Source of the DNA: an uncultured Flavobacteriales bacterium
GTDB taxonomy: Bacteria; Bacteroidota; Bacteroidia; Flavobacteriales; Schleiferiaceae
NCBI GenBank assembly: GCA_913055685.1
Contig: CAJXKC010000002.1
Location: 124,001-188,000, forward strand
DNA: 64,000 bases
Direction of reading: 5' to 3'
Part shown: piece by piece, positions 1 through 64,000 of the stretch
Numbering within the stretch: position 1 is the stretch's first letter
Layout of the letters: every line of letters starts with the position of its first letter
Notes under the pieces: generated by a model
The model's input: only the letters and a program-made list of their open reading frames with translations
The model's database searches: none
Told to the model about the DNA's origin: nothing
Made by a program: the position numbers and the translations under genes

Positions 1-70
1 AACCGTCACAGGCCTGTTGCGCTTGTGAATAGGCTTGTTGGCTTTCCGAAATGGCATTTTGAACCCAGTG

Positions 71-102
71 TCCCCTGCGGTCACGCTAGATTTTTTTCTT
101 CC
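71..102. repeat. dispersed direct repeat, copy A
   Basis: A block of about 31 bases here reappears at 258-288 with only a few differences. The core CCCTGCGGTCAYGCTAG is followed by a run of seven T and then TTCC in both copies. There is no convincing reading frame. It lies in a non-coding stretch (1-370) downstream of the two tRNA genes, where short hairpins also occur, for example CCTGCC/GGCAGG at 185-202. The origin is unknown; it looks like a dispersed intergenic repeat of the genome. Confidence 0.6.
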
Positions 103-257
103 TGTGAGCCCTGCGTCCCTGCATCCCCTTGGAACAGCCTGCCTGCCGTAGCAGCGCGTAGGCATGGTTTTACGTTCTGCGTTCCCTGCCTTGTTCGGCA
201 GGATGGGTGATCCTAGCGCCGCTAACATTTCAAAGCATACGACAAAAAGGCCTAGCC

Positions 258-288
258 TTCCCTGCGGTCATGCTAGTTTTTTTATTCC
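258..288. repeat. dispersed direct repeat, copy B
   Basis: Second copy of the block at 71-102, in the same orientation, with the same CCCTGCGGTCAYGCTAG core and T run. In this copy the T run is also the left arm of an inverted repeat (277-338). The rest of 1-370 holds no gene I can support. Confidence 0.6.
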
Positions 289-338
289 CTACCAGCCCGC
301 TCAAGCAAGCTTGGCGGCCGGTTAGGGAATAAAAAAAA
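277..338. repeat. inverted repeat between repeat block and tRNA terminator
   Basis: The left arm (277-293: T run, then ATTCCCTACC) is matched by the right arm (320-338: GGTTAGGGAAT, then an A run), with one bulged base and a loop of about 26 bases. It sits just beyond the tRNA terminator and shares its A run with it. Read on the minus strand it could be a second, backup hairpin behind the tRNA transcript; that role is inference. Confidence 0.5.
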
Positions 339-369
339 GGCCTGACGAGTAAACTCATCAGGCCTTTTT
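334..369 (-). terminator. Rho-independent terminator after tRNA-Ser/tRNA-Pro
   Basis: The stem AAAAAGGCCTGA...TCAGGCCTTTTT has a short GAGT/ACTC extension and one mismatch, and a loop of two bases. On the minus strand it ends in a U run just after the 3' end of tRNA-Pro at 371, as expected for the end of the tRNA transcript. It is nearly symmetric and could also stop plus-strand transcription. Confidence 0.85.
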
Positions 370-370
370 G

Positions 371-445
371 TCGGGGCGGCAGGATTCGAACCTGCGACCT
401 CCTGCTCCCAAAGCAGGCGCGATAACCGGGCTACGCTACGCCCCG
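371..445 (-). tRNA. tRNA-Pro (anticodon TGG)
   Basis: The minus strand folds as a cloverleaf. The acceptor stem is CGGGGCG/CGCCCCG with discriminator A, the anticodon stem is CCTGC/GCAGG around the loop TTTGGGA (anticodon TGG), and the T arm is GCAGG-TTCGAAT-CCTGC. No CCA is encoded. The 5' end abuts the encoded CCA of the upstream tRNA-Ser with no spacer, so the two must be released from one transcript by processing. Confidence 0.95.
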
Positions 446-535
446 TGGCGGTGAGAGCGGGATTCGAACCCGCGGTACGGTTGCCCGTACGGCAGTTTAG
501 CAAACTACTGGTTTAAGCCACTCACCCATCTCACC
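446..535 (-). tRNA. tRNA-Ser (anticodon GCT)
   Basis: The minus strand shows the acceptor stem GGTGAGA/TCTCACC, discriminator G and an encoded CCA (446-448). The anticodon stem GTAGT/ACTGC encloses the loop TTGCTAA (anticodon GCT), the T arm is GCGGG-TTCGAAT-CCCGC, and a long variable arm (CGTACGG.../CCGTACC) is typical of class II serine tRNAs. It is the promoter-proximal member of a two-tRNA unit with tRNA-Pro. Confidence 0.95.
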
Positions 536-865
536 GGGTAATCTTAAACTGTAAGGATTCGGATTTCGGAACCTCAAGGATTCCGCCGTCTCACTTATTT
601 CAAGAACTAAGGAAGACGAATCTTCCGTTATTGGGGCTGCAAATTTAATCAGAGAAAAATACTTGACAAGTCTTCCTGAAAAATATTTCTAGCTTTTTTA
701 AAACTCTCTGCAGATTAAGAAATCTGAAATTTTTTTTCCTTCCTGATTTCCTTTGTTTATAGGGCTTTTAAGGAATAATAAAGTGTTTGTTTAACATTTT
801 TACTATAAAGCTTAAACAAATTGATTTTAGGAGAGTTATATCCTCGAACTAAACAATTAAGTATT
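536..865. other. intergenic region upstream of proteorhodopsin
   Basis: A stretch of 330 bases without a gene, AT-rich towards the rhodopsin. It must hold the divergent promoters for the tRNA pair (minus) and the rhodopsin (plus). I see no full TAnnTTTG box; TTCCTTTG at 749-756 is one base off the consensus and is the best candidate. Any 5' leader of the rhodopsin transcript starting there would be about 100 bases long. Confidence 0.4.
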
Positions 866-1612
866 ATGAGTACACTATTAAATGTAATGGAGATTCCAAA
901 GGATGATCCAGTAGCTTTTACTTTTTTCACTGGCTACATGGCAATGATGGCGGCCTCGGTATTCTTCTTCTTTGAAAGAGGACGTGCAGAGGGCAAATGG
1001 AAACTATCCTTATTGGTTTCAGGGCTTATTACGGGTATCGCGGCAGTGCATTATTACTACATGCGAGACTATTATGTGGCAACTGGTGAAAACCCAACTG
1101 CCTTACGTTACATTGATTGGACTTTGACAGTTCCGTTAATGTGTGTGGAGTTCTATTTATTGACAAAGGCGGCTGGCGCCAAAACTAGTCTACTTTGGAA
1201 ATTGATTATTGCATCGGTTTGGATGCTTGTATTTGGATATATAGGAGAGGCATTTAATCCTGCAGGTGGTGATACCGGTCATTCTGTAATGTACGGTTTC
1301 TTATCTACTTTGGGATACATCTACATCTTGTATACCGCCTGGTTTGGTGAGGTAGCCAAATTATCCCAACACGATGCCAATGTCGCAAAAAGTGTGCGCA
1401 TCCTAGCTTGGTTTGTACTGGTAGGTTGGGCCATTTACCCAATTGGTTACATGTGTATGCCTGGCGGTTGGTTAAATACTGCTTTGGGTTGGAGTTCAGC
1501 CAACGTAGATTTATTCTACAATATCGCTGATGCCATCAACAAGATTGGTTTTGGTTTGGTAGTGTACAGTTTAGCTTTCTCGGGAGGAGATTCAAAAACC
1601 GCTCAAGCCTAA
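866..1612 (+). CDS. green-absorbing proteorhodopsin, light-driven proton pump
   Basis: A seven-helix retinal protein of the inner membrane that exports protons in light. With the start at 866 (248 aa) the helix C motif carries D84, T88 and E95, the equivalents of D97/T101/E108 of proteorhodopsin (DTE proton-pump type, not the NDQ sodium or NTQ chloride types). H62 matches the conserved H75, K226 in the last helix is the Schiff-base lysine, and M92 sits at the spectral tuning position (105 in the reference), which predicts green absorption. An upstream in-frame ATG at 821 would add 15 residues that do not look like rhodopsin, so the internal ATG was chosen. The gene is followed by a strong terminator and then the retinal-forming gene. 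Confidence 0.96.
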   Translation: MSTLLNVMEIPKDDPVAFTFFTGYMAMMAASVFFFFERGRAEGKWKLSLLVSGLITGIAAVHYYYMRDYYVATGENPTALRYIDWTLTVPLMCVEFYLLTKAAGAKTSLLWKLIIASVWMLVFGYIGEAFNPAGGDTGHSVMYGFLSTLGYIYILYTAWFGEVAKLSQHDANVAKSVRILAWFVLVGWAIYPIGYMCMPGGWLNTALGWSSANVDLFYNIADAINKIGFGLVVYSLAFSGGDSKTAQA

Positions 1613-1627
1613 GATTTTAGAATTTTG

Positions 1628-1653
1628 AAAGGCGTCTTCGGACGCCTTTTTTT
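1628..1653 (+). terminator. terminator between proteorhodopsin and blh
   Basis: A perfect nine-base-pair stem AAAGGCGTC/GACGCCTTT closes on a TTCG tetraloop and runs into seven T residues (1647-1653). It lies 15 bases after the rhodopsin stop codon. The T run touches the ATG of the next gene at 1654, so transcription through this hairpin would set blh expression unless blh has its own start. Confidence 0.9.
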
Positions 1654-2556
1654 ATGTCTCGAAGCAGTTTCATATTCATCGTAACGGCCTTTCTTACTTT
1701 ACCCTTGGCCGAAATTCACCACCCTTATTTCAGTGTGGTGGAGGCGGTTTTTTGCTTGGCCCTCATCGCTAGTTTTGGCATTGCCCATGGCGCTATCGAT
1801 AACCATTTATATGGCTTTAAAAATCTTGCTGGTAACCTTAAGTTCATAGGAGTTTACCTTCTAGTAGGAGCTGGCTTTGGTGCGCTGTGGTACTTTCAGG
1901 CTAGTATCGCGTTTACAGTCTTTATGATTATCTCTGCCTATCACTTTGGGCAGTCGCAGCTCGTTGAGGAGTTGAAATATGATTCCTGGTGGAATAGAGG
2001 GGTGTATACGCTTTGGGGCTTTTGGTTGCTTGCTTCTTTTCTCCACCTAAACCGCTTAGAATTATTCGAACTAAGCGCTCAGGATTTTGAAGTTCTTCCA
2101 GTTTTCCGATGGATGTTGGAGAATAGCTCAGTTTTATTTTATACCGGCAGCGGCAGCCTCTTTGCCTCACTTCTATACTCCCGATATAAAAGCTTATTGA
2201 CTTGGCAGTCGCTGTGGATAGAGTTTTATCAAATTGCCATTATTCTCGTAGTATTTTACTTCTCGTCTAGTTTATGGGGTTTTACCCTCTATTTTGTAAT
2301 CCTTCATTCCGGTAGGGTCCTGCAACAGGAATATCAATATTTATTGGATAGGCAGAAGGTTTCTAGGCTTTTTGATTTTGTGAAGCTGCTTAGTCCTTTC
2401 ACACTAGTATCCATATTTGGTTTAGCCTTCATTGTCGCTGGCTTTGCCTTTTTTCAAATAAATTATTCTTATTCCTTATTGGCATTGGTATTTATTTCAT
2501 GCTTAACCGTTCCCCATTCTTGGGTTATGGATCGCTTTTATCAAGAGCGTAATTAA
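1654..2556 (+). CDS. blh: Brp/Blh-type beta-carotene 15,15'-dioxygenase
   Basis: An integral membrane enzyme that cleaves beta-carotene into two retinal molecules, the chromophore of the rhodopsin encoded just upstream. The 300 aa length and multiple hydrophobic segments fit the Brp/Blh family. Histidines expected to bind the catalytic iron are visible: AHGAIDNH (H45, H51), AYHFGQ (H97), LHSGRV and VPHSW near the C-terminus. The ATG lies directly at the end of the T run of the 1628-1653 terminator, leaving no room for a ribosome site outside the hairpin. No carotenoid synthesis genes (crtE/B/I/Y) are in the window, so beta-carotene must be made elsewhere. Confidence 0.93.
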   Translation: MSRSSFIFIVTAFLTLPLAEIHHPYFSVVEAVFCLALIASFGIAHGAIDNHLYGFKNLAGNLKFIGVYLLVGAGFGALWYFQASIAFTVFMIISAYHFGQSQLVEELKYDSWWNRGVYTLWGFWLLASFLHLNRLELFELSAQDFEVLPVFRWMLENSSVLFYTGSGSLFASLLYSRYKSLLTWQSLWIEFYQIAIILVVFYFSSSLWGFTLYFVILHSGRVLQQEYQYLLDRQKVSRLFDFVKLLSPFTLVSIFGLAFIVAGFAFFQINYSYSLLALVFISCLTVPHSWVMDRFYQERN

Positions 2557-2573
2557 TTATTCCCGACAAGGGC

Positions 2574-2581
2574 TACCTTTG
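2574..2581 (+). promoter_or_regulatory. TACCTTTG -7 promoter box for the HMA-AraC regulator
   Basis: Exact match to the Bacteroidota -7 consensus TAnnTTTG, five bases before the ATG at 2586. I see no clear TTG -33 element at the usual spacing. The implied transcript would have an extremely short leader. Confidence 0.55.
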
Positions 2582-2585
2582 CTCT

Positions 2586-3149
2586 ATGTCCACTCGGCTT
2601 CACATCAAGAATATGGTTTGCCCCCGTTGTATCACGGCGGTGCAAAATCTTATGGACGAATTAAATCTAGAGGTAGAGCAGGTGAAGCTTGGCGAGGTCC
2701 TATTAAAAAATGGTCCTACTGCCGAAAGTAAAGAGCAGCTAAAACAAGGCTTAGAGCGCTTGGGTTTCGAATTATTAGATGATCAAAAATCGGCGCTCGT
2801 AAATCGCATCAAAGCGCTCATTATTAAAGAGATTCATCATAAGGATGAATTAAGCTCCAGCAACTTATCGGAGCTTATTGCTAAAGATTTAAAGCAGGAC
2901 TACGGCAGTTTGAGTCGCCTGTTTTCTTCGGTAGAAGGACATACCATCGAGCGTTTTACGGCGCTGCAGCGCATCGAAAAGATTAAAGAGTTCTTGGTTT
3001 ATGATCAGCTAAGCTTGGCCGAAATTGCGGACAAACTAGGCCTAAGTAGCGCTTCCTATGTGTCTAATTTCTTTAAGAAAGAAACGGGGATGACCCCGGG
3101 TCAGTTTAAAAAGGATCAGGCACCCCGAAAATCTATCGATCAGCTCTGA
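2586..3149 (+). CDS. HMA-like/AraC-type transcriptional regulator, probably copper-responsive
   Basis: A 187 aa protein with two parts. Residues 1-65 resemble a heavy-metal-associated (HMA) ferredoxin-like fold with a CPRC motif (C12, C15) in the metal-loop position. Residues about 100-180 are an AraC/XylS-type double helix-turn-helix, including LSLAEIADKLGLSS and the MTPGQFKK end typical of the family. It precedes a Cu(I)-exporting ATPase and a small HMA protein, so the HMA part likely senses or receives copper and the C-terminus controls the cluster. This is inference; the start at 2586 is supported by the promoter box just upstream. Confidence 0.82.
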   Translation: MSTRLHIKNMVCPRCITAVQNLMDELNLEVEQVKLGEVLLKNGPTAESKEQLKQGLERLGFELLDDQKSALVNRIKALIIKEIHHKDELSSSNLSELIAKDLKQDYGSLSRLFSSVEGHTIERFTALQRIEKIKEFLVYDQLSLAEIADKLGLSSASYVSNFFKKETGMTPGQFKKDQAPRKSIDQL

Positions 3150-3222
3150 AACTTACAATTCCTAAACAAAATTCTGTAAAAAGGGATTATGGGATTTGAA
3201 GACCTTTGTCTAAAATCCAAAA

Positions 3223-5424
3223 ATGGCCAAAACTCAAGAACAATCATTTCCAGTTATAGGCATGTCCTGTGCCGCCTGCGCTACTTCGGTAGAATCCATC
3301 TTAGAGCATACGGAAGGGGTGGAAAAGGCGGAGGTGAATTTTGCAAGCAATACCGTTAAGGTAAGCTACAGTGGAGTGAGCCCAGAAACTCTTAAAAAGG
3401 CCTTGCAAGACATTGGCTATGACTTGGATATTGAAAGCGAAGATGTCCATGCTGCTAGTCAGGAGCAAGCCCAAAAACATTATCAAGAGTTAAAGCGACG
3501 CACTTTATTTTCGGCCCTGTTCAGTTTGCCGGTTTTTGTGATTGGGATGTTCTTCTCGGATTGGAGCTACGGTGCCTATATCTCAGCTTTACTGGCCTTA
3601 CCCGTACTATTTGTTTGGGGTCGCTCTTTTTATGTCAATGCTTATAAACAGGCCAGAATGGGCAAGGCTAATATGGATACCCTGGTGGCATTAAGCACCG
3701 GGATTGCCTTTCTCTTTAGTCTATTTAATACGCTCTATCCCAGCTTTTTTGAAAGTCGCGGAATCGCCGCTCATGTTTATTATGAGGCCGCAGTGGTGAT
3801 TATCACCTTTATTAGTTTGGGTAAGACTTTGGAGGAGAAAGCCAAGTCGGGTACTACCGCAGCCCTGGAAAAATTGATGAACCTACAGGTTAAGCAGGTT
3901 TTTAAAATAAAGGATCAGGGCCTGGAGGAGGTTTCCATTGATGCGATCCAAGAAGGGGACCTGATTCGGGTACAGCCGGGTAATCGTATTCCGGTTGATG
4001 GCCAGGTGAAAAATGGAGATTCCTATGTTGATGAAAGCATGCTTAGCGGTGAATCTACGCCGGTAGCCAAAAGCTCGGGCGATGCTGTTTATTCGGGTAC
4101 CCTTAATCAGAAAGGAAGTTTGGATGTACTCGTGAAGGAGCTGGGCGAAGCCACCTTATTGCATAAAATTATTAAAGCGGTGCGCGATGCCCAAGGTTCT
4201 AAAGCACCAGTCCAAAAGCAGGTCGATAAAATTGCGGCCATCTTTGTGCCTACAATTTTAGCTTTAGCGCTTCTCACTTTTGGGCTTTGGTATTTCAGTT
4301 GTGCGGAAGAGGCCTTTAGCAAAGCTTTATATACGGCCTTGGCGGTATTGGTTATTGCCTGCCCTTGCGCCTTAGGCTTAGCCACCCCCACGGCAATTAT
4401 GGTAGGAATAGGCAAGGGTGCCGAACATAATATCCTCATTCGAGACGCTCAAAGTTTGGAAATTGCCCGTGAGATTGACAGCTTGGTGCTTGATAAAACC
4501 GGTACCATTACGCAGGGTAAGGCTCAGGTGAGTGAAGCCCATTGGCAAAAGAGTGCGGATGGCTATTTGAGCCTAATAGCCAGTATGGAGGAACATTCGG
4601 AACACCCCATGGCGACAGCCTTATTAAGGTACACTCGAGAAAATGGCGCGAAATCGGCTGACATCAGTGCCTTCGAGTCGATCCAAGGTAAAGGCATTAG
4701 CGCTCTTCATGAAGGCGAAAAGTACCACTTAGGAAATGCCGCCTTAGTAGAACAAGAAGGCCCTGAAATCGATCTAGGGCAGTATCTAAAGAATTTCCCA
4801 GAGCAGGAGGGGAAGAGCCGAGTTTATTTTTTCAATCCCAAGACTATATTGGCGCATTTTGAGGTAGGGGATAGCCTTAAAGAAGGTTCGGCTGAGGCTA
4901 TACAGGCTTTAAAAGAGGCCGGTTTGGAACTCTATATTTTCAGCGGAGACAATGAAAGTTCTACCGCGCATTGGGCACATCAATTAGGAATAGAAAATTA
5001 CCGGGCGGGAGTACTCCCGCAGGATAAGGCCAGCGAATTAAAGAAATTGCAGCAAGAAGGTAAGAAGGTAGCCATGATTGGCGATGGCATTAATGATTCA
5101 CAAGCTTTGGCGGAAGCCGATCTGAGTATAGCTATGGGTCACGGTTCGGACATTGCTATGGATGTGGCGCAAATGACGCTGATGAGTTCCGACTTACGGT
5201 CGATACCCAAAGCCTTTAAGCTTTCGCATTTCATCCTCAAAGGGATCCGTCAAAACCTTTTCTGGGCTTTTATTTATAACCTGATTGGCATACCGATCGC
5301 TGCCGGGATTTTGTATCCCATTAACGGTTTTTTACTGGACCCAATGATCGCCGGAGCGGCTATGGCCTTTAGCTCGGTATCGGTGGTGCTAAATAGTTTA
5401 AGATTACGAAGAATAAGAATATAG
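3223..5424 (+). CDS. copA: P1B-1 type Cu(I)-exporting ATPase
   Basis: A 733 aa inner-membrane pump that expels Cu(I) from the cytoplasm. One N-terminal HMA domain carries GMSCAAC (C16, C19). The actuator motif is SGES, the ion-site motif is CPC (C380-C382), the phosphorylation motif DKTGT begins at D424, followed by SEHP and GDGINDS. The subgroup signatures N(x6)YN(x4)P in helix 7 and MxxSS with NS in helix 8 identify the Cu(I) class rather than Zn/Cd. It sits 73 bases after the HMA-AraC regulator and before a small HMA chaperone. GACCTTTG at 3201-3208 is one base off a -7 box, so it may also have its own promoter. Confidence 0.96.
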   Translation: MAKTQEQSFPVIGMSCAACATSVESILEHTEGVEKAEVNFASNTVKVSYSGVSPETLKKALQDIGYDLDIESEDVHAASQEQAQKHYQELKRRTLFSALFSLPVFVIGMFFSDWSYGAYISALLALPVLFVWGRSFYVNAYKQARMGKANMDTLVALSTGIAFLFSLFNTLYPSFFESRGIAAHVYYEAAVVIITFISLGKTLEEKAKSGTTAALEKLMNLQVKQVFKIKDQGLEEVSIDAIQEGDLIRVQPGNRIPVDGQVKNGDSYVDESMLSGESTPVAKSSGDAVYSGTLNQKGSLDVLVKELGEATLLHKIIKAVRDAQGSKAPVQKQVDKIAAIFVPTILALALLTFGLWYFSCAEEAFSKALYTALAVLVIACPCALGLATPTAIMVGIGKGAEHNILIRDAQSLEIAREIDSLVLDKTGTITQGKAQVSEAHWQKSADGYLSLIASMEEHSEHPMATALLRYTRENGAKSADISAFESIQGKGISALHEGEKYHLGNAALVEQEGPEIDLGQYLKNFPEQEGKSRVYFFNPKTILAHFEVGDSLKEGSAEAIQALKEAGLELYIFSGDNESSTAHWAHQLGIENYRAGVLPQDKASELKKLQQEGKKVAMIGDGINDSQALAEADLSIAMGHGSDIAMDVAQMTLMSSDLRSIPKAFKLSHFILKGIRQNLFWAFIYNLIGIPIAAGILYPINGFLLDPMIAGAAMAFSSVSVVLNSLRLRRIRI

Positions 5425-5498
5425 AATATAGAATCTAGAACCTAGAACCCAGAAAGAACCCAGAGTCTCACATCTCACATCTCAAATCTCATATCTAA
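5422..5498 (+). repeat. eleven in-phase degenerate heptamers between copA and the HMA chaperone
   Basis: From the copA stop codon to four bases before the next ATG the sequence divides into eleven seven-base units without a break. The first four follow TAGAA(T/C)(A/C): TAGAATA, TAGAATC, TAGAACC, TAGAACC. Two or three units are intermediate, and the last five follow (N)NTCTCA: AGTCTCA, CATCTCA, CATCTCA, AATCTCA, TATCTAA. It fills the whole intergenic gap. It is not CRISPR-like, as there are no spacers. Confidence 0.8.
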
Positions 5499-5501
5499 AC
5501 A

Positions 5502-5696
5502 ATGAAATACAAAACCACTTTAAAATGCGCAGGCTGTGTGAATGCGGTGCGCAAAGGATTAGACGAAAAATTAGGTCCCGATAATTGGTCGGTTGATCTA
5601 GATCAGCCCGTTAAATACCTGGAAGTAAAGGATGAGGTTTCCTTAAGCGAGCTCAAGCCTATTTTCGAAAAGCTTGGCTATCAGATAGAAGCTTAA
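5502..5696 (+). CDS. small HMA-domain copper chaperone-like protein
   Basis: A 64 aa cytosolic protein made of a single HMA-type fold with KCAGC (C9, C12) in the metal-binding loop, like CopZ/Atx1 chaperones that hand Cu(I) to the HMA domain of the ATPase. The motif is CAGC rather than the common MxCxxC. It is likely part of the copper unit with the two genes upstream, separated by a heptamer repeat array. Its stop codon overlaps that of the convergent gene at 5693 inside the palindrome GCTTAAGC. Confidence 0.8.
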   Translation: MKYKTTLKCAGCVNAVRKGLDEKLGPDNWSVDLDQPVKYLEVKDEVSLSELKPIFEKLGYQIEA

Positions 5697-6568
5697 GCAA
5701 AAACATAACTGGTCATTGATACCGAGGCGAGGTCAAATTCTTTATTGAATACTCTGATTTCGTCTTTGGTATCGGTCAGGCCTAAGCTGTAAAGCAAGGG
5801 TATATAATGCTCATTGCTGGGTACCGATAATTGGGCGGCCTTGCCTAGACTTTGGTAGTCGATTAGCGACTTATGTTCTCCAGATTGAATGAGTTGGTAG
5901 ACCTTAGCATCAAATTCTTGGGCCCAGTCGTAAGCCCCACTAGCATTCCAGTTCACCATCCTTAAGTTGTGCACAATATTGCCGCTGCCTACGATTAAAA
6001 TCCCCTTTTCGCGCAGGGCCTTTAGCTCACTGGCTAATTGGTAATGCTGACTCGGATTTAGTCGGTAGTTGATGCTCATTTGGTAGACTGGAATATCCGC
6101 TTCAGGATACATCGGTTTTAAAACCGACCAGGTGCCATGGTCTAAGCCCCATTGGTGATCTAAAATCAATTCCTGACTCTTCACCAACTTCTTCGTTTCC
6201 TTGGCCCAATAAGGACTTCCGGGAGCCGGATATTGTTGGTCGAATAATTCTTGGGGAAAGCCGCCAAAGTCGTGGATGGTTCGTGGTTTCTCCATGGCGG
6301 TTGCTAGGGTGCCCTCGGTTTCCCAATGAGCGGAAATCACTAAAATCGCCTTTGGCTTGGGTAATTCTTTAGCCAGGCTACGCCAGCGATTCGAGAAATC
6401 GTTTTGTAAAATGGCGTTCATGGGGTTGCCATGTCCTACAAAAAGCACCGGCATTCTTTGTCCTTGTTTTCCGGCTTGCCAATCCTTAAATAAATCCTTC
6501 ATTTCCATAGCTAGTCCAATTGATAATCCAGCAAAAGCTGCCTTCTTAATAAACTCTGTACGTTTCAT
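5693..6568 (-). CDS. LigB/DODA-family extradiol dioxygenase-like protein (YgiD-like)
   Basis: A 291 aa protein of the class III extradiol ring-opening dioxygenase family, closest in pattern to 4,5-DOPA dioxygenase YgiD. Likely metal-site histidines are visible: VGHGNPM (H46), SAHWET (H81), GLDHGTW (H144), VHNL (H200) and NEHYIP (H254). The N-terminus has a basic start and a short hydrophobic run (residues 9-22) that could be a signal or anchor, which is unusual for a cytosolic YgiD. The substrate is unknown. It is transcribed towards the copper cluster and ends inside the stop codon of the HMA protein. A near-consensus -7 box (CAATTTTG, minus) lies at 6586-6593. Confidence 0.85.
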   Translation of the reverse strand: MKRTEFIKKAAFAGLSIGLAMEMKDLFKDWQAGKQGQRMPVLFVGHGNPMNAILQNDFSNRWRSLAKELPKPKAILVISAHWETEGTLATAMEKPRTIHDFGGFPQELFDQQYPAPGSPYWAKETKKLVKSQELILDHQWGLDHGTWSVLKPMYPEADIPVYQMSINYRLNPSQHYQLASELKALREKGILIVGSGNIVHNLRMVNWNASGAYDWAQEFDAKVYQLIQSGEHKSLIDYQSLGKAAQLSVPSNEHYIPLLYSLGLTDTKDEIRVFNKEFDLASVSMTSYVFA

Positions 6569-6625
6569 CCGATTAAATCCTTAGGCAAAATTGCGGACTA
6601 GTTAGCTTAAATGCATTCACCTAGG

Positions 6626-7198
6626 TTAATTCCCGGTAGATTTTATTCGGCTCAACGACTGTGGTTTGATGCCAATAAAGGAGGCGATGTGGTATTGAGG
6701 AATGCGGTCAATTAGGTATGGGAATTTAGATTGAAAGTATTGGTAGCGTTTAGTAGCCGAGCCTTGTAGCTGCATTTGGGTGCGAACGAGAGCCTGTTGA
6801 TAGGCATTCTGGATCAAAATTCGAAAATAGCGTTCCAAACTGGGGATTTCTTGATATAAATGATCCAGATTGCTTTTGGAAATCTTCCAGAGCACACTGG
6901 CCTCTAAACTAGCTAAGCCAAAGAGGGCTTTGCTCTCTTGACTGAAGGCATTTAAGTCGCTGATCCAGTGCTCTTCAATGGCAAACTGCAAGTTGTGTGC
7001 TTCCCCATTTTCATCTAAACTATAGAGTCGCAAACAGCCCGATTCTACAAAATATAGATCAGGTACCCGACTATGTCCTGCTAGTAGAATTTCCTCCCCA
7101 GCAGAGCATTCCATTCTAGTGAAAGCCTTTTCAATGGATTGGACTTCTTCAGGCCTTAGCCTAATTTGCTTAGCAATGACATCTACCGGCTTATTCAT
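6626..7198 (-). CDS. Crp/Fnr-family transcriptional regulator
   Basis: A 190 aa protein with an N-terminal cyclic-nucleotide-binding-like beta barrel (about residues 20-110; AGEEILLAG...YFVESGCLRLY) and a short C-terminal winged helix-turn-helix (HIASFIGIKPQSLSRIK) that ends almost directly after the recognition helix. There is no Fnr-type cysteine cluster, so oxygen sensing by an iron-sulfur centre is unlikely; the effector is unknown. This short form is common in Bacteroidota. It overlaps the pentapeptide gene by eight bases and should be co-translated with it. Confidence 0.85.
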   Translation of the reverse strand: MNKPVDVIAKQIRLRPEEVQSIEKAFTRMECSAGEEILLAGHSRVPDLYFVESGCLRLYSLDENGEAHNLQFAIEEHWISDLNAFSQESKALFGLASLEASVLWKISKSNLDHLYQEIPSLERYFRILIQNAYQQALVRTQMQLQGSATKRYQYFQSKFPYLIDRIPQYHIASFIGIKPQSLSRIKSTGN

Positions 7199-7760
7199 TA
7201 GGGTGGATTTGTAGTTTATACTTGGCTACTAATCCGGCTAAAGCCGAAGCACTTAAAGAGGCCTGACTCATTTGATTGCGGTTGGGGTCAATTTGTAGAT
7301 TGCTACATAAGCGCAAATTCGCCTTTTTCAGATTGCTTTCGTCGAAGGTCACCCCGCTTAAATTAGAGCCCGACAAGGAGACCCCCTCTAAATTGGCGGC
7401 GCTAAAGTCGACTTCCTGCAGATTGCAATGCTCAAAGCGGCAGTTACGTAAGTCTAGTTGATAAAAATTACTATTGCTAAGCTGACAATTGCTCGCGTGA
7501 AAACCGAAGGAAAAAGTATTGCAGAGGTCAAATCGCAAGCCCAACATTTTACAATCCTTAAAATGGCAATCTTGGATGGAACTGGCTAAGAGCTTGGCAT
7601 TGCTAAGATTGCAATCGATGAATTCACATTCGATAAATTTCTTTCGTTTCAAGTCTTGTTCCGACCAGTTGCAGTTCCGGAAAGTACAGGCTTCAAACTC
7701 ATCCGCCTCGAGCCGGTCTAGGCCTTCAAATTCGACTTCGCAATAGTATTCTTGATCCAT
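7191..7760 (-). CDS. pentapeptide repeat protein
   Basis: A 189 aa protein built of A(D/N)LxF-like five-residue repeats, for example FIECEFIDCNLSNAKL and LDLRNCRFEHCNLQEVDF, which form a right-handed beta helix. Length and layout recall Qnr/McbG-type proteins that mimic DNA and bind gyrase, but many chromosomal homologues have no known role, so resistance should not be assumed. The C-terminal tail (LAGLVAKYKLQI) is a non-repeat cap. It is the first gene of a two-gene unit with the Crp/Fnr regulator (eight-base overlap). Confidence 0.85.
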   Translation of the reverse strand: MDQEYYCEVEFEGLDRLEADEFEACTFRNCNWSEQDLKRKKFIECEFIDCNLSNAKLLASSIQDCHFKDCKMLGLRFDLCNTFSFGFHASNCQLSNSNFYQLDLRNCRFEHCNLQEVDFSAANLEGVSLSGSNLSGVTFDESNLKKANLRLCSNLQIDPNRNQMSQASLSASALAGLVAKYKLQIHPNE

Positions 7761-7800
7761 GCGGCAATTTAGCTAAATGACCTTAGCTAATTGCCTTCAA

Positions 7801-8085
7801 TTAAGAACCAGCGAGGGGAGTACCGAGAATTCCTACTCCCAACTCCACCCAAAGCAGTAGTAGGAGCAAGATTAATCCGATTATTACGGCAAAACGTTTA
7901 GTTCCTTTTAATACACGCGCCCAACTAATGGCCGTTCCAAAGACAAATAAGAGCAGGCCAAAAACGATAAAATCGAAGCTAGACCAATTGAAATCAGCAA
8001 TGGTTAAAGTGGCGATAAGCGGCAGGATAAGTAAGCTTAAGGCACTTAAGCCAATAAGCAGACTGCGTTTTAAATGTAAGTCCAT
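7801..8085 (-). CDS. small three-helix membrane protein, function unknown
   Basis: A 94 aa protein with three hydrophobic segments (about residues 8-29, 37-57 and 65-90), the last with a run of leucines. I recognise no family. It ends 40 bases before the pentapeptide gene on the same strand, so it could be the first gene of that unit, but it may also be monocistronic. The 170 bases up to the divergent aminotransferase hold no other gene. Confidence 0.6.
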   Translation of the reverse strand: MDLHLKRSLLIGLSALSLLILPLIATLTIADFNWSSFDFIVFGLLLFVFGTAISWARVLKGTKRFAVIIGLILLLLLLWVELGVGILGTPLAGS

Positions 8086-8255
8086 CTGTTTAATTTTTAT
8101 TGAAACGATGGGCCTTATAGTTTGGTCTTCAATTGCTCGCTTTTAACGAATCTTTAATGGCCCTTTCGTTTAGGTAAGATACGCAAAAGGATAATTAGGA
8201 GAGAATTCTAGAAAATCCTAATTTCTTCACATCTTTGCCCAGCAAAAATTAAATT

Positions 8256-9455
8256 ATGCCGGCAATATCTTTGAAAGGGCAAATGATGCCCGAATCACCG
8301 ATCCGTAAGCTTGCTCCCTTTGCGGAGGCGGCTAAATTTCAAGGTAAACAAGTATATCACCTCAATATTGGTCAGCCTGATATTAAAACTCCTGAAATTG
8401 CGATTAAAGCGGTTAAGGAGGCCGATCTCGATATTTTAGAATACAGTCCTTCGGAAGGCTTTGCCACCTATCGCAAAAAGCTTTCTGCCTATTACGCTGC
8501 GCATGGCATACATATTAATTCCGAGGATTTAATTGTTACCACTGGAGGTTCAGAAGCTTTGCTATTTGCTTTGGGTGCGATTGCTGATCCGGGTGATGAG
8601 ATCATTATTCCCGAGCCATTCTACGCCAACTATAATGGTTTTGCTACCAATGCGGGTTTAAACGTAATTCCGGTTACGGCCCAAATTGAAGACGGTTTTG
8701 CTTTGCCTCCTATCGAGGACTTTGAGCAATTAATTACGCCTCAAACCAAGGCGATTATGATTTGTAATCCAGGTAATCCAACCGGTTACCTGTATTCTTT
8801 AGAGGAGTTGCAAAAGTTGCGTGACTTGGCTTTAAAGCATGACCTCTATTTAATCGCCGACGAGGTGTACCGCGAGTTTGCTTACGACGACACCCATCAT
8901 TACAGCATTTTAAGTTTAGATGGTTTAGAGGATAATGCAATCGTAATTGATTCAGTTTCCAAGCGCTACAGTATGTGTGGTGCCCGCATCGGTTGTGTGA
9001 TTTCTCGGAACAGTGCCCTGATGGCTATTATATTGAAGTTCGCTCAAGCCCGTCTGAGTCCGCCCACCATGGCCCAAATTGCCGCCGAGGCAGCCTTAAA
9101 CACTGATGCGAGCTATTATGAAGATGTGAAAACCGAATACAGCGAGCGCAGAGATATTCTGGTAGATGGTTTAAATAAGATCGAGGGAGTTGTATGTCCC
9201 AAGCCCAAAGGTGCTTTCTATGCTATTGCCCAATTACCGGTAGACAATGCTGAGCGCTTTGCCCAATGGTTACTTTCGGCCTTTAGTCATAATAATAAAA
9301 CGCTAATGGTGGCACCAGCCGAGGGTTTTTACGCTACTCCCAATATGGGTCAGACGCAAGTTCGCTTGGCCTATGTGTTGGAAAAAGAAAAACTAAAGGA
9401 GTGCGTGGAATTACTGGAAATCGCTTTACAGCAATACCCAGGCACCCACTACTAG
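8256..9455 (+). CDS. class I/II pyridoxal-phosphate aminotransferase (aspartate aminotransferase-like)
   Basis: A 399 aa fold-type I aminotransferase, cytosolic. The PLP lysine is K236 in SVSKRYSMCGARIG; other family marks are NIGQPDIKTP near the N-terminus, the GGSEAL turn, the NPGNPTG motif and the ADEVYREF segment. The substrate cannot be fixed from sequence; aspartate or a broad-range amino acid is most likely. A near-consensus -7 box (CATCTTTG, 8230-8237) lies upstream. murB follows after three bases, so the two are co-transcribed. Confidence 0.9.
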   Translation: MPAISLKGQMMPESPIRKLAPFAEAAKFQGKQVYHLNIGQPDIKTPEIAIKAVKEADLDILEYSPSEGFATYRKKLSAYYAAHGIHINSEDLIVTTGGSEALLFALGAIADPGDEIIIPEPFYANYNGFATNAGLNVIPVTAQIEDGFALPPIEDFEQLITPQTKAIMICNPGNPTGYLYSLEELQKLRDLALKHDLYLIADEVYREFAYDDTHHYSILSLDGLEDNAIVIDSVSKRYSMCGARIGCVISRNSALMAIILKFAQARLSPPTMAQIAAEAALNTDASYYEDVKTEYSERRDILVDGLNKIEGVVCPKPKGAFYAIAQLPVDNAERFAQWLLSAFSHNNKTLMVAPAEGFYATPNMGQTQVRLAYVLEKEKLKECVELLEIALQQYPGTHY

Positions 9456-9458
9456 CCG

Positions 9459-10472
9459 ATGCATTTTCAGGAGCATTACAACCTTAAAGAGCTTAATACC
9501 TTTGGCTTAGCCGAGGAAGCGCGCTTTTTTATTAATCTCGAAGAAGAAAGCCAATTACCCGAACTGCTCAAATCGGAAGTCTATCAAAATAATCCGGTGC
9601 TTTGGTTAGGCGGGGGTAGTAATTTATTACTCACCCGTGATTTTCCTGGTTTAGTAGTAAAGCTAAATTTCAAGGGGAAATCGGTCGATATCATTAACGA
9701 TAAAGAGGCAATTGCTTCGGCCAAAGCCGGTGAAAACTGGCACCAATTCGTTCAGTTTTGTTTAAAGCAGAATTTGGGCGGACTAGAGAACCTTTCCCTT
9801 ATTCCGGGGAATGTAGGCACCGCGCCAATCCAAAATATAGGTGCTTATGGAGTAGAGATTAAAGATCATTTTTACCGCCTAAGAGCCTTTGATTTGCAGG
9901 AAGGAATTTGGTGCGATTTTGGTCCCGGTGACTGTGACTTTGGTTACCGTTGGTCTATCTTTAAAGGGGAGCATAAAGGCCGTTATGTAATTAGCGAGGT
10001 TCAGTTTAAACTTAGTCGCAAAGACCATTTTCTACGCACTTCCTATGGCGCTATTCAAGCAGAGTTAGAGCGCTTAGGTTTGCAACCGACCATTCAAAAC
10101 ATTGCTGAGGCCGTCATCAATATTCGAGAGGCTAAGCTTCCCAATCCGGCTGAAATCGGCAACAGCGGTAGCTTTTTTAAGAATCCGGTAGTTTCTGAAG
10201 CTGAGTATGATCGCTTAAAAATGGAGTTCCCAGACCTCGTTGCATACCCAGCAGAGCAAGGCTATAAACTGGCCGCGGGATGGTTAATTGAAAAGGCTGG
10301 TTGGAAAGGATTTCGACGCGGCGATGCTGGAGTACACAACAAACAGGCCTTAGTTTTGGTTAATTATGGTGAGGCCAAAGGTTCGGAAATTAAAGCCTTG
10401 TCGGAGGAGATTCAAGAATCAATATATAGTACCTTTGCCGTCTCTTTAGAAGCAGAAGTTAATATCATCTAA
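9459..10472 (+). CDS. murB: UDP-N-acetylenolpyruvoylglucosamine reductase
   Basis: A 337 aa cytosolic FAD enzyme that reduces UDP-GlcNAc-enolpyruvate to UDP-MurNAc, the second committed step of peptidoglycan synthesis. Visible marks are the FAD-binding part (WLGGGSNLLL, LSLIPGNVGTAPIQNIGAYG), the catalytic serine in GNSGSFFKNP, and a conserved glutamate in the C-terminal LEAEVNII. Its length and the YG(A/V)E loop match the E. coli (type I) form. It starts three bases after the aminotransferase and is followed by an NqrM-like gene at 15 bases. Confidence 0.96.
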   Translation: MHFQEHYNLKELNTFGLAEEARFFINLEEESQLPELLKSEVYQNNPVLWLGGGSNLLLTRDFPGLVVKLNFKGKSVDIINDKEAIASAKAGENWHQFVQFCLKQNLGGLENLSLIPGNVGTAPIQNIGAYGVEIKDHFYRLRAFDLQEGIWCDFGPGDCDFGYRWSIFKGEHKGRYVISEVQFKLSRKDHFLRTSYGAIQAELERLGLQPTIQNIAEAVINIREAKLPNPAEIGNSGSFFKNPVVSEAEYDRLKMEFPDLVAYPAEQGYKLAAGWLIEKAGWKGFRRGDAGVHNKQALVLVNYGEAKGSEIKALSEEIQESIYSTFAVSLEAEVNII

Positions 10473-10486
10473 AAAGCGTTTAGAAG

Positions 10487-10714
10487 ATGGAAGTTTTTTT
10501 AGTAGCCGCAGTATTATTAGGATTAGGATTTGCCGGAATCGCAATTAAGATTTGGGCGAAGAAAGATGGCGAATTTTCGGGCACCTGTGCCAGTAATAGT
10601 CCCTTCCTTAATGAAGATGGTCAGCCTTGTTCTTTCTGCGGAGCCGCTCCCGAAGATAAATGCAAGAGTGATAGCAAAGAAGGCGAGGTTCGCATTGCTA
10701 CCACCGAAATTTAA
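10487..10714 (+). CDS. NqrM-like small membrane protein with four cysteines
   Basis: A 75 aa protein with one N-terminal membrane helix (residues 3-23) and a short hydrophilic domain with four cysteines (C34, C48, C51, C59) in the pattern C-x13-CxxC-x7-C. This resembles NqrM, which helps place the iron centre in the membrane Na+-translocating NADH:quinone reductase. The gene is convergent with, and overlaps by four bases, apbE, whose product flavinylates the same complex. The NqrM reading is inference: cysteine spacing differs from the classical proteobacterial protein and no nqr structural genes are in the window. Confidence 0.6.
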   Translation: MEVFLVAAVLLGLGFAGIAIKIWAKKDGEFSGTCASNSPFLNEDGQPCSFCGAAPEDKCKSDSKEGEVRIATTEI

Positions 10715-11733
10715 TTAAGGATTTTTTTGGTGAAGCCCGGGCTTTGGTAAACCGCCCATTGCCCATCTTCATCGGTATAAATTAAATAGACTTCTAAGTT
10801 GTGTTGACCACGATTTACGAAGTCTATACTTTTTCTTAGCCCCATGCTCATAAAAGCGGTGGCATAAGCATCGGCCTCCATACAGGTTTTAGCCAGCACC
10901 GAGGCGCTAAGTAGTCTATTTTTAACTGGAATTCCTTTAAGGGGATCTATGGTGTGGGCATAACGCTGCCCGCTAAGGGAGTCGACCCAATACTTGCGGT
11001 AATTACCCGAGGTGGCTAAGGCTAGTGAGTCCATTCCCAGAATAAACTGAAAGCGCTCTTGTTGGTCTATTTCCTCGGTGGGTTTATCCACTCCAATGCG
11101 CCAAGCCTGACCCTTAAGATTTTTACCTAAACAACGCACTTCGCCGCCTACTTCAATCATGTAGTTGGTTATGGAGAGGCCGCTAAAGAAATCGGCAAGA
11201 ACATCAACGGTATAACCCTGAGCAATAGCGTTAAAGTCGATTTGAAAGTTTTTAGGCAAGCTCCAGCTTTCGCTGATGGGATTTAATTTGGAAAATCCTA
11301 CAAAGTTCATCAGTGAGTCAACCATCGAGGCGTCGGACGGAAGCCTTTCTTTAGGTCCAAAGCCCCAAAAGTTCACCAATTTACCCACGCTTGGATCAAA
11401 ATAGCCTTCGGTTTCGCGGTAGACCTCTTGCGATTTTAGATAGACCTTTTTAAAGTGCACATCCGGTGTAACCGTATCGCCAGCATTGGCCTTACTAATA
11501 ATGGAATTGCTTTTGTAGGTGCTCATGGAGCGGTCGATAGCCTGAAAAATACTATCCAAGGAAGCGGCTAGATTACTAGGCTCCTCACCCTCGTATAAAA
11601 AGCTAATGTGAAAGGTAGTGCCTTGGGCATAACCATTGTAGCTACTTTCTTTAAGAAGACTTTCGTCTGATGAGCAAGCGCTCAAGCCCAGTACAATAAG
11701 CAGGGCAACAATCACTTTAGGCATGCTTTCCAT
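10711..11733 (-). CDS. apbE: FAD:protein FMN transferase, ApbE lipoprotein
   Basis: A 340 aa (337 if started at the second ATG, 11724) lipoprotein that attaches FMN to threonine in target proteins such as NqrB/NqrC. The signal peptide ends in the lipobox GLSAC, pointing to the outer face of the inner membrane. Family marks are DFNAIAQGYTVD, VGGEVRC, SGNYRKY and DADAYATAF with acidic Mg-binding residues. It overlaps the preceding symporter gene by 17 bases (8 with the later start), so the two are one transcript. Its tail overlaps the stop of the NqrM-like gene. Confidence 0.93.
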   Translation of the reverse strand: MESMPKVIVALLIVLGLSACSSDESLLKESSYNGYAQGTTFHISFLYEGEEPSNLAASLDSIFQAIDRSMSTYKSNSIISKANAGDTVTPDVHFKKVYLKSQEVYRETEGYFDPSVGKLVNFWGFGPKERLPSDASMVDSLMNFVGFSKLNPISESWSLPKNFQIDFNAIAQGYTVDVLADFFSGLSITNYMIEVGGEVRCLGKNLKGQAWRIGVDKPTEEIDQQERFQFILGMDSLALATSGNYRKYWVDSLSGQRYAHTIDPLKGIPVKNRLLSASVLAKTCMEADAYATAFMSMGLRKSIDFVNRGQHNLEVYLIYTDEDGQWAVYQSPGFTKKILN

Positions 11734-13165
11734 TTCGATCTTTCAAAAGTAGCAAGAAGCCAAACATCAACAATCCGTTAAGGATTAAATGTTCGAAGCT
11801 CATGCTGTAGCCAAACCATGCTTCGGAATTGTTTTTAATGATATAAGAAAGTACCGGCGCTAGGATAGCGGCCACTGGAACCAGGCGGTCCTTCACCTTA
11901 AAATTTGTGAATAAGCCAAAAGCATAAAGCCCTAGTAGCGGTCCGTAGGTATAACCCGCCGCGGTAAAAAGCTCCGCGATTACGCTATCATCGTTTAGCT
12001 CTTTAAAAATTACAATTACAATAAATAGTAGAAAGGAAAAGGCCAGGTGAACCAGTTTACGACTGCGTTTGGCTTTTTGAGCCTCCATTTTTTCGATGCC
12101 CAAAATATCGACCGAAAAGGAAGTGGTAAGGGCGGTAAGGGCCGAGTCGGCACTCGAATAGGCCGCTGCCACCAGGCCTAAAATGAAGAAAATGGAAACC
12201 GCCAGTCCCAGCTTCCCGCTAAGCGCAACCGCGGCAAATAATTGATCGGGTTTATCAAAGCTTATCCCCTCCGCTCCAGCATAGTCATAGAGCAAAGCAC
12301 CTAGCGATAAGAAGACCAGGTTAACCACTACCAATACCAGGGACAGCCAGAACATATTCTTTTGAGCATCTTTTAAGCTTCGACAGGAAAGATTTTTCTG
12401 CATCATGTCTTGGTCTAGGCCCGTCATAACGATGGTGATAAACATCCCGCTAAGGAATTGCTTCCAAAAATGATTAGAGGCTTTCCAGTCATCAAAAAAG
12501 AAAATTTGGGAATAGTCCGATTGTTGCAGGTATTCCATCAGCCCCAGCTCGGGAAAGAGGCGGTCTTTAATAATCCAAACCGTAAAAATTACCGCTGCCA
12601 GCATAAAGGTGGTTTGCAGGGTATCGGTCCAAATGATGGTTTTAATCCCGCTGCGGAAGGTATAAACCCAAATCAGTAATATGGTGATAGCCACGGTGAT
12701 GGCAAAGGGGATTTGCAATTGATCAAAAATAGCTAGCTGCAATACAATCGCCACCAGGTATAATCGAAAAGCGGCGCCAATAACGCGGGAGAGTAGGAAG
12801 AAGGCCGCGCCAGTTTTATAGGAAGCATTACCGAATCGACCGTTTAGGTAAGTGTAAATGCTGGTGAGTTGTAGCTTATAGTAAAGGGGGAGAAGCACTT
12901 TAATGATCACCAAATAGCCGGCTACATAACCTAGTACCACTTGCATGTAAGCAAAGGAGCTATCCTTTACCCATCCGGGAACCGATATAAAAGTTACCCC
13001 TGATAAGGAAGCTCCAATCATACCAAAAGCCACTATATACCAAGGGCTCTGACGATTACCAAGGAAGAAGGTTTCATTGTCGTCATTCTTGCCCATCAAT
13101 CGAGAAATGAGGACGAGGATGGCAAAATAGCCAAGGATAATTCCAATTAGCAGGCTGGCACTCAT
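11717..13165 (-). CDS. sodium:solute symporter (SSS family)
   Basis: A 482 aa inner-membrane protein with about 13 hydrophobic helices, of the LeuT-fold SSS family that uses the sodium gradient to import sugars, amino acids or organic acids. Family-type segments include GASLSGVTFISVPG near helix 2, the RVIGAAFRLYL region and AAAYSSADSALTALTTSF near helix 8. The substrate is unknown. It overlaps apbE downstream; with the NqrM-like gene opposite, the neighbourhood links sodium export and sodium-driven uptake. It is divergent from recR; CAAATAAA at 13180-13187 gives a minus-strand TTTATTTG, one base off a -7 box. Confidence 0.88.
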   Translation of the reverse strand: MSASLLIGIILGYFAILVLISRLMGKNDDNETFFLGNRQSPWYIVAFGMIGASLSGVTFISVPGWVKDSSFAYMQVVLGYVAGYLVIIKVLLPLYYKLQLTSIYTYLNGRFGNASYKTGAAFFLLSRVIGAAFRLYLVAIVLQLAIFDQLQIPFAITVAITILLIWVYTFRSGIKTIIWTDTLQTTFMLAAVIFTVWIIKDRLFPELGLMEYLQQSDYSQIFFFDDWKASNHFWKQFLSGMFITIVMTGLDQDMMQKNLSCRSLKDAQKNMFWLSLVLVVVNLVFLSLGALLYDYAGAEGISFDKPDQLFAAVALSGKLGLAVSIFFILGLVAAAYSSADSALTALTTSFSVDILGIEKMEAQKAKRSRKLVHLAFSFLLFIVIVIFKELNDDSVIAELFTAAGYTYGPLLGLYAFGLFTNFKVKDRLVPVAAILAPVLSYIIKNNSEAWFGYSMSFEHLILNGLLMFGFLLLLKDRNGKHA

Positions 13166-13210
13166 GCTTTAATTTTTCACAAATAAAGTAAAATGCGTTT
13201 TAGAGCCTTC

Positions 13211-13218
13211 TATCTTTG
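13211..13218 (+). promoter_or_regulatory. TATCTTTG -7 promoter box for recR
   Basis: Exact TAnnTTTG match ending five bases before the ATG at 13223. Its position argues that the upstream in-frame ATG at 13193 is not the start, as the box would then lie inside the gene. No clear -33 TTG is seen. Confidence 0.6.
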
Positions 13219-13222
13219 TGCC

Positions 13223-13849
13223 ATGGATTTTTCATCGAAGTATTTAGAAAAGGCGGTTCAGGAGATTGCTGGTTTGCCCGGGATAGGGCGGAAAACCGCA
13301 TTGCGTCTGGCTTTACACCTTTTGCGTCGCGATAAAGTAGAAGTGGATGCTTTGGCGGAAAGTTTAGTTGACCTACACGATAAAGTGAAGCGCTGCAATT
13401 CTTGTGGTAATCTAAGTGATCGGGCTATCTGTGCGATTTGTGAAAACCCTAGTCGAGAATCGAGCTTGGTATGTGTGGTAGAAGATGTGCGGGATGTAAT
13501 GGCCATTGAAAATACGGGTCAGTACCGCGGCATTTATCAGGTTTTAGGCGCTTTAATAAGCCCTATGGATGGTGTTGGTCCCAGCGAGTTAAATCTCGAA
13601 TCCCTTTTAGAGAAGGTCGATAAAGGAGAAGTAAAGGAGGTAATTTTGGCCTTAAGTACCACCATGGAAGGTGAGACCACTGCCTTTTATGTATATAAAA
13701 AATTAAAGGACCGTGGCTTAACCCTCTCTACCATTGCCCGGGGAATATCAGTAGGAGATCAGTTGGAGTATGCCGATGAGCTTACCCTAGCCCGCAGTAT
13801 TAAAAACCGCTTGCCTTATGAGCAGTCGGTAGAACAAAACCGCTCTTAG
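13223..13849 (+). CDS. recR: recombination mediator protein RecR
   Basis: A 208 aa cytosolic protein that acts with RecO (and RecF) to load RecA on gapped DNA. The order is a helix-hairpin-helix ([13 protein letters not shown], residues 18-30), a zinc finger with C58, C61, C70 and C73, then a TOPRIM domain ([12 protein letters not shown]) and the Walker-B-like C-terminal part. The start at 13223 fits the usual RecR N-terminus; the longer frame from 13193 would add ten unrelated residues across the promoter box. A membrane glycosyltransferase-like gene follows with no gap. Confidence 0.97.
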
Positions 13850-15211
13850 TTGAAATCGATTTGGCAGCATAAAGGAGGCATCCTGTTTTTACTCGCCCTG
13901 GTTTTTCGTTTGCCCTTTTTAGGAGAAGGCTATGGCCGTGAGTTCGATGCTTGGTCCAATATATTAAACGCTAAGATTCTAAGTGAAACTGGAGTATACG
14001 AGGTATCACGCTTACCGGGTCATCCTTTACAGGAACTCATTTATAGCCTTATATGGTCCCTCACTGAAAGTCCCTATCCATTTAACTTTTTAACGGCGCT
14101 TTTTTCCGCTTGGGCGGTATACAGTGTATACCATATTCTGTGCTGGTATAAAGTAGAGCGCTCTTTTGAATGGGCTTTAGCCTTCAATTTTATTCCTGTT
14201 TTTTTTATTGCCAGCACTAGTGCCATCGATTATAATTTTGCCCTGGCCTTTATCGTCGGAGCCTTTCTACAGTTTCTAAAGGGCAGGTATGCCTTGGCGG
14301 GTTTGTTAATTGGACTGGCAACTGGTTTTCGTATTTCATCAATTGGCTTTCTAGCGCCTTTTATTTTGATTTTGCCCTACCGTCAATGGCTGAAAGCTTG
14401 GCCCATGGTGCTGGTGACTTTAATTACTGCCGCTTCTGCATACTCTATGCCTTACCTAACCTATGGCTGGGATTTTCTAGACTTTCATAAACCCCCATTT
14501 CCAGGCTGGGCCTCGGTGCTTTATAAGCTCGGTTTAGGGATTTGGGGTGTGCCTTTGCTCCTGGCATTGGGCATTAGTTTGCCTAATTTCTTTAAGCAGA
14601 TAAATATTTCATCTCTTTCGAAAGGGTTTAGTCTGGAGTTAGTATTGCTAATTATCATTGCCATGCAATTGGTGGTTTTCTTACGTCTGCCTTTTAAAGC
14701 CGAATTCTTTATTCCCGCCCTTCCCTTTATCATGTTATTATGGGCCCTAAGGGCGCCGAAATGGCTTTCTAAGTATATCCATTACCTAGCTTTAAGTTCC
14801 TTATTGTTTTTCGGTTTCGATTACGCTGATCCTTACCGTGGCGCCGAGCCGCTTGATTCGGCGATTTACTTTGAAGCTGGCTCAAAAACCTTGTTTATGT
14901 CTCCTTTTCAAGGCCCCTTAAGTATTGATCAGAGTAAGCGAAGAGTAAAATCAAACACTGTAAATAGGGCTATAAGTCGACTTACGGAATTGGAGGAACC
15001 AGTATGGTTAGTAGCGGGTTGGTATTGGCCCGAATTGCAATTAAAGATGGGGGAGAGCGTTCATTATTTCGATCACTACAGCACTAAAGAAGAACTAAGG
15101 GCCGCGCAAAAAGCTGGTCTACGAATTTTATATTTGCCGGAAATCGACCAACAAAATGCCCTAATGCACGAAGGTGTACACCTGCAGGCCTACGGCGAAC
15201 CTTTGCTATGA
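13850..15211 (+). CDS. multi-pass membrane glycosyltransferase-like protein
   Basis: A 453 aa protein with about ten to eleven hydrophobic helices. The N-terminal FRLPFLGEGYGREFDAW places acidic residues in the first extracytoplasmic loop, as in GT-C transferases (ArnT/PMT/GT39-like) that use polyprenyl-phosphate sugars; this assignment is by layout only. The start is a TTG directly after the recR stop; no ATG is available near the first helix. The gene overlaps the following GT2 gene by four bases (ATGA), so the two products probably act in one glycan pathway. Confidence 0.7.
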   Translation: MKSIWQHKGGILFLLALVFRLPFLGEGYGREFDAWSNILNAKILSETGVYEVSRLPGHPLQELIYSLIWSLTESPYPFNFLTALFSAWAVYSVYHILCWYKVERSFEWALAFNFIPVFFIASTSAIDYNFALAFIVGAFLQFLKGRYALAGLLIGLATGFRISSIGFLAPFILILPYRQWLKAWPMVLVTLITAASAYSMPYLTYGWDFLDFHKPPFPGWASVLYKLGLGIWGVPLLLALGISLPNFFKQINISSLSKGFSLELVLLIIIAMQLVVFLRLPFKAEFFIPALPFIMLLWALRAPKWLSKYIHYLALSSLLFFGFDYADPYRGAEPLDSAIYFEAGSKTLFMSPFQGPLSIDQSKRRVKSNTVNRAISRLTELEEPVWLVAGWYWPELQLKMGESVHYFDHYSTKEELRAAQKAGLRILYLPEIDQQNALMHEGVHLQAYGEPLL

Positions 15212-17160
15212 AACTGAGCATAATCATCGTTAATTACAATGTCTGCTACTTTTTAGAGCAATGCCTAAAGTCGGTTTACAAGGCTCTGGATAGCATTGAG
15301 GCCGAGGTTTTTGTAGTGGATAATAATTCTGCCGACCAATCGGTTGAAATGGTAAAGGCCCAGTTTCCAGAGGTTAAACTGATTGCGAATGAAGATAATC
15401 CGGGCTTTGCGATTGCGAATAATCAGGCTATCCGACAGGCTGCGGGTGAATATATTTTATTGCTTAATCCCGACACTGTGGTCGAAGAAAGTACCTTCAG
15501 TAAAAGTTTAGCTTTTATGGAAGCGCATCCCGATGCGGGTGGTTTGGGCATTAAAATGATTGACGGTAAGGGTAATTTTCTTCCCGAATCGAAAAGGGGC
15601 TTACCCACCCCATGGGTTGCCTTTTATAAAATCTTTGGCTTAAGCAGTTTGTTCCCTAAATCAAAGCGCTTTGCCCGTTATCATCTGGGCCACCTTTCGG
15701 CGGATGAGAATCAAGAGGTAGAAATTTTAGCGGGAGCTTACATGCTAATGCCCAAGAAGGTTTTGGATGAAATTGGCTTATTGGATGAGAGCTTCTTTAT
15801 GTATGGTGAGGACGTTGACCTCAGTTACCGAATCACGCAGGCGGGTTATAAGAATTACTATCTGGCCGAGAGCAGCATCATCCACTACAAAGGGGAGTCC
15901 ACAAAAAAAGGGAGCTTAAATTATGTGATGGTCTTTTACAAGGCGATGATCATTTTTGCCGAAAAGCACTTCAGCGGAAGCTATGCGAAGTTTTTCTCTT
16001 TCCTTATTCACCTGGCGATTTACTTAAGAGCCTTTATGGCCGTTTTGGCCCGAATAGCCAAAAAAATAGCCGCGCCGATACTCGACACCCTCATTCTCTA
16101 TGGCGGCTTTTTTTACATCAAGGAATACTGGGAGCATAACCATCGATTTATTCAGGGCGGGGAGTATCCACCTGAGCTGATGCAATTTGCAGTGCCAGCT
16201 TACATTCTTATTTGGTTGCTAGCGCTTTATTTCAACGGAGCTTACGACCGACAGCCGCGCCTAATGCAACTCTTAAGGGGCATTGGTATTGGTACTTTGG
16301 CTATTCTGGTCGCCTACAGTTTAATTCCCGAAGACTACCGTTTCTCGCGTGCCTTAATTATTTTGGGGGCTCTATGGGCTGCATTGGCTTTGATAAGCTG
16401 GCGTTATTTGTGGAGTCGCTTACGTGGCAAAGCGGTTTTTGGTAGCCGCGAAAAAGAGCGACGTATTTTATTGATTGGTAACTCCGCGGAATTAGAGCGG
16501 GTAGATCGACTCCTGGCTCAGACTTCCAATGCGGCAATGCATCGTTCTTGGGTTAGTGTCGAACGTAGCGAAGACCATCGCTTTATTGGTGCTTTGGATG
16601 ACCTCGCAGACCTTGTTTCGGTTTTTGAAATAGACGAAGTGGTCTTTTGTGCCGCTGACCTAAGCGCAGAGCGTATTTTTAAAGCCATGGGTGATTTGCA
16701 GGCTAGCGAGGTCGAAATAAAAATTGCTCCTTCCGAGAGTCAGTTTATTATTGGTAGCAATAGCATCCACTCCCAAGGATCTTGGTATACCCAGGATTTT
16801 AATGCCATCAATAAAGCGGAAAATAAAAGGGCCAAGCGCATGTTTGACCTTCTTAGTGCTTTAGTTTTCTTGCTGCTAAGTCCGTTTGCAATGTGGTTTA
16901 GCGCTAAGCCCATTGAGTTTATTAAGGCCTGCCTGCAAGTTATTTTCGGCCTTAAAACTTGGGTAGCTTATGGTCCTTTAAAGGAGTCGCAGCATTTACC
17001 AGAATTAAAGCCAGGGGTATTAAATTTAGCTTTATCCCTTAAGGAAAGTTTACGCAATGATCGGAGGGTAGCTCAGCTTAATCAGCTCTATGCCAAGGAC
17101 TACCACTGGCAAAGTGACCTGCATTTTATCCTGCAGTATTGGCGGAAGATCGGAGCCTAA
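15208..17160 (+). CDS. GT2 glycosyltransferase fused to a degenerate WcaJ-like phosphoglycosyltransferase
   Basis: A 650 aa protein in two halves. Residues 1-260 are a family 2 glycosyltransferase (SIIIVNYN start, VVDNNSADQS, NPDTV in the DxD position, GEDVDLSYR), similar to rhamnosyltransferases. Residues about 270-410 are membrane helices, followed by a Rossmann-like segment (RRILLIGNSAELERV) and a C-terminal stretch (KRMFDLLSALVFLLLSP) as in WcaJ-type sugar-phosphate transferases. The catalytic signatures of that family, KxRSM and the acidic pair, are absent, so the second half may be inactive or structural. It is likely part of cell-surface glycan assembly. Confidence 0.8.
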   Translation: MKLSIIIVNYNVCYFLEQCLKSVYKALDSIEAEVFVVDNNSADQSVEMVKAQFPEVKLIANEDNPGFAIANNQAIRQAAGEYILLLNPDTVVEESTFSKSLAFMEAHPDAGGLGIKMIDGKGNFLPESKRGLPTPWVAFYKIFGLSSLFPKSKRFARYHLGHLSADENQEVEILAGAYMLMPKKVLDEIGLLDESFFMYGEDVDLSYRITQAGYKNYYLAESSIIHYKGESTKKGSLNYVMVFYKAMIIFAEKHFSGSYAKFFSFLIHLAIYLRAFMAVLARIAKKIAAPILDTLILYGGFFYIKEYWEHNHRFIQGGEYPPELMQFAVPAYILIWLLALYFNGAYDRQPRLMQLLRGIGIGTLAILVAYSLIPEDYRFSRALIILGALWAALALISWRYLWSRLRGKAVFGSREKERRILLIGNSAELERVDRLLAQTSNAAMHRSWVSVERSEDHRFIGALDDLADLVSVFEIDEVVFCAADLSAERIFKAMGDLQASEVEIKIAPSESQFIIGSNSIHSQGSWYTQDFNAINKAENKRAKRMFDLLSALVFLLLSPFAMWFSAKPIEFIKACLQVIFGLKTWVAYGPLKESQHLPELKPGVLNLALSLKESLRNDRRVAQLNQLYAKDYHWQSDLHFILQYWRKIGA

Positions 17161-17202
17161 ATCTTGAGCTAAATAGCCATCGGCTCGAGCCACATTAATT
17201 TT

Positions 17203-17210
17203 TACCTTTG
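17203..17210 (+). promoter_or_regulatory. TACCTTTG -7 promoter box for the E2 gene
   Basis: Exact TAnnTTTG match 40 bases before the ATG at 17251. No TTG is found at the expected -33 distance. It marks a new transcription unit (E2, exonuclease, FAH enzyme) after the glycosyltransferases. Confidence 0.5.
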
Positions 17211-17250
17211 CACTCCTGTAAAGCTTTATAAATTCACCTCTCAAAGAATT

Positions 17251-18624
17251 ATGGCAGAAATTGAATTGATCATGCCCAAAATGGGCGAAAGTGTAGCCGA
17301 AGCAACTATCATCAAATGGTTGAAGGAAGAAGGCGATACCATTGAAGCCGAGGAGTCGGTTTTGGAAATCGCTACCGATAAAGTGGACAGTGAAGTTCCC
17401 GCCCCCGAGGATGGTATTCTTAAAAAGAAGCTATTTAATGAAGATGATGTAGTACAGGTTGGACAGGTTATTGCCATTATCGAAACCGATGCTGCTGCGG
17501 CCGAAAGTTCTGCACCTGCGCCTAAGGCTGAAGCATCTGAAACTGCCGGAAGCAATGGAAGCGATGTTGCTAGCGTAGCCGATACAAGTGGAGCGGAGCA
17601 ATTAGTGGCCAATGGTGCCGTTGCTGCTGGAGTAGCGGAAGTACCTCGCTCGGTAAACGGCAAATTCTTTTCTCCTTTAGTGCGATCAATTGCTAAAGAA
17701 GAAGGAGTAGGGGTAGAAGAACTTGAAAAAATTGAAGGCAGTGGTGCCGAAGGTCGAGTGACCAAGGCCGACATCTTAGATTATATCGAAAACCGCGGAG
17801 CAGCGCCTGCGACTAAAACTGCTCCGGCTGCTAGTCCGGCTCCGGCCGCAGCACCAGCAGCTAGTGCCCCTGCTGCAAAGCCTGCACCTAAATCGGCTCC
17901 CGTTTCCATTGGCGGAAATGATGAGATTATTGAAATGGACCGTATGCGTAAGATGATTGCCGAGCATATGGTGATGTCTAAGCATACTTCCCCTCACGTA
18001 ACTTCTTTTGTTGAGGCCGATGTTACCAATATGGTGAACTGGCGTAATAAGATGAAAGGTGAGTTCCAAAAACGCGAAGGAGAGAAGTTGACCTTTACTC
18101 CCTTGTTGATTGAAGCCTTAGTTAAGGCTATCAAGGACTTCCCGCTTATTAACGTATCGGTAGACGGTGATAAAATCATTAAGCGCGGTAATATTAATAT
18201 CGGAATGGCGGCTGCTTTACCAAGCGGAAACCTAATTGTTCCGGTTATTAAAAATGCCGATAATTTCAATCTAGTAGGATTAGCTAAGCAAGTAAATGAC
18301 CTTGCGAACCGCGCCCGAAATAATAAATTGAGTCCGGATGAAATTTCTGGCGGAACCTACACTTTAACTAATGTGGGAACCTTTGGCAATGTTTTAGGTA
18401 CGCCTATTATTAATCAGCCTCAAGTTGCGATTATGGCGGCAGGCGCCATCGTTAAAAAGCCAGCGGTAGTAGAAACTCCCGAGGGTGATATGATTGCCAT
18501 TCGCCATAAGATGTTCTTAAGTCATAGTTACGATCACCGGGTGGTAGACGGAGCCTTAGGAGGCATGTTCGTTCGCCGAGTAGCCGACTATCTTGAGGCT
18601 TTTGATCCCGACCGCGAAATTTAA
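17251..18624 (+). CDS. 2-oxoacid dehydrogenase E2 (dihydrolipoamide acyltransferase)
   Basis: A 457 aa cytosolic core subunit that transfers acyl groups from a lipoyl arm to CoA in a 2-oxoacid dehydrogenase complex. Residues 1-78 are one lipoyl domain with the modified lysine K44 in ATDKVDS. Residues about 139-175 are the E3/E1-binding domain, flanked by Ala/Pro-rich linkers. The acyltransferase domain ends with SHSYDHRVVDG (H429, D433 catalytic). Whether it serves the branched-chain, pyruvate or 2-oxoglutarate complex cannot be decided here because no E1 gene is adjacent. An exonuclease gene follows at two bases. Confidence 0.93.
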   Translation: MAEIELIMPKMGESVAEATIIKWLKEEGDTIEAEESVLEIATDKVDSEVPAPEDGILKKKLFNEDDVVQVGQVIAIIETDAAAAESSAPAPKAEASETAGSNGSDVASVADTSGAEQLVANGAVAAGVAEVPRSVNGKFFSPLVRSIAKEEGVGVEELEKIEGSGAEGRVTKADILDYIENRGAAPATKTAPAASPAPAAAPAASAPAAKPAPKSAPVSIGGNDEIIEMDRMRKMIAEHMVMSKHTSPHVTSFVEADVTNMVNWRNKMKGEFQKREGEKLTFTPLLIEALVKAIKDFPLINVSVDGDKIIKRGNINIGMAAALPSGNLIVPVIKNADNFNLVGLAKQVNDLANRARNNKLSPDEISGGTYTLTNVGTFGNVLGTPIINQPQVAIMAAGAIVKKPAVVETPEGDMIAIRHKMFLSHSYDHRVVDGALGGMFVRRVADYLEAFDPDREI

Positions 18625-18626
18625 TT

Positions 18627-19394
18627 ATGGAATTAGAGCTTAAGCGACCTATTTGTTTTTTCGACCTCGAGGCCACGGGAGTTAGTGTTACTAAAGACCG
18701 CATAGTTGAGATTAGCATCCTAAAGGTTTATCCCAATGGGAACAAGGAATCTAAAACTTGGTTGGTAAACCCCGAGGTAGAGATGTCGGAAGAGGTAATC
18801 GCCATTCATGGAATCACCAACGAAAAGGTCGCCAATGAGCCCACTTTTAAAGAGTTAGCCCACCGCGTCCTCGACATGATTAAGGACTCAGATTTAGCCG
18901 GCTACAATTCCAATAAATACGATATTCCCTTATTGGTGGAAGAGTTCCTGCGTGCGGGAATCGACTTTGAAATGGGAAAAAGAGTTGCGGTAGACGTGCA
19001 AAACATCTTTCATAAGAAGGAACAACGCACCCTTTCGGCGGCTTACCGTTTCTACTGCGATAAAGAGCTGGAAAACGCTCACTCTGCCGAAGCCGACACC
19101 ATGGCTACTTATGAAATTCTTAAGCGTCAGCTCGATCGTTACGACGACTTGGATAATGATATTCAGAAGCTCGCTGAATTTAGCAATCGCTTTAGAGCCG
19201 CGGATTTCGCTGGATTCATTGTCTTTAACGAAGAAGACGTTGAGGTCTTTAGTTTTGGCAAGTATAAGGGTCAGCCTGTAGAGCAAGTACTCGAAAAAGA
19301 TCCCGGTTATTTTGGCTGGGTTCAGAATGCAGACTTCCCGCTTTATACCAAGAAAATTCTTACCGCTATTAAACTGCGAAAGCTGCAAGGATGA
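18627..19394 (+). CDS. DnaQ-like 3'-5' exonuclease
   Basis: A 255 aa DEDD-superfamily nuclease related to the epsilon proofreading subunit of DNA polymerase III and RNase T. Exo I is FFDLEAT (D13, E15), Exo II is in AGYNSNKYDIPLL, and Exo III is HSAEADTMATYE (DEDDh type, with the histidine). The C-terminal FSFGKYKGQPVEQVL...YFGWVQNADFP resembles the small DUF3820-type module often attached to such exonucleases in Bacteroidota. It starts two bases after the E2 gene and overlaps the FAH gene by four bases. Confidence 0.9.
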   Translation: MELELKRPICFFDLEATGVSVTKDRIVEISILKVYPNGNKESKTWLVNPEVEMSEEVIAIHGITNEKVANEPTFKELAHRVLDMIKDSDLAGYNSNKYDIPLLVEEFLRAGIDFEMGKRVAVDVQNIFHKKEQRTLSAAYRFYCDKELENAHSAEADTMATYEILKRQLDRYDDLDNDIQKLAEFSNRFRAADFAGFIVFNEEDVEVFSFGKYKGQPVEQVLEKDPGYFGWVQNADFPLYTKKILTAIKLRKLQG

Positions 19395-20002
19395 AAATTC
19401 TCTGTATCGGACGAAATTACGCGGATCACGCCAAGGAGCTAAATAATCAAGTTCCGACCGAGCCGGTGGTTTTCATGAAACCGGATAGCGCGATTTTACC
19501 GAAAGGTAATGCTTTCTTTATTCCAGAATTCAGTGAGAATGTGCAGCATGAAATTGAACTGGTGGTGCGTATCGATCGCTTAGGAAAGCATATTGAAGAG
19601 CGATTTGCCCATCGTTATTATTCGGAAATAACATTGGGAATTGATTTTACCGCGCGCGATCTTCAGCAAAAATTAAAGGATAAAGGCTTGCCTTGGGAAA
19701 AGGCAAAGGCTTTCGATGGCTCTGCTTTCATAGGTCCTTGGCTCAATAAGGAAAAAATTTCTTCACTGGAAAATCTCCAGTTTAGCCTAAAGAAAAACGG
19801 AGAAATTGTACAAAAAGGGAACACTGCGGATATGCTTTTTTCGGTAGATCGACTGATAGCCGAATTGTCTAAGTACTTCACCCTCAAGATCGGAGACATT
19901 ATTTATACCGGAACTCCGGCTGGAGTAGGAGCGGTGGCACCTAATGATCTTTTAGAGCTCTTTTTGGAAAAGGAGAAGCTGGCTCAATTGCGCGTTAAAT
20001 AA
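19391..20002 (+). CDS. fumarylacetoacetate hydrolase-family protein
   Basis: A 203 aa protein of the FAH fold, similar in length to YcgM/FAHD1-type acylpyruvate hydrolases or oxaloacetate decarboxylases. The N-terminal KILCIGRNYADHAKEL and the metal-site carboxylates in HEIELVV and GIDFTARDLQ are visible, as is IIYTGTPAGVG near the C-terminus. The reaction is not fixed; cleavage of a short acylpyruvate is most likely. It is the last gene of the E2-exonuclease-FAH unit (ATGA overlap). Confidence 0.9.
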   Translation: MKILCIGRNYADHAKELNNQVPTEPVVFMKPDSAILPKGNAFFIPEFSENVQHEIELVVRIDRLGKHIEERFAHRYYSEITLGIDFTARDLQQKLKDKGLPWEKAKAFDGSAFIGPWLNKEKISSLENLQFSLKKNGEIVQKGNTADMLFSVDRLIAELSKYFTLKIGDIIYTGTPAGVGAVAPNDLLELFLEKEKLAQLRVK

Positions 20003-20030
20003 AAAAAGTGCGCAAATAATAATTACCAAA

Positions 20031-20059
20031 TTGTTAATCGTACTGACTTCTTATATTTG
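20031..20059 (+). promoter_or_regulatory. full Bacteroidota promoter, TTG-N18-TATATTTG
   Basis: A -33 TTG at 20031-20033 and an exact -7 box TATATTTG at 20052-20059 are separated by 18 bases, within the range known for this phylum. It lies 33 bases before the ATG of the large T9SS protein and is the best complete promoter in the window. Confidence 0.75.
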
Positions 20060-20092
20060 TGCAACGTCAAAAACTGCACAAATACAAATTCT

Positions 20093-23000
20093 ATGAAGAA
20101 GTTATTACTTCTGGCCTTGGGTTTACTTATCGTTCCGGCGCTGCAAGCCCAAGTCGACACTCTGTTCATTGAAACCTTTAACCCTACTGATTCTGTTACT
20201 ACTACTAGTTTAGGTAGTGCGACTACTACTTGGAAAGATACTACCAACGTGTCTATTAGCGGTGGTCAATCGTATCACGGCCAGGTTCAGCAACCTGCAG
20301 TAGGTTCCAATAGCTCGGAAGTGGTTTTCCGCACCAATAGCTTTAGCACGGTGGGTAAATCATTCGTTTTCTTGGAATTCTATCACATTGCCAAGATTAA
20401 TCAGGTAAACCAGGGTTTAATTCGTATTTCTACTGATGGTGGTACCACTTGGACCACTTTAAACAACTCCAATTGTATTTACTTAGGAAATAGTAACTGG
20501 ACTTCTTCATCTAACTTCCAAGAGGCTACTTACAATATTCCTAACCAAGGTATTAACCACTGGTTCGCGGGAACCGATCCTCCCGTAGCTAACAGCTGGT
20601 GGCAATATGAAAAATTTGATATTTCAACTCTCGCTTTAGGACCAACTTCTGCAGGCTTCTCGAATGTGCAGATCGAGTTTAGCTGTTTTGAGGTTCTTAA
20701 TCCTGCCGTAGCAGGGCGTCCTTATGGCGCTGGTTGGTGGGTAGATAACTTGGTGGTACTGGGCTCTAACTGTGAGCTTTTCCCTCCAGCTTTCCATTTC
20801 AATTACACGCCAATTCCTTGTTTCCCAGTTCAACCTACGGGTGGTATTGTGCAAGAGCCTACCAATAACTATAAAGTAGGGGCGAGAGTAACCGATACGG
20901 TTCCTGGTGGCGCTACTAACCCAACTTGGGTTACTGGTATCGATAGTGTAACGGTATTCTACCGCGTACGTAACAGTGGTACTGTCGGTACTTGGCAAAA
21001 CTTTAATCTAAACCTTGTGAACGCGGCTCAGCATGAGTTCCAAGGTACTTTCAATGGTATTTTAGTAGGCGATACGGTAGAGTATTACTACCGGGCTTGG
21101 GATAATGCTTGTCCGAACGTTACGCGTTTCCCTGACTCCCTCGCTAACCCTACTCAGCCTTACCTAAGCTTCTGGCCGGAAACTGGTTTACCGTTTAAAT
21201 GTGGTTCGCCCGATTGTGGGACCTTACCAGGAACCATTTCGACTTTCCCTTGGGTGGAAGACTTTGAAGGTCCAATGTGGGCGGCAGGTACCGGTATTGG
21301 TGATGTGGGTACAGCACACCGTGGTAATTTCCCTAATGAACAAACCGGTATGCGTTATTGGAACGTACAACCACCAGAAAATACCGGTGGTTATGCTTGG
21401 TCGGTTCGCGTAGGCGGAACCTCCACTCAATTTACTGGTCCAGATGGAAACCACACCCCTGGTGGTGCACGCTATATTTATGCGGAAAGCTCGCAAGGTG
21501 CGCAGAACACCACTACTACCTTGATTACGCCTTGTATCGACTTCCGTACCATTCCGGCTACCAACTGTATGGCCTTGGAGTTCTACTACCACTTCTTTGG
21601 TGAGGACATGGGAACCATGCGTATTGATATTGATACCGGTTCCAATAATGCTGCTTGGTGGACAGGTTATAAGTTCATCCGTAAAGAACAGCACGATTCT
21701 TCTTCGCAAGCTTGGAAGCGTGAGATTGTAGACCTGACTCCTTTTGCAGGTACTTTCTTCCGTATTCGTTTCCTTTCCGCGAAGCAAACTCCGAAAACGG
21801 GTACTCAGGCACGTGGCGATATGGCCATCGATGACCTTAAAATCTTTAATAATGTTGATTTTGACGCCGAGATTCTGAACGTTGATTTAGATCGTAAGTG
21901 TAGCTATAGCTCAACCGAAGACGTTTATATAGTGGTTAAAAACTCCGGTTGTCAGACCTTAAACAGTTTACCAGTGCAAATCCAGCTTAATGGTGGTGCG
22001 GTGCTTAATGAAACCCTAACCGGCTTAAACTTAGCTACCGGTGATACTACGACTTACTTATTGACTACCAAGTTAAACTTAACCGCTATTCGAGTACACG
22101 ATGTTAAGGTTTGGGCGAACTTGAGTAATGATGCGATTACCGCCAATGATACGGCGCAATCACTTCCTATTCCAAATACTCCGGCATTCTCTACCTTCCC
22201 TTATATCTGGGAGTGGGAAAACCTAACGCCGGGAGCACAAAGTCTTAATGACACCCTTTGGAAAGGAAGAACCGAATTAGATCCTAACTACAAGTTTACC
22301 GTAGGCGACCGCTATACCTTTACTCGCGGTACCGGTCCTAAGTATGGTTACTACCAGAAAGGTCAGTACCTCTACACTGAGGCCACGGGATCAAATGGTA
22401 ATGTGGCTACTTATCTCGAATCAAAAAAATGCGTAGATCTAAGTTCACTTACCAGCCCAACTCTTGACTTTTACTACCATGCTATGGGAGCCAATGTGGA
22501 TAAGATTACGGTGGAGTATAATGATGCTGCTACCATGAATTTTGATGAATGGCAGGAGATCACCGGGTCAGCCGCTACTCTTAAGCAGACCAGTGAAGTA
22601 GATGATTTTATTTTCCACCGCGTTGATTTGACTCCGATTAAAAACGGCTCAATTAAAATCCGTATTGCAGTTCATCGTACCGGTGTTGGTGATTTAGCCG
22701 ATGTGGCTATTGATAAGATTATGCTTTACGATCGTATTGCGAGTGATGCGGGGGTTGAGATTATCACTAATCCTCAGTATTCTTGGCCAGCAAACACAGT
22801 ATTGAACTTACCTAATGTGATCGAGCAGGTAACCGTGCGCAACTTTGGTACGAGTAACCTAACGGGCGTAACCGCAAGTATGGCTATTACTCCTCTTTGT
22901 GGAGCTAATGCTGGTCAGACTACCGTTTACAACAGCACCTCTTCGGTAAACGTTAGCGCTGGTAATTCTGCGGTATTCAATATGCCGAATATCGACATCA

Positions 23001-24964
23001 TGGTGCCAGAAGGTGATTGTGAAATCTGTGCTTATACCAGCGTTACCGGTGATAACCATGCCTTCAACGATACCGCTTGTCGCATCATTACCGGTCTTGG
23101 AACTTATGATATCGACTTTGCCGATGATTTCGACAATTGTAATTATGATGAATATGGCTTCTTTGCTCAGGGTGGTTTCGAGCAATGGGAGCGCGGAACG
23201 GTTCCATCGGGACGTCAGTTCAGCTCGACGCAGAGTTCGAACCAAATTTGGGGAACCAACCTTACCGATGGCTACTTCATTGACGGTTTAACCGAAATTC
23301 TGCGGGTACCTATCTTAGATAACTTTGATACCATTGTATCGGCTACTATTCAATTCTATCAAAACGTTGATATGGGTACCGCTGCGGCGGGAGCTATCCA
23401 AATTAACCGAGGTGGTTGGAATGAATTAGGCGGAAACCTATCGACCTTTAGCAATATTGGTCAGAACTGGTATACAGGTTACTTTGGAACCCTTCAAGGG
23501 CCAACAGGAACCGGGGTAACTAAAGGTTTCGTGGGTAGTTCGGTAAATGGTTCTAACCCTTCTGGTTGGGCCTATTCAATCTTCCCCATGTCTCAATTAA
23601 ACTACGAGCCTAATGCGGTACCGATGCGCTTCTACTTCCGCTCGGGTACCGGTGCGAACACCAGTCGTACTTTAGAAGGATGGGCAATCGATGATTTTGA
23701 AGTGTACATTCCACCACAAAACTCGGCTTCTCCAATCGATTTCATTTTCACTAATCCTTTACAGATTCCAACTTTCGATCAGCCAATTGACGTGGTATTA
23801 GCGAATACTGGTGCCAAATTGCTGGACACCTGTGAGGTTAATGTACAGTGGTTGGATCAAAATGGAACCATTTTAGATGACCTTGGTTGGGAAGGAGTTT
23901 CATTCCCGAACTTCTTTATCGAAGGATCTCGTACGCGTTACGACTTCATGGATTCTATCGATGGCGCTACGGTGCAGTCTGGTAATTACATCTTGCGCTT
24001 AATTACTCGTCGTCCTAACGATAAGATGGATAATCGTCCTACAGATGATACCACCGACATTCCGGTGCAGGTATTTGAAGAATTCTTCTTTGACGTAGCA
24101 GCGGGTGATACCACCTACTGTAATAACTTCGAACCTGGTAATGGTGCTTTACCATTTATTCCTTTAAATACGAAGACCTACGCACGTGGTCGCTACACTT
24201 GGGAGAAAGGTACACCCGTACAGTTCCCTGGTGCCTTTAGTGGTCAAGAGTGTTGGATGACGGGCTTAGATAGCAATTACCGCTCACGTGATGAGTCGGG
24301 TCTGTTTACCCCAGTATTTGTTATCGATACGTCAACTGCCTACGAAATTAGCTTCGTACATAAGTTTGACACCGAGAAATACCACGATGGTGGCGTAGTA
24401 GAGGTTACCCTTGATGGTGGACGTTCTTGGCAGGTACTTGGTTTTGCGAATGAGCAAAACTGGTACAATACCGAGTATGTTACGGCACTAGATATTATTA
24501 AACCAGGTTGGACCGATACCGCTGATTGGGATACTGCTCGTTACGTATTCAAGTTTGACACTGCGGCCGAGCGTGCTGTGTTCCGTTTCCGCTTTGAGTC
24601 AGACTGGTCGGTACAACGCAAAGGATGGGCAATCGATGACTTCTGTATGAAGGCTACTTCTGAGAACCCAACCTTCGTAGTAGGAAGTAAAGAGTACAAC
24701 CCAGTACCCGATTCTTATATCGGTAACTTAAGTCCGAACCCTAGTAATGGTATTACCCATTTACCTTTATTCAATGCGCAAGCGAAGGATATATATGTGA
24801 ATGTGGTCAATGTCTTAGGGCAGCCAGTTTACGAGAAGACGCATAGTCTCGAAAGAGGTAGTGCGCAGCTGGTATTCGATACCTTCGAATGGAAACCGGG
24901 TATTTACTTTGTAAATGTTACGGTAGACGGCGAACGCGTGACACGTAAATTGATCGTTCAGTAA
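20093..24964 (+). CDS. giant T9SS-exported surface protein with about five MAM-like modules
   Basis: A 1623 aa secreted protein. A signal peptide ends at LQAQ (residue 20). Five MAM/jelly-roll-like modules follow, each closed by a GW(W/A)xDD-type strand: WWVDNLVV (near residue 213), MAIDDLKIF (575), VAIDKIMLY (868), WAIDDFEVY (1196) and WAIDDFCMK (1512). Between them are Ig-like segments of the CARDB kind. The last 75 residues are a type A T9SS sorting domain (LSPNPSNG ... VNVLGQPVY ... RKLIV). It is probably a cell-surface adhesin or matrix protein; no catalytic domain is seen. The start at 20093 gives the signal peptide; the frame extends upstream to 20057 but into the promoter. Confidence 0.88.
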   Translation: MKKLLLLALGLLIVPALQAQVDTLFIETFNPTDSVTTTSLGSATTTWKDTTNVSISGGQSYHGQVQQPAVGSNSSEVVFRTNSFSTVGKSFVFLEFYHIAKINQVNQGLIRISTDGGTTWTTLNNSNCIYLGNSNWTSSSNFQEATYNIPNQGINHWFAGTDPPVANSWWQYEKFDISTLALGPTSAGFSNVQIEFSCFEVLNPAVAGRPYGAGWWVDNLVVLGSNCELFPPAFHFNYTPIPCFPVQPTGGIVQEPTNNYKVGARVTDTVPGGATNPTWVTGIDSVTVFYRVRNSGTVGTWQNFNLNLVNAAQHEFQGTFNGILVGDTVEYYYRAWDNACPNVTRFPDSLANPTQPYLSFWPETGLPFKCGSPDCGTLPGTISTFPWVEDFEGPMWAAGTGIGDVGTAHRGNFPNEQTGMRYWNVQPPENTGGYAWSVRVGGTSTQFTGPDGNHTPGGARYIYAESSQGAQNTTTTLITPCIDFRTIPATNCMALEFYYHFFGEDMGTMRIDIDTGSNNAAWWTGYKFIRKEQHDSSSQAWKREIVDLTPFAGTFFRIRFLSAKQTPKTGTQARGDMAIDDLKIFNNVDFDAEILNVDLDRKCSYSSTEDVYIVVKNSGCQTLNSLPVQIQLNGGAVLNETLTGLNLATGDTTTYLLTTKLNLTAIRVHDVKVWANLSNDAITANDTAQSLPIPNTPAFSTFPYIWEWENLTPGAQSLNDTLWKGRTELDPNYKFTVGDRYTFTRGTGPKYGYYQKGQYLYTEATGSNGNVATYLESKKCVDLSSLTSPTLDFYYHAMGANVDKITVEYNDAATMNFDEWQEITGSAATLKQTSEVDDFIFHRVDLTPIKNGSIKIRIAVHRTGVGDLADVAIDKIMLYDRIASDAGVEIITNPQYSWPANTVLNLPNVIEQVTVRNFGTSNLTGVTASMAITPLCGANAGQTTVYNSTSSVNVSAGNSAVFNMPNIDIMVPEGDCEICAYTSVTGDNHAFNDTACRIITGLGTYDIDFADDFDNCNYDEYGFFAQGGFEQWERGTVPSGRQFSSTQSSNQIWGTNLTDGYFIDGLTEILRVPILDNFDTIVSATIQFYQNVDMGTAAAGAIQINRGGWNELGGNLSTFSNIGQNWYTGYFGTLQGPTGTGVTKGFVGSSVNGSNPSGWAYSIFPMSQLNYEPNAVPMRFYFRSGTGANTSRTLEGWAIDDFEVYIPPQNSASPIDFIFTNPLQIPTFDQPIDVVLANTGAKLLDTCEVNVQWLDQNGTILDDLGWEGVSFPNFFIEGSRTRYDFMDSIDGATVQSGNYILRLITRRPNDKMDNRPTDDTTDIPVQVFEEFFFDVAAGDTTYCNNFEPGNGALPFIPLNTKTYARGRYTWEKGTPVQFPGAFSGQECWMTGLDSNYRSRDESGLFTPVFVIDTSTAYEISFVHKFDTEKYHDGGVVEVTLDGGRSWQVLGFANEQNWYNTEYVTALDIIKPGWTDTADWDTARYVFKFDTAAERAVFRFRFESDWSVQRKGWAIDDFCMKATSENPTFVVGSKEYNPVPDSYIGNLSPNPSNGITHLPLFNAQAKDIYVNVVNVLGQPVYEKTHSLERGSAQLVFDTFEWKPGIYFVNVTVDGERVTRKLIVQ

Positions 24965-24983
24965 GAGAAATAAGAATTATATC

Positions 24984-25019
24984 AACCCCGACCTCATTTA
25001 CTGGAGTCGGGGTTTTTTT
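24984..25019 (+). terminator. Rho-independent terminator after the giant T9SS protein
   Basis: The stem AACCCCGAC/GTCGGGGTT encloses a loop of about 13 bases and is followed by a seven-T run, 20 bases after the stop codon. The remaining 137 bases to clpB contain no gene I can see. Confidence 0.9.
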
Positions 25020-25156
25020 ATGTCTGAATGTCCGAAGCTTCTTGCCATATCTGACTAGTAGTCAGCTTCTAAAGCTTTTAAAAGTCAGGACGACAGAAAT
25101 TTACGGCCTCCAGTAGCGATGGAATTGCTTTTGCTCTACTCTTAGAAAAAAATAAA

Positions 25157-27775
25157 ATGGACCTAAGTAAATTCACTATAAAAGCGCAGAAGGCAGTGCA
25201 AGCAGCACAGTCTTTGGCGATGGAACATCAGCACCAAGCTATAAAAACAGCTCACCTTCTAAAAGGGGTGCAAACAGCTGATGAAAATATCCTAAGCTTT
25301 TTCCTAAAAAAAGCCGCTATCAATGAAGAGGTATTTAATGCCAGCCTAGAAGCAATTCTAAAATCAATCCCGAAGGTAGAAGGTGCCCAACAATATTTGG
25401 ATCAGGCCGCAAACCAGGCCTTGTTAAAGGCGATGAATGTGGCTAAGGGATTAAAGGATGAGTATATCACACTCGAGCACCTTATTTTCGGATTGCAAGC
25501 AGGTAGCGATGATGTCGCTAAAATGATGAAGGATTCCGGCTTAAATAAAGAGGTCTTGGAGGCTAGTTTAAAGGACCTCCGTAAAGGAAATAAGGCCAAT
25601 TCGGCCAGTGCTGAGGAGCAATACAATGCCTTGGATAAATATGCTAAGAATTTAAACCAATTAGCGGATGAGGGTAAGTTAGACCCCGTTATTGGCCGTG
25701 ATCATGAAATTCGCCGGGTGCTTCAGATTTTGTCCCGAAGAACCAAAAACAATCCCATTTTAATTGGTGAACCTGGAGTGGGTAAAACCGCTATCGCTGA
25801 AGGCATGGCTCATCGAATTGTAAAAGGCGATGTCCCTGAAAACCTTAAGGACAAGAAGATTTACAGCTTAGATATGGGAGCCTTATTGGCCGGTGCTAAG
25901 TATAAAGGAGAGTTTGAGGAACGCCTTAAAGCGGTGGTTAAAGAGGTAACGGAAAGTGATGGTCACCTTATCCTATTCATAGATGAGATTCACACTTTAG
26001 TAGGCGCCGGTGGTGGCGAGGGCGCTATGGATGCCGCTAATATTTTGAAACCAGCCTTGGCTCGAGGCGAGTTAAGAGCAATAGGAGCAACTACCTTAAA
26101 CGAGTACCAAAAGTATTTTGAAAAGGATAAAGCCTTAGAGCGAAGATTTCAAAAGGTGCTCGTAGACGAGCCCGATGAGGAATCGGCTATTTCAATCCTT
26201 AGAGGCATTAAAGAGCGCTATGAAACGCATCATAAGGTGCGCATAAAGGATGAAGCCATTATAGCTTCGGTAGAGTTATCCCAGCGCTATATTTCCGATC
26301 GCTTCCTTCCCGATAAGGCCATCGACCTTATTGATGAAGCGGCTTCCAAGCTAAGGATGGAAATAAACTCGAAGCCAGAAGAAATTGATAAGCTGGATCG
26401 TAAGATCATGCAATTGGAAATTGAGCTCGAGGCCATTAAACGCGAAGGTGATCCCGAAAAGCAAGCTTCGATTAAGGAGGAATTGGCCAGTCTTAGTGAA
26501 GAGCGCCAAGGCTTAAACGCCAAATGGGAATCGGAAAAATCCATTGTTGAAGGAATTCAAGAAGCCAAAGAGCAAATCGAACATTTAAAGCTTAGTGCCG
26601 AGCAGGCCGAGCGACAAGGCGATTATGGCAAAGTGGCGGAAATCCGCTATGGTAAATTGCAGGAAGCCGAAGAGCGTTTAAAGCAGTATGAGCGTGAGGC
26701 AGCCGAGCTACAGAATAGTAATGCCTTAATTAAGGAGGAAGTAGACGCCGAAGATATTGCCGACGTGGTAAGTCGCTGGACCGGTATTCCGGTACGCAAG
26801 ATGCTGCAGTCGGAGCGTGAAAAACTTTTAGCCTTAGAAGATGAGCTGCACAAAAGGGTAGTAGGTCAGCATGAAGCCATAATGGCGGTGAGTGATGCCG
26901 TTCGTCGTAGCCGCGCCGGTTTACAAGATCAAAACCGACCCATAGGCAGTTTTATATTCTTTGGAACCACGGGAGTAGGTAAAACCGAATTGGCCAAGGC
27001 TTTAGCTGAGTTCTTATTCGACGATGAAAATGCAATGACCCGTATTGATATGAGCGAATATCAAGAACGTCATTCGGTAAGTCGCCTCATTGGAGCACCT
27101 CCCGGATATGTGGGTTACGATGAAGGTGGGCAGCTTACCGAAGCAGTGCGCCGTAAACCCTATTCGGTGGTGCTTTTGGATGAGATAGAAAAGGCACATC
27201 CCGATGTGTATAATATTTTATTACAGGTCTTGGATGAAGGTCGACTTACCGATAACAAAGGTCGGGTGGCGAATTTCCGCAATACTATCGTTATTATGAC
27301 CTCCAATTTAGGCTCTAACCTGATTATGGAGCGTTTTGCAGACATCAACGAATCCAATAAGTATCAGGTTTATGAAGATACTCGCGAGGAGTTAATGCAA
27401 ATGATTCGCCAAACCATCAGACCGGAGTTCTTAAATCGGATTGATGAGACCATCATGTTCTTGCCTTTAGAGAAGGAGGACTTAGCTCAGATCGTTAGGC
27501 TTCAGTTACAACAGGTGCAAAGGAGCTTAAATGCGCAGCATATAAGCTTGGAGGCAACCGATTCGGCGGTTCAATATTTGGCGGAAGTGGGCTATGACCC
27601 TCAGTTTGGTGGTCGCCCGGTGAAAAGAGTTATCCAAAAGCGGGTACTCAATGAACTTTCTAAGCAAATATTAGCCGGTACGGTTAGTCGAGATGATGCC
27701 ATCTTAATTGATACCGATGAAGACGGAAAACTGGTGTTTAGCAATGCTAGTATTGATCTTGAAGGCATCGCTTAG
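25157..27775 (+). CDS. clpB: disaggregating chaperone ClpB
   Basis: An 872 aa cytosolic hexameric AAA+ protein that threads and resolubilises aggregated proteins with DnaK. The order is the N-domain (1-145), NBD1 with Walker A GEPGVGKT and LFIDEIHTL, the coiled-coil middle domain (about 400-530) that separates ClpB from ClpA/ClpC, NBD2 with [14 protein letters not shown], and a C-terminal domain. The length is normal. No CIRCE or clear heat-shock operator was seen upstream. It is monocistronic, bounded by terminators at 24984-25019 and 27792-27823. Confidence 0.97.
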
Positions 27776-27791
27776 CTAATGAATTGATAAT

Positions 27792-27823
27792 AAAAAAGGC
27801 TGCCTTTTTGGGCAGCCTTTTTT
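27792..27823. terminator. bidirectional terminator between clpB and the subtilase
   Basis: The stem AAAAAAGGCTGCC/GGCAGCCTTTTTT with a six-base loop has A and T runs on both sides, so it can end both the plus-strand clpB transcript and the minus-strand subtilase transcript that meet here. Confidence 0.92.
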
Positions 27824-27841
27824 ATTGGAAGATTTCTCTTT

Positions 27842-30800
27842 TTACTCTTTGATTAATCGCATGCTTGCTTGTTGTTCATCACTTTGAACTTCAATCAAGT
27901 AAACACCATCTGCAAAATTGCTTAGGTCGATTTCCATGCGTTTTTGACCTTTGTTGCTAACGAAGTTTCCAGTCCATACCAGCTGACCACTTAGGTCGCG
28001 AATTTGGATTTTAGTGTCCTTATTCAAATCAATTTCACTTTCAAGAGTGAAACGACCGGCACTTGGGTTAGGATAAACACGCATACCATTTGCTAGGGCA
28101 TTTTCGTTAAGGCCCACGCCAGAGCTATCTACAATGCTAAAGTCGTCCAAAGATAAATCGCTACGGAAACCATTACCAGTTTTAGCGCGGTAACGAATAT
28201 TAATGGTCTTACCAGTGAAGGCACTTAAATCTGCACTTAGTGGCTCCCATTGGGCACCTTGGTGACCTACCACTGCAGGTGCTATGTCTAAGTGCCATCT
28301 TTCACCATCGTAAACGTCTACTGCTAAGCGACCCATTTCATTAAGTCCGTTCATATGGTAATAAATGGTAGCGTAAGGACGGAAGGCACCGCTTAGGTCT
28401 AAACAAGGCGTAAGAACCATCGCACTAGCACTATCACAGCCACCAGAGGATTCGAGGTAAATGTATTTACCATTAGAAGTCCCAGGATTATGATCGAAGT
28501 TTGGTCCAGTACCACTACTAAAGGTTGGTCCGCTGTGGGTACGGAAATCGATATCGTCGCTTAAGAAGTTTTGATAATTGTACCATCCTTGTGATAAATT
28601 ACATTGAGTACCACCACAATCAGCATTATCCGAACAAATACTAAAGCTTTCAAAGTCTTCGAAATGTGGAACCGTTAATACGCTGCTATTGGTGTTTACA
28701 TAGCGAGTATTAATGTTTAAGGTATCATTAAATGGATTATTATCTGGATTAGCGCTAATCCAGAACTGATAGCTTAGGTTCACATTGTTTAATAGCGTTA
28801 AACGTGCATTAAAGTGGTAGATAATGGTATCACCTGGATTTATAGTACGGTTAACTGTTTCAACCGTTGCAGTAGTACCATTGCGCACAAAGCCAACGTC
28901 TACACTGCTGTAGCTGCTGCTTCCGGTATTGCGAATTAATACGGATGGGCGATCGGCATTAGAGCCAGCCGCACAGGTGGCAATATCACCATTACCGGGA
29001 GCTAATACCGCTTCGAGCGTAAGGTCATTCGGCACTACACAATTAAATACACCCGGTGTTTTTTCAATAGCCACCGAACGGAAACCAGCCGAAGTATCAT
29101 TTACTACAGAGGCCACCGCATACCAATCATTGTTCAATGGATTGTGAGGAATAACCGCATCGCTGGAAGTAACGTAGGTAACCGAATCCATGTACTTGGC
29201 ACCAAGCTGGTAAACGATATAACCGCTCACACCACTCACATCACTCCAGTCGAGGCTTACGCTATCTGGACATGAAGCAACTACAGTTAAATTGCTAGGA
29301 ACCGGTGCAATGGTAATTGGACCAACCACGGCGGTGTCGAAGCTAGAGCGGATGCGTAAATAAACTTGATCGTTGGTATAGTTGGGCACACTCCAAGTAA
29401 TACTGCGAGCGCTATTGTTGAAGGTGGTACCTGCGGTAGACCAAGTAGTTCCGCCGTCGATAGAAATCTCGGCAGTGTGAATCGCAGCATGCGGCGCATC
29501 AAAACGAATTAACTCAGCATTACCCGTAGCCACCGGCATTCCTGGGGTAGGATAGGTGATTTCCAATTTGTCTTCTTCGTAGAAGGCAATTAGATAAAAA
29601 CGCTGGTCCCCACCTTGAGGTACATTAAAGCCCTTTACCTTGATACTAGCGGTTCCAGCGCTAGGATTATCGATGGTAACCTGCTCCATGTTGTTAAGGC
29701 TATCACGACTGCGTACCGCAGGGCTATTTAAGTTAGCGGCATTAGGGGTTGGGTCTAAAACCCAAGGTAAATAAGTAGTATTGTTGTAGTCAACACTTAA
29801 GTCTAAGTCATTAACAAGGTCACGTGCCGCAGCAGTAGAAGCTTCGGGGTCGGCCCAGATAATAAAGAAACGAGCCTGAGAAGTGTTAGCAGGAATGGTC
29901 ATGTTAACAGTAACTGAATCACCAGTACCTACACTATCCATTACATAGGATCCGTCTTCAATTACTTCGAAGGCACGTTTGGCATTAAGACGACCATAGC
30001 CATATCGGTAATCCGGACCTGCATTTCCTAAATCGTCGGCCGTATTCTGAATGATACCTTTTAATAAGGCTCCTTCGGCTTCATTACCATTATTCAAATC
30101 TTTGTAGGCCTCCATTAAAACCGCTAAGGTTCCGGTAACACCTGGACAAGACATGGAAGTACCCGTTTTCGAGTTATAGGTATTAGGTCCATTGGCGTCA
30201 GTGGTTGAATATACCTGGGTTCCCACGGCAACAATATCTGGTTTGATACGGCCATCGCTCGCAGGACCACGACTACTAGAGGGAGCCAAGCCATCTACTC
30301 GAGTTACATTACCTACGGTAACCACGTTTTTAGCTTGCTTGTGACCACCAGTGATATTTCCCCAACCGATACCAGCTCCGTAATTGTTGGAACAAGAGGC
30401 ACTACCATTGTTACCAGCAGAAAATACGTGTAGCATCAAAGGATTATCGAAAGCATCTTTGTCTAACTGCTGAGACCAAGTAGTATAGCCTTGGTTACAA
30501 CCATTACTAAAGGAATTAGAGGTAAGACGCGCATTCATACTCACGTAAATATTGTCAGCGTCATTTAAGTTTGAAGGATACTCGCGGTAGAACATATCCG
30601 CGCCAGGAGCCATACCAACACCGTAAGGATCACGGTTTCCGGCTCCAGAAATAGTTCCTGCAGTATGGTCGCCATGGTCCGAACCTGCGCCACCTGCACT
30701 CTGTGAAAAACGTCCTTTGAAGTCGATGTGTGGCGTAATTCCACCCGCATCATTATGGGCTACCATAATTCCTGAACCATCGTAATTTAAACCACCATTG

Positions 30801-31453
30801 TAGGCACCTTGTTGTAAGTAGTTGGTGCGGTGATTGGTACGAGCGGTGAAGTTTTCGGGTTCACCGGGAGCGTATTTCTCTTCTAAATACTGAACAAATC
30901 CTAAGTCCAAGAGCTGATCCACGTTTTCAGGGTCGAAAACAATTTCAATTCTACGATCACTAGGAACTTCTTGGCGAATAAAGATTTCTTGCGCTTGTAA
31001 TTGTTGTACTATTTCTAAATGAGAAAGCCCTCGCCAATAGGTGATCCACATAATCATTGATTGGCCATCTTCAGCCCAAGCCCATTCAGGGTAATTATGC
31101 TGGAACATGTTCTCGGAAAGTAGCCAAGCATCGTTTATTTCGAGTACTTGTCCGCCTGCATTTTCCAGATTTTGCTTGGCTTGACTAAAATTGCCATTAC
31201 TTACTCTAGCAAAGGCAGCGTGCTTGGGTATATAATCCAAGGCCTCAAAACCATAGAAGTCTTTAACAACTTTTAAATCGGGGTGTTGGATTACCACATA
31301 ATGGTAATTTCCATAAGTCAGTGCTTCATTCTGGTGATGCTCATTAGCTCTCACCGTTTCATTTCCAAATAAGATTGGATCATTAATGCTCTGCGCCATT
31401 GAAGTGCTTGCAGAAAGCACCAAAGCGCTGAGAAAAAGGATAGTTTTTCGCAT
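27842..31453 (-). CDS. T9SS-exported subtilisin-like serine protease (S8)
   Basis: A 1203 aa secreted protease. A signal peptide ends near SMAQ (21). The S8 triad is D in AHNDAGG (about 233), H in GDHTAGT (about 260) and S in GTSMSCPG (about 431). A jelly-roll domain, an Fn3-like segment, a CARDB-like segment and one MAM-like module (ending SLDDFSIV) follow, then a type A T9SS sorting domain (MRVYPNPSAGRF ... MRLIKE). It probably degrades extracellular protein while bound to the surface. The MAM-like module matches module 2 of the giant protein at 20093. TATCTTTA on the minus strand at 31474-31481 is one base off a -7 box. Confidence 0.93.
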   Translation of the reverse strand: MRKTILFLSALVLSASTSMAQSINDPILFGNETVRANEHHQNEALTYGNYHYVVIQHPDLKVVKDFYGFEALDYIPKHAAFARVSNGNFSQAKQNLENAGGQVLEINDAWLLSENMFQHNYPEWAWAEDGQSMIMWITYWRGLSHLEIVQQLQAQEIFIRQEVPSDRRIEIVFDPENVDQLLDLGFVQYLEEKYAPGEPENFTARTNHRTNYLQQGAYNGGLNYDGSGIMVAHNDAGGITPHIDFKGRFSQSAGGAGSDHGDHTAGTISGAGNRDPYGVGMAPGADMFYREYPSNLNDADNIYVSMNARLTSNSFSNGCNQGYTTWSQQLDKDAFDNPLMLHVFSAGNNGSASCSNNYGAGIGWGNITGGHKQAKNVVTVGNVTRVDGLAPSSSRGPASDGRIKPDIVAVGTQVYSTTDANGPNTYNSKTGTSMSCPGVTGTLAVLMEAYKDLNNGNEAEGALLKGIIQNTADDLGNAGPDYRYGYGRLNAKRAFEVIEDGSYVMDSVGTGDSVTVNMTIPANTSQARFFIIWADPEASTAAARDLVNDLDLSVDYNNTTYLPWVLDPTPNAANLNSPAVRSRDSLNNMEQVTIDNPSAGTASIKVKGFNVPQGGDQRFYLIAFYEEDKLEITYPTPGMPVATGNAELIRFDAPHAAIHTAEISIDGGTTWSTAGTTFNNSARSITWSVPNYTNDQVYLRIRSSFDTAVVGPITIAPVPSNLTVVASCPDSVSLDWSDVSGVSGYIVYQLGAKYMDSVTYVTSSDAVIPHNPLNNDWYAVASVVNDTSAGFRSVAIEKTPGVFNCVVPNDLTLEAVLAPGNGDIATCAAGSNADRPSVLIRNTGSSSYSSVDVGFVRNGTTATVETVNRTINPGDTIIYHFNARLTLLNNVNLSYQFWISANPDNNPFNDTLNINTRYVNTNSSVLTVPHFEDFESFSICSDNADCGGTQCNLSQGWYNYQNFLSDDIDFRTHSGPTFSSGTGPNFDHNPGTSNGKYIYLESSGGCDSASAMVLTPCLDLSGAFRPYATIYYHMNGLNEMGRLAVDVYDGERWHLDIAPAVVGHQGAQWEPLSADLSAFTGKTINIRYRAKTGNGFRSDLSLDDFSIVDSSGVGLNENALANGMRVYPNPSAGRFTLESEIDLNKDTKIQIRDLSGQLVWTGNFVSNKGQKRMEIDLSNFADGVYLIEVQSDEQQASMRLIKE

Positions 31454-31623
31454 AGGGTATAAATCTAAAAGGGTAAAGATAAGCTTTGGGATTTAACTTG
31501 GTTTTATGATTTAATAGATACTTGGCCAGGCCCCGATAATTGAGGCTTATAGATTTGAACTTCTCGCTCCTTTTCCACGTATTACATTTATTGATAGCTT
31601 TGGCTTTCCAAAAAATACCGCGC

Positions 31624-34125
31624 ATGAAAAAGTTCTCCTTTAGTTTTCTGTCTTTAATAGTCTGCGGATCGATAATAGCTCAAGGAAATTCCTCTTCTGA
31701 ACTACTGCACCGCATAAAGCAATTAAAAAATCCAACTAGAGTACTTTATCTAGCGGCTCACCCCGACGACGAAAATACCCGCATGATTTCTTGGTTAGCT
31801 AATGATATAGGCGCCCAAACCGCTTATTTAAGTTTAACCAGGGGAGATGGTGGACAAAATTTGATTGGTACCGAATTAGGGGCACAACTCGGTGTGCTTC
31901 GTACCCAAGAGTTAATGCAGGCCCGAGCTATTGATGGTGGTCGTCAATACTTTAGTAGAGCGGTAGATTTTGGTTACAGTAAGAACCCGGAGGAAACCTT
32001 TAGCCAATGGGAGCGTGATGTAGTATTAAGCGATGTGGTGCGTGTTATTAGACAATTTCAACCACACATTATCATAACCCGGTTCCCGCCCGATGCTCGC
32101 GCGGGCCATGGTCATCATACTGCTAGCGCTATGCTAGCCTTAGAAGCTTTTAAATTGGCAGCCAAGGGTGATGCTTTTCCAGAGCAGAATTTAAAGCCCT
32201 GGCGTACCAAAAGAATTTTCTGGAATCACTCCTCTTGGTGGCAAAGAAACATTGATAGTTTGGCGGCAGCCGATCCTAGTTACTTTGTAGTAGACGTGGG
32301 AACCTACTTACCAGAATTAGGACTTTCTTGCAACGAAATGGCGAGTTACAGCCGTAGTCAGCATAAAAGCCAAGGTTTTGGAGTTGCGGTAGCGCGAGGC
32401 AGCAGCAAGGAATACTTGAAGTTGATGGATGGAGAAATGCCGGAGTCAGGTATTTTCGATAATATTCCCCAAAGTTGGGAAGAGGCAGGTAAGTCGAAAT
32501 GGGCAGCGGCGATTAACAAGATAGAAGAAGCTTTTGATCCGCATGCCCCTCATAAGATAGTGCCGCATATTATCGACGCTATTTACACCATTCGACCTCC
32601 GGCAGGCGGCGGCTATTGGCCTTATTCCTATTTAACAGATGAGCTGCGTCAATTGGCGGCCGATGCTTTGGGATTAAAGCTGGAGCTTTTAGCCGAGCAG
32701 GAATATGCCGTAGCCGGTCAGCCAATTAAATTTAAGGCTAGGGCCATACAACGCAGTCCCCTTAAGGTGAAGGTAAGTAGCTTGACTAATAATTGGGGAA
32801 AGCCTGAGGTAAGCTCCTACCACACAACGGATTTGGTTCCTAATGAACTGGTAGAAGAGGAAATCACCTTATACCTACCAAAGAATGCAGAATCTCAGCC
32901 CTATTGGTTAAGGGAGCCTTATGGTGCCATGTTCAAGGTAGCTAAGCCATCATTAATTGGCGATCCCGAAAATGCTCCAGCGTACCGCATTGGAGTATCG
33001 GTCGATATCGGCGATAAAGGATTTAGCATGGATGTTCCGGCTCGCTATAAGTTTTCAGACCGAGTGGAAGGGGAAATCGAAAGGCCTTTAATGATTGTTC
33101 CAGAGATTACGGTCCAATCGGCAGTAAGCAAACTGTTCTTTCTAAATGATGATGAAAAAGAAGTTAGCTTAGATTTTAGAGCTTTTAAGGCGGGGGAGTA
33201 TACTATCAATGTTTCAGCCGAAAATTGGAAAGTAGAGCCCAGTGAAATACGACTAAAGTTCAGTGAAAGCAACCAGTGGCAGAGCGTTAACTTAAAGGTT
33301 AAACCTGGTAAAGGGGCTGGAAGCAATAATCTTAAGATTGAACAAAGGATTGATTCTCAAAATATTCCGGGAGAGTCCTATCGCTTATATCCGGTTAAGA
33401 AGCTAGTGGAAATAGATTATTCCCATATCGATAAACGCATGATATTGGAGGAGCCCGATATCCGCTTAATTTCGCTTCCGCTGAAGCGTAAAGGGGATAA
33501 AGTAGCCTATGTAATGGGCGCTGGCGACAAGGTTGCAGAAGCTATTGCTCAAATGGGTTACGAAGTAGATTTATTGGATGAACAAAGCCTCAGAGAAGCG
33601 GATCTGAAACAATACCAGGCGGTTGTTATTGGTATTCGAGCCTATAATACGCAGGATTGGTTATTTAATCGCAAAGACCAATTGGAGGAATATATGCGAG
33701 CAGGGGGTAACGTAATCGTGCAATACAATACTCGCTCACGTTCTTTCCAAGGCAGTGACTTCTCACCTTATCCTTTTACGATTAGCCGACAACGGGTAAC
33801 CGAAGAAGATGCGGCGGTAAAGTTTTTACTGCCGAAGCATCCGGTACTTAATGAGCCCAATCCTATCAGTCAAGCTGACTTTGACGCTTGGGTTCAAGAA
33901 CGAGGTCTATACTTTGCCGATTCTTGGGATCCCGCTTTTGAGCGACCCTTGGCTTGGCATGATAAAGGAGAAAGTGATCTCGAGGGAGCTCTACTCATCG
34001 CCAAAGTGGGGAAAGGGAGTTTTATGTATACTGGAATATCATTCTTTAGGGAGCTTCCTGCCGGAGTAACAGGGGCCTACCGCTTATTAGCTAACTTGAT
34101 TTCATACGAGCATGGAGGAGAGTAA
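31624..34125 (+). CDS. exported PIG-L (LmbE-like) family deacetylase
   Basis: An 833 aa protein with a signal peptide ending near IIAQ (20). Residues 38-250 are the PIG-L/LmbE zinc deacetylase fold, with LAAHPDDE (H46, D48/D49) and the later HGHHTAS metal histidine. The large remainder holds beta-rich segments and, near residues 640-720, a glutamine-amidotransferase-like/ThuA-like part (VVIGIRAYNTQDWL). It should remove N-acetyl groups from a sugar or similar substrate in the periplasm or outside. The frame is open from 31540, but the signal peptide fixes the start at 31624. It overlaps the next small gene by 14 bases, linking it to a symporter. Confidence 0.85.
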   Translation: MKKFSFSFLSLIVCGSIIAQGNSSSELLHRIKQLKNPTRVLYLAAHPDDENTRMISWLANDIGAQTAYLSLTRGDGGQNLIGTELGAQLGVLRTQELMQARAIDGGRQYFSRAVDFGYSKNPEETFSQWERDVVLSDVVRVIRQFQPHIIITRFPPDARAGHGHHTASAMLALEAFKLAAKGDAFPEQNLKPWRTKRIFWNHSSWWQRNIDSLAAADPSYFVVDVGTYLPELGLSCNEMASYSRSQHKSQGFGVAVARGSSKEYLKLMDGEMPESGIFDNIPQSWEEAGKSKWAAAINKIEEAFDPHAPHKIVPHIIDAIYTIRPPAGGGYWPYSYLTDELRQLAADALGLKLELLAEQEYAVAGQPIKFKARAIQRSPLKVKVSSLTNNWGKPEVSSYHTTDLVPNELVEEEITLYLPKNAESQPYWLREPYGAMFKVAKPSLIGDPENAPAYRIGVSVDIGDKGFSMDVPARYKFSDRVEGEIERPLMIVPEITVQSAVSKLFFLNDDEKEVSLDFRAFKAGEYTINVSAENWKVEPSEIRLKFSESNQWQSVNLKVKPGKGAGSNNLKIEQRIDSQNIPGESYRLYPVKKLVEIDYSHIDKRMILEEPDIRLISLPLKRKGDKVAYVMGAGDKVAEAIAQMGYEVDLLDEQSLREADLKQYQAVVIGIRAYNTQDWLFNRKDQLEEYMRAGGNVIVQYNTRSRSFQGSDFSPYPFTISRQRVTEEDAAVKFLLPKHPVLNEPNPISQADFDAWVQERGLYFADSWDPAFERPLAWHDKGESDLEGALLIAKVGKGSFMYTGISFFRELPAGVTGAYRLLANLISYEHGGE

Positions 34126-34216
34126 GCACAAGTGGAGACAGCTGTACAGCATGGTATTATTCTTCCTTTTTTTGCAGATCATCTTTTATTATTTAGTCAC
34201 CGCCTTTTACGCCTAA
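34112..34216 (+). CDS. 34-residue single-helix membrane microprotein
   Basis: A 34 aa frame whose ATG lies inside the last codons of the deacetylase gene (14-base overlap) and whose TAA is directly followed by the ATG of the symporter. A charged, aromatic N-terminus (MEESKHKWRQLY) precedes one hydrophobic helix (residues 14-32). Its placement, with translation coupled on both sides and no wasted base, argues for a real gene. Small single-helix partners are known for some secondary transporters (for example MetS for the NSS transporter MetP); an accessory subunit of the SSS symporter is the likely role by inference. Confidence 0.72.
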   Translation: MEESKHKWRQLYSMVLFFLFLQIIFYYLVTAFYA

Positions 34217-35929
34217 ATGAACACCGTTGATTGGATAGTCCTTTTTGGAACCTTATTGGCCATTGTCGCTTACGGGGTTTGGCGTACACGCAATTCTAGC
34301 GATTTAAATGACTATTTGCGTGGGGGCAATGAAATGAAGTGGTTTACCATCGGCCTTTCAGTGATGGCCACCCAGGCTAGTGCAATTACATTTTTAAGTG
34401 CTCCAGGTTTAGGCTATGAATCGGGCTTGCGATTCGTCCAATTCTATTTTGGTCTACCCATAGCCCTCGTTATTATCGCGGCTTTTATAATCCCGATTTA
34501 TTACAAGCTTAAGGTTTACACGGCCTATGAGTATTTGGAAAAGCGTTTCGATTTAAAAACTCGACTTTTAGCCGCTTTTCTATTTCTAGTGCAGAGAGGT
34601 TTAGCCGCAGGACTCACCATTTTTGCTCCGGCTATTATCCTATCCACGATCTTAGGCTGGAACCTTCAATTCACTAATTTATTTGTGGGCATTCTGGTAA
34701 TTATCTACACCGTGAGTGGGGGCAGCAAAGCGGTTAGTATTACCCAAAAATTGCAAATGGGCATTATTCTGCTAGGCATGGCGCTGGCCTTTGGAATTTT
34801 ACTTTATCGAATCGGTGACTTCACTAATCTATCAACGGCCTTTAAGGTGGCCGGAAGTGCGGGACGCATGCAGATTCTCGATTTTAATTTCGACTTGAAT
34901 GAGCGCTATACGGTTTGGAGTGGCTTAACGGGAGGTCTGTTTTTAGCCTTATCCTATTTTGGTACCGATCAGAGTCAGGTTCAACGCTACCTCACGGGAA
35001 AAAATATTAAAGAAAGTCGCCTCGGACTAATGTTCAATGCGATGTTAAAGGTCCCCATGCAGCTCTTTATCTTGCTTACCGGGGTCTTGGTTTTTATTTT
35101 TTACCTCTACCAAAAACCACCGATGTTCTTTAATGAGGTGGCCTTGCAAAACTTAGAAAGCACGGAGTACCAAGAAGATTTAAAGGATATTGAGCGACGC
35201 TACAATGTAAATTACGAGGAATTACAAAAGAGTAGAGAGCAATTTGAACTAGCCTTGGAGGAAGGAGGTTTAAGAGCCGAAGCATTGAGTCGCGATGCAT
35301 TCTTAAATCGTTTAGCACAGGACCAAGAAATTAGGCAAGAGGTAAAGGATTTACTATTGGAAGCTAATCCTAATTTTAAGGTGAAGGACACCAATTACGT
35401 CTTCCTCACTTTTGTGATGGATTATCTACCTATTGGTGTAGTAGGTTTAATCATTGCGCTGATATTCTCTGCAGCGATGTCCAGCACTTCCAGTGAGCTC
35501 AATGCCTTGGCGACTACTACCTCGGTCGACTTTTACAACCGATTGTTTAAGCGGCAAGCGACGGACCGGGAGCAATTGATTATGTCTAAATTATTTACAG
35601 TATTCTGGGGAATATTGGCGATTTCCTTTGCTTTGGTGGCAAACCTCTTCGACAATTTAATTGAAATGGTAAATGTCCTGGGTTCCCTGTTCTATGGAAC
35701 TATTTTGGGGATATTTATCGTGGCCTTTTTTATAAAAACTATTAAAAAAGGAGTTTTCTGGGCGGCATTATTAGCCGAATCCATTGTACTCATAATCCAT
35801 TTTGCTCAGGTATACCAATGGCCCTATTTAGGAGAGCTAAATGTAGAGTACCTCTGGTATAATGTGATCGGTTGCGGTATGGTGGTGCTCTTTAGTTTTA
35901 CCTTAAATCTCCTTGCCAAGGATAAATAA
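34217..35929 (+). CDS. sodium:solute symporter (SSS family) with a charged internal insert
   Basis: A 570 aa inner-membrane symporter of the SSS family (LeuT fold), helped by sites such as QASAITFLSAPG near helix 2 and SAAMSSTSSELNALATTTS near helix 8. Residues about 301-393 are a hydrophilic, charged, helix-prone insert between two membrane segments; the shorter SSS protein at 11717-13165 lacks it. The gene starts on the base after the microprotein stop and is the last of a three-gene unit with the exported deacetylase, suggesting uptake of the deacetylation product. The substrate is unknown. Confidence 0.88.
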   Translation: MNTVDWIVLFGTLLAIVAYGVWRTRNSSDLNDYLRGGNEMKWFTIGLSVMATQASAITFLSAPGLGYESGLRFVQFYFGLPIALVIIAAFIIPIYYKLKVYTAYEYLEKRFDLKTRLLAAFLFLVQRGLAAGLTIFAPAIILSTILGWNLQFTNLFVGILVIIYTVSGGSKAVSITQKLQMGIILLGMALAFGILLYRIGDFTNLSTAFKVAGSAGRMQILDFNFDLNERYTVWSGLTGGLFLALSYFGTDQSQVQRYLTGKNIKESRLGLMFNAMLKVPMQLFILLTGVLVFIFYLYQKPPMFFNEVALQNLESTEYQEDLKDIERRYNVNYEELQKSREQFELALEEGGLRAEALSRDAFLNRLAQDQEIRQEVKDLLLEANPNFKVKDTNYVFLTFVMDYLPIGVVGLIIALIFSAAMSSTSSELNALATTTSVDFYNRLFKRQATDREQLIMSKLFTVFWGILAISFALVANLFDNLIEMVNVLGSLFYGTILGIFIVAFFIKTIKKGVFWAALLAESIVLIIHFAQVYQWPYLGELNVEYLWYNVIGCGMVVLFSFTLNLLAKDK

Positions 35930-35951
35930 AAAAAGCCCCGCAGGGCCTTTC
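35927..35951. terminator. bidirectional terminator between the symporter and a small lipoprotein
   Basis: A short GC-rich hairpin (GCCCC-GCAG-GGGC type, with flanking A and T runs) sits between two convergent genes. The long A run at 35926-35934 becomes a U run on the minus strand, so it serves the minus-strand lipoprotein best; the plus-strand T run (TTTCTT) is weaker. Confidence 0.75.
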
Positions 35952-36113
35952 TTAATTACTTTGTAAAATTTCATCATCAGTGGGAATATCGTTGCTGTGG
36001 TCGGTAACTCGTTCCGGTTCTGGACCATTATTTAAATAGTCCCGCTCTGCATCATCATTTGAGCAAGCGCTTAAAGCACCAATAAAAAGGGCCAAGATCA
36101 TTAGCTTTTTCAT
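35952..36113 (-). CDS. 53-residue lipoprotein, function unknown
   Basis: A 53 aa minus-strand frame with a classical lipoprotein signal: MKKLMILALF then a lipobox LSAC (cysteine 17). The mature part is short and acidic (SNDDAERDYL ... PTDDEILQSN). Signal peptide, lipobox and a terminator directly after its stop support it despite its size. I recognise no family. It stands alone between the convergent symporter and the TonB receptor terminator. Confidence 0.75.
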   Translation of the reverse strand: MKKLMILALFIGALSACSNDDAERDYLNNGPEPERVTDHSNDIPTDDEILQSN

Positions 36114-36201
36114 TTTATAGAATTTTAGTTTAGAGCTAATGTATTGACCTAAAGAGATTTGAACTTGTTAATACTTGTGCATCTCTCCTTAATAAAGCGT
36201 T

Positions 36202-36230
36202 AAAAAAAAATCCCGGCTGCTACCGGGATT
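36202..36230 (-). terminator. terminator after the TonB-dependent receptor
   Basis: The stem AATCCCGG/CCGGGATT with a six-base loop is followed on the minus strand by a nine-U run. It lies seven bases after the receptor stop codon at 36237. Confidence 0.9.
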
Positions 36231-36236
36231 CAAGTT

Positions 36237-38618
36237 TTAAAATTGAACGATAATACCTATTGAGGGGATACGCGTGCCATTACCATTTTCCAATAATTTG
36301 GTTGCATAACGTTGCTGCTCAATCGGGTCGCTTGGGTTTAGGATTACTGGATTACCATTCGAATCTCGGTCTAATGCCAATAGCGGCTCGCCGTCTACCG
36401 ATTGCCCTAGAAGGTTTTGCACATCGAGGTAGAGGTTAAGAGACCATTTTTCGAAGAACCATTTTTTATCGATTCGAATATTAACGCGATTGAAATTACT
36501 GAAGCGCTCTTGGTTTAAACGCGACCAGTCCGGAAGTCCCCGGCGGTTAACATTATAAACTTGTACTAATGAACTAGTGGCGATGTCGGTGGGGGTATAG
36601 GGAGCGCCGCCCAAGAATTGATATTGTAGGCCAATTTCCCAATTCTTGCCAAATTTCTTTCCTCCCGTAAGGGTAATTATATTCTGGTTATCCCAAGAAG
36701 AAGGAACCAAATTGCCTTGTGCATTTTCGAATTCAGATTTAACCAAAGTGTAAGCGAGGGTTCCAAACCAACCATCGTATAGCTTTTGCTGATATAAGAA
36801 TTCTAAACCATAGGCCCTTCCTGCCGAACTAGAAACAGCAGGCTCATTGCCTATTACCCCAAAGTCGCTCCCCAAATTTGCTAAAGTGATACCACGTTCG
36901 GTTAAGAAGGGGTAATCGGCATAGATTTTATAAAAGCCTTCTAAGCTAATCTTGGCATTAAAGGGCAGATAATACGCAAAGCCCGCAACTAGGTGCTGGG
37001 TGTTAATGTATTTCATGTTTTCATTAACCAAATTACCCAGGGTGTCTCTAAAGCCAAGGGTGGTAAAAGGTGGTAATTGGTTGTAAATAGAATAGGAGCT
37101 ATTGAAGCTTAATTCGGAGCTGATATTCCACGACAAGGCTAGTTTAGGCGATATCTGATTAAGCGGATTAGCAGTTTCTTCATTGAAGGTATTTCCGTCT
37201 AAACGCAAGCCTAGGTTTAGGTTTAAGCGTTCATCAAAGAAACTACGATTAGCATTAAAAAAGCCAAAGTATTGATAGAGCCGTAGATCGGTTTCGTAAT
37301 TTCTTGGCGCTGCTCCCGGAGCCACTCTTAGGTCTAACTCGCTGGTGATATATTTCACTTCCTCAAAACCAATCCCACTGGTAAGGCGCCAGCTACCTCT
37401 GCGTGCGAAGTTTTCTATCCTTAATTTATTTTCTATTTCTCGCGATAGGTAATCGAGTAATTGCAGTTTCGATTCATCATTGTCTTCGTATTTATAGGCG
37501 CTATTATTAAGCATAAAGCGACTAAGGATCACGTTGGTGTAAGATTTTTCACCAAAGTGCGTGTATTTGGCGCCAATGGAGTAATTCCACTGTTCATTAA
37601 CTGGTAAAAAGGCCAATTGGAACTGTTGCGTTTCCGTTTCATTGGCATCTAAATTCAGTTTAAACTGATCAATGGCCCCAAGCCCCAAGATGGTAAGTTG
37701 ATTCTTATCATCGAATTTGTGCTTTACCTTAAACTGGAAGTCATTGTAGGTAGGCAGGAAAGGGAGTTCTAGCACCGAGAATAAGAACTGTAAATAACTA
37801 CGACGGGCAGAAGCTAGAAAGGTGGTTTTTTCATTAATGGGGCCTTCTAGCGTAAGCCCAACTTCCGAAGCACCTACTTGAAATATACCACCAATGCGAT
37901 CCTTTCGACCATCTTTAAGCTTAATGTCTAAAACTGAACTTAGCGCATTGGCTTTTTCTACCGGAAAGGCAGAAGTATAAAGGTCTACCTCGCGGATAAA
38001 GTTAACATTAAGTAAACCTACTGGGCCGCCACTAGACCCTTGGGTGGCAAAGTGATTGATGCTCGGAATTTCAATACCATCTAAAAAGAAGCTATTCTCA
38101 TTGGGCGCTCCACCCCGAATGATAATGTCATTACGAAAGTTAGGGGTGGATGCAACGCCAGGTAGAGATTGAATAACCAAAGAGATATCTTGGTTTCCTC
38201 CAGGATTCCTTTGTATTTCATTAATCCCAAGGGTGCTTACCGACACCGGACTCTCCACCTTACGGGTGATGCGATCTTGAGCGGTTACCTTTACTTCTTG
38301 TAAGGTCTGACTACTCTCACTAAGGGCAAAATCTAATTCTCGCGGTCTAGAACGACTTACTTGAACCTCATATTCCGTTTTATTGGTATAGCCCACAAAG
38401 GAGGCGGTTACATTGTATAATCCTGGTTCTACCTCGAGGCTATAATTACCGTCTATATCAGTGGTGGTTCCATTGGTGGTTCCTTCGATAACCACATTAG
38501 CAAAGGGTAGGGGCTCATTGTTAATTTCATCATAGACCCTTCCGGTGATGACTCCCTTTTGGGCTAGGCCTTGAAAACCAATAACTAAGAAGCTGCAGAG
38601 TATTAGAAACTTTTTCAA
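36237..38618 (-). CDS. TonB-dependent outer-membrane receptor with carboxypeptidase-regulatory-like domain
   Basis: About 793 aa. The signal peptide (KKFLILCSFLVIGFQGLAQ) begins at a TTG codon at 38618. An upstream ATG at 38678 gives 20 more residues, but these would be read through the terminator hairpin of the preceding gene, so the TTG start is preferred. A CarboxypepD-regulatory-like domain (GVITGRVYDEINNEPLPFANV) is followed by the plug (SLPGVASTPNFRNDIIIRGG) and a beta-barrel ending in an aromatic residue (IGIIVQF). It imports an unknown large substrate powered by TonB. No SusD partner is adjacent, so it is not a typical polysaccharide locus. Confidence 0.9.
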   Translation of the reverse strand: MKKFLILCSFLVIGFQGLAQKGVITGRVYDEINNEPLPFANVVIEGTTNGTTTDIDGNYSLEVEPGLYNVTASFVGYTNKTEYEVQVSRSRPRELDFALSESSQTLQEVKVTAQDRITRKVESPVSVSTLGINEIQRNPGGNQDISLVIQSLPGVASTPNFRNDIIIRGGAPNENSFFLDGIEIPSINHFATQGSSGGPVGLLNVNFIREVDLYTSAFPVEKANALSSVLDIKLKDGRKDRIGGIFQVGASEVGLTLEGPINEKTTFLASARRSYLQFLFSVLELPFLPTYNDFQFKVKHKFDDKNQLTILGLGAIDQFKLNLDANETETQQFQLAFLPVNEQWNYSIGAKYTHFGEKSYTNVILSRFMLNNSAYKYEDNDESKLQLLDYLSREIENKLRIENFARRGSWRLTSGIGFEEVKYITSELDLRVAPGAAPRNYETDLRLYQYFGFFNANRSFFDERLNLNLGLRLDGNTFNEETANPLNQISPKLALSWNISSELSFNSSYSIYNQLPPFTTLGFRDTLGNLVNENMKYINTQHLVAGFAYYLPFNAKISLEGFYKIYADYPFLTERGITLANLGSDFGVIGNEPAVSSSAGRAYGLEFLYQQKLYDGWFGTLAYTLVKSEFENAQGNLVPSSWDNQNIITLTGGKKFGKNWEIGLQYQFLGGAPYTPTDIATSSLVQVYNVNRRGLPDWSRLNQERFSNFNRVNIRIDKKWFFEKWSLNLYLDVQNLLGQSVDGEPLLALDRDSNGNPVILNPSDPIEQQRYATKLLENGNGTRIPSIGIIVQF

Positions 38619-38648
38619 TTTATAAGATTTGGAGTGATAATTAGCAAT

Positions 38649-38667
38649 AAAAAACCCCGACACGGGG
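38649..38667 (-). terminator. terminator after the SRPBCC protein
   Basis: On the minus strand the stem CCCCG/CGGGG with a three-base loop is followed by six U. It lies 28 bases after the stop codon at 38696 and before the TTG start of the TonB receptor. Confidence 0.82.
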
Positions 38668-38695
38668 TCAGGGTTCACAAAAAATCAAATTTTGT

Positions 38696-39712
38696 TTAAA
38701 GTACCGGGTAGTAAACCTTGGTTAGCCATTTACTAGTGTCGGGTTCTTCACTAGGGTCGGTCACGTAAAACTCTATGCCTACTCCGGCTAAGTCTACCTT
38801 ATTCTCTAGCGCGTAACTTTCAATTAACTCATGCGCCTTACCGGTTAGTTCATAGGGTCCGTAGTAGTCCACCTCTAAACCTTTAGACTGGGACAATACC
38901 CTTTTTTGAATATCCTCTTTTTCTTCTAATTCGGTGACAATGGGAATACAGAATTCGATGGTAGTACTACGAGTTTCTTCATTCCATTCATGGTAAATAG
39001 CGAAAGGCGCCCCTTTTACATTGGCCATTTCCTTACCTAAATAGTTGATGATTTTTGTATAATTCTTGGCAAAATACTCAGAGCCATTTTCGGCGAATTC
39101 GGCCATGTTCACGGTTTGAGTAATGCTAAAGAAAGGAATGGAGTCTTTTTCAACCATTTGTACAGGTGACTCTACTGTTTTAATTTTTTGACTTTCCACT
39201 AAATATTTAATGTTCGCCAAGCCAATCTCAAAATCATTAGCTACGCTGCCTTCTACCATAAGACCCATGATGCGGAACAGGAAAGGAAATTCGGCGCTAA
39301 AGCCCCAGGTAACTTCGGTACGGTTGTCATTAACCTGAGTAAAACTCCAGTAGCCATCAGCTTCACCCTGTTGATCAAAAACAATGTGGGTGTAAATACT
39401 GTCATTTCCTACTACTCGCGTAATACGCTGACTTCCGCCTCCTTCATCCATCTTGGTAGTCCAGGCATAAGATGCGCCTTCACCTGCCGTTTGCTCATTA
39501 TACTGGAAGCGCATGGTACTGTCTTTTGCAAGCCAGGGCGACCAAGCCTCCCAATTTTGAAAATCTATTACCTGATCAAATGCAGCTTGCTTAGATCCTT
39601 TAATGTTGATACTTCGACTCACTTCTACCGTAGAGGGTAGGAATAGACTTATTATTAAGTAGAGGCCAATAAGTGCTCCTAAGATTATAAGAGTAAGCTT
39701 GAGGTAACGCAT
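38696..39712 (-). CDS. membrane-anchored SRPBCC plus GyrI-like ligand-binding protein
   Basis: A 338 aa protein with one N-terminal membrane helix (residues 4-26). Residues about 30-175 resemble the SRPBCC/polyketide-cyclase fold (VSRSINIKGSKQAAFDQVID...WEAWSPW). Residues about 190-338 resemble GyrI-like/AraC effector-binding domains (FSITQTVNM ... EVDYYGPYELTGKAH ... KVYYPV). Both folds bind small hydrophobic ligands. The DNA-binding part of AraC regulators is absent, so it is not a transcription factor. Its own promoter and terminator flank it. The ligand is unknown. Confidence 0.82.
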   Translation of the reverse strand: MRYLKLTLIILGALIGLYLIISLFLPSTVEVSRSINIKGSKQAAFDQVIDFQNWEAWSPWLAKDSTMRFQYNEQTAGEGASYAWTTKMDEGGGSQRITRVVGNDSIYTHIVFDQQGEADGYWSFTQVNDNRTEVTWGFSAEFPFLFRIMGLMVEGSVANDFEIGLANIKYLVESQKIKTVESPVQMVEKDSIPFFSITQTVNMAEFAENGSEYFAKNYTKIINYLGKEMANVKGAPFAIYHEWNEETRSTTIEFCIPIVTELEEKEDIQKRVLSQSKGLEVDYYGPYELTGKAHELIESYALENKVDLAGVGIEFYVTDPSEEPDTSKWLTKVYYPVL

Positions 39713-39732
39713 GGTTTATTATTTTGGTTGAT

Positions 39733-39740
39733 CAAATTTA
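39733..39740 (-). promoter_or_regulatory. TAAATTTG -7 promoter box for the SRPBCC gene (minus)
   Basis: The plus strand CAAATTTA reads TAAATTTG on the minus strand, an exact TAnnTTTG match about 20 bases before the start at 39712. No -33 TTG at the expected distance. Confidence 0.5.
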
Positions 39741-39836
39741 GCAATATCGCATTGGCGGAAGCTGCTTTTTACCAGGCTTGTTAAAATTTCTTTTCAAACT
39801 AGGCTTTTTTGGGCTTTCGGATGCGCCTAAAAGGAA

Positions 39837-39844
39837 TAACTTTG
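39837..39844 (+). promoter_or_regulatory. TAACTTTG -7 promoter box for guaA
   Basis: Exact TAnnTTTG match ending four bases before the ATG of guaA at 39849. A TTTG at 39808-39811 is 25 bases upstream of the box, a little longer than the usual spacing, so the -33 element is uncertain. Confidence 0.55.
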
Positions 39845-39848
39845 CCGC

Positions 39849-41378
39849 ATGCAAGAAAAAATCCTCATTCTCGATTGTGGTTCTCAGTATACTCAGCTGA
39901 TTGCTAGAAGAGTACGCGAATTAAATGTGTACTGTGAAATCCATCCTTACAACAATATTCCGGATTTAGATGGCGATTTAAAAGGCCTTATTATTAGTGG
40001 AAGTCCATCTTCCGTTAATGATGAGAATGCCCCGCAAATCGATTTAGCACAATTCCGGGCAAAATTGCCGGTATTGGGAGTTTGTTATGGTGCCCAATAT
40101 ATGGCCCAACAAGCAGGCGGTAAAGTTGAAGCTTCGGAAACCCGAGAATATGGACGCGCTAACCTAGCGAGTTTCGATCACGATTCTCCTTTAATGAAGG
40201 GAATGCCTAGTCATTCTCAAGTTTGGATGAGTCATGGCGACACCATACTTGAAGTTCCTTCTGGCTTTAATTTAATTGCCAGTACTCGCGATGTTAAAGC
40301 AGCCGCTTACCATATCGAAGGTGAGGACACCTATGGAATTCAATTCCACCCCGAAGTGTATCACAGCACCGATGGTAAGATTCTAATCCGTAATTTCTTA
40401 GTAGATATTTGTGGCTGTACTCAGGATTGGACCCCTAGTTCTTTTGTGGAGGAAACAGTTGCGGCGATGAAAGAGAAATTAGGCGATGATAAAGTGGTAC
40501 TCGGCTTAAGTGGAGGTGTAGATAGCACCGTTACCGCCGTGCTTTTATCGAAGGCCATCGGGTCGAACTTGCATTGTATATTCGTAAATAACGGCCTATT
40601 ACGTAAGAATGAGTTCCATGATGTATTGGAGCAATACCAAGGCATGGGGCTTAATGTAAAAGGAGTTGATGCCAGTGATCAATTTCTTTCGGCTTTAGCC
40701 GGAGAGAAGGATCCCGAGCGCAAACGTAAGATCATTGGTCGCGTATTTATCGAGGTATTTGACCAAGAGTCCATGGCCATCCAAAATGTAAATTGGCTTG
40801 CCCAGGGAACTATTTATCCAGATGTAATTGAGTCCGTTTCGGTTAAAGGTCCTTCTGCCACCATTAAATCGCATCACAATGTGGGGGGATTACCCGACTT
40901 CATGAAGTTAAAAGTTGTGGAACCTCTGAATACCTTATTTAAGGATGAGGTGCGCAGGGTAGGTGCCGCGATGGGAATTGCCGATAACCTTTTAGGTCGC
41001 CATCCTTTCCCTGGACCCGGACTAGCCATTCGCATCCTTGGTGATATTACTGCCGAGAAGGTGCGTATTTTGCAAGAAGTAGATGCTATCTTCATCAATG
41101 GACTAAAGGAACATGACCTTTATGACCAGGTATGGCAAGCCGGAGCAATTTTATTACCGGTTCAATCGGTTGGGGTAATGGGTGATGAGCGTACTTATGA
41201 ACAGGTAGTTGCGCTAAGAGCGGTAGAGAGTACCGACGGAATGACTGCAGATTGGGTACATTTGCCTTACGAGTTCCTCGCTGAGGTCTCAAATAAAATA
41301 ATAAACCGGGTAAAAGGCGTTAACCGGGTAGTTTATGACATTAGTTCTAAACCACCGGCAACAATCGAATGGGAATAA
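39849..41378 (+). CDS. guaA: GMP synthase (glutamine-hydrolysing)
   Basis: A 509 aa cytosolic enzyme that converts XMP to GMP using glutamine and ATP. The N-terminal class I glutamine amidotransferase has the nucleophile C79 in GVCYGAQYM and the His/Glu pair in FHPEVYH. The synthetase half carries the PP-loop [10 protein letters not shown], and the C-terminal dimerisation domain ends in PATIEWE. Length and order are normal. It overlaps the LysM protein gene by ten bases. Confidence 0.98.
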
Positions 41379-43555
41379 GAAAAATCCTAAAATCCACATT
41401 TTTATTCATCTTCCTGGCTAGCAGTATTGTGCTCAGCGCCCAGGAAGTGGCTAATCGTTTTCATACTGTAAAAGAGGGCGAGACCGTATATGGTATTGCA
41501 CGACAGTACGGTATGAATGCTGAAGCGCTCTTGCAGTTTAATCCAGAAATCGATAGTGAGGGTCTGCAAATTGGCGCTAAAGTCCTTATTCCAGGGAGCA
41601 AAGCCTTAGAGCTAATTCACGCGAAAAATGTGGAAGAGCAAAAAGATACAGCACAGTATCATTACCATGAGGTAGAAGCCGGACAAACTTTATACTCTTT
41701 GGCCAAGCAATATGGCGTAAAGATGTCTGATATTGAAGAGGCTAATCCCATTGTGGTTTCAGAGGGATTAAAAGTGGGAATGCTTATTCGTATTCCTAAA
41801 AAGACGGAAGAAAGGACCGCGGTTCCTACAAAAGATTCGGGTGAAAAGATTCCAACAATAGCGAAGGGCAGTGGAGATACCACAGAGCTTACCAATAGCG
41901 ATGATCAGTGGTTTTATCACCGAGTGGCCAGCAAACAAACCGCTTATTCACTAGCCAAACGCTATACAATAAGTTTAGACAGTTTATATTTATTGAATCC
42001 CACTGCCGAAACGGGTTTACGAATTGGGCAATGGTTAAAGTTTCCCTTAAACCGTAAGCCAAAAGCGGTGGCCAAGGAAAAAGAAGCTCAGCCATTTGAA
42101 GGGGAAGTACTTCAAGCTGAGTTACCCAGCACCAAGACTGATACGCCAAAGGTTAGTGGCGCTGCTGGGAAAAGCAATTACTTCCTATATAAAGTTAAGG
42201 CTGGGGACACCTTCTTTAACCTAAAAAAACGCTACTTCGTTACCGAAGAGGAGCTTATAAAGTTAAACCCAGAACTAAAGCAAGGCTTGGAGCAGGGGCG
42301 TTATATCATAATGCCTAAAAAAGAAGAGTCGAAAGAACTTAGCTGGTTAGAAAAAATCCTCAAAGACAAGCAGGAAGAGGAGCAACCGCAAGAAGTTTCG
42401 GATCAAACGGAAGCAGAGAAAAAAGCGCTAAATACCCAAGATACGGGAGATGAAGGCTCCCTTACATTACCGGTAGACAGTTTAGAGATCGACAGTACTA
42501 AGGAGTACCGTATTGCGGTGGTCTTACCATTTCGGGCAAGTAACTATCCCGACACCATCAATTATCGAAACTTTAATCCGCATCGCGACAGTGAAATGTC
42601 GATGCAGTTTTACTTAGGATTAAAAACTGCGGCAGACTCCTTAAAAGCGCAAGGCATGAATTTGCGTTTAAGAGTGTACGACACCGAGGGCTCCCCTAAT
42701 AGAATTAAGGCTATTGCGCAGGATATGCGCGAAAATAAAATTGACTTGGTATTCGGTCCGGCCTACAAGCGTAATGTTGAGCTCTTATCGGATGAATTAA
42801 AAGAGATTCCAATTATTAGCCCCTTAAGCATGGCGGTTGAAGTGGATAATAAACCAAACTTGGTGCAAATGATTCCTAGTGATGCGGTGCGCCAGAAACG
42901 CATTGCCGATTTAGTGAATAATCACTATCCCCAGGCCAAGGTTTATTTCGCACATTGTGGATCTGCGGATGAGAAAGCCGAAGCACAGGCCATCAAAGCC
43001 TATCTTAACCCTCGTAGCCAGGAGTACGTCAGTAAAATCGTCGATTGCGATGAATTACAGAATAGTCGGAGCTTTAGTTTAGGCCCCAAGGATACCCTTC
43101 CTAAGGTGGTAGTTTTGCTAAGCAATAAGCCTGTTTTTACCACCGATTTGATCTCTAAACTCTATTCTTTGCGGGATACTAATATTGTTTTAGTAGGAAG
43201 CCCCAGGGTTTTAGCGATGCCGACCATGGAACTACATTACTTGAATGCACTAAATTTTGCCACTTATGAAGTGCGAAATGTGGAATATGAAGATAGTCTC
43301 ACCCAAGATTTAATTAAGGATTTTAGAGCGACCTTTGAAGCGGATGCAGGGCCATTTGCCATCCAAGGCTTCGATGCTTCTTATTTCTTTTTAAAACAGC
43401 TCTGGACGAAAGGACCTTATTTACTCGATTCTTTAGAACCAGCTTTAATGCGTGGGACTGGTTTTGATTTCATCCGCAAGGAGGGAGGCGGTTTAGAAAA
43501 TCAATTCTTATTCCTAAGTCAGATTAAGGACTTTGAATTAAAAAGGCTGGACTAG
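41369..43555 (+). CDS. exported protein with four LysM domains and a periplasmic-binding-like domain
   Basis: A 728 aa protein with a signal peptide ending near LSAQ (24). Four LysM modules (about residues 31-74, 92-137, 181-225 and 271-316; each with a YxIA/YSLA-type core and an N-P turn) should bind peptidoglycan or another GlcNAc polymer. Residues 385-728 resemble type I periplasmic ligand-binding proteins ([13 protein letters not shown] ... [10 protein letters not shown]). No enzyme motif is seen. The combination suggests a wall-tethered sensor or a divisome-like factor. It overlaps guaA by ten bases and is probably co-transcribed. Confidence 0.85.
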
Positions 43556-43618
43556 GTAATCTAGCTCACTTCCTATTCGCAGTAATTAGATGAACTTTAA
43601 TCTTATAATTACTGCACC

Positions 43619-44239
43619 ATGAAAAATTCAATTTTATTAGGCCTTCTTTCTTTAGTGGTCATCTTTACCCTTGATTCCTGTGAAAAAGAGGATCAAAATA
43701 GTTCCAGTGACCCTGTTTCCAGCAGTCTAAAAGCAGAAGACCAAGAAGCCTTGCTCTTTATGTTAGAGGAGGAAAAACTAGCTCGTGATACCTACCAATA
43801 CTTAGATAGTATTTATGGTCTTCAACAATTGGCAAACATCGCTTCCAGTGAGCAAAAGCATATGGATGCTATCGTCACTTTGCTAGACGACTATGGAATT
43901 TCATATACCATTTTACCTGCGGGTCAATTTAGCGACGCCGATCTACAGGCTTATTTCAATTTATTTAAACATGACGGCCAAACTAGTGATACTGCAGCCT
44001 TGTTGATAGGTGCCACTATCGAGGATCTTGATATTGTTGACTTGCAGGAGTATATAGATGCAAGCGATAATAATGTCTTAATTGATGTTTTCGCCAAATT
44101 GCAATGTGGCTCCCGTAACCATATTCGGGCTTTCACCAGTAGCCTCAATACTATGGGCCTAAGCTATCAGGCTCAATTTCTTAGCGATGCAGAGCTACAG
44201 GCCATTTTAGCCGGTGGTCATGAACATTGTAATAATTAA
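43619..44239 (+). CDS. DUF2202 ferritin-like lipoprotein
   Basis: A 206 aa protein with a signal peptide and lipobox (LDSC, cysteine about 21). The mature part (DQEALLFMLEEEKLARDTYQYL ... SSEQKHMDAIVTLLDDYGI ... CGSRNHIRAF) matches the DUF2202 pattern, a four-helix ferritin-like fold with conserved E, H and E/H residues that could bind a di-metal centre. The function of the family is unknown. Its stop overlaps that of the convergent AAA gene by four bases. Confidence 0.82.
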   Translation: MKNSILLGLLSLVVIFTLDSCEKEDQNSSSDPVSSSLKAEDQEALLFMLEEEKLARDTYQYLDSIYGLQQLANIASSEQKHMDAIVTLLDDYGISYTILPAGQFSDADLQAYFNLFKHDGQTSDTAALLIGATIEDLDIVDLQEYIDASDNNVLIDVFAKLQCGSRNHIRAFTSSLNTMGLSYQAQFLSDAELQAILAGGHEHCNN

Positions 44240-45705
44240 AGGTCACCACCTCTTAAATAAGAACTGAAGAGATCGGCGAAATTAAAGCCCTCGTCGATCT
44301 TTTCTTTATTAAGTTTTGCGTGTTCGGCAAGGGCCCATAATATCATTTCCATAAAAAAGAGTTGTTCGCCCTTATCGGCTTTCGCCTGATGGCTTTCTAC
44401 CAATGATTTTAGCGGTTCTACTTGCATCAAGCTATCGGCGTACTCTTTATCACTAGCTTCAAAGAGCAAATCAATGGTTTGTCCACCACTAAACCATTTT
44501 AATAGGGCATGATAGGCATGCTCTTCGTCACTTGATTTCAATTTATCCAAGGCAGGGAAGTAATCTGGTATTAGGCTCTTTACCGCGGCTCCAATTAGGT
44601 TTTCGGCAACAATACCGGCTCCTTCTTGCTCTCCTTCATAAACCAATTCTACTTTTCCGGTAATGGCCGGGATTATTCCCATGAAATCATTGAGACGCAA
44701 ATTGGTTTCTTTAGCGCCAGAGATTAACAAGCGTCTTTCCGCAGTACTTATCAAATTCTCTAGGGCAGATATAGTTAAACGGGTAGAGACCCCGCTTTTG
44801 GCGTCGATGTATTCATTTTCCCGTGCTTCAAAGGCAATTTGTTCCAAAAGAGTAAAGGCTACTTCTGGAATAATCACTTTTTCCCTCTGCTCGGGTTTTA
44901 GTCGTGCCTCTTGGCGAGTAATTTGGCTGGCAACCTTAATGTCTTTGGGGTAGTGCGTAAGTATCTGGCTCCCGATACGGTCCTTTAAAGGGGTAACTAT
45001 AGAACCACGATTGGTGTAATCCTCAGGATTAGCAGTAAAGACGAACTGCAAATCGAGCGGTAAACGCAGTTTAAAACCGCGAATCTGAATATCCCCTTCC
45101 TGTAAAATATTAAATAAGGCCACCTGAATTCGCGCTTGTAAATCGGGCAGCTCATTAATCACGAAAATGCAACGATGTGCGCGTGGAATCATCCCAAAGT
45201 GAAGGGTGCGCTCGTCTGAATAAGGTAATTTAAGATTTGCGGCTTTAATGGGGTCTACGTCACCAATTAGGTCGGCAACACTTACGTCTGGAGTTGCTAA
45301 TTTTTCAAAATACCGATCCTTGCGGTGTAGCCAGCCAATAGGGGTTTCATCCCCTAAATTGCTAACTAGTTCTTTTCCCTCTTTAGAAATAGGATTTAAG
45401 GGATCGTCATTTATTTCACTTCCCTCAATCACTGGAATGTATTCATCCAATAGGGCGGTCATCATACGAGCCATTTTGGTTTTCGCCTGACCTCGCAAAC
45501 CAAGGAAGTTAATATTATGACCAGCTAGTAAGGCTCTCTCTACATCAGGAATTACCGTGTTTTCATAACCGTAAATTCCTTCAAAAACGGTTTTACCAGC
45601 TTTCAAAGTCTCAATGAGGTTCGCACGTAGTTCTTCCTTAATGCTACGCGACTGGTATTTTGACGCTTTCAAGGCGCCCAGAGTTTTTATTGACTTGATA
45701 TCCAT
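44236..45705 (-). CDS. MoxR/magnesium-chelatase-like AAA+ ATPase
   Basis: A 489 aa cytosolic AAA+ protein related to the ChlI/MoxR group. Walker A is GLRGQAKTK (residues 69-77), Walker B is in CIFVINELPDL, and the sensor region FVFTANPEDYTNRGSIV is clear. It partners with the VWA protein directly upstream, whose TAA overlaps its ATG (TAATG), so the two are made together. MoxR-VWA pairs usually act as chaperones that insert metals or remodel proteins; the client here is unknown. The Mg-chelatase H subunit is not in the window. Confidence 0.88.
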   Translation of the reverse strand: MDIKSIKTLGALKASKYQSRSIKEELRANLIETLKAGKTVFEGIYGYENTVIPDVERALLAGHNINFLGLRGQAKTKMARMMTALLDEYIPVIEGSEINDDPLNPISKEGKELVSNLGDETPIGWLHRKDRYFEKLATPDVSVADLIGDVDPIKAANLKLPYSDERTLHFGMIPRAHRCIFVINELPDLQARIQVALFNILQEGDIQIRGFKLRLPLDLQFVFTANPEDYTNRGSIVTPLKDRIGSQILTHYPKDIKVASQITRQEARLKPEQREKVIIPEVAFTLLEQIAFEARENEYIDAKSGVSTRLTISALENLISTAERRLLISGAKETNLRLNDFMGIIPAITGKVELVYEGEQEGAGIVAENLIGAAVKSLIPDYFPALDKLKSSDEEHAYHALLKWFSGGQTIDLLFEASDKEYADSLMQVEPLKSLVESHQAKADKGEQLFFMEMILWALAEHAKLNKEKIDEGFNFADLFSSYLRGGDL

Positions 45706-46808
45706 TAAATTTTTCGCTTGCGATTGTTTTCGTAATCCTGAAATATAAATTCACCTAAGCCTTTAAGGCCGGTATAAAATGCTTTGCCCTTATTGGCAGC
45801 GGTGAAATTTTGCACGAATTGTTGCAAATAAGGGTCCTGAGCAATCATAAAGGTGGTGATGGGAATCCCTGCTCTCCGCGCCGCTGCCGCCCGATTGTAG
45901 CACTTCCCAACAATGTATTCATCGAGGCCAAAGCTGTTTTTATAGTAGCTGCCATCTGGTTCATGCAAACAACTGGGCTTGCCATCGGTGATCATAAATA
46001 TTTGCTTGTTGGCGTGCTTTTTCTTCCGCAATAAATCCATTGCCAAATCGAGACCAGCTACGGTATTGGTGTGATAGGGGCCAACTTTTAAATAGGGGAG
46101 CTCTTCCAGTTCAATTTGCCAAGCATCGTTTCCAAAGACTAAAATATCCAGGTTGTCTTTGGGGTATTTGCGTTTAATGAGCTCTGCTAAGGCAAGAGCT
46201 ACGCGCTTGGCCGGAGTAATGCGATCTTCACCATAAAGGATCATGGAATGGCTAATGTCAATCATTAGCACGGTACTTATCTGACTTTGGTGAAATTGCT
46301 CGCGTACTACCAGGTCATCCTGACTAATGTTAAAATCATCGATTCCGCCGTGGATGTAGGCGTTTTTAACGCTTTGTTGTAAGTCAATTTGATTGAGACT
46401 ATCGCCAAATTGATAAGGGCGGTGATCGCTGCTCGATTCATCACCAGGACCCGAATGCTTGGTTTGGTGGTTTCCAGACTGACTCTTCTTAAGTTTACCG
46501 AAAACCTGTTCTAGGGCGCGTTGACGGATGGAACGCTCCGTTTTAGCGGTCATACTTAAACCCCCTGGACCATTCGGATCATCAATTTCCTCTCTTAAAA
46601 AGCCTTTTCTCTTGAGGTCCTCAATGAAATCATCAATGCTGTAATCCTTGGTGCTTAGTTGGTATTCAGCGTCTAATTCTCGGAGCCAATCTATCGCTTC
46701 GTCTACATCTCCTGAGGTATGTAGCAATAGCTCCTTAAAAACATCGAGGAGCTTTTCGAAGGTGCTTTTTCCACTTCCGGTAAACTGACTAAAACGGAGT
46801 CCTTGCAT
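45705..46808 (-). CDS. VWA-domain partner of the AAA+ ATPase
   Basis: A 367 aa protein with a helical N-terminal part and a von Willebrand A domain that has a complete metal-ion-dependent adhesion site: D184, S186 and S188 in DISHS, a later threonine and the TDGKP motif. No signal peptide is seen, so it acts in the cytosol. It resembles the ChlD/CoxE-type partners of MoxR ATPases. The stop/start overlap TAATG with the ATPase supports a stable pair. Confidence 0.87.
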   Translation of the reverse strand: MQGLRFSQFTGSGKSTFEKLLDVFKELLLHTSGDVDEAIDWLRELDAEYQLSTKDYSIDDFIEDLKRKGFLREEIDDPNGPGGLSMTAKTERSIRQRALEQVFGKLKKSQSGNHQTKHSGPGDESSSDHRPYQFGDSLNQIDLQQSVKNAYIHGGIDDFNISQDDLVVREQFHQSQISTVLMIDISHSMILYGEDRITPAKRVALALAELIKRKYPKDNLDILVFGNDAWQIELEELPYLKVGPYHTNTVAGLDLAMDLLRKKKHANKQIFMITDGKPSCLHEPDGSYYKNSFGLDEYIVGKCYNRAAAARRAGIPITTFMIAQDPYLQQFVQNFTAANKGKAFYTGLKGLGEFIFQDYENNRKRKI

Positions 46809-46866
46809 AGAGGGAAATTCAGAATAAAAACCGAGCTATGCAAAGAAGGTTTATAAAGCAATAGGC

Positions 46867-47121
46867 TTAATTGATAGAACCTACCACCCGCTTCATGAAT
46901 TTATTGAGAGCCTCCTTCTGAGAGGTACCGGATTGAATGTCTTTATGCACTTCTAATGCTCCGTAGAAGTTAGACATCAGTTCACCGATAACTTCTAGTT
47001 CTTCGTCTTTCATTCCCTTGGCATCCGCCATGTGCTCCAATAATTCGATGGTTTCATTTACCCAATCTTCATCATTGGCTTCAATAAATTCTACAGCGTG
47101 TTTTATAATTGGTAGTCTCAT
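46867..47121 (-). CDS. small conserved acidic protein (DUF6952-like)
   Basis: An 84 aa cytosolic protein, rich in acidic and helix-forming residues (LPIIKHAVEFIEANDEDWVNETIELLEHM ends in VVGSIN; only key parts given here as IKHAVEFIE and FMKRVVG). It resembles a small family widespread in Flavobacteriales without a known role. It has an exact -7 box (47136-47143) and precedes the VWA-AAA genes on the same strand by 59 bases, so co-transcription is possible. Confidence 0.75.
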   Translation of the reverse strand: MRLPIIKHAVEFIEANDEDWVNETIELLEHMADAKGMKDEELEVIGELMSNFYGALEVHKDIQSGTSQKEALNKFMKRVVGSIN

Positions 47122-47135
47122 TTTTACTTTTTTTA

Positions 47136-47143
47136 CAAAGTTA
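47136..47143 (-). promoter_or_regulatory. TAACTTTG -7 promoter box (minus)
   Basis: The plus strand CAAAGTTA reads TAACTTTG on the minus strand, an exact TAnnTTTG match 14 bases before the ATG at 47121. It probably drives the small protein and perhaps the VWA-AAA pair. Confidence 0.55.
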
Positions 47144-47218
47144 CGATATGTAAAGGCTATGAGTATTTTATTTTAATAGCTTTTAGTTATCATAAATCAG
47201 TAAATTATTTTTCCAGCT

Positions 47219-47626
47219 ATGGCAAAAATGGCAAAAGTCGAGTATCAGGGCGATTTACGAATTCGCTCCACGCATTTAAAATCCGGTCAATTTATTATCA
47301 CTGATGCTCCGCTCGATAATAATGGCAAGGGAGAGGCTTTTTCACCAACCGATTTGGTGGCAACTGCCTTAGCCGATTGTGCTTTAACCGTCATGGGTAT
47401 TAGAGCTAAGCAGGAAGGCTTTGATCTCGAAGAGGCCAGCGCTGAGGTGGAAAAGATTATGGCCAGTGAACCACGCCGTATTAGTGGTATTAAAATCAAT
47501 TTCCAGCTAAAAGCGAATTGTGACAGCAAAATGCGTAAGATCCTTGAGGGGATTGGCTTAAACTGTCCAGTGGCAAAAAGCCTTTCACCTGAATTACAAC
47601 AGGAAATGCATTTTAATTGGCATTAA
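47219..47626 (+). CDS. OsmC/Ohr-family peroxiredoxin-like protein
   Basis: A 135 aa cytosolic protein of the OsmC fold, a thiol peroxidase family acting on organic hydroperoxides. The two redox cysteines are C54 (LADCALTVMG) and C116 (LNCPVAKSL). It is shorter than classical Ohr and closer to the YhfA-like branch, for which activity is less certain. Its stop overlaps by four bases the convergent T9SS gene. Confidence 0.88.
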   Translation: MAKMAKVEYQGDLRIRSTHLKSGQFIITDAPLDNNGKGEAFSPTDLVATALADCALTVMGIRAKQEGFDLEEASAEVEKIMASEPRRISGIKINFQLKANCDSKMRKILEGIGLNCPVAKSLSPELQQEMHFNWH

Positions 47627-48900
47627 GGAATCAATAATAGCTTGGTATAGGCGCGTTCCCCTTTATTACCGATAACTTCAATTTGATAATAGGCAGGTTT
47701 TTCGCCAGCCAAGGAAATTAAGGGTTTCGAGGTTTCACGGATAAGTTGACCTTGTGCATTGAAAACCCTAAGGGTCTTAATCGACCAAGAGCTTTGCACT
47801 TTTATTAAGCCTGAGCTGGGATTGGGATAAATGCTTACATCTGACATTAGCTTTTCGTTCAGACCTACATTACCTATGGCTTTGCGGTAAACATCCTTAA
47901 AGTTCATTGCCGCGAACATATAATTTCCAGAACCTTGAAAAACCCGCACGGCATTCGTGCCAAATTGATCTATTGGTAGGTTTAAGCTGTCAATATTCCA
48001 GCTGCTTCCATTATCATTAGAGTAAAAAATTTCTCCGCGACTGCCCTGGCCCTTGGATTGGGGTCCTAGCCATAAAACATTGTCTTGGAAATGCAGCTTA
48101 TTAATACCTCGCCTTAAGCCAAAGGCTCCAATGCCTAAAATACCCTGTAATTGCACGGTGTCCCAATTAAGGCCATAGTTAGCGCTGCGGTATAAGGTCC
48201 AGTCTAAATTGGCGTCTAAGCCTCCAATGAACATCAGGGCTCCCGACTTTTGAATATGGCTGCTCGCTAAAATTGGCAAGTCGTTACCCTGAATTGGGCT
48301 GAAGGTAGATTTAGCCTGAGTTAAATATTGAATATCCCCATTTAATAAACCCCATAAAGTATCATTTTCGATAGTCCAGCCGCTGAGTGCATTAATATTA
48401 GCATAGGAATCTATGTGGTATATGCTAGAATCTTTATGCCGCCATTGAAAGGCATTGGGAATGTTGAATTGGTAAAAAATGTAATCGCCCAATTGCTCCG
48501 CTTTAATTACGCTAGCGGGGAAACTCGCATTAAGAGCGCTGCGGGGCATACCGGCTGTGTCTATATTCCAAGTTGCCCCATTGTCGCTACTGTAGTACTG
48601 ATAGCCCCCTAAAACACCATTAATGGAGGTAGAAGCAAATAATTTTCCATCTGCTTCGAAGAGCAAGGTCGCTGCTCCATTGAAAGTACTATTGGTGGGA
48701 AGCCATGTGTTTCCATCGTTATCCGAATAAAGAAGCCCGGTACTGGTATTATGAGCGAAAAGCCTTCCTTGATGCACTATGAATGCATCTATGGTTTGAA
48801 TATTAGGATTGGATAGCCCATTGCTAACTCCGCAGGAATCCCACTGGGCTTGCATTTGAAAACCAAGGATAAGTAAGAAAACTGGATAAACTTTTTTCAT
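47623..48900 (-). CDS. T9SS-exported protein with Asp-box (BNR-like) repeats
   Basis: A 425 aa secreted protein. The signal peptide begins at the second in-frame ATG (48900; KKVYPVFLLILGFQMQAQ) rather than at 48915. Repeats of the Asp-box type (YSDNDGNTW, SSDNGATWN, SNDNGSSWN) indicate a beta-propeller like sialidases or photosystem-assembly factors, without visible active-site residues. The last 80 residues are a type A T9SS sorting domain (VSIYPNPSSG ... YTKLLLIP). It is probably a surface or secreted binding protein. TTATTTTG on the minus strand (48917-48924) is one base off a -7 box. Confidence 0.82.
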   Translation of the reverse strand: MKKVYPVFLLILGFQMQAQWDSCGVSNGLSNPNIQTIDAFIVHQGRLFAHNTSTGLLYSDNDGNTWLPTNSTFNGAATLLFEADGKLFASTSINGVLGGYQYYSSDNGATWNIDTAGMPRSALNASFPASVIKAEQLGDYIFYQFNIPNAFQWRHKDSSIYHIDSYANINALSGWTIENDTLWGLLNGDIQYLTQAKSTFSPIQGNDLPILASSHIQKSGALMFIGGLDANLDWTLYRSANYGLNWDTVQLQGILGIGAFGLRRGINKLHFQDNVLWLGPQSKGQGSRGEIFYSNDNGSSWNIDSLNLPIDQFGTNAVRVFQGSGNYMFAAMNFKDVYRKAIGNVGLNEKLMSDVSIYPNPSSGLIKVQSSWSIKTLRVFNAQGQLIRETSKPLISLAGEKPAYYQIEVIGNKGERAYTKLLLIP

Positions 48901-48996
48901 AGTCAGGATTTGCAATCAAAATAAGGCTATTGATACATTCATTTCAATAAGGCAATTGCCCTATTTTTCTAAATCCTGCCGATTTAAAAAATTAGT

Positions 48997-49791
48997 CTAG
49001 TCTTTATTTATCTGTTTTTTAATTCCTGAAATATCTTTTTTGATATCGTCCAAGCTCTGTAACAGTTGTCGATAATTTTGATCTTGGATGTCGTTCTCAC
49101 TTGGCACTTGAAAGCTTAGAATTCCTTTGGCATGCCACACTTCCAGAATTTCCAAAGCATCCAAGTAATATGATTTATATTCTTTATTGTCCGATTTTAA
49201 TAGCAGCCGGTTTTCTCGGATTAATTCATTTTCTACCCGTTTGTATACGATGCCATCGTTTAAGGTGAGTAGGATATAGCATTCATTGTTTTTAATGGTC
49301 TCCCAATTCTCAACAAACTCTCCTATAATATAGGCCCCAGGTTGTACGGGGAGCATTGAGTCTCCTTCAATTTGGAATATTCGCAGGCTTCCACTTTGTT
49401 GCAATTCCGGTAAGGGAAGGCTTATGGACTTTAAGCCCTCTATGTACTCGGTGTCCGCATAACCTCTGGTATAACCCGCGGCGGCTTTTTGGGGAATTAA
49501 GCTGATTAGCTCTTGGCCACTGGCATCTACGGCCACGGGTAGTACTCGCAAGGGATAATCTTGCTTGGAAGGTTTGGGAGCTTGCTTGTCAAGGCTTTTG
49601 TATAAAAGCTCCTCTAAAGAAACATCAAATAATAAACAAAGTACCTGCAGGGTTGCTAGCCTTGGCTCGGTTCGTCCATCTTCATAAGCACCAATAAGAC
49701 TGCGATTAACCTCTAGCTTATCGGCTAAATTAGCCTGAGTCCAACCTTTAGCTTTGCGTAAGTAGCGAATGTTATTTCCTAATGACTTCAT
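48997..49791 (-). CDS. XRE-type HTH plus S24 (LexA/CI-like) repressor
   Basis: A 264 aa cytosolic repressor. An N-terminal Cro/CI-type helix-turn-helix (residues 6-60, LGNNIRYLRKAKGWTQANLA) is followed by an S24 peptidase-like domain with the nucleophile S145 in EGDSMLP and the lysine K184 in IVYKRV. An Ala-Gly pair (A105-G106) is in the position expected for self-cleavage. It may respond to RecA filaments like LexA or CI. There are no phage genes nearby, so it is not part of an obvious prophage. The C-terminal 35 residues are a charged helix. Confidence 0.88.
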   Translation of the reverse strand: MKSLGNNIRYLRKAKGWTQANLADKLEVNRSLIGAYEDGRTEPRLATLQVLCLLFDVSLEELLYKSLDKQAPKPSKQDYPLRVLPVAVDASGQELISLIPQKAAAGYTRGYADTEYIEGLKSISLPLPELQQSGSLRIFQIEGDSMLPVQPGAYIIGEFVENWETIKNNECYILLTLNDGIVYKRVENELIRENRLLLKSDNKEYKSYYLDALEILEVWHAKGILSFQVPSENDIQDQNYRQLLQSLDDIKKDISGIKKQINKD

Positions 49792-49886
49792 TTTCTAATT
49801 ATTGAGGCTAAAATAAGAAGAATGCTAATTATTTAAGCTATTTTTTAAGATTTCGAACAATTTGCCCTCCTAAATCTTATGCCTTT

Positions 49887-50738
49887 ATGGCAAAAATCAA
49901 AGCAATTTCAAACGCAGTTCCGACGCATATGCCTGGTTTAAAAACCTGGCGGGCCTTACCTAGAATGAGGATGGATGAATTGGATCCTTACCTCTTTCTC
50001 AATCATCACGGACCCGATTTTTTTGAAGCAAACAATAATGGACTTCCTTTTGGTCCGCATCCTCATCGCGGCTTTGAGACCCTAACCTTTATTGTGGAAG
50101 GAGAATTGGTGCACAAGGATAGTGAAGGTTTTAGCAGCCGTATCCTTAGTGGCGGCATTCAATGGATGACCGCAGGAGCGGGAATTATCCATTCGGAAAC
50201 CTCTTCCCCAGAATTTTTGAAGAAAGGTGGGCCAATAGAGATATTGCAATTGTGGATTAATTTACCCTCCAAACAGAAGTCTGCTCCAGCCCACTACCAA
50301 GGTTTTAGCTTCAATGAAATTCCGCATATTCTTTTAGCGGAAGGAGTGGAGCTCGATCTTATCTGTGGCGAATGGGAAAATCAAAAGGGGCCAGTAGAAA
50401 GCCCTTATCCCCAATTTATGTCCACCTTACGCATGAAGACGAATAGTACTTATCCGCTTAAGCACGGTGGAGGTCAGGTTTTGTTTTATTTGGTTTCAGG
50501 TGAACTAATGGTAGAGGGCCAGCGAATAAATCCCCGACAATTAGTGCACTTCGAGCTAGAATGGGGCGACATCAATATTCAAGCGAGCAAGGATTCCTAT
50601 ATAATTTATGGCGAGGCAGAACCTATCAAGGAGCCCATTGCAGCTCAGGGTCCTTTCGTTATGAATACCGAGGAAGAGCTTTATCAAGCTTACGCTGATT
50701 ATCAAGCAGGGAAAATGGGTCGCTGGCAGGAGCACTAA
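49887..50738 (+). CDS. pirin-family protein
   Basis: A 283 aa bicupin of the pirin family. The N-terminal cupin has the metal ligands H58 and H60 (GPHPHRGFE) and H102 and E104 (IIHSE). Bacterial pirins may have quercetin dioxygenase activity or act as regulators of central metabolism; the role here is not set. It is a single gene between the divergent repressor and the OmpA protein. Confidence 0.9.
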   Translation: MAKIKAISNAVPTHMPGLKTWRALPRMRMDELDPYLFLNHHGPDFFEANNNGLPFGPHPHRGFETLTFIVEGELVHKDSEGFSSRILSGGIQWMTAGAGIIHSETSSPEFLKKGGPIEILQLWINLPSKQKSAPAHYQGFSFNEIPHILLAEGVELDLICGEWENQKGPVESPYPQFMSTLRMKTNSTYPLKHGGGQVLFYLVSGELMVEGQRINPRQLVHFELEWGDINIQASKDSYIIYGEAEPIKEPIAAQGPFVMNTEEELYQAYADYQAGKMGRWQEH

Positions 50739-50754
50739 GTTATTTGCTGGTTAT

Positions 50755-50787
50755 TTTGCCGAAGCTGTACTACATTAACCATATTTG
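50755..50787 (+). promoter_or_regulatory. TTTG-N21-CATATTTG promoter of the OmpA/TPR gene
   Basis: A -33 TTTG at 50755-50758 is spaced 21 bases from CATATTTG at 50780-50787, which is one base off the TAnnTTTG consensus. The ATG follows at 50820. Confidence 0.5.
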
Positions 50788-50819
50788 TACGGTTCTTGTT
50801 AAGCTAAAGAAAAACAGCC

Positions 50820-52703
50820 ATGACGATCCGCCTACTTTTTGTGTTAAGCTTATGTGTTTCCACTGCTTTTGCCCAGCGGGATGACGCTATAAAGGATTTA
50901 ACCAAGGCGCGCCAATATGCGAGTACTCAGGACTATGAGGATGCGCTTGAGTCTCTCAATGATGCCCTCGAGGAGGACGAGACTTTTGTAGACGTTTACC
51001 TTTTTAAGGCGGATATTTTTAAAATTCTTGGACAAGGAGACAGTGCCTTGGCTCAATACGAGAAGGCTCGGAATTACGATCCTCCTTATTACCTCGACTT
51101 ATTTCAGGGACGTCTACTTTTTGAACTGGAGCGCTATCAGGAAGCCATTCATTTTTTAGAATCTTATCTAAATCATCCCCGCGCAAACAAGCGTTATTTC
51201 GATGAAATAGAGCGCAAAATTGAATCTGCTCAATTTGCGGAAAAAGCGGCCTCTCAGTTGTTCCCTTATGAACCGATCAACTTAGGTCCAGGAGTAAATA
51301 CCAATCAGTTGGAATATTTCCCTTCCATTTCGGCCGACGGAAGAACTTTGGTCTTTACCCATCGGAAACTAGAAGGCCCTAAATTAGATGAAGACTTTTG
51401 GTTTAGCCGCAGAGATAGTAGCGGCGCTGAGTGGTCACAAGCACAAATCTTACCAGGTCGTCTAAACACGCGGGGGAATGAAGGGGCCCAAAGCATAAAT
51501 GCCTTTGGCGATGTAATCTTTTTTGCCGCATGTGATCGTCCCGACGGCCGAGGCTCTTGCGATATCTATGCTTCCTTTCTGGAGAAAGATGGGCAGTGGT
51601 CAAAAGCTCTAAACCTTGGCCCAGCAATTAACACCGGACTATGGGAGAGTCAGCCTTCGATTTCACCCGATGGTAGAACACTTTATTTTGTGCGGGGAAG
51701 GAGCGGAGATGATTCCAAAATGGATATTTATCAATCGGAGTACAAAGAAGGACGCTGGACCAAGGCCATTAAGGTGCCAGGACTAATAAATACTCCTGTT
51801 CAGGAAACCTCACCCTATATCCATTTTGATAATGAACACCTTTACTTTAGTAGTAATGGGCACCCTGGCATGGGCGACCTTGACTTTTTTGTTTCTAAAA
51901 AGCAGGCAGATGGAACTTGGGGAGAGCCTTTAAACCTTGGTAAACCGATTAACACTCCCTTTCAAGAATTTAGTTTAATTGTAGCTCCGGACGGTCGCAC
52001 TGGTTTTTTTAGTTCAGACGCCCTGGAGGATGGATATGGGAAACTTGATCTCTATCAATTCGAATTGCCACCCCCAGCACGGGCTTTACCTATTGCCTAT
52101 TTAAAGGGTAAGGTTATCGATAAAGAAAGTAGGCAGTCACTACAAGCCAAATTGGAGTTTAGAGATTTACTTGATAGTAATCGGGTAATTAATGGTTCTA
52201 CGAACCGCTCCGGTCGTTTTTACGCTGTTTTACCTGCCCAGGCCGAATATGGTCTAAGTGTGGCCAAGCCTGGATATCTATTCTATTCGCGAAACTTTGC
52301 CCTTGGTCAACAGCAAAAAGAGTCGGCTCTAGATCTTTTGGTAGAATTGACTCCGCTTAAAAGTGGTCAGTCGGTAATTTTGGAAAATATCTTCTTCGCT
52401 ACCGACTCCTATGACCTCGATAAAAGAAGTAATAACGAGATTCAAGAATTGATTCATTTCTTAAAATTGAATCCCTCCTTAAGGGTAAGTATTGAGGGAC
52501 ATACTGATACTGAAGGAAGCGCCGAATACAACAAAACTTTAAGTGAAAACAGGGCAAAAGCAGTTTTTAACGCTTTGCTAGCTGCAGGAATAAGCAAAAC
52601 TCGATTGGAGTATAAAGGTTTTGGTAGCAAGCAGCCTATTGCTAGTAATGACACGGAGTCTGGGCGTGCTCAAAATCGACGAACTGAAATGCGCATCCTT
52701 TAA
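50820..52703 (+). CDS. OmpA-family protein with TPR, PD40 and carboxypeptidase-like domains
   Basis: A 627 aa envelope protein. A signal peptide ends near AFAQ (19). TPR-like helices (residues 20-140) are followed by PD40/WD40-like propeller repeats (FPSISADGRTLVF, PSISPDGRTLYF, IHFDNEHLYFSS), a carboxypeptidase-regulatory-like module (about 430-500), and a C-terminal OmpA peptidoglycan-binding domain (VSIEGHTDTEGS ... NRRTEMRIL). This layout is typical of Bacteroidota and resembles PorE/Pal-like proteins that link outer-membrane complexes such as T9SS to the wall. A role in T9SS is inference. Confidence 0.88.
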   Translation: MTIRLLFVLSLCVSTAFAQRDDAIKDLTKARQYASTQDYEDALESLNDALEEDETFVDVYLFKADIFKILGQGDSALAQYEKARNYDPPYYLDLFQGRLLFELERYQEAIHFLESYLNHPRANKRYFDEIERKIESAQFAEKAASQLFPYEPINLGPGVNTNQLEYFPSISADGRTLVFTHRKLEGPKLDEDFWFSRRDSSGAEWSQAQILPGRLNTRGNEGAQSINAFGDVIFFAACDRPDGRGSCDIYASFLEKDGQWSKALNLGPAINTGLWESQPSISPDGRTLYFVRGRSGDDSKMDIYQSEYKEGRWTKAIKVPGLINTPVQETSPYIHFDNEHLYFSSNGHPGMGDLDFFVSKKQADGTWGEPLNLGKPINTPFQEFSLIVAPDGRTGFFSSDALEDGYGKLDLYQFELPPPARALPIAYLKGKVIDKESRQSLQAKLEFRDLLDSNRVINGSTNRSGRFYAVLPAQAEYGLSVAKPGYLFYSRNFALGQQQKESALDLLVELTPLKSGQSVILENIFFATDSYDLDKRSNNEIQELIHFLKLNPSLRVSIEGHTDTEGSAEYNKTLSENRAKAVFNALLAAGISKTRLEYKGFGSKQPIASNDTESGRAQNRRTEMRIL

Positions 52704-52813
52704 GTAGAAAAATTGATACGTCGTTTATTTACAGAAACACGTCGTTCGTGCAGATTCTCTGGGACTTATAGCATCAATTTTGCATATTTGTAGAGTAAAT
52801 ATTACTCACTAAC

Positions 52814-54376
52814 ATGCAATTTAACCAAACTTCCTTCTTCGGGAAATTCGCCTTAGGCGTGGCAACAATTGGACTGTTGTTTTCATGCAGTAAGGAGATT
52901 GATTTGGATATGGTGGATGATATCAGAATTAAACCTTCTGCTACCGTACCACTTGCAACCGCCCGACTTACGCTTGATGATTTAGTGCGGGATGTTGATT
53001 CAAGTTTGATAATCGATCCCGACGATGCCCTTCGCATTTATTACCGTCAAGACTCGGTTTTTACCTATGCCATCGACGACATTCTAACCATTCCTGATCA
53101 GGATGAGCTGCCTTTAATAGTGGACCGCTTGAACCCCATATTCAATGTGGGAGTGGGTTTAGGAACTATTGCTGGCGCCCAACTATTTAGCGCCACCTTT
53201 TCTTCGGGAACCATAGATTTTGCTATTAATTCACCCACCGCTGTAGTAGCGGATCGTCGTTTTGTACTCAGCATTTTCAATGCTAGTTTAAACGGACAAA
53301 CCTATACGGATACTTTTACTTTAGCCAATGGAGCCACTACCAGTCTTGATTCTTCCATAATAGACGGTTTGGTATTTGATTTCACCGATGGTGGAACTCA
53401 AGTGAATTATCTCAACATCGGCTTAGAGCTTCTAGATACAGCTAATTTGCCTAACAATGCCATTTTCCAATGTGGGCTAACCCTGAAAGATTTAGGGGTT
53501 GAAGTAGCTTCTGGTTATTTTGGTGATCGTATCCAATCTGCTCCTCCCGGTGACTTTAGTTTCGACGTTAGTGGCTTGGAAAACTTTATAGGAGGATTCT
53601 TTTTAACTGATCCTTCGATTAAGCTATTTACCCGCTCTACCGTAGGATTGCCTTTAGAAATTAATACCGATTTCGCCGGTGAAAACTTAGAGGCAACCAT
53701 TGTAAAGCTAAATGCAGATCCTTTCGTTATTAATGCGTCTCCTGCTCCAGGAGTGGTGGAGGTTTCAGAATTAACCCTCGACGCTAATAATTCAAACATC
53801 GTAAATTTCTTAGCCAATATTCCCCAACGTATTCTTTATTCGGGTTCGGTACAAATTAACCCTAATGGTCCCACTGCAACCCCAAACTTCATCGCCAACA
53901 CCAGTGATGTGGTAATCGACTTTGAAGTAGATGTTCCTCTCGAAATGCGCTTGGTGGATATGAAGCTTGATCAGACTATTGAGGATATTACCATCGATAC
54001 TGAGCAAGACGACTTGTTGGAAGAGCTAACTATGTTCTTCGAAACCGATAACAGGCTTCCTTTTGACCTCGATCTTACCGTCTCTTTCTTAGATAAGGTA
54101 ACGGGTGACAGTATCAATGGCTTTAATATTCCACTTTTAAATGCTGCCCCAGTAGATGCAAACGGACGCGTTTCTTCGCCGAGTATTTCTTCGATTCCCG
54201 TGGTTTTTGATGCGGATATGATTGCCGACTTCTTGCGCAGCGATGCGATGCATTTCGAAGCTAAGGTAAATACTACCAATGGTGGACAAACTAATGTGAA
54301 ATTGTACTCAGACTACGATTTAACCATTAAGGTGGCCACTCAGGCTAAAGCTAACATTCAAATTAACGGTCTATGA
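52814..54376 (+). CDS. large lipoprotein, first gene of an envelope operon
   Basis: A 520 aa protein with a signal peptide and lipobox (LFSC, cysteine about 26). The mature part is beta-rich and acidic, without motifs I recognise; repeated VDF/ITID-like strands suggest Ig-like or jelly-roll folds. CATATTTG at 52783-52790 is a near -7 box. It overlaps by four bases (ATGA) the DUF5723-type outer-membrane protein, suggesting that both are delivered to the outer membrane together. Confidence 0.75.
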   Translation: MQFNQTSFFGKFALGVATIGLLFSCSKEIDLDMVDDIRIKPSATVPLATARLTLDDLVRDVDSSLIIDPDDALRIYYRQDSVFTYAIDDILTIPDQDELPLIVDRLNPIFNVGVGLGTIAGAQLFSATFSSGTIDFAINSPTAVVADRRFVLSIFNASLNGQTYTDTFTLANGATTSLDSSIIDGLVFDFTDGGTQVNYLNIGLELLDTANLPNNAIFQCGLTLKDLGVEVASGYFGDRIQSAPPGDFSFDVSGLENFIGGFFLTDPSIKLFTRSTVGLPLEINTDFAGENLEATIVKLNADPFVINASPAPGVVEVSELTLDANNSNIVNFLANIPQRILYSGSVQINPNGPTATPNFIANTSDVVIDFEVDVPLEMRLVDMKLDQTIEDITIDTEQDDLLEELTMFFETDNRLPFDLDLTVSFLDKVTGDSINGFNIPLLNAAPVDANGRVSSPSISSIPVVFDADMIADFLRSDAMHFEAKVNTTNGGQTNVKLYSDYDLTIKVATQAKANIQINGL

Positions 54377-55758
54377 AAACGATAAAGTACTTTATCCTAG
54401 CCATGGGCCTTAGCTTAGGTCTTAGTGCCCAGAGCGACATGTTGCTCTATAATTTCAATGCAATTCCCCAGAGCTTGCATACTAATCCGGCCATGCCACA
54501 GCAAACTAAAGTTTGGATAGGTTTACCGGCAGTTTCAGGCTTTTCGTTTCATTACCACAATTCTGGCTTTAGCTTAGTGGATATTTTTGAGAAGGGGACC
54601 GATGTAAATACCAATCTAGAGAATTTAAGTAATCGCTTAAATGATCAATCCCAGCTCACCCTTAACCAAAGCATGGATATTCTCGGAATAGGTTTTAAAG
54701 CGGGAAAAAGCTTTATAAGCTTAGGAGCAACTCAGCAGTTCGACTTCCAAATGGATTTGCCCTATCAATTGTTCCAAATCCTATTTACCGAGGCCGGTAG
54801 TATCACCAATTTAGATCTCAACAAATTTGACTTGGAAACCATGGTCCGCACCAATTTCTACGTGGGCTATCAACAGAAGTTTTTGGATGAGCGATTAACG
54901 GTAGGTCTACGCGTGAATTACATTATGGCTCAGTCGCATGCCTATATTGATCGTATGAACCTTAGTCTTAAAAATGACTCGACCTATACTTTGAGAGCTC
55001 AATCGGATATATTGGTTCGTACCTCGGGGCCTGCGGCTTTAGACAATACCAATAATTTGGATGTAATGTCCTTAGCATTGCCCGATAACTCTGGTATAGG
55101 TTTAAACCTTGGTTTGCATTACAAGATTAACGATAAAATGGATGTGAGTGCCTCGGCAATTGACCTAGGGACCATCACCTATAATTCGAATAATCGCGAT
55201 TATGTAAGTAATGGCGAGTATGAATTCAATGGGGTTGAATTTGACCTTTCGGATGATGACTTCAGTGATAATATTGATAATCTTACCGATAGTCTAGAAG
55301 CGGCTTTTAACTTTCAAGAAGTAGATGGCCGTACCTATTCCCGTTCCCTAATGAATCGTTACTACGCGGCCTTTAATTATCATTTGACCCCTAAACATAG
55401 CTTTGGTCTTTTATTTCATTCACGCCGATGGAACGGGGACTTCTACAATGACTATGGCTTTAATTACGTAGGGCGTTGGTCTCGTACCTTCCAGTTTACC
55501 GCGGGCTATTCGATGATTAATGGAACCATGCATAATATCGGGGCCGGATTCGACCTAAAGCTTGGACCATTCCAGTTATACCTGATGAGTGATAATATTT
55601 TTGGTGCAGTTGATTATGCCGGTCTACAGACCACTAATTTAAGATTAGGTCTAAACCTAACTTTCTACGGTCGACGCGCTAAAAAGATAGAAGAGCAAGA
55701 AGAAGAAAAAGCTGAAGCTGAAGCGAATGATCAGGCTTCATTATTATTTAAACTATAA
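54373..55758 (+). CDS. DUF5723-type outer-membrane beta-barrel protein
   Basis: A 461 aa protein with a signal peptide ending near LSAQ (20). The mature part has alternating beta-strands of a FadL/PorV-like barrel and the NFNAIPQSLHTNPAMP segment near the N-terminus, typical of DUF5723 proteins in Bacteroidota. The C-terminal 30 residues are highly charged (KKIEEQEEEKAEAEAND). The function is unknown. It is the middle gene of a three-gene unit with two lipoproteins. Confidence 0.8.
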   Translation: MKTIKYFILAMGLSLGLSAQSDMLLYNFNAIPQSLHTNPAMPQQTKVWIGLPAVSGFSFHYHNSGFSLVDIFEKGTDVNTNLENLSNRLNDQSQLTLNQSMDILGIGFKAGKSFISLGATQQFDFQMDLPYQLFQILFTEAGSITNLDLNKFDLETMVRTNFYVGYQQKFLDERLTVGLRVNYIMAQSHAYIDRMNLSLKNDSTYTLRAQSDILVRTSGPAALDNTNNLDVMSLALPDNSGIGLNLGLHYKINDKMDVSASAIDLGTITYNSNNRDYVSNGEYEFNGVEFDLSDDDFSDNIDNLTDSLEAAFNFQEVDGRTYSRSLMNRYYAAFNYHLTPKHSFGLLFHSRRWNGDFYNDYGFNYVGRWSRTFQFTAGYSMINGTMHNIGAGFDLKLGPFQLYLMSDNIFGAVDYAGLQTTNLRLGLNLTFYGRRAKKIEEQEEEKAEAEANDQASLLFKL

Positions 55759-55776
55759 TTAAAACCCCTCCCAATC

Positions 55777-56643
55777 ATGAAAAAAATGAACTACAAATTA
55801 TTTGCTGCCTTCGCTTTAGCGGGCGCTTTAGTTTCATGTGACGAAACCAATCCATTGGGTGAAAATGGAGAAGTAGAAGCAGCCTTAGGCGAACTTTACA
55901 TCACCGCCGAGTCGGCTGCGAGCCGCCTTTTTGGAAACGTTGATTTTGTTTTGCGTAATCCTCCGGCTTCTACCTCTGACTCAATTGCCATTAACGGTGC
56001 TTGGGCCAAAATGGACCCCAATAATTCGAATGAATATTTCATTGACTATGGCAATGGTACTGCCGGTAGCGACGGCGTAATGCGTAAAGGTGAAATTCGT
56101 TTTTCCCTTACTGGTAATTCTTATTTAGATCAGAATGCCAATGTATCTGTTTCTTTAACCGACTATGAAGAAGGTGATATGCCAATCGGTGGCTCGATAG
56201 CGATCACTAACAATGGTCAGACTAATGGCAATGATAATTTCTCTTTTGCAGTAACTAATTTCACAGTAGAAGATGCAGAAGGAAATCCTTTGTCCTTTAA
56301 TGCTACTAAAGACTTTGTTTGGGAAGCAGGAAGCGCAACGCCTTCAGATGCCTCTGATGATCGCTACACCATTAGTGGAACTTCCAGTGGCTCCAGCTTA
56401 GGAAACACTATCTCTACTACCGTAGACATGACCGAGAAGTTAGTAATTGATAATACCTGTAGCTACCGTATGGTAGAAGGAATTTTATCTTTAAGTCTTA
56501 CTGGAGATAGCCTTGTCTTTGACTCAGGAAGTATCGATTTTAAATCGGCCGACGGTTGTGCTGGATTTTTCGATATTGAATTAGAAAACACTGCCGAAAG
56601 TCGTGTGGTTACCCTAACCAATAGGGCTTTCCAAGGTTTCTAA
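55777..56643 (+). CDS. lipoprotein, third gene of the envelope operon
   Basis: A 288 aa protein with a signal peptide and lipobox (LVSC, cysteine about 21). The mature part is rich in Gly, Ser, Asn and Thr and predicted beta strands, with two late cysteines (NTCSYR, DGCAGF). No family is recognised. It starts 18 bases after the DUF5723 gene. Its stop overlaps the convergent rarA stop by four bases. Confidence 0.72.
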   Translation: MKKMNYKLFAAFALAGALVSCDETNPLGENGEVEAALGELYITAESAASRLFGNVDFVLRNPPASTSDSIAINGAWAKMDPNNSNEYFIDYGNGTAGSDGVMRKGEIRFSLTGNSYLDQNANVSVSLTDYEEGDMPIGGSIAITNNGQTNGNDNFSFAVTNFTVEDAEGNPLSFNATKDFVWEAGSATPSDASDDRYTISGTSSGSSLGNTISTTVDMTEKLVIDNTCSYRMVEGILSLSLTGDSLVFDSGSIDFKSADGCAGFFDIELENTAESRVVTLTNRAFQGF

Positions 56644-57926
56644 TCAGATCCTTTTTCAGAATAATATTTAGGCCAGCGGTATTTTAAAATATCGCTGGCT
56701 TTTTTTTCGGCTGGGTTATCCCCAGGCTGATAGAGGGTCTTTCCCTGTAGGGCCTTAGGCATAAACTCCTGCTCTGCAAAATTCCCAGGATAATCGTGAC
56801 TGTATTTATAGCCATCGCCATAGTTTAAATCTTTCATTAACTGGGTAGGAGCATTTCTCAAGGCTAAAGGCACCGCTAGATCTCCACTCTCTTTTACCGT
56901 TGCTTGCGCCTGGTTTATTGCCAAGTAAGCAGAATTGCTTTTCGGCGAGTTGGCAAGGTAGATGGCACACTGCGAAAGGGCTATGCGTCCTTCCGGCCAG
57001 CCAATTTTCGCAATAGCGTCAAAACAAGCATTTGCGATTAATAGGGCATTGGGATTTGCTAAGCCAATATCCTCGGCCGCTAATATTATTAATCGGCGAG
57101 CGATAAACTTTGGATCTTCGCCTCCTTCAATCATTCGGGCTAAATAATAAACCGCGGCATTGGGATCACTTCCGCGGATGGATTTAATAAAGGCACTAAT
57201 TATGTCATAGTGCTGTTCGCCATTTTTATCGTAATTACTAACCCTACCGCTTAATACCTGTTCTACTTTATCATTGCTAATGACGGCACCTTCTCCTAGC
57301 TGTCCTACCACTAACTCCAAATTATTAAGGAACTTCCTGGCGTCACCACCACTATAGCGCATTAAGGCTTCTTTTTCTTTGAAGCTAATTTTCTGATCTC
57401 TCAACCACTGGTCTTCCATTAAAGCTCGATCTAGAAGTTGTTCTAATTCTTCTTTACCTAGAGAATCCAGAACATAAACCTGACAACGTGAACGTAAAGC
57501 GGGTATCACCTCAAAACTTGGGTTCTCGGTTGTAGCACCAATAAGAACTACGATACCCTTTTCTACTGCGTTTAACAGGCTGTCTTGTTGTGACTTACTA
57601 AAGCGATGTATCTCATCAATAAAAAGGATAGGGGCTTTACCTTGCGCAAATAGGCCCTGACCCTGAGCTTTTTGAAGGATCTCCCTTACGTCTTTCACCC
57701 CGCTATTAATGGCACTGAGGGTAAAGAATTTACGCTGGGATTTCTCGGCAATAAGCTGAGCTAGAGTAGTTTTTCCTACTCCCGGTGGACCCCATAAGAT
57801 TAGCGAAGGGATAAGGTCTTTTTCAATTAGATTTCGCAGTTGTCCGCCTTTTCCTAACAGGTCATTTTGGCCGATTACTTGCTCTAAAGTGCGCGGTCTC
57901 AGTCTTTCCGCCAGTGGCACGCTCAT
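56640..57926 (-). CDS. rarA: replication-associated recombination protein A (RarA/MgsA)
   Basis: A 428 aa cytosolic AAA+ ATPase related to clamp loaders and WRNIP1, acting at stalled replication forks. Walker A is GPPGVGKTT (K52), Walker B is LFIDEIHRF, the sensor is [11 protein letters not shown], and the MgsA C-terminal tetramerisation part ([11 protein letters not shown]) is complete. The length is normal. It is divergent from the rhomboid gene. Confidence 0.96.
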
Positions 57927-57972
57927 AGGTACTGTTTTTGCGCATCTAAATTACTACATTTAGAATCGGAGC

Positions 57973-58716
57973 ATGGATAAAGGAAGGAACATTCAATATA
58001 GGCAAGAACAGAAGTGGTGGCTACAGCCCTATGTGTTGATTCCTTTAGCGCTGAGTGCAATAATGGCAATCATATATGGCCTAGATCAAAGTATGGGTTT
58101 AGATCTATACCAATTTGGGGTTTATCCTAAAAAGGGGGAGGGCTTGATTGGACTCATATCGGCTCCGCTGGTACACGGTAGCTTCGAGCATTTGCGTAAT
58201 AATCTTATTTCTTTCACAGTTCTCTCTGCAGCTCTGTGGTACTTTTATCCACGGAAGGCATTGCCACTGCTCATTTTAGCCTGGATATTTAGTGGCTTAG
58301 CCATTTGGATTTGGGGACGTCCTTCTTATCATATTGGCGCTTCTGGAATTATATACGCCTTGGCTGCATTTATTTTTTTCAGCGGACTCCTTAGAGCACA
58401 TCCAAATTTGCTGGCCCTAAGCATGTTGGTGGTTTTTCTCTACGGAAGTATGGTTTGGGGCTTGGTGCCCATCGAGCCGGGAGTAAGTCATGAGGCGCAT
58501 ATATCTGGCGCCATTATAGGAGTGGTGATGGCAATCTATTTACGGAATTCCCCTCCCAAAGACTTTCCTAAGCCATTTCGTTATGATGATATAAACGACG
58601 ACCTAAGCGAGCAAATTGAAAAGTACGGACCTAATTATTGGCAGGTCGATCACGATTCGCAGCAATCGGGTATGAAAATACATTACGAGTACAAAAGCAA
58701 TGATACTAAGGATTAG
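57973..58716 (+). CDS. rhomboid-family intramembrane serine protease
   Basis: A 247 aa inner-membrane protease with six hydrophobic helices. The catalytic serine is S124 in HIGASGIIY, the base is H176 in SHEAHISGA, and the HxxxN-like segment FEHLRNN (H73) is present. A soluble C-terminal tail of about 50 residues follows. Substrates are unknown. It overlaps the next gene by 17 bases, so a short operon with a membrane protein, a Rossmann protein and a monooxygenase-like protein is likely. Confidence 0.92.
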   Translation: MDKGRNIQYRQEQKWWLQPYVLIPLALSAIMAIIYGLDQSMGLDLYQFGVYPKKGEGLIGLISAPLVHGSFEHLRNNLISFTVLSAALWYFYPRKALPLLILAWIFSGLAIWIWGRPSYHIGASGIIYALAAFIFFSGLLRAHPNLLALSMLVVFLYGSMVWGLVPIEPGVSHEAHISGAIIGVVMAIYLRNSPPKDFPKPFRYDDINDDLSEQIEKYGPNYWQVDHDSQQSGMKIHYEYKSNDTKD

Positions 58717-59188
58717 TTTGATTTTGTTAATGGGTTTGGCTAGTATTGGTCAAGCGCAGGATTACCTTTATTTGATGGAAAAAGGGGGGCTTCCGCTTAA
58801 GCGCTGGAAGCAAGGCGATTACATAGAGGTGCAGTTAAGAAATGGCGAGGAATTGGACTGGTTTCGCTATCGTTTTGAAGGGGGCGATTCTGCCGGTATT
58901 AGTTTAGGAACCCGTTATTTAAGTTTTAATCAAATCGAAGGTGTTCGGTATCCACGTGGACTAATGGGCTTCTTTGCTCAAGCTAGTTATTCAGCGGCCC
59001 TACTTTTTAGCGGGATTGCCGCGGTCAACTCAGCGATTAATGGACAGTGGTGGCCCTTAATGACTAGGAATCAATTAATTCTTGGGGGCGGCTTATTAGG
59101 ACTTGGCCTGGTTTTGGACCTTTTTTCGCATCATCAATACAGCCTCGAAACACCCTATTATTTTAAGCTTATAAAGACAGGAGAATGA
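58700..59188 (+). CDS. exported membrane protein of unknown function
   Basis: A 162 aa protein with a signal peptide or N-terminal anchor (ends near GQAQ, residue 19), a beta-rich middle part (YIEVQLRNGEELDWFRYRF) and two hydrophobic segments (about residues 96-112 and 125-142). I recognise no family. It overlaps the rhomboid gene by 17 bases and the next gene by four (ATGA), which supports it as real and co-expressed. Confidence 0.68.
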   Translation: MILRISLILLMGLASIGQAQDYLYLMEKGGLPLKRWKQGDYIEVQLRNGEELDWFRYRFEGGDSAGISLGTRYLSFNQIEGVRYPRGLMGFFAQASYSAALLFSGIAAVNSAINGQWWPLMTRNQLILGGGLLGLGLVLDLFSHHQYSLETPYYFKLIKTGE

Positions 59189-59811
59189 AGAAAGTAGCCT
59201 TACTAGGGGCAAGCGGTTTAGTTGGTTCATTTCTGGTGAAGCAGCTCTGTGAATCTGACCAAATAGAATCGGTTTTGTCCATCGGGCGGAAGCCCCTAAA
59301 GTTTAAGCATCCCAAATTAAGCGAACAGCTAGGGGATCTTTTGGATGATAGTTTTTGGCAATTCGAGGATAAGGTAGATATCGTTTACATCTGCATTGGC
59401 ACCACTAAGGCAAAAACGCCCGATAAGGAAAAGTATAGGGCTATAGATTATGGGATTCCCCTTCAAGCGGGTAAATGGGCCCTAAACAACGGAGCAAAAT
59501 TGTTATCAGTGGTATCTTCTATGGGAGCTTCAGCAAAGAGCTCTAATTTTTACTTAAAGACCAAAGGCGATATGGAATTGGCATTAAACTCTTTATCTGT
59601 AGCGGTACATGTCATAAGGCCTTCAATGATTTTGGGACCTCGTAAGGAGAGTCGTTTGGGAGAGCAAATAGGTAAAATAGTAATGGGCCTATTAAGACCC
59701 TTTATTCCCGACAATTATAAGCCCGTCCAAGCTGAAGCAATTGCCCAAAAGATGTTGGATACTAGCCTGGAAAATGGGGGTAGCCAGTTAATTATGTCTA
59801 AAGAGATTTGA
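59185..59811 (+). CDS. NAD(P)-binding Rossmann-fold protein (HTATIP2/CC3-like)
   Basis: A 208 aa cytosolic short-chain dehydrogenase-like protein. It starts with KKVALLGASGLVGSF, a GxxGxxG nucleotide-binding loop, and has YICIGTTK and SSMGASAKSSNFYLKTKG, typical of the HTATIP2-like atypical SDR group (YxxxK present). The substrate is unknown. It overlaps the upstream gene by four bases and is followed by an ABM-like gene after seven bases. Confidence 0.85.
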   Translation: MKKVALLGASGLVGSFLVKQLCESDQIESVLSIGRKPLKFKHPKLSEQLGDLLDDSFWQFEDKVDIVYICIGTTKAKTPDKEKYRAIDYGIPLQAGKWALNNGAKLLSVVSSMGASAKSSNFYLKTKGDMELALNSLSVAVHVIRPSMILGPRKESRLGEQIGKIVMGLLRPFIPDNYKPVQAEAIAQKMLDTSLENGGSQLIMSKEI

Positions 59812-59818
59812 GTATCCA

Positions 59819-60130
59819 ATGTTTGCGGTTATCTATAAGTTTAAGGTCAAGCTTGGCCAGGAAGAGGTTTTTACTGAGGCGTGGACTAAATTAACTCAAT
59901 TGATCTACCAATATGAAGCTAGCCTGGGTTCGAGGTTGCACCGGCAGTCGGATGCTATATACATTGCCTATGCGCAGTGGCCCGATCGTAATACATGGGC
60001 TGGATCGGGGGAGAAACTTCCCAAGGAAGCTGAACAATATCGTAATCAGATGCGCGAAAGCTGCGAATCTATTGAGACCTTACATGAATTAGAAATGGTC
60101 GAGAATCTATTAAAAAATAGGCCCTTTTAA
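59819..60130 (+). CDS. antibiotic-biosynthesis-monooxygenase-like dimeric alpha/beta-barrel protein
   Basis: A 103 aa cytosolic protein with the ferredoxin-like ABM pattern (FAVIYKFKVKLGQEEVFTEAW ... AIYIAYAQWPDRNTW, shown in part). Such proteins can be cofactor-free monooxygenases, but many have no proven activity. It is the last gene of the rhomboid unit. Its stop overlaps by four bases the convergent TIGR02757 gene. Confidence 0.75.
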   Translation: MFAVIYKFKVKLGQEEVFTEAWTKLTQLIYQYEASLGSRLHRQSDAIYIAYAQWPDRNTWAGSGEKLPKEAEQYRNQMRESCESIETLHELEMVENLLKNRPF

Positions 60131-60879
60131 AATTTTTCAAAAACACCGAGACCAAAAAGAGCAAAGTCGTATTTCACGGGATCACTGGGGTCTAGTTTCA
60201 AAAGTGATTCCCGCAGCTCCTCGGCCGCTTTCCAATCGTTAGCCTTACGGCTGAGAAGGCCCAGCTTACGGGCAACCCGGCCACTATGGACATCTAATGG
60301 GCAATAAAGGTCGGAGGCTTTAATTTTAGACCAAAGGCCAAAGTCAACTCCTTTTTCGGCCGATCGAACCATCCAGCGTAAATACATGTTCAAGCGCTTG
60401 GCCGATGAGCCTTTAACTGGACTTGATATATGTTTTTCGCTGCGCTTTTCATGCGGTGATAGGAACATTTTGGCCCGAAACTGCTCGATACCAAATTTAA
60501 GTCCTTCGGGGTGATAGAAAGCATCTTCCAAGCTTCCCTCATGGTAAATTTTCTGCAAAGCCCGGATGAAGAATTTGAGGTCTACCAATTGAAAAGTTCG
60601 GTGTACAAAAGGAGGGAGGGCCTCCAAATCGGAGCTCCGATGGTTCACTACAAAATCATAAGGACGACCATCTAAGATTTGGATGAGCTTTTGCCCACTT
60701 TTAATGATACTTAGGCGATTCCCCCAAGCAATGGTAGCGACTAAAAGGCCAATTATTTCAATATCCTCAGGTCGACTAAATTGATGCGGAATCGAAATAG
60801 GGTCACTGCTTATGAAACTACTAGCTTCATATTGCCGAGCTTTAAAGTCGAGAAAGTCTTTTTTTTCCTTAGCCTTCAA
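60127..60879 (-). CDS. TIGR02757/DUF2400 family protein
   Basis: A 250 aa protein with the pattern of the TIGR02757 family of Bacteroidota (EIIGLLVATIAWGNRLSII ... LYCPLDVHSGRVARKLGLLSR ... VKYDFALFGLGV). The helical layout and the PLDVHxGRVARKLGL block are reminiscent of HhH-type DNA glycosylases, but no activity is proven. It overlaps kdsB upstream by 11 bases. Confidence 0.87.
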   Translation of the reverse strand: MKAKEKKDFLDFKARQYEASSFISSDPISIPHQFSRPEDIEIIGLLVATIAWGNRLSIIKSGQKLIQILDGRPYDFVVNHRSSDLEALPPFVHRTFQLVDLKFFIRALQKIYHEGSLEDAFYHPEGLKFGIEQFRAKMFLSPHEKRSEKHISSPVKGSSAKRLNMYLRWMVRSAEKGVDFGLWSKIKASDLYCPLDVHSGRVARKLGLLSRKANDWKAAEELRESLLKLDPSDPVKYDFALFGLGVFEKF

Positions 60880-61624
60880 GCTTAGCTACTATTTTTCGAA
60901 TTTCTTCTAAATCCTCAGGGGTATCTACCGACAGCGATTCGTTTTTAGTGTAAGCTACCTTTATCCGTCCCCCGTTTTCCAACCAACGATTTTGTTCCAA
61001 TGATTCGGCTTTTTCCAAACTACTTGGACTCATCGCGGCAAAGGCTTCCAAAGCATCAGGTCTGTAGGCGTATAAACCTATATGCTTGTAGAAAGTGTGT
61101 TTTTGAAGCCATTGCTCATAAGGGACATCGCGGAGAAAGGGAATCAATTGTCTGGAGAAGTAAAGCGCTTCATCTTCTTTATTAATTACCGTAAAGCAAC
61201 CGCTGCGATTATCGAGCTCCGACTGGTTTTCAATCGCTTTTACTAAGGTACCCAGTTCCACCTCCGGGTGTTTAAATAAGGCTTTTAGACTTATTAGTTC
61301 ATTGGCTTCCAACAAGGGTTCATCTCCTTGGATATTGATGATCACCTCACAAGAACCATTATCAGCACTCCACTTTTTATAGGCCTCCAAGCAGCGGTTG
61401 GTACCGGTACTATGATTTGGATCGGTCATAATCACCTCGGCACCAAAGCTTTCGGCTTCTACTTTTATTCGCTCATCATCGGTGGCAATCACCACTTGAT
61501 CTAATGCTAACTTCGCCCGGTCATAAACACGTCGAATCATGGTTTTACCATTGATGTCTACCAAAGGCTTGCCTGGCAGTCTACTGCTTTGATATCGAGC
61601 GGGGATGATTCCTAATACGGTCAC
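60869..61624 (-). CDS. kdsB: 3-deoxy-manno-octulosonate (KDO) cytidylyltransferase
   Basis: A 251 aa cytosolic enzyme that activates KDO to CMP-KDO for lipid A-core synthesis. The N-terminus IIPARYQSSRLPGKPL, the VIATDDERI segment and NIQGDEPLL are family marks. The start is a GTG codon; the next ATG lies inside the conserved part, so GTG is needed for a full N-terminus. It confirms that the cell makes LPS with KDO. Confidence 0.96.
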   Translation of the reverse strand: MTVLGIIPARYQSSRLPGKPLVDINGKTMIRRVYDRAKLALDQVVIATDDERIKVEAESFGAEVIMTDPNHSTGTNRCLEAYKKWSADNGSCEVIINIQGDEPLLEANELISLKALFKHPEVELGTLVKAIENQSELDNRSGCFTVINKEDEALYFSRQLIPFLRDVPYEQWLQKHTFYKHIGLYAYRPDALEAFAAMSPSSLEKAESLEQNRWLENGGRIKVAYTKNESLSVDTPEDLEEIRKIVAKLEG

Positions 61625-61676
61625 GGTGAAATTTTCCTCGAATTTAATTAATGTTCAATACTCTCTTGCCTTTTCT

Positions 61677-61684
61677 TACCTTTG
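61677..61684 (+). promoter_or_regulatory. TACCTTTG -7 promoter box
   Basis: Exact TAnnTTTG match ending four bases before the ATG at 61689. Together with 2574 and 39837 it shows the same tight box-to-ATG spacing. Confidence 0.55.
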
Positions 61685-61688
61685 ATTT

Positions 61689-61910
61689 ATGGCATCAGAT
61701 AAGGAAAAAATCGCAGCTGGCATCCGTTTTATGGCAATCGCACTCCCTTTAATTTTTACGGGGCCAGCCCTCTATGTAGCCTTAGGTCAGCCTTTGGCTC
61801 GAGAAGGAAACTACCTATGGATTGTCATCAGTATTTTAGTAATGTTGGTAGCAGTCTTCTTTGCAGTTAAAGGCCTGCGTACCATTCTTAGCGGCTTTTT
61901 TAACGACTAA
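61689..61910 (+). CDS. small two-helix membrane protein (DUF6095-like)
   Basis: A 73 aa protein with two membrane helices (about residues 11-30 and 42-62) and short charged ends. The layout and the pattern of the GIRFMAIALPLIFTGP helix resemble a small family found next to housekeeping genes in Flavobacteriales. Function unknown. Its last 11 bases overlap the convergent rlmD gene. Confidence 0.75.
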   Translation: MASDKEKIAAGIRFMAIALPLIFTGPALYVALGQPLAREGNYLWIVISILVMLVAVFFAVKGLRTILSGFFND

Positions 61911-63345
61911 GCTCAAACAATGCCACCGCCTCAACATGGGCGGTATGGGGAAACTGATCTACCAAACTGTACTTCTTTAATTGATAGCCGTGTTCGGCTA
62001 GAGTAAGCATATCACGAGCTTGAGTCGCGGGATTACAACTAATATAGACCATTCTTTCGGCACCCAAGCGGATAACTTTACGAAGCGTTTTCGGAGCAAT
62101 ACCGGCTCGGGGTGGGTCTAAAGTTAGGGTGTTGATTTTCCCTGCGTAATGAGGGTTTTCGAGTAAAAACTTGCCTACATCATTGGCATAAAACTCCAAA
62201 TTATTGATGCCATTGGCCTGGGCATTTTTCTTGGCGTCGGCCACCGCTTCCTTTACAATCTCTACTCCAATTACTTTCGATTGAGTACTAGCTTGTGCTA
62301 ATAGCTGAGTAATGGTGCCGGTTCCCGCAAATAGGTCGAGGATAATCGGTTTATCTTCTATTTCCTTTTCAAACACATAATCCAGGGCTTTTTGGTAGAG
62401 CCTTTCGGCAGAAGCAGGATTGGTTTGGAAAAAACTCTCCATGCTAATGGAAAAGTCTAAGCCATTAATTTGCTCGCGAATTGTTTCCTTTCCAAAAAGG
62501 ATAATGCGTTTGCCCTCGGTGCTTTTGGGGCGGTCACTTATATCGTCATTAATAGTGTGAATTAGGCCAGCCAGGCGCTCGCCAAATTCATTACGGAATA
62601 ATTGAGTAAGCGCATCGCTATCAAATTGCTCTAATTCGGAGGAGCTGCTGAGGAAATTGATAAGAATTTCATCGTCTACATAGGATTTCCGTACCGCCAA
62701 CATGCGACAGAACCCAGAGTGTTTTTTTCCATGCCATGCGCTATGCCCGGCTTCCATAAAGAAGCGTCGAAGCTTGGGGAGAAAGTCTTCTATCGCTTGA
62801 TCGAAAATTCCTGAATCACCTTCGAGGTTTTCTACTGCTAACCACTGTCCACGTCGTTTAAAGCCCAGTGCAAAGCCATCGTGGAATTTATCGTCACCCG
62901 GACGCGCCTCAACAGCGGCAAAGGAATATTCCATTTTATTACGGTAGTGGAAAATGCGGGGCGACTCAATGTATTGGTCTAAAAGGTCTTCGGCATTGGT
63001 GATTTTACCAATTCGTCTAAATAGTTCAATGCTGGTTTTCTCCTTGTATTCATGCTGCTTTTCAATGGGCAGATTAATATAAGGTGCACCCGGAATTGGA
63101 TGATACTTAGATTGACTTTCATCACTCGATGCTTCCAAAACTTCCACCAGGCGAGCTTCGGCATAAGCCTTTTTCACCTTCACCATTTTACAGCGCACTA
63201 ATTGTCCGGGTAGGGTATTGGGGATAAAGACGATGAAATTGCCCTTTTCGGTTTCAATTTTAGCGATTCCCTTGCCTTCAAAGGCTAAGTCTTGGACCCG
63301 AAGCTCCACTTCTTGTCCGCGGTGATATAAGTAATTCCTTGCCAT
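61900..63345 (-). CDS. rlmD: 23S rRNA (uracil-5-)-methyltransferase RlmD-like
   Basis: A 481 aa cytosolic SAM-dependent enzyme of the TrmA/RlmCD family that methylates a uracil in 23S rRNA. An N-terminal TRAM RNA-binding domain (residues 5-65) is followed by the methyltransferase domain with FQTNP, LDLFAGTGTITQLL, the LDPPRAG motif and the catalytic cysteine in YISCNPATQ. The TrmA-type iron-sulfur cysteines are not obvious in the linker, so the RlmD/RlmC assignment is by family only. An exact -7 box (63354-63361) precedes it. Confidence 0.93.
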   Translation of the reverse strand: MARNYLYHRGQEVELRVQDLAFEGKGIAKIETEKGNFIVFIPNTLPGQLVRCKMVKVKKAYAEARLVEVLEASSDESQSKYHPIPGAPYINLPIEKQHEYKEKTSIELFRRIGKITNAEDLLDQYIESPRIFHYRNKMEYSFAAVEARPGDDKFHDGFALGFKRRGQWLAVENLEGDSGIFDQAIEDFLPKLRRFFMEAGHSAWHGKKHSGFCRMLAVRKSYVDDEILINFLSSSSELEQFDSDALTQLFRNEFGERLAGLIHTINDDISDRPKSTEGKRIILFGKETIREQINGLDFSISMESFFQTNPASAERLYQKALDYVFEKEIEDKPIILDLFAGTGTITQLLAQASTQSKVIGVEIVKEAVADAKKNAQANGINNLEFYANDVGKFLLENPHYAGKINTLTLDPPRAGIAPKTLRKVIRLGAERMVYISCNPATQARDMLTLAEHGYQLKKYSLVDQFPHTAHVEAVALFELSR

Positions 63346-63353
63346 AGAGCGGG

Positions 63354-63361
63354 CAAAATTA
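63354..63361 (-). promoter_or_regulatory. TAATTTTG -7 promoter box for rlmD (minus)
   Basis: The plus strand CAAAATTA reads TAATTTTG on the minus strand, an exact TAnnTTTG match nine bases before the ATG at 63345. No -33 TTG within 17-23 bases; a TTTTG lies about 25 bases upstream. Confidence 0.5.
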
Positions 63362-63410
63362 CCTAATTTGCAGGCCGAATCATCGCATCAAAAAATTAAT
63401 TCCAATATCT

Positions 63411-64000
63411 ATGGCAGAACAAGGAACCGCTTTGGGTTCAAACGAATTGATGGAGCTTGAAAATAAGCACGGCGCTCATAATTACCATCCCTTACCGGTT
63501 GTATTAGACCGAGGAGAGGGGGTATATGTGTGGGATGTAGAAGGTAAGCGTTATTATGACTTTCTTTCAGCTTATTCGGCGGTAAATCAAGGTCATTGTC
63601 ATCCTAGGATTATTGAAACCTTAAAGGAGCAAGCCGAAAAGATTACCCTAACCAGTAGGGCTTTTTACAATTCGAAGCTTGGAGAGTACGACAAGTACAT
63701 TACCGAATTATTTGGTTTTGATAAGGTATTGCCGATGAACACTGGGGCTGAAGCGGTAGAAACCGCCATTAAAATCTGCCGTAAATGGGCCCAGGAAACT
63801 AAGGGTTATCCTGAAGCCACCACTAAAATAATCGTCGCAGAAAATAATTTCCACGGCCGAACTACCACCATTATTTCTTTCTCAAACGATGAGGAAGCTC
63901 GTCGTGGTTTTGGCCCCTATACCCCAGGCTTTATTAAAATCCCATACGATGATATCGGTGCCTTAGAAGCGGCTTTGGAAGATGAACATGTTGCGGGCTT
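63411..64000 (+). CDS. rocD: ornithine--oxo-acid aminotransferase, cut by the window end
   Basis: The first 196 codons of a class III PLP aminotransferase; the rest lies outside the window. The N-terminal LENKHGAHNYHPLPVVLDRGEGVY, seen here in parts, with FLSAYSAVNQGHCHP and the MNTGAEAVETAIK block, matches ornithine aminotransferase (converts ornithine and 2-oxoglutarate to glutamate semialdehyde and glutamate) rather than acetylornithine aminotransferase. The PLP lysine is beyond the edge. The start at 63411 is the first ATG, 65 bases upstream of which lies the divergent rlmD start. Confidence 0.9.
   Translation, partial: MAEQGTALGSNELMELENKHGAHNYHPLPVVLDRGEGVYVWDVEGKRYYDFLSAYSAVNQGHCHPRIIETLKEQAEKITLTSRAFYNSKLGEYDKYITELFGFDKVLPMNTGAEAVETAIKICRKWAQETKGYPEATTKIIVAENNFHGRTTTIISFSNDEEARRGFGPYTPGFIKIPYDDIGALEAALEDEHVAG

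Follow-up and report, generated by a model that had tools for sequence, protein, structure and literature searches.

Between a PIG-L family deacetylase gene and a sodium:solute symporter (SSS) gene of an uncultured Flavobacteriales bacterium lies a reading frame of 34 codons, which raises the questions of whether this frame is a gene and which of the two neighbours its product would serve. The frame occupies positions 34112–34216 on the plus strand of the window, the term used here for the whole stretch of 64,000 nucleotides analysed. It starts with ATG at 34112, ends with TAA at 34214–34216 and is translated into MEESKHKWRQLYSMVLFFLFLQIIFYYLVTAFYA. The original prediction described it as an unlisted membrane microprotein frame that begins within the last codons of the deacetylase gene and stops at the start codon of the symporter gene, and both junctions are found as described. 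The frame overlaps the 3' end of the PIG-L gene by 14 nt (34112–34125; PIG-L stop codon at 34123–34125), and its TAA abuts the symporter ATG at 34217 (junction 34214–34219), the two frames being in the same phase. In relatives, this second junction is often an ATGA or TAATG overlap. The hydropathy profile of the peptide contains a single strongly hydrophobic stretch, with a 17-residue Kyte-Doolittle maximum of 2.29, and its charges lie at the N-terminal end, in agreement with the charged tip and one membrane helix that had been predicted. The window contains 43 ORFs that start with ATG and reach at least 150 aa; among them, a TM-like, ATG-started frame of 28–50 aa ending from −25 to +10 nt relative to the ORF start is found only for this peptide-SSS pair (1/43). 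The second SSS gene of the window (13165–11717, minus strand) is without a TM-like small frame upstream, as had also been stated. The observation of a 34-residue membrane microprotein frame is therefore confirmed. No RNA family is matched at the Rfam gathering score within 31300–36300, promoter- and terminator-like sites at the locus are no more frequent than in shuffled sequences, and the peptide of the window has no match among phage families and no plasmid copy.

The frame is flanked by two recognizable genes, with which it forms a three-gene unit. The upstream member (31624–34125, plus strand) encodes a secreted-looking PIG-L family deacetylase of 833 aa, counted from the ATG at 31624. It matches Pfam PIG-L (PF02585) with an E value of 1.1e-15 and a score of 58.7 bits against a cut-off of 28.2, and contains AHPDDE, presumably the motif expected of PIG-L deacetylases. 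Its N-terminus, MKKFSFSFLSLIVCGSIIAQ, reads by eye like a signal peptide. The downstream member (34217–35929, plus strand) encodes an SSS/SSF sodium:solute symporter of 570 aa, the proposed partner of the peptide, which passes the curated cut-offs for this family (PF00474, 1.8e-43; TIGR00813, 252 bits against a cut-off of 184). Its nearest solved chain is 5nv9 (E value of 2e-46, with an alignment that spans most of its length), listed as a putative sodium:solute symporter, which we take to be the sialic acid symporter SiaT. 5nv9 is the closest solved homologue, but lacks a charged insert of about 80–90 residues (approximately residues 303–393, positions 35123–35395) that is present in the symporter of the window. 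This insert is absent or shorter in five other SSS genes examined in the same genome, and the symporter of an f98 homologue (L323) has an insert of similar length. Hydropathy and the alignment with 5nv9 suggest that the symporter has 13 helices and ends after TM12, without TM13.

The conservation of the frame was analysed at the codon level. Because synonymous sites are near saturation, pN/pS rather than dN/dS is reported. The in-frame pN/pS values in six genera are 0.16, 0.33, 0.25, 0.11, 0.47 and 0.28, and those of the shifted frames in the same genera are 0.59–2.35. The separation is smallest in genus g14, with 0.47 in frame against 0.59 in one shifted frame. Among 36 sequences, none contains a stop codon in the peptide frame, while 34 and 17 of them do in the two shifted frames. 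Judged by these ratios and stop counts, the frame is under purifying selection at the protein level and is a real gene, and this selection rules out a chance open frame. Absence of the frame, the helix or the spacing upstream of orthologous symporters had been named as an outcome that would speak against the original prediction. All three recur there in the genomes sampled, and the observation is therefore regarded as settled.

The anatomy of the peptide was examined with a set of 153 peptides (Neff of 117), from which L151, L152 and L155 were removed and to which L312 and L318 were not added; start codons were assigned by rule. They share the motif W-x3-Y-x2-V-x3-L-x3-I-x2-F-x3-T-x2-Y/F. The conservation values are inflated, because the peptides were selected by profile: 97% for W8, 96% for Y12 (otherwise H), 77% for V15 (otherwise mostly L), 68% for L19, 77% for I23, 73% for F26 (Y in 17%), 69% for T30 (S in 18%) and 91% for F and Y together at position 33. 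The conserved residues recur every three to four positions, the periodicity across residues 9–31 peaking at 101 degrees per residue (permutation p=0.001), and therefore form a stripe along one side of the helix. The mean number of K and R is 2.75 before the helix and 0.44 after it, the N-terminal side being the richer in 145 of the 153 peptides. According to the positive-inside rule, a flank rich in K and R stays in the cytoplasm, so that this bias predicts an N-in/C-out topology. The gene call thus combines the open frame, conservation by profile, purifying selection, and the motif with its charge bias.

In the family to which the organism belongs, the symporter was searched for in 88 genomes, 73 of which match at E≤1e-100, and the upstream DNA was inspected at 70 of these 73 loci (G006, G068 and G070 being left out). 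By reading, 45 of the 70 loci carry a one-helix frame of approximately 30–49 aa with the same motif, whose end lies only a few bases from the start of the symporter gene. The remaining 25 loci belong to genus g16 (19), genera g15 and g17 (three together) and genus g6 (three). Genus g16, with genomes of 1.3–1.8 Mb, retains PIG-L and SSS without the peptide at all 19 loci examined, and at several of them PIG-L nearly abuts SSS with no peptide between. At the three g15/g17 loci, PIG-L is not matched upstream. No such frame is seen in seven inspected f24 genomes either. Its absence from g16 and from these f24 genomes shows that the peptide is dispensable in some settings and not universally required.

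In the order, profiles of the peptide match 100 of 296 genomes, in the class 132 of 295 (both at E≤0.01) and in the phylum 99 of 296 (E≤0.001); of these 99, 35 lie outside the class. Some of the class and phylum genomes searched had supplied rows of the profiles, but the 35 outside the class had not. Because short profiles yield chance matches, genomic position was used as the judge. At 40 chosen places in the order, an orthologous SSS gene lies directly downstream in 31, only PIG-L adjoins in two (L117, at a contig end, and L118), and neither is present in seven; the order matches L142 and L151–L156, with no SSS or PIG-L nearby, are rejected as chance. In the class, where counts rest on the best matches listed, 114 of the 138 matches are followed immediately by an SSS match in the same orientation, and 77 of these 114 are spaced as expected for ATGA and TAATG overlaps (38 and 39, among the matches listed), the distance being taken from where the profile match ends; the junction sequences were inspected separately. 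Outside the class, SSS lies directly downstream at 17 of 20 places (19 genomes). At L316 the SSS start is visible and the frame is then lost, and at L318 and L329 there is no SSS match. Similar peptides that are unscored or score more weakly precede SSS in genomes missed by the profile, for example at L225, L229, L231, L233, L234, L243 and L246–L248. Homologues of the peptide, as recognized by profile and position, thus occur widely in the Bacteroidota sampled.

The peptide is not a recognizable member of a known family. When 51 members were compared with Pfam at E≤0.03, 11 families are matched by one or two members each (best E value of 0.0012), and when 37 members were compared with NCBIfam at E≤10, nine families are matched (best E value of 0.0015, in one member); none of them fits. 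This best NCBIfam match, to KdpF in 1 of 37 members, is read as shared one-helix composition. The peptide of the window itself reaches no Pfam or NCBIfam cut-off. No related PDB chain is found with the peptide profile, the best match being a Sec61 chain with an E value of 2.2. Small proteins of microbes have been catalogued globally (PMC11364881), and that catalogue may contain the sequence. Two-helix proteins of DUF4212 (PF13937) and DUF485 (PF04341) accompany other SSS genes, and in the same genome the gene of a DUF4212 protein (PF13937, 1.3e-34) ends 18 nt ahead of an SSS gene other than the present one. Like the peptide, DUF4212 proteins are small membrane proteins whose gene immediately precedes that of an SSS transporter, but they have about 86 aa and two helices, whereas the peptide has 34 aa and one hydrophobic stretch. 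Thus, the peptide shares with DUF4212 the position upstream of SSS, but neither the profile nor the two-helix architecture of 80–90 aa. An origin from DUF4212 or DUF485 is rejected as well, with an hhalign probability of 0.5 (percent) against DUF4212 and neither family among those matched by the 51 members.

The position of the peptide between two genes allows for the explanation that it works with PIG-L as a partner or tethers it to the membrane, or that it holds the deacetylase and the symporter in one complex. To weigh the two neighbours, PIG-L was searched for in the same sample at 131 class matches (E≤0.005; 7 of the 138 lie above this threshold and were omitted). Among the matches listed, 90 have PIG-L, peptide and SSS, 24 have peptide and SSS, eight have peptide and PIG-L, and nine have neither. 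Inspection of the upstream DNA of all 24 peptide-SSS cases reveals a PIG-L end cut by the contig in three (G562, G508 and G506), which brings the triads to 93 of 131 among the matches listed, a number that favours a link with the deacetylase. However, the other 21, which come from 13 families, have SSS beside the peptide but no PIG-L match in 2.4–3.3 kb upstream. Four of the eight peptide-PIG-L cases (G609, G549, G403 and G550) are contig ends at which the SSS start is visible, and in G412 the contig ends at the peptide. The three others (G527, G438 and G533) are real cases in which the peptide follows PIG-L and SSS is matched elsewhere, and they favour the deacetylase, as does G010 of the family of the organism, with the same arrangement. 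Of the nine places with neither gene, all were dropped as chance matches except G447, which adjoins a C-terminal fragment of PIG-L and in which the peptide probably stays with PIG-L, SSS being matched elsewhere. The convincing reverse cases in the class therefore number three to four, from two families (f48 and f60). In G527 and G438, moreover, an ATG after the peptide stop soon meets a stop codon, as if it were a leftover start codon from which SSS had moved away, which weakens these cases for the deacetylase. Two further observations count against PIG-L as the partner. In 8 of the 90 listed triads, 0.4–1.8 kb separates the PIG-L end from the peptide, and the peptide-SSS junction stays close nevertheless (two other large gaps, which reflect partial PIG-L matches, are excluded from the eight). 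At seven loci outside the class (L317 and six of f98: L323, L325–L328 and L330), the peptide precedes SSS with no long PIG-L match in the stretch examined; at L323, a short PIG-L gene lies in the opposite orientation. These counts thus show that the linkage follows the symporter more closely than it follows the deacetylase, if imperfectly, because 21 SSS-only cases from 13 families stand against three to four reverse cases from two families. The symporter is the more likely partner, and a function of the peptide with PIG-L is considered improbable.

Even if the symporter is the partner, the peptide may act on it otherwise than as a subunit. It may be a transient regulatory or turnover peptide (an inhibitor, protease adaptor or protector, like MgtR or MgtS) rather than a stoichiometric subunit. 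Regulators of this type, as described in the available text of a review (PMC10710835), resemble it in size and in having a single helix, and its absence from some clades would also suit such a role, but the gene is usually fixed beside SSS, with frames that overlap or nearly do so, an arrangement that suits constant stoichiometry, and a regulator of this kind is regarded as quite improbable. The ATGA- and TAATG-fitting spacings at most of the listed adjacent matches would also be expected of a leader frame whose sole role is to deliver ribosomes to the symporter start. However, such a coupler does not need amino-acid conservation, yet W8 and Y12 are nearly invariant and pN/pS is low, and PIG-L and SSS lie almost end to end at the peptide-less g16 loci noted above; this explanation is very improbable. 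The least credible one is that the frame arose by chance or is a degenerate remnant of a DUF4212/DUF485 small subunit. The position and a W in the N-terminal region are common to the peptide and DUF4212 proteins, but the purifying selection, the single helix instead of two, and the lack of any profile relationship argue against it.

The peptide is therefore probably, as its conservation and gene order suggest, a one-helix accessory subunit of SSS symporters from a subfamily that is widespread in Bacteroidota, and it would associate physically with the symporter. The same ribosomes would make the peptide just before the symporter, by termination and reinitiation at the ATGA, TAATG or TAAATG junction. 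The peptide would then insert with its K/R-rich N-terminal tail in the cytoplasm and its C-terminal end in the periplasm, and the stripe of W8, Y12, V15, L19, I23, F26, T30 and Y33 would pack on helices of the symporter. By analogy with what has been proposed for MAP17 on SGLT2, it may serve as a fixed scaffold that stabilizes or tunes the symporter through its folding, stability or gating. An AlphaFold2 model of a read-through fusion of peptide, Gly and symporter, built from 14 rows, has a mean pLDDT of 52.7 and a pTM of 0.41, values too low for a docking site to be proposed from it. Covariation between peptide and SSS (133 pairs, Neff of 89, grouped alphabet, APC-corrected MI) gives scattered top pairs in which clade signal is dominant; peptide positions 19 and 22 prevail among them, and one clade has N and Y there. 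It is conceivable that the secreted-looking PIG-L prepares the transported compound, perhaps amino-sugar-like, in the periplasm. Amino-sugar-like solutes are a weak lead as the substrate, hinted at because PIG-L adjoins, because 5nv9 is the nearest structure, and because in one f98 genome a NagB-like gene and a short PIG-L gene are divergent from the peptide-SSS pair.

The kind of partner proposed here has precedents. MetS, with MetP in Corynebacterium, and KdpF are tiny one-helix transporter partners, and the human SGLT1 and SGLT2 (SLC5) are in the same superfamily as the SSS transporters. AcrZ and MgtS are likewise tiny one-helix proteins paired with transporters, according to the available text of PMC10710835. 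All four small proteins have one helix like the peptide, but their transporters belong to different families. The MetS/MetP precedent of the original prediction thus holds for a tiny one-helix partner, but MAP17 (PDZK1IP1) with SGLT1 and SGLT2 is a closer one (PMC10803289, PMC9616851). The available text of PMC10803289 states that SGLT2 requires MAP17 for transport, and that the single MAP17 helix contacts TM13 as part of a fixed scaffold, the role proposed here for the peptide. Its authors favour a role in folding, stability and localisation over activity itself, and how MAP17 acts on human SGLT2 is a matter of continuing debate (PMC10803289); SGLT1 likewise binds MAP17 (PMC9616851). Both MAP17 and the peptide are single helices paired with an SSS-type Na+ symporter, the peptide by gene adjacency only. 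MAP17 is, however, a separate animal gene, whereas the peptide is encoded beside its symporter, and MAP17 docks on TM13 of the SGLTs (PMC10803289 and PMC9616851, available text), whereas the symporter here seems to end after TM12. The best reading is that the peptide would work like MAP17 without being a member of the MAP17 family. A literature search of open-licence papers, directed at bacterial SSS proteins and any small or single-helix partners they may have, names no one-helix partner, and the available text on an acetate transporter of the SSF family from an archaeon (PMC7746861) makes no mention of small transporter subunits. Because no Pfam or NCBIfam family fits, DUF4212 is unrelated by profile and this search names no one-helix partner, the peptide is hence placed in a new family of a known kind, as a one-helix bacterial variant of the small SSS accessory proteins. 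The original proposal of an undescribed small SSS subunit stands in that, across the genomes sampled, sequence, topology and position of the peptide are all conserved and it tracks SSS over PIG-L, but small partners of SSS proteins as such are already known.

A bolder version, held only tentatively and rather doubtful, is that this family is the first single-helix subunit of a bacterial SSS protein, a detached in-to-out helix that provides what TM13, the last helix, or MAP17 provides in SGLT-type relatives, and that the two-part form is ancestral in this subfamily, a few clades having given it up later. The C-termini of symporters that have the peptide and of those that lack it lie at similar positions, and no extra C-terminal helix is found in 20 tails of SSS proteins lacking the peptide (from a set of 20 newly retrieved 3' ends and L226; none of the tails is from L360). 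On these tails, the idea that loss of the peptide is offset by such a helix is rejected, and a literal substitution for TM13 is counted against because peptide-less symporters have no added C-terminal helix.

A conserved gene can stay without a family name when it has merely 30–49 codons. The SSS/SLC5 transporters are medically important, and a bacterial symporter encoded side by side with a one-helix partner, both easily expressed, would, if the reading as a subunit is true, be a simple system for the role of such a helix. In that case, symporters of this subfamily should be cloned and assayed together with their peptide partner.

In two loci that contain the peptide without an adjoining symporter (L216 and L217), the TAA stop codon of the peptide is followed by an ATG, and then by a stop codon either at once or one codon on (around position 3130-3150). 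This ATG looks like the remnant start of the symporter, which appears to be relocated elsewhere in both genomes. At L316 (2759-3193), a symporter start (MSIVDWVVFGITLASIIGYGMWRG) lies immediately 3' of the peptide, and the frame is then lost, probably because the gene has decayed or because the assembly contains an error. In genome G847, an identical peptide is located close to each end of the same contig (C1:21448 and C1:3845703; L321 and L322), with broken PIG-L matches at both copies and a broken SSS match at one of the two. This duplication is perhaps a contig-end overlap left unmerged.

The window symporter contains a charged insert of ~80-90 residues (residues ~303-393; window 35123-35395) preceding the 'KDTNYVFLTFVMDYLP' segment. 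This insert is missing from 5nv9, the nearest solved homologue, and is absent or shorter in all five other SSS genes examined in the same genome. From the usual SSS topology, the insert would face the periplasm. The same genome also exemplifies a known kind of SSS companion, a two-helix DUF4212 protein of 86 aa (L334; G000:C1:1329536-1329760), which ends 18 nt 5' of another SSS gene.

At L323, an f98 locus outside the class, the peptide and SSS genes have two divergent neighbours (802-2476, minus strand), of which one encodes a glucosamine-6-phosphate deaminase resembling NagB and the other a short PIG-L protein. These neighbours hint that the substrate of the symporter may be an amino sugar.
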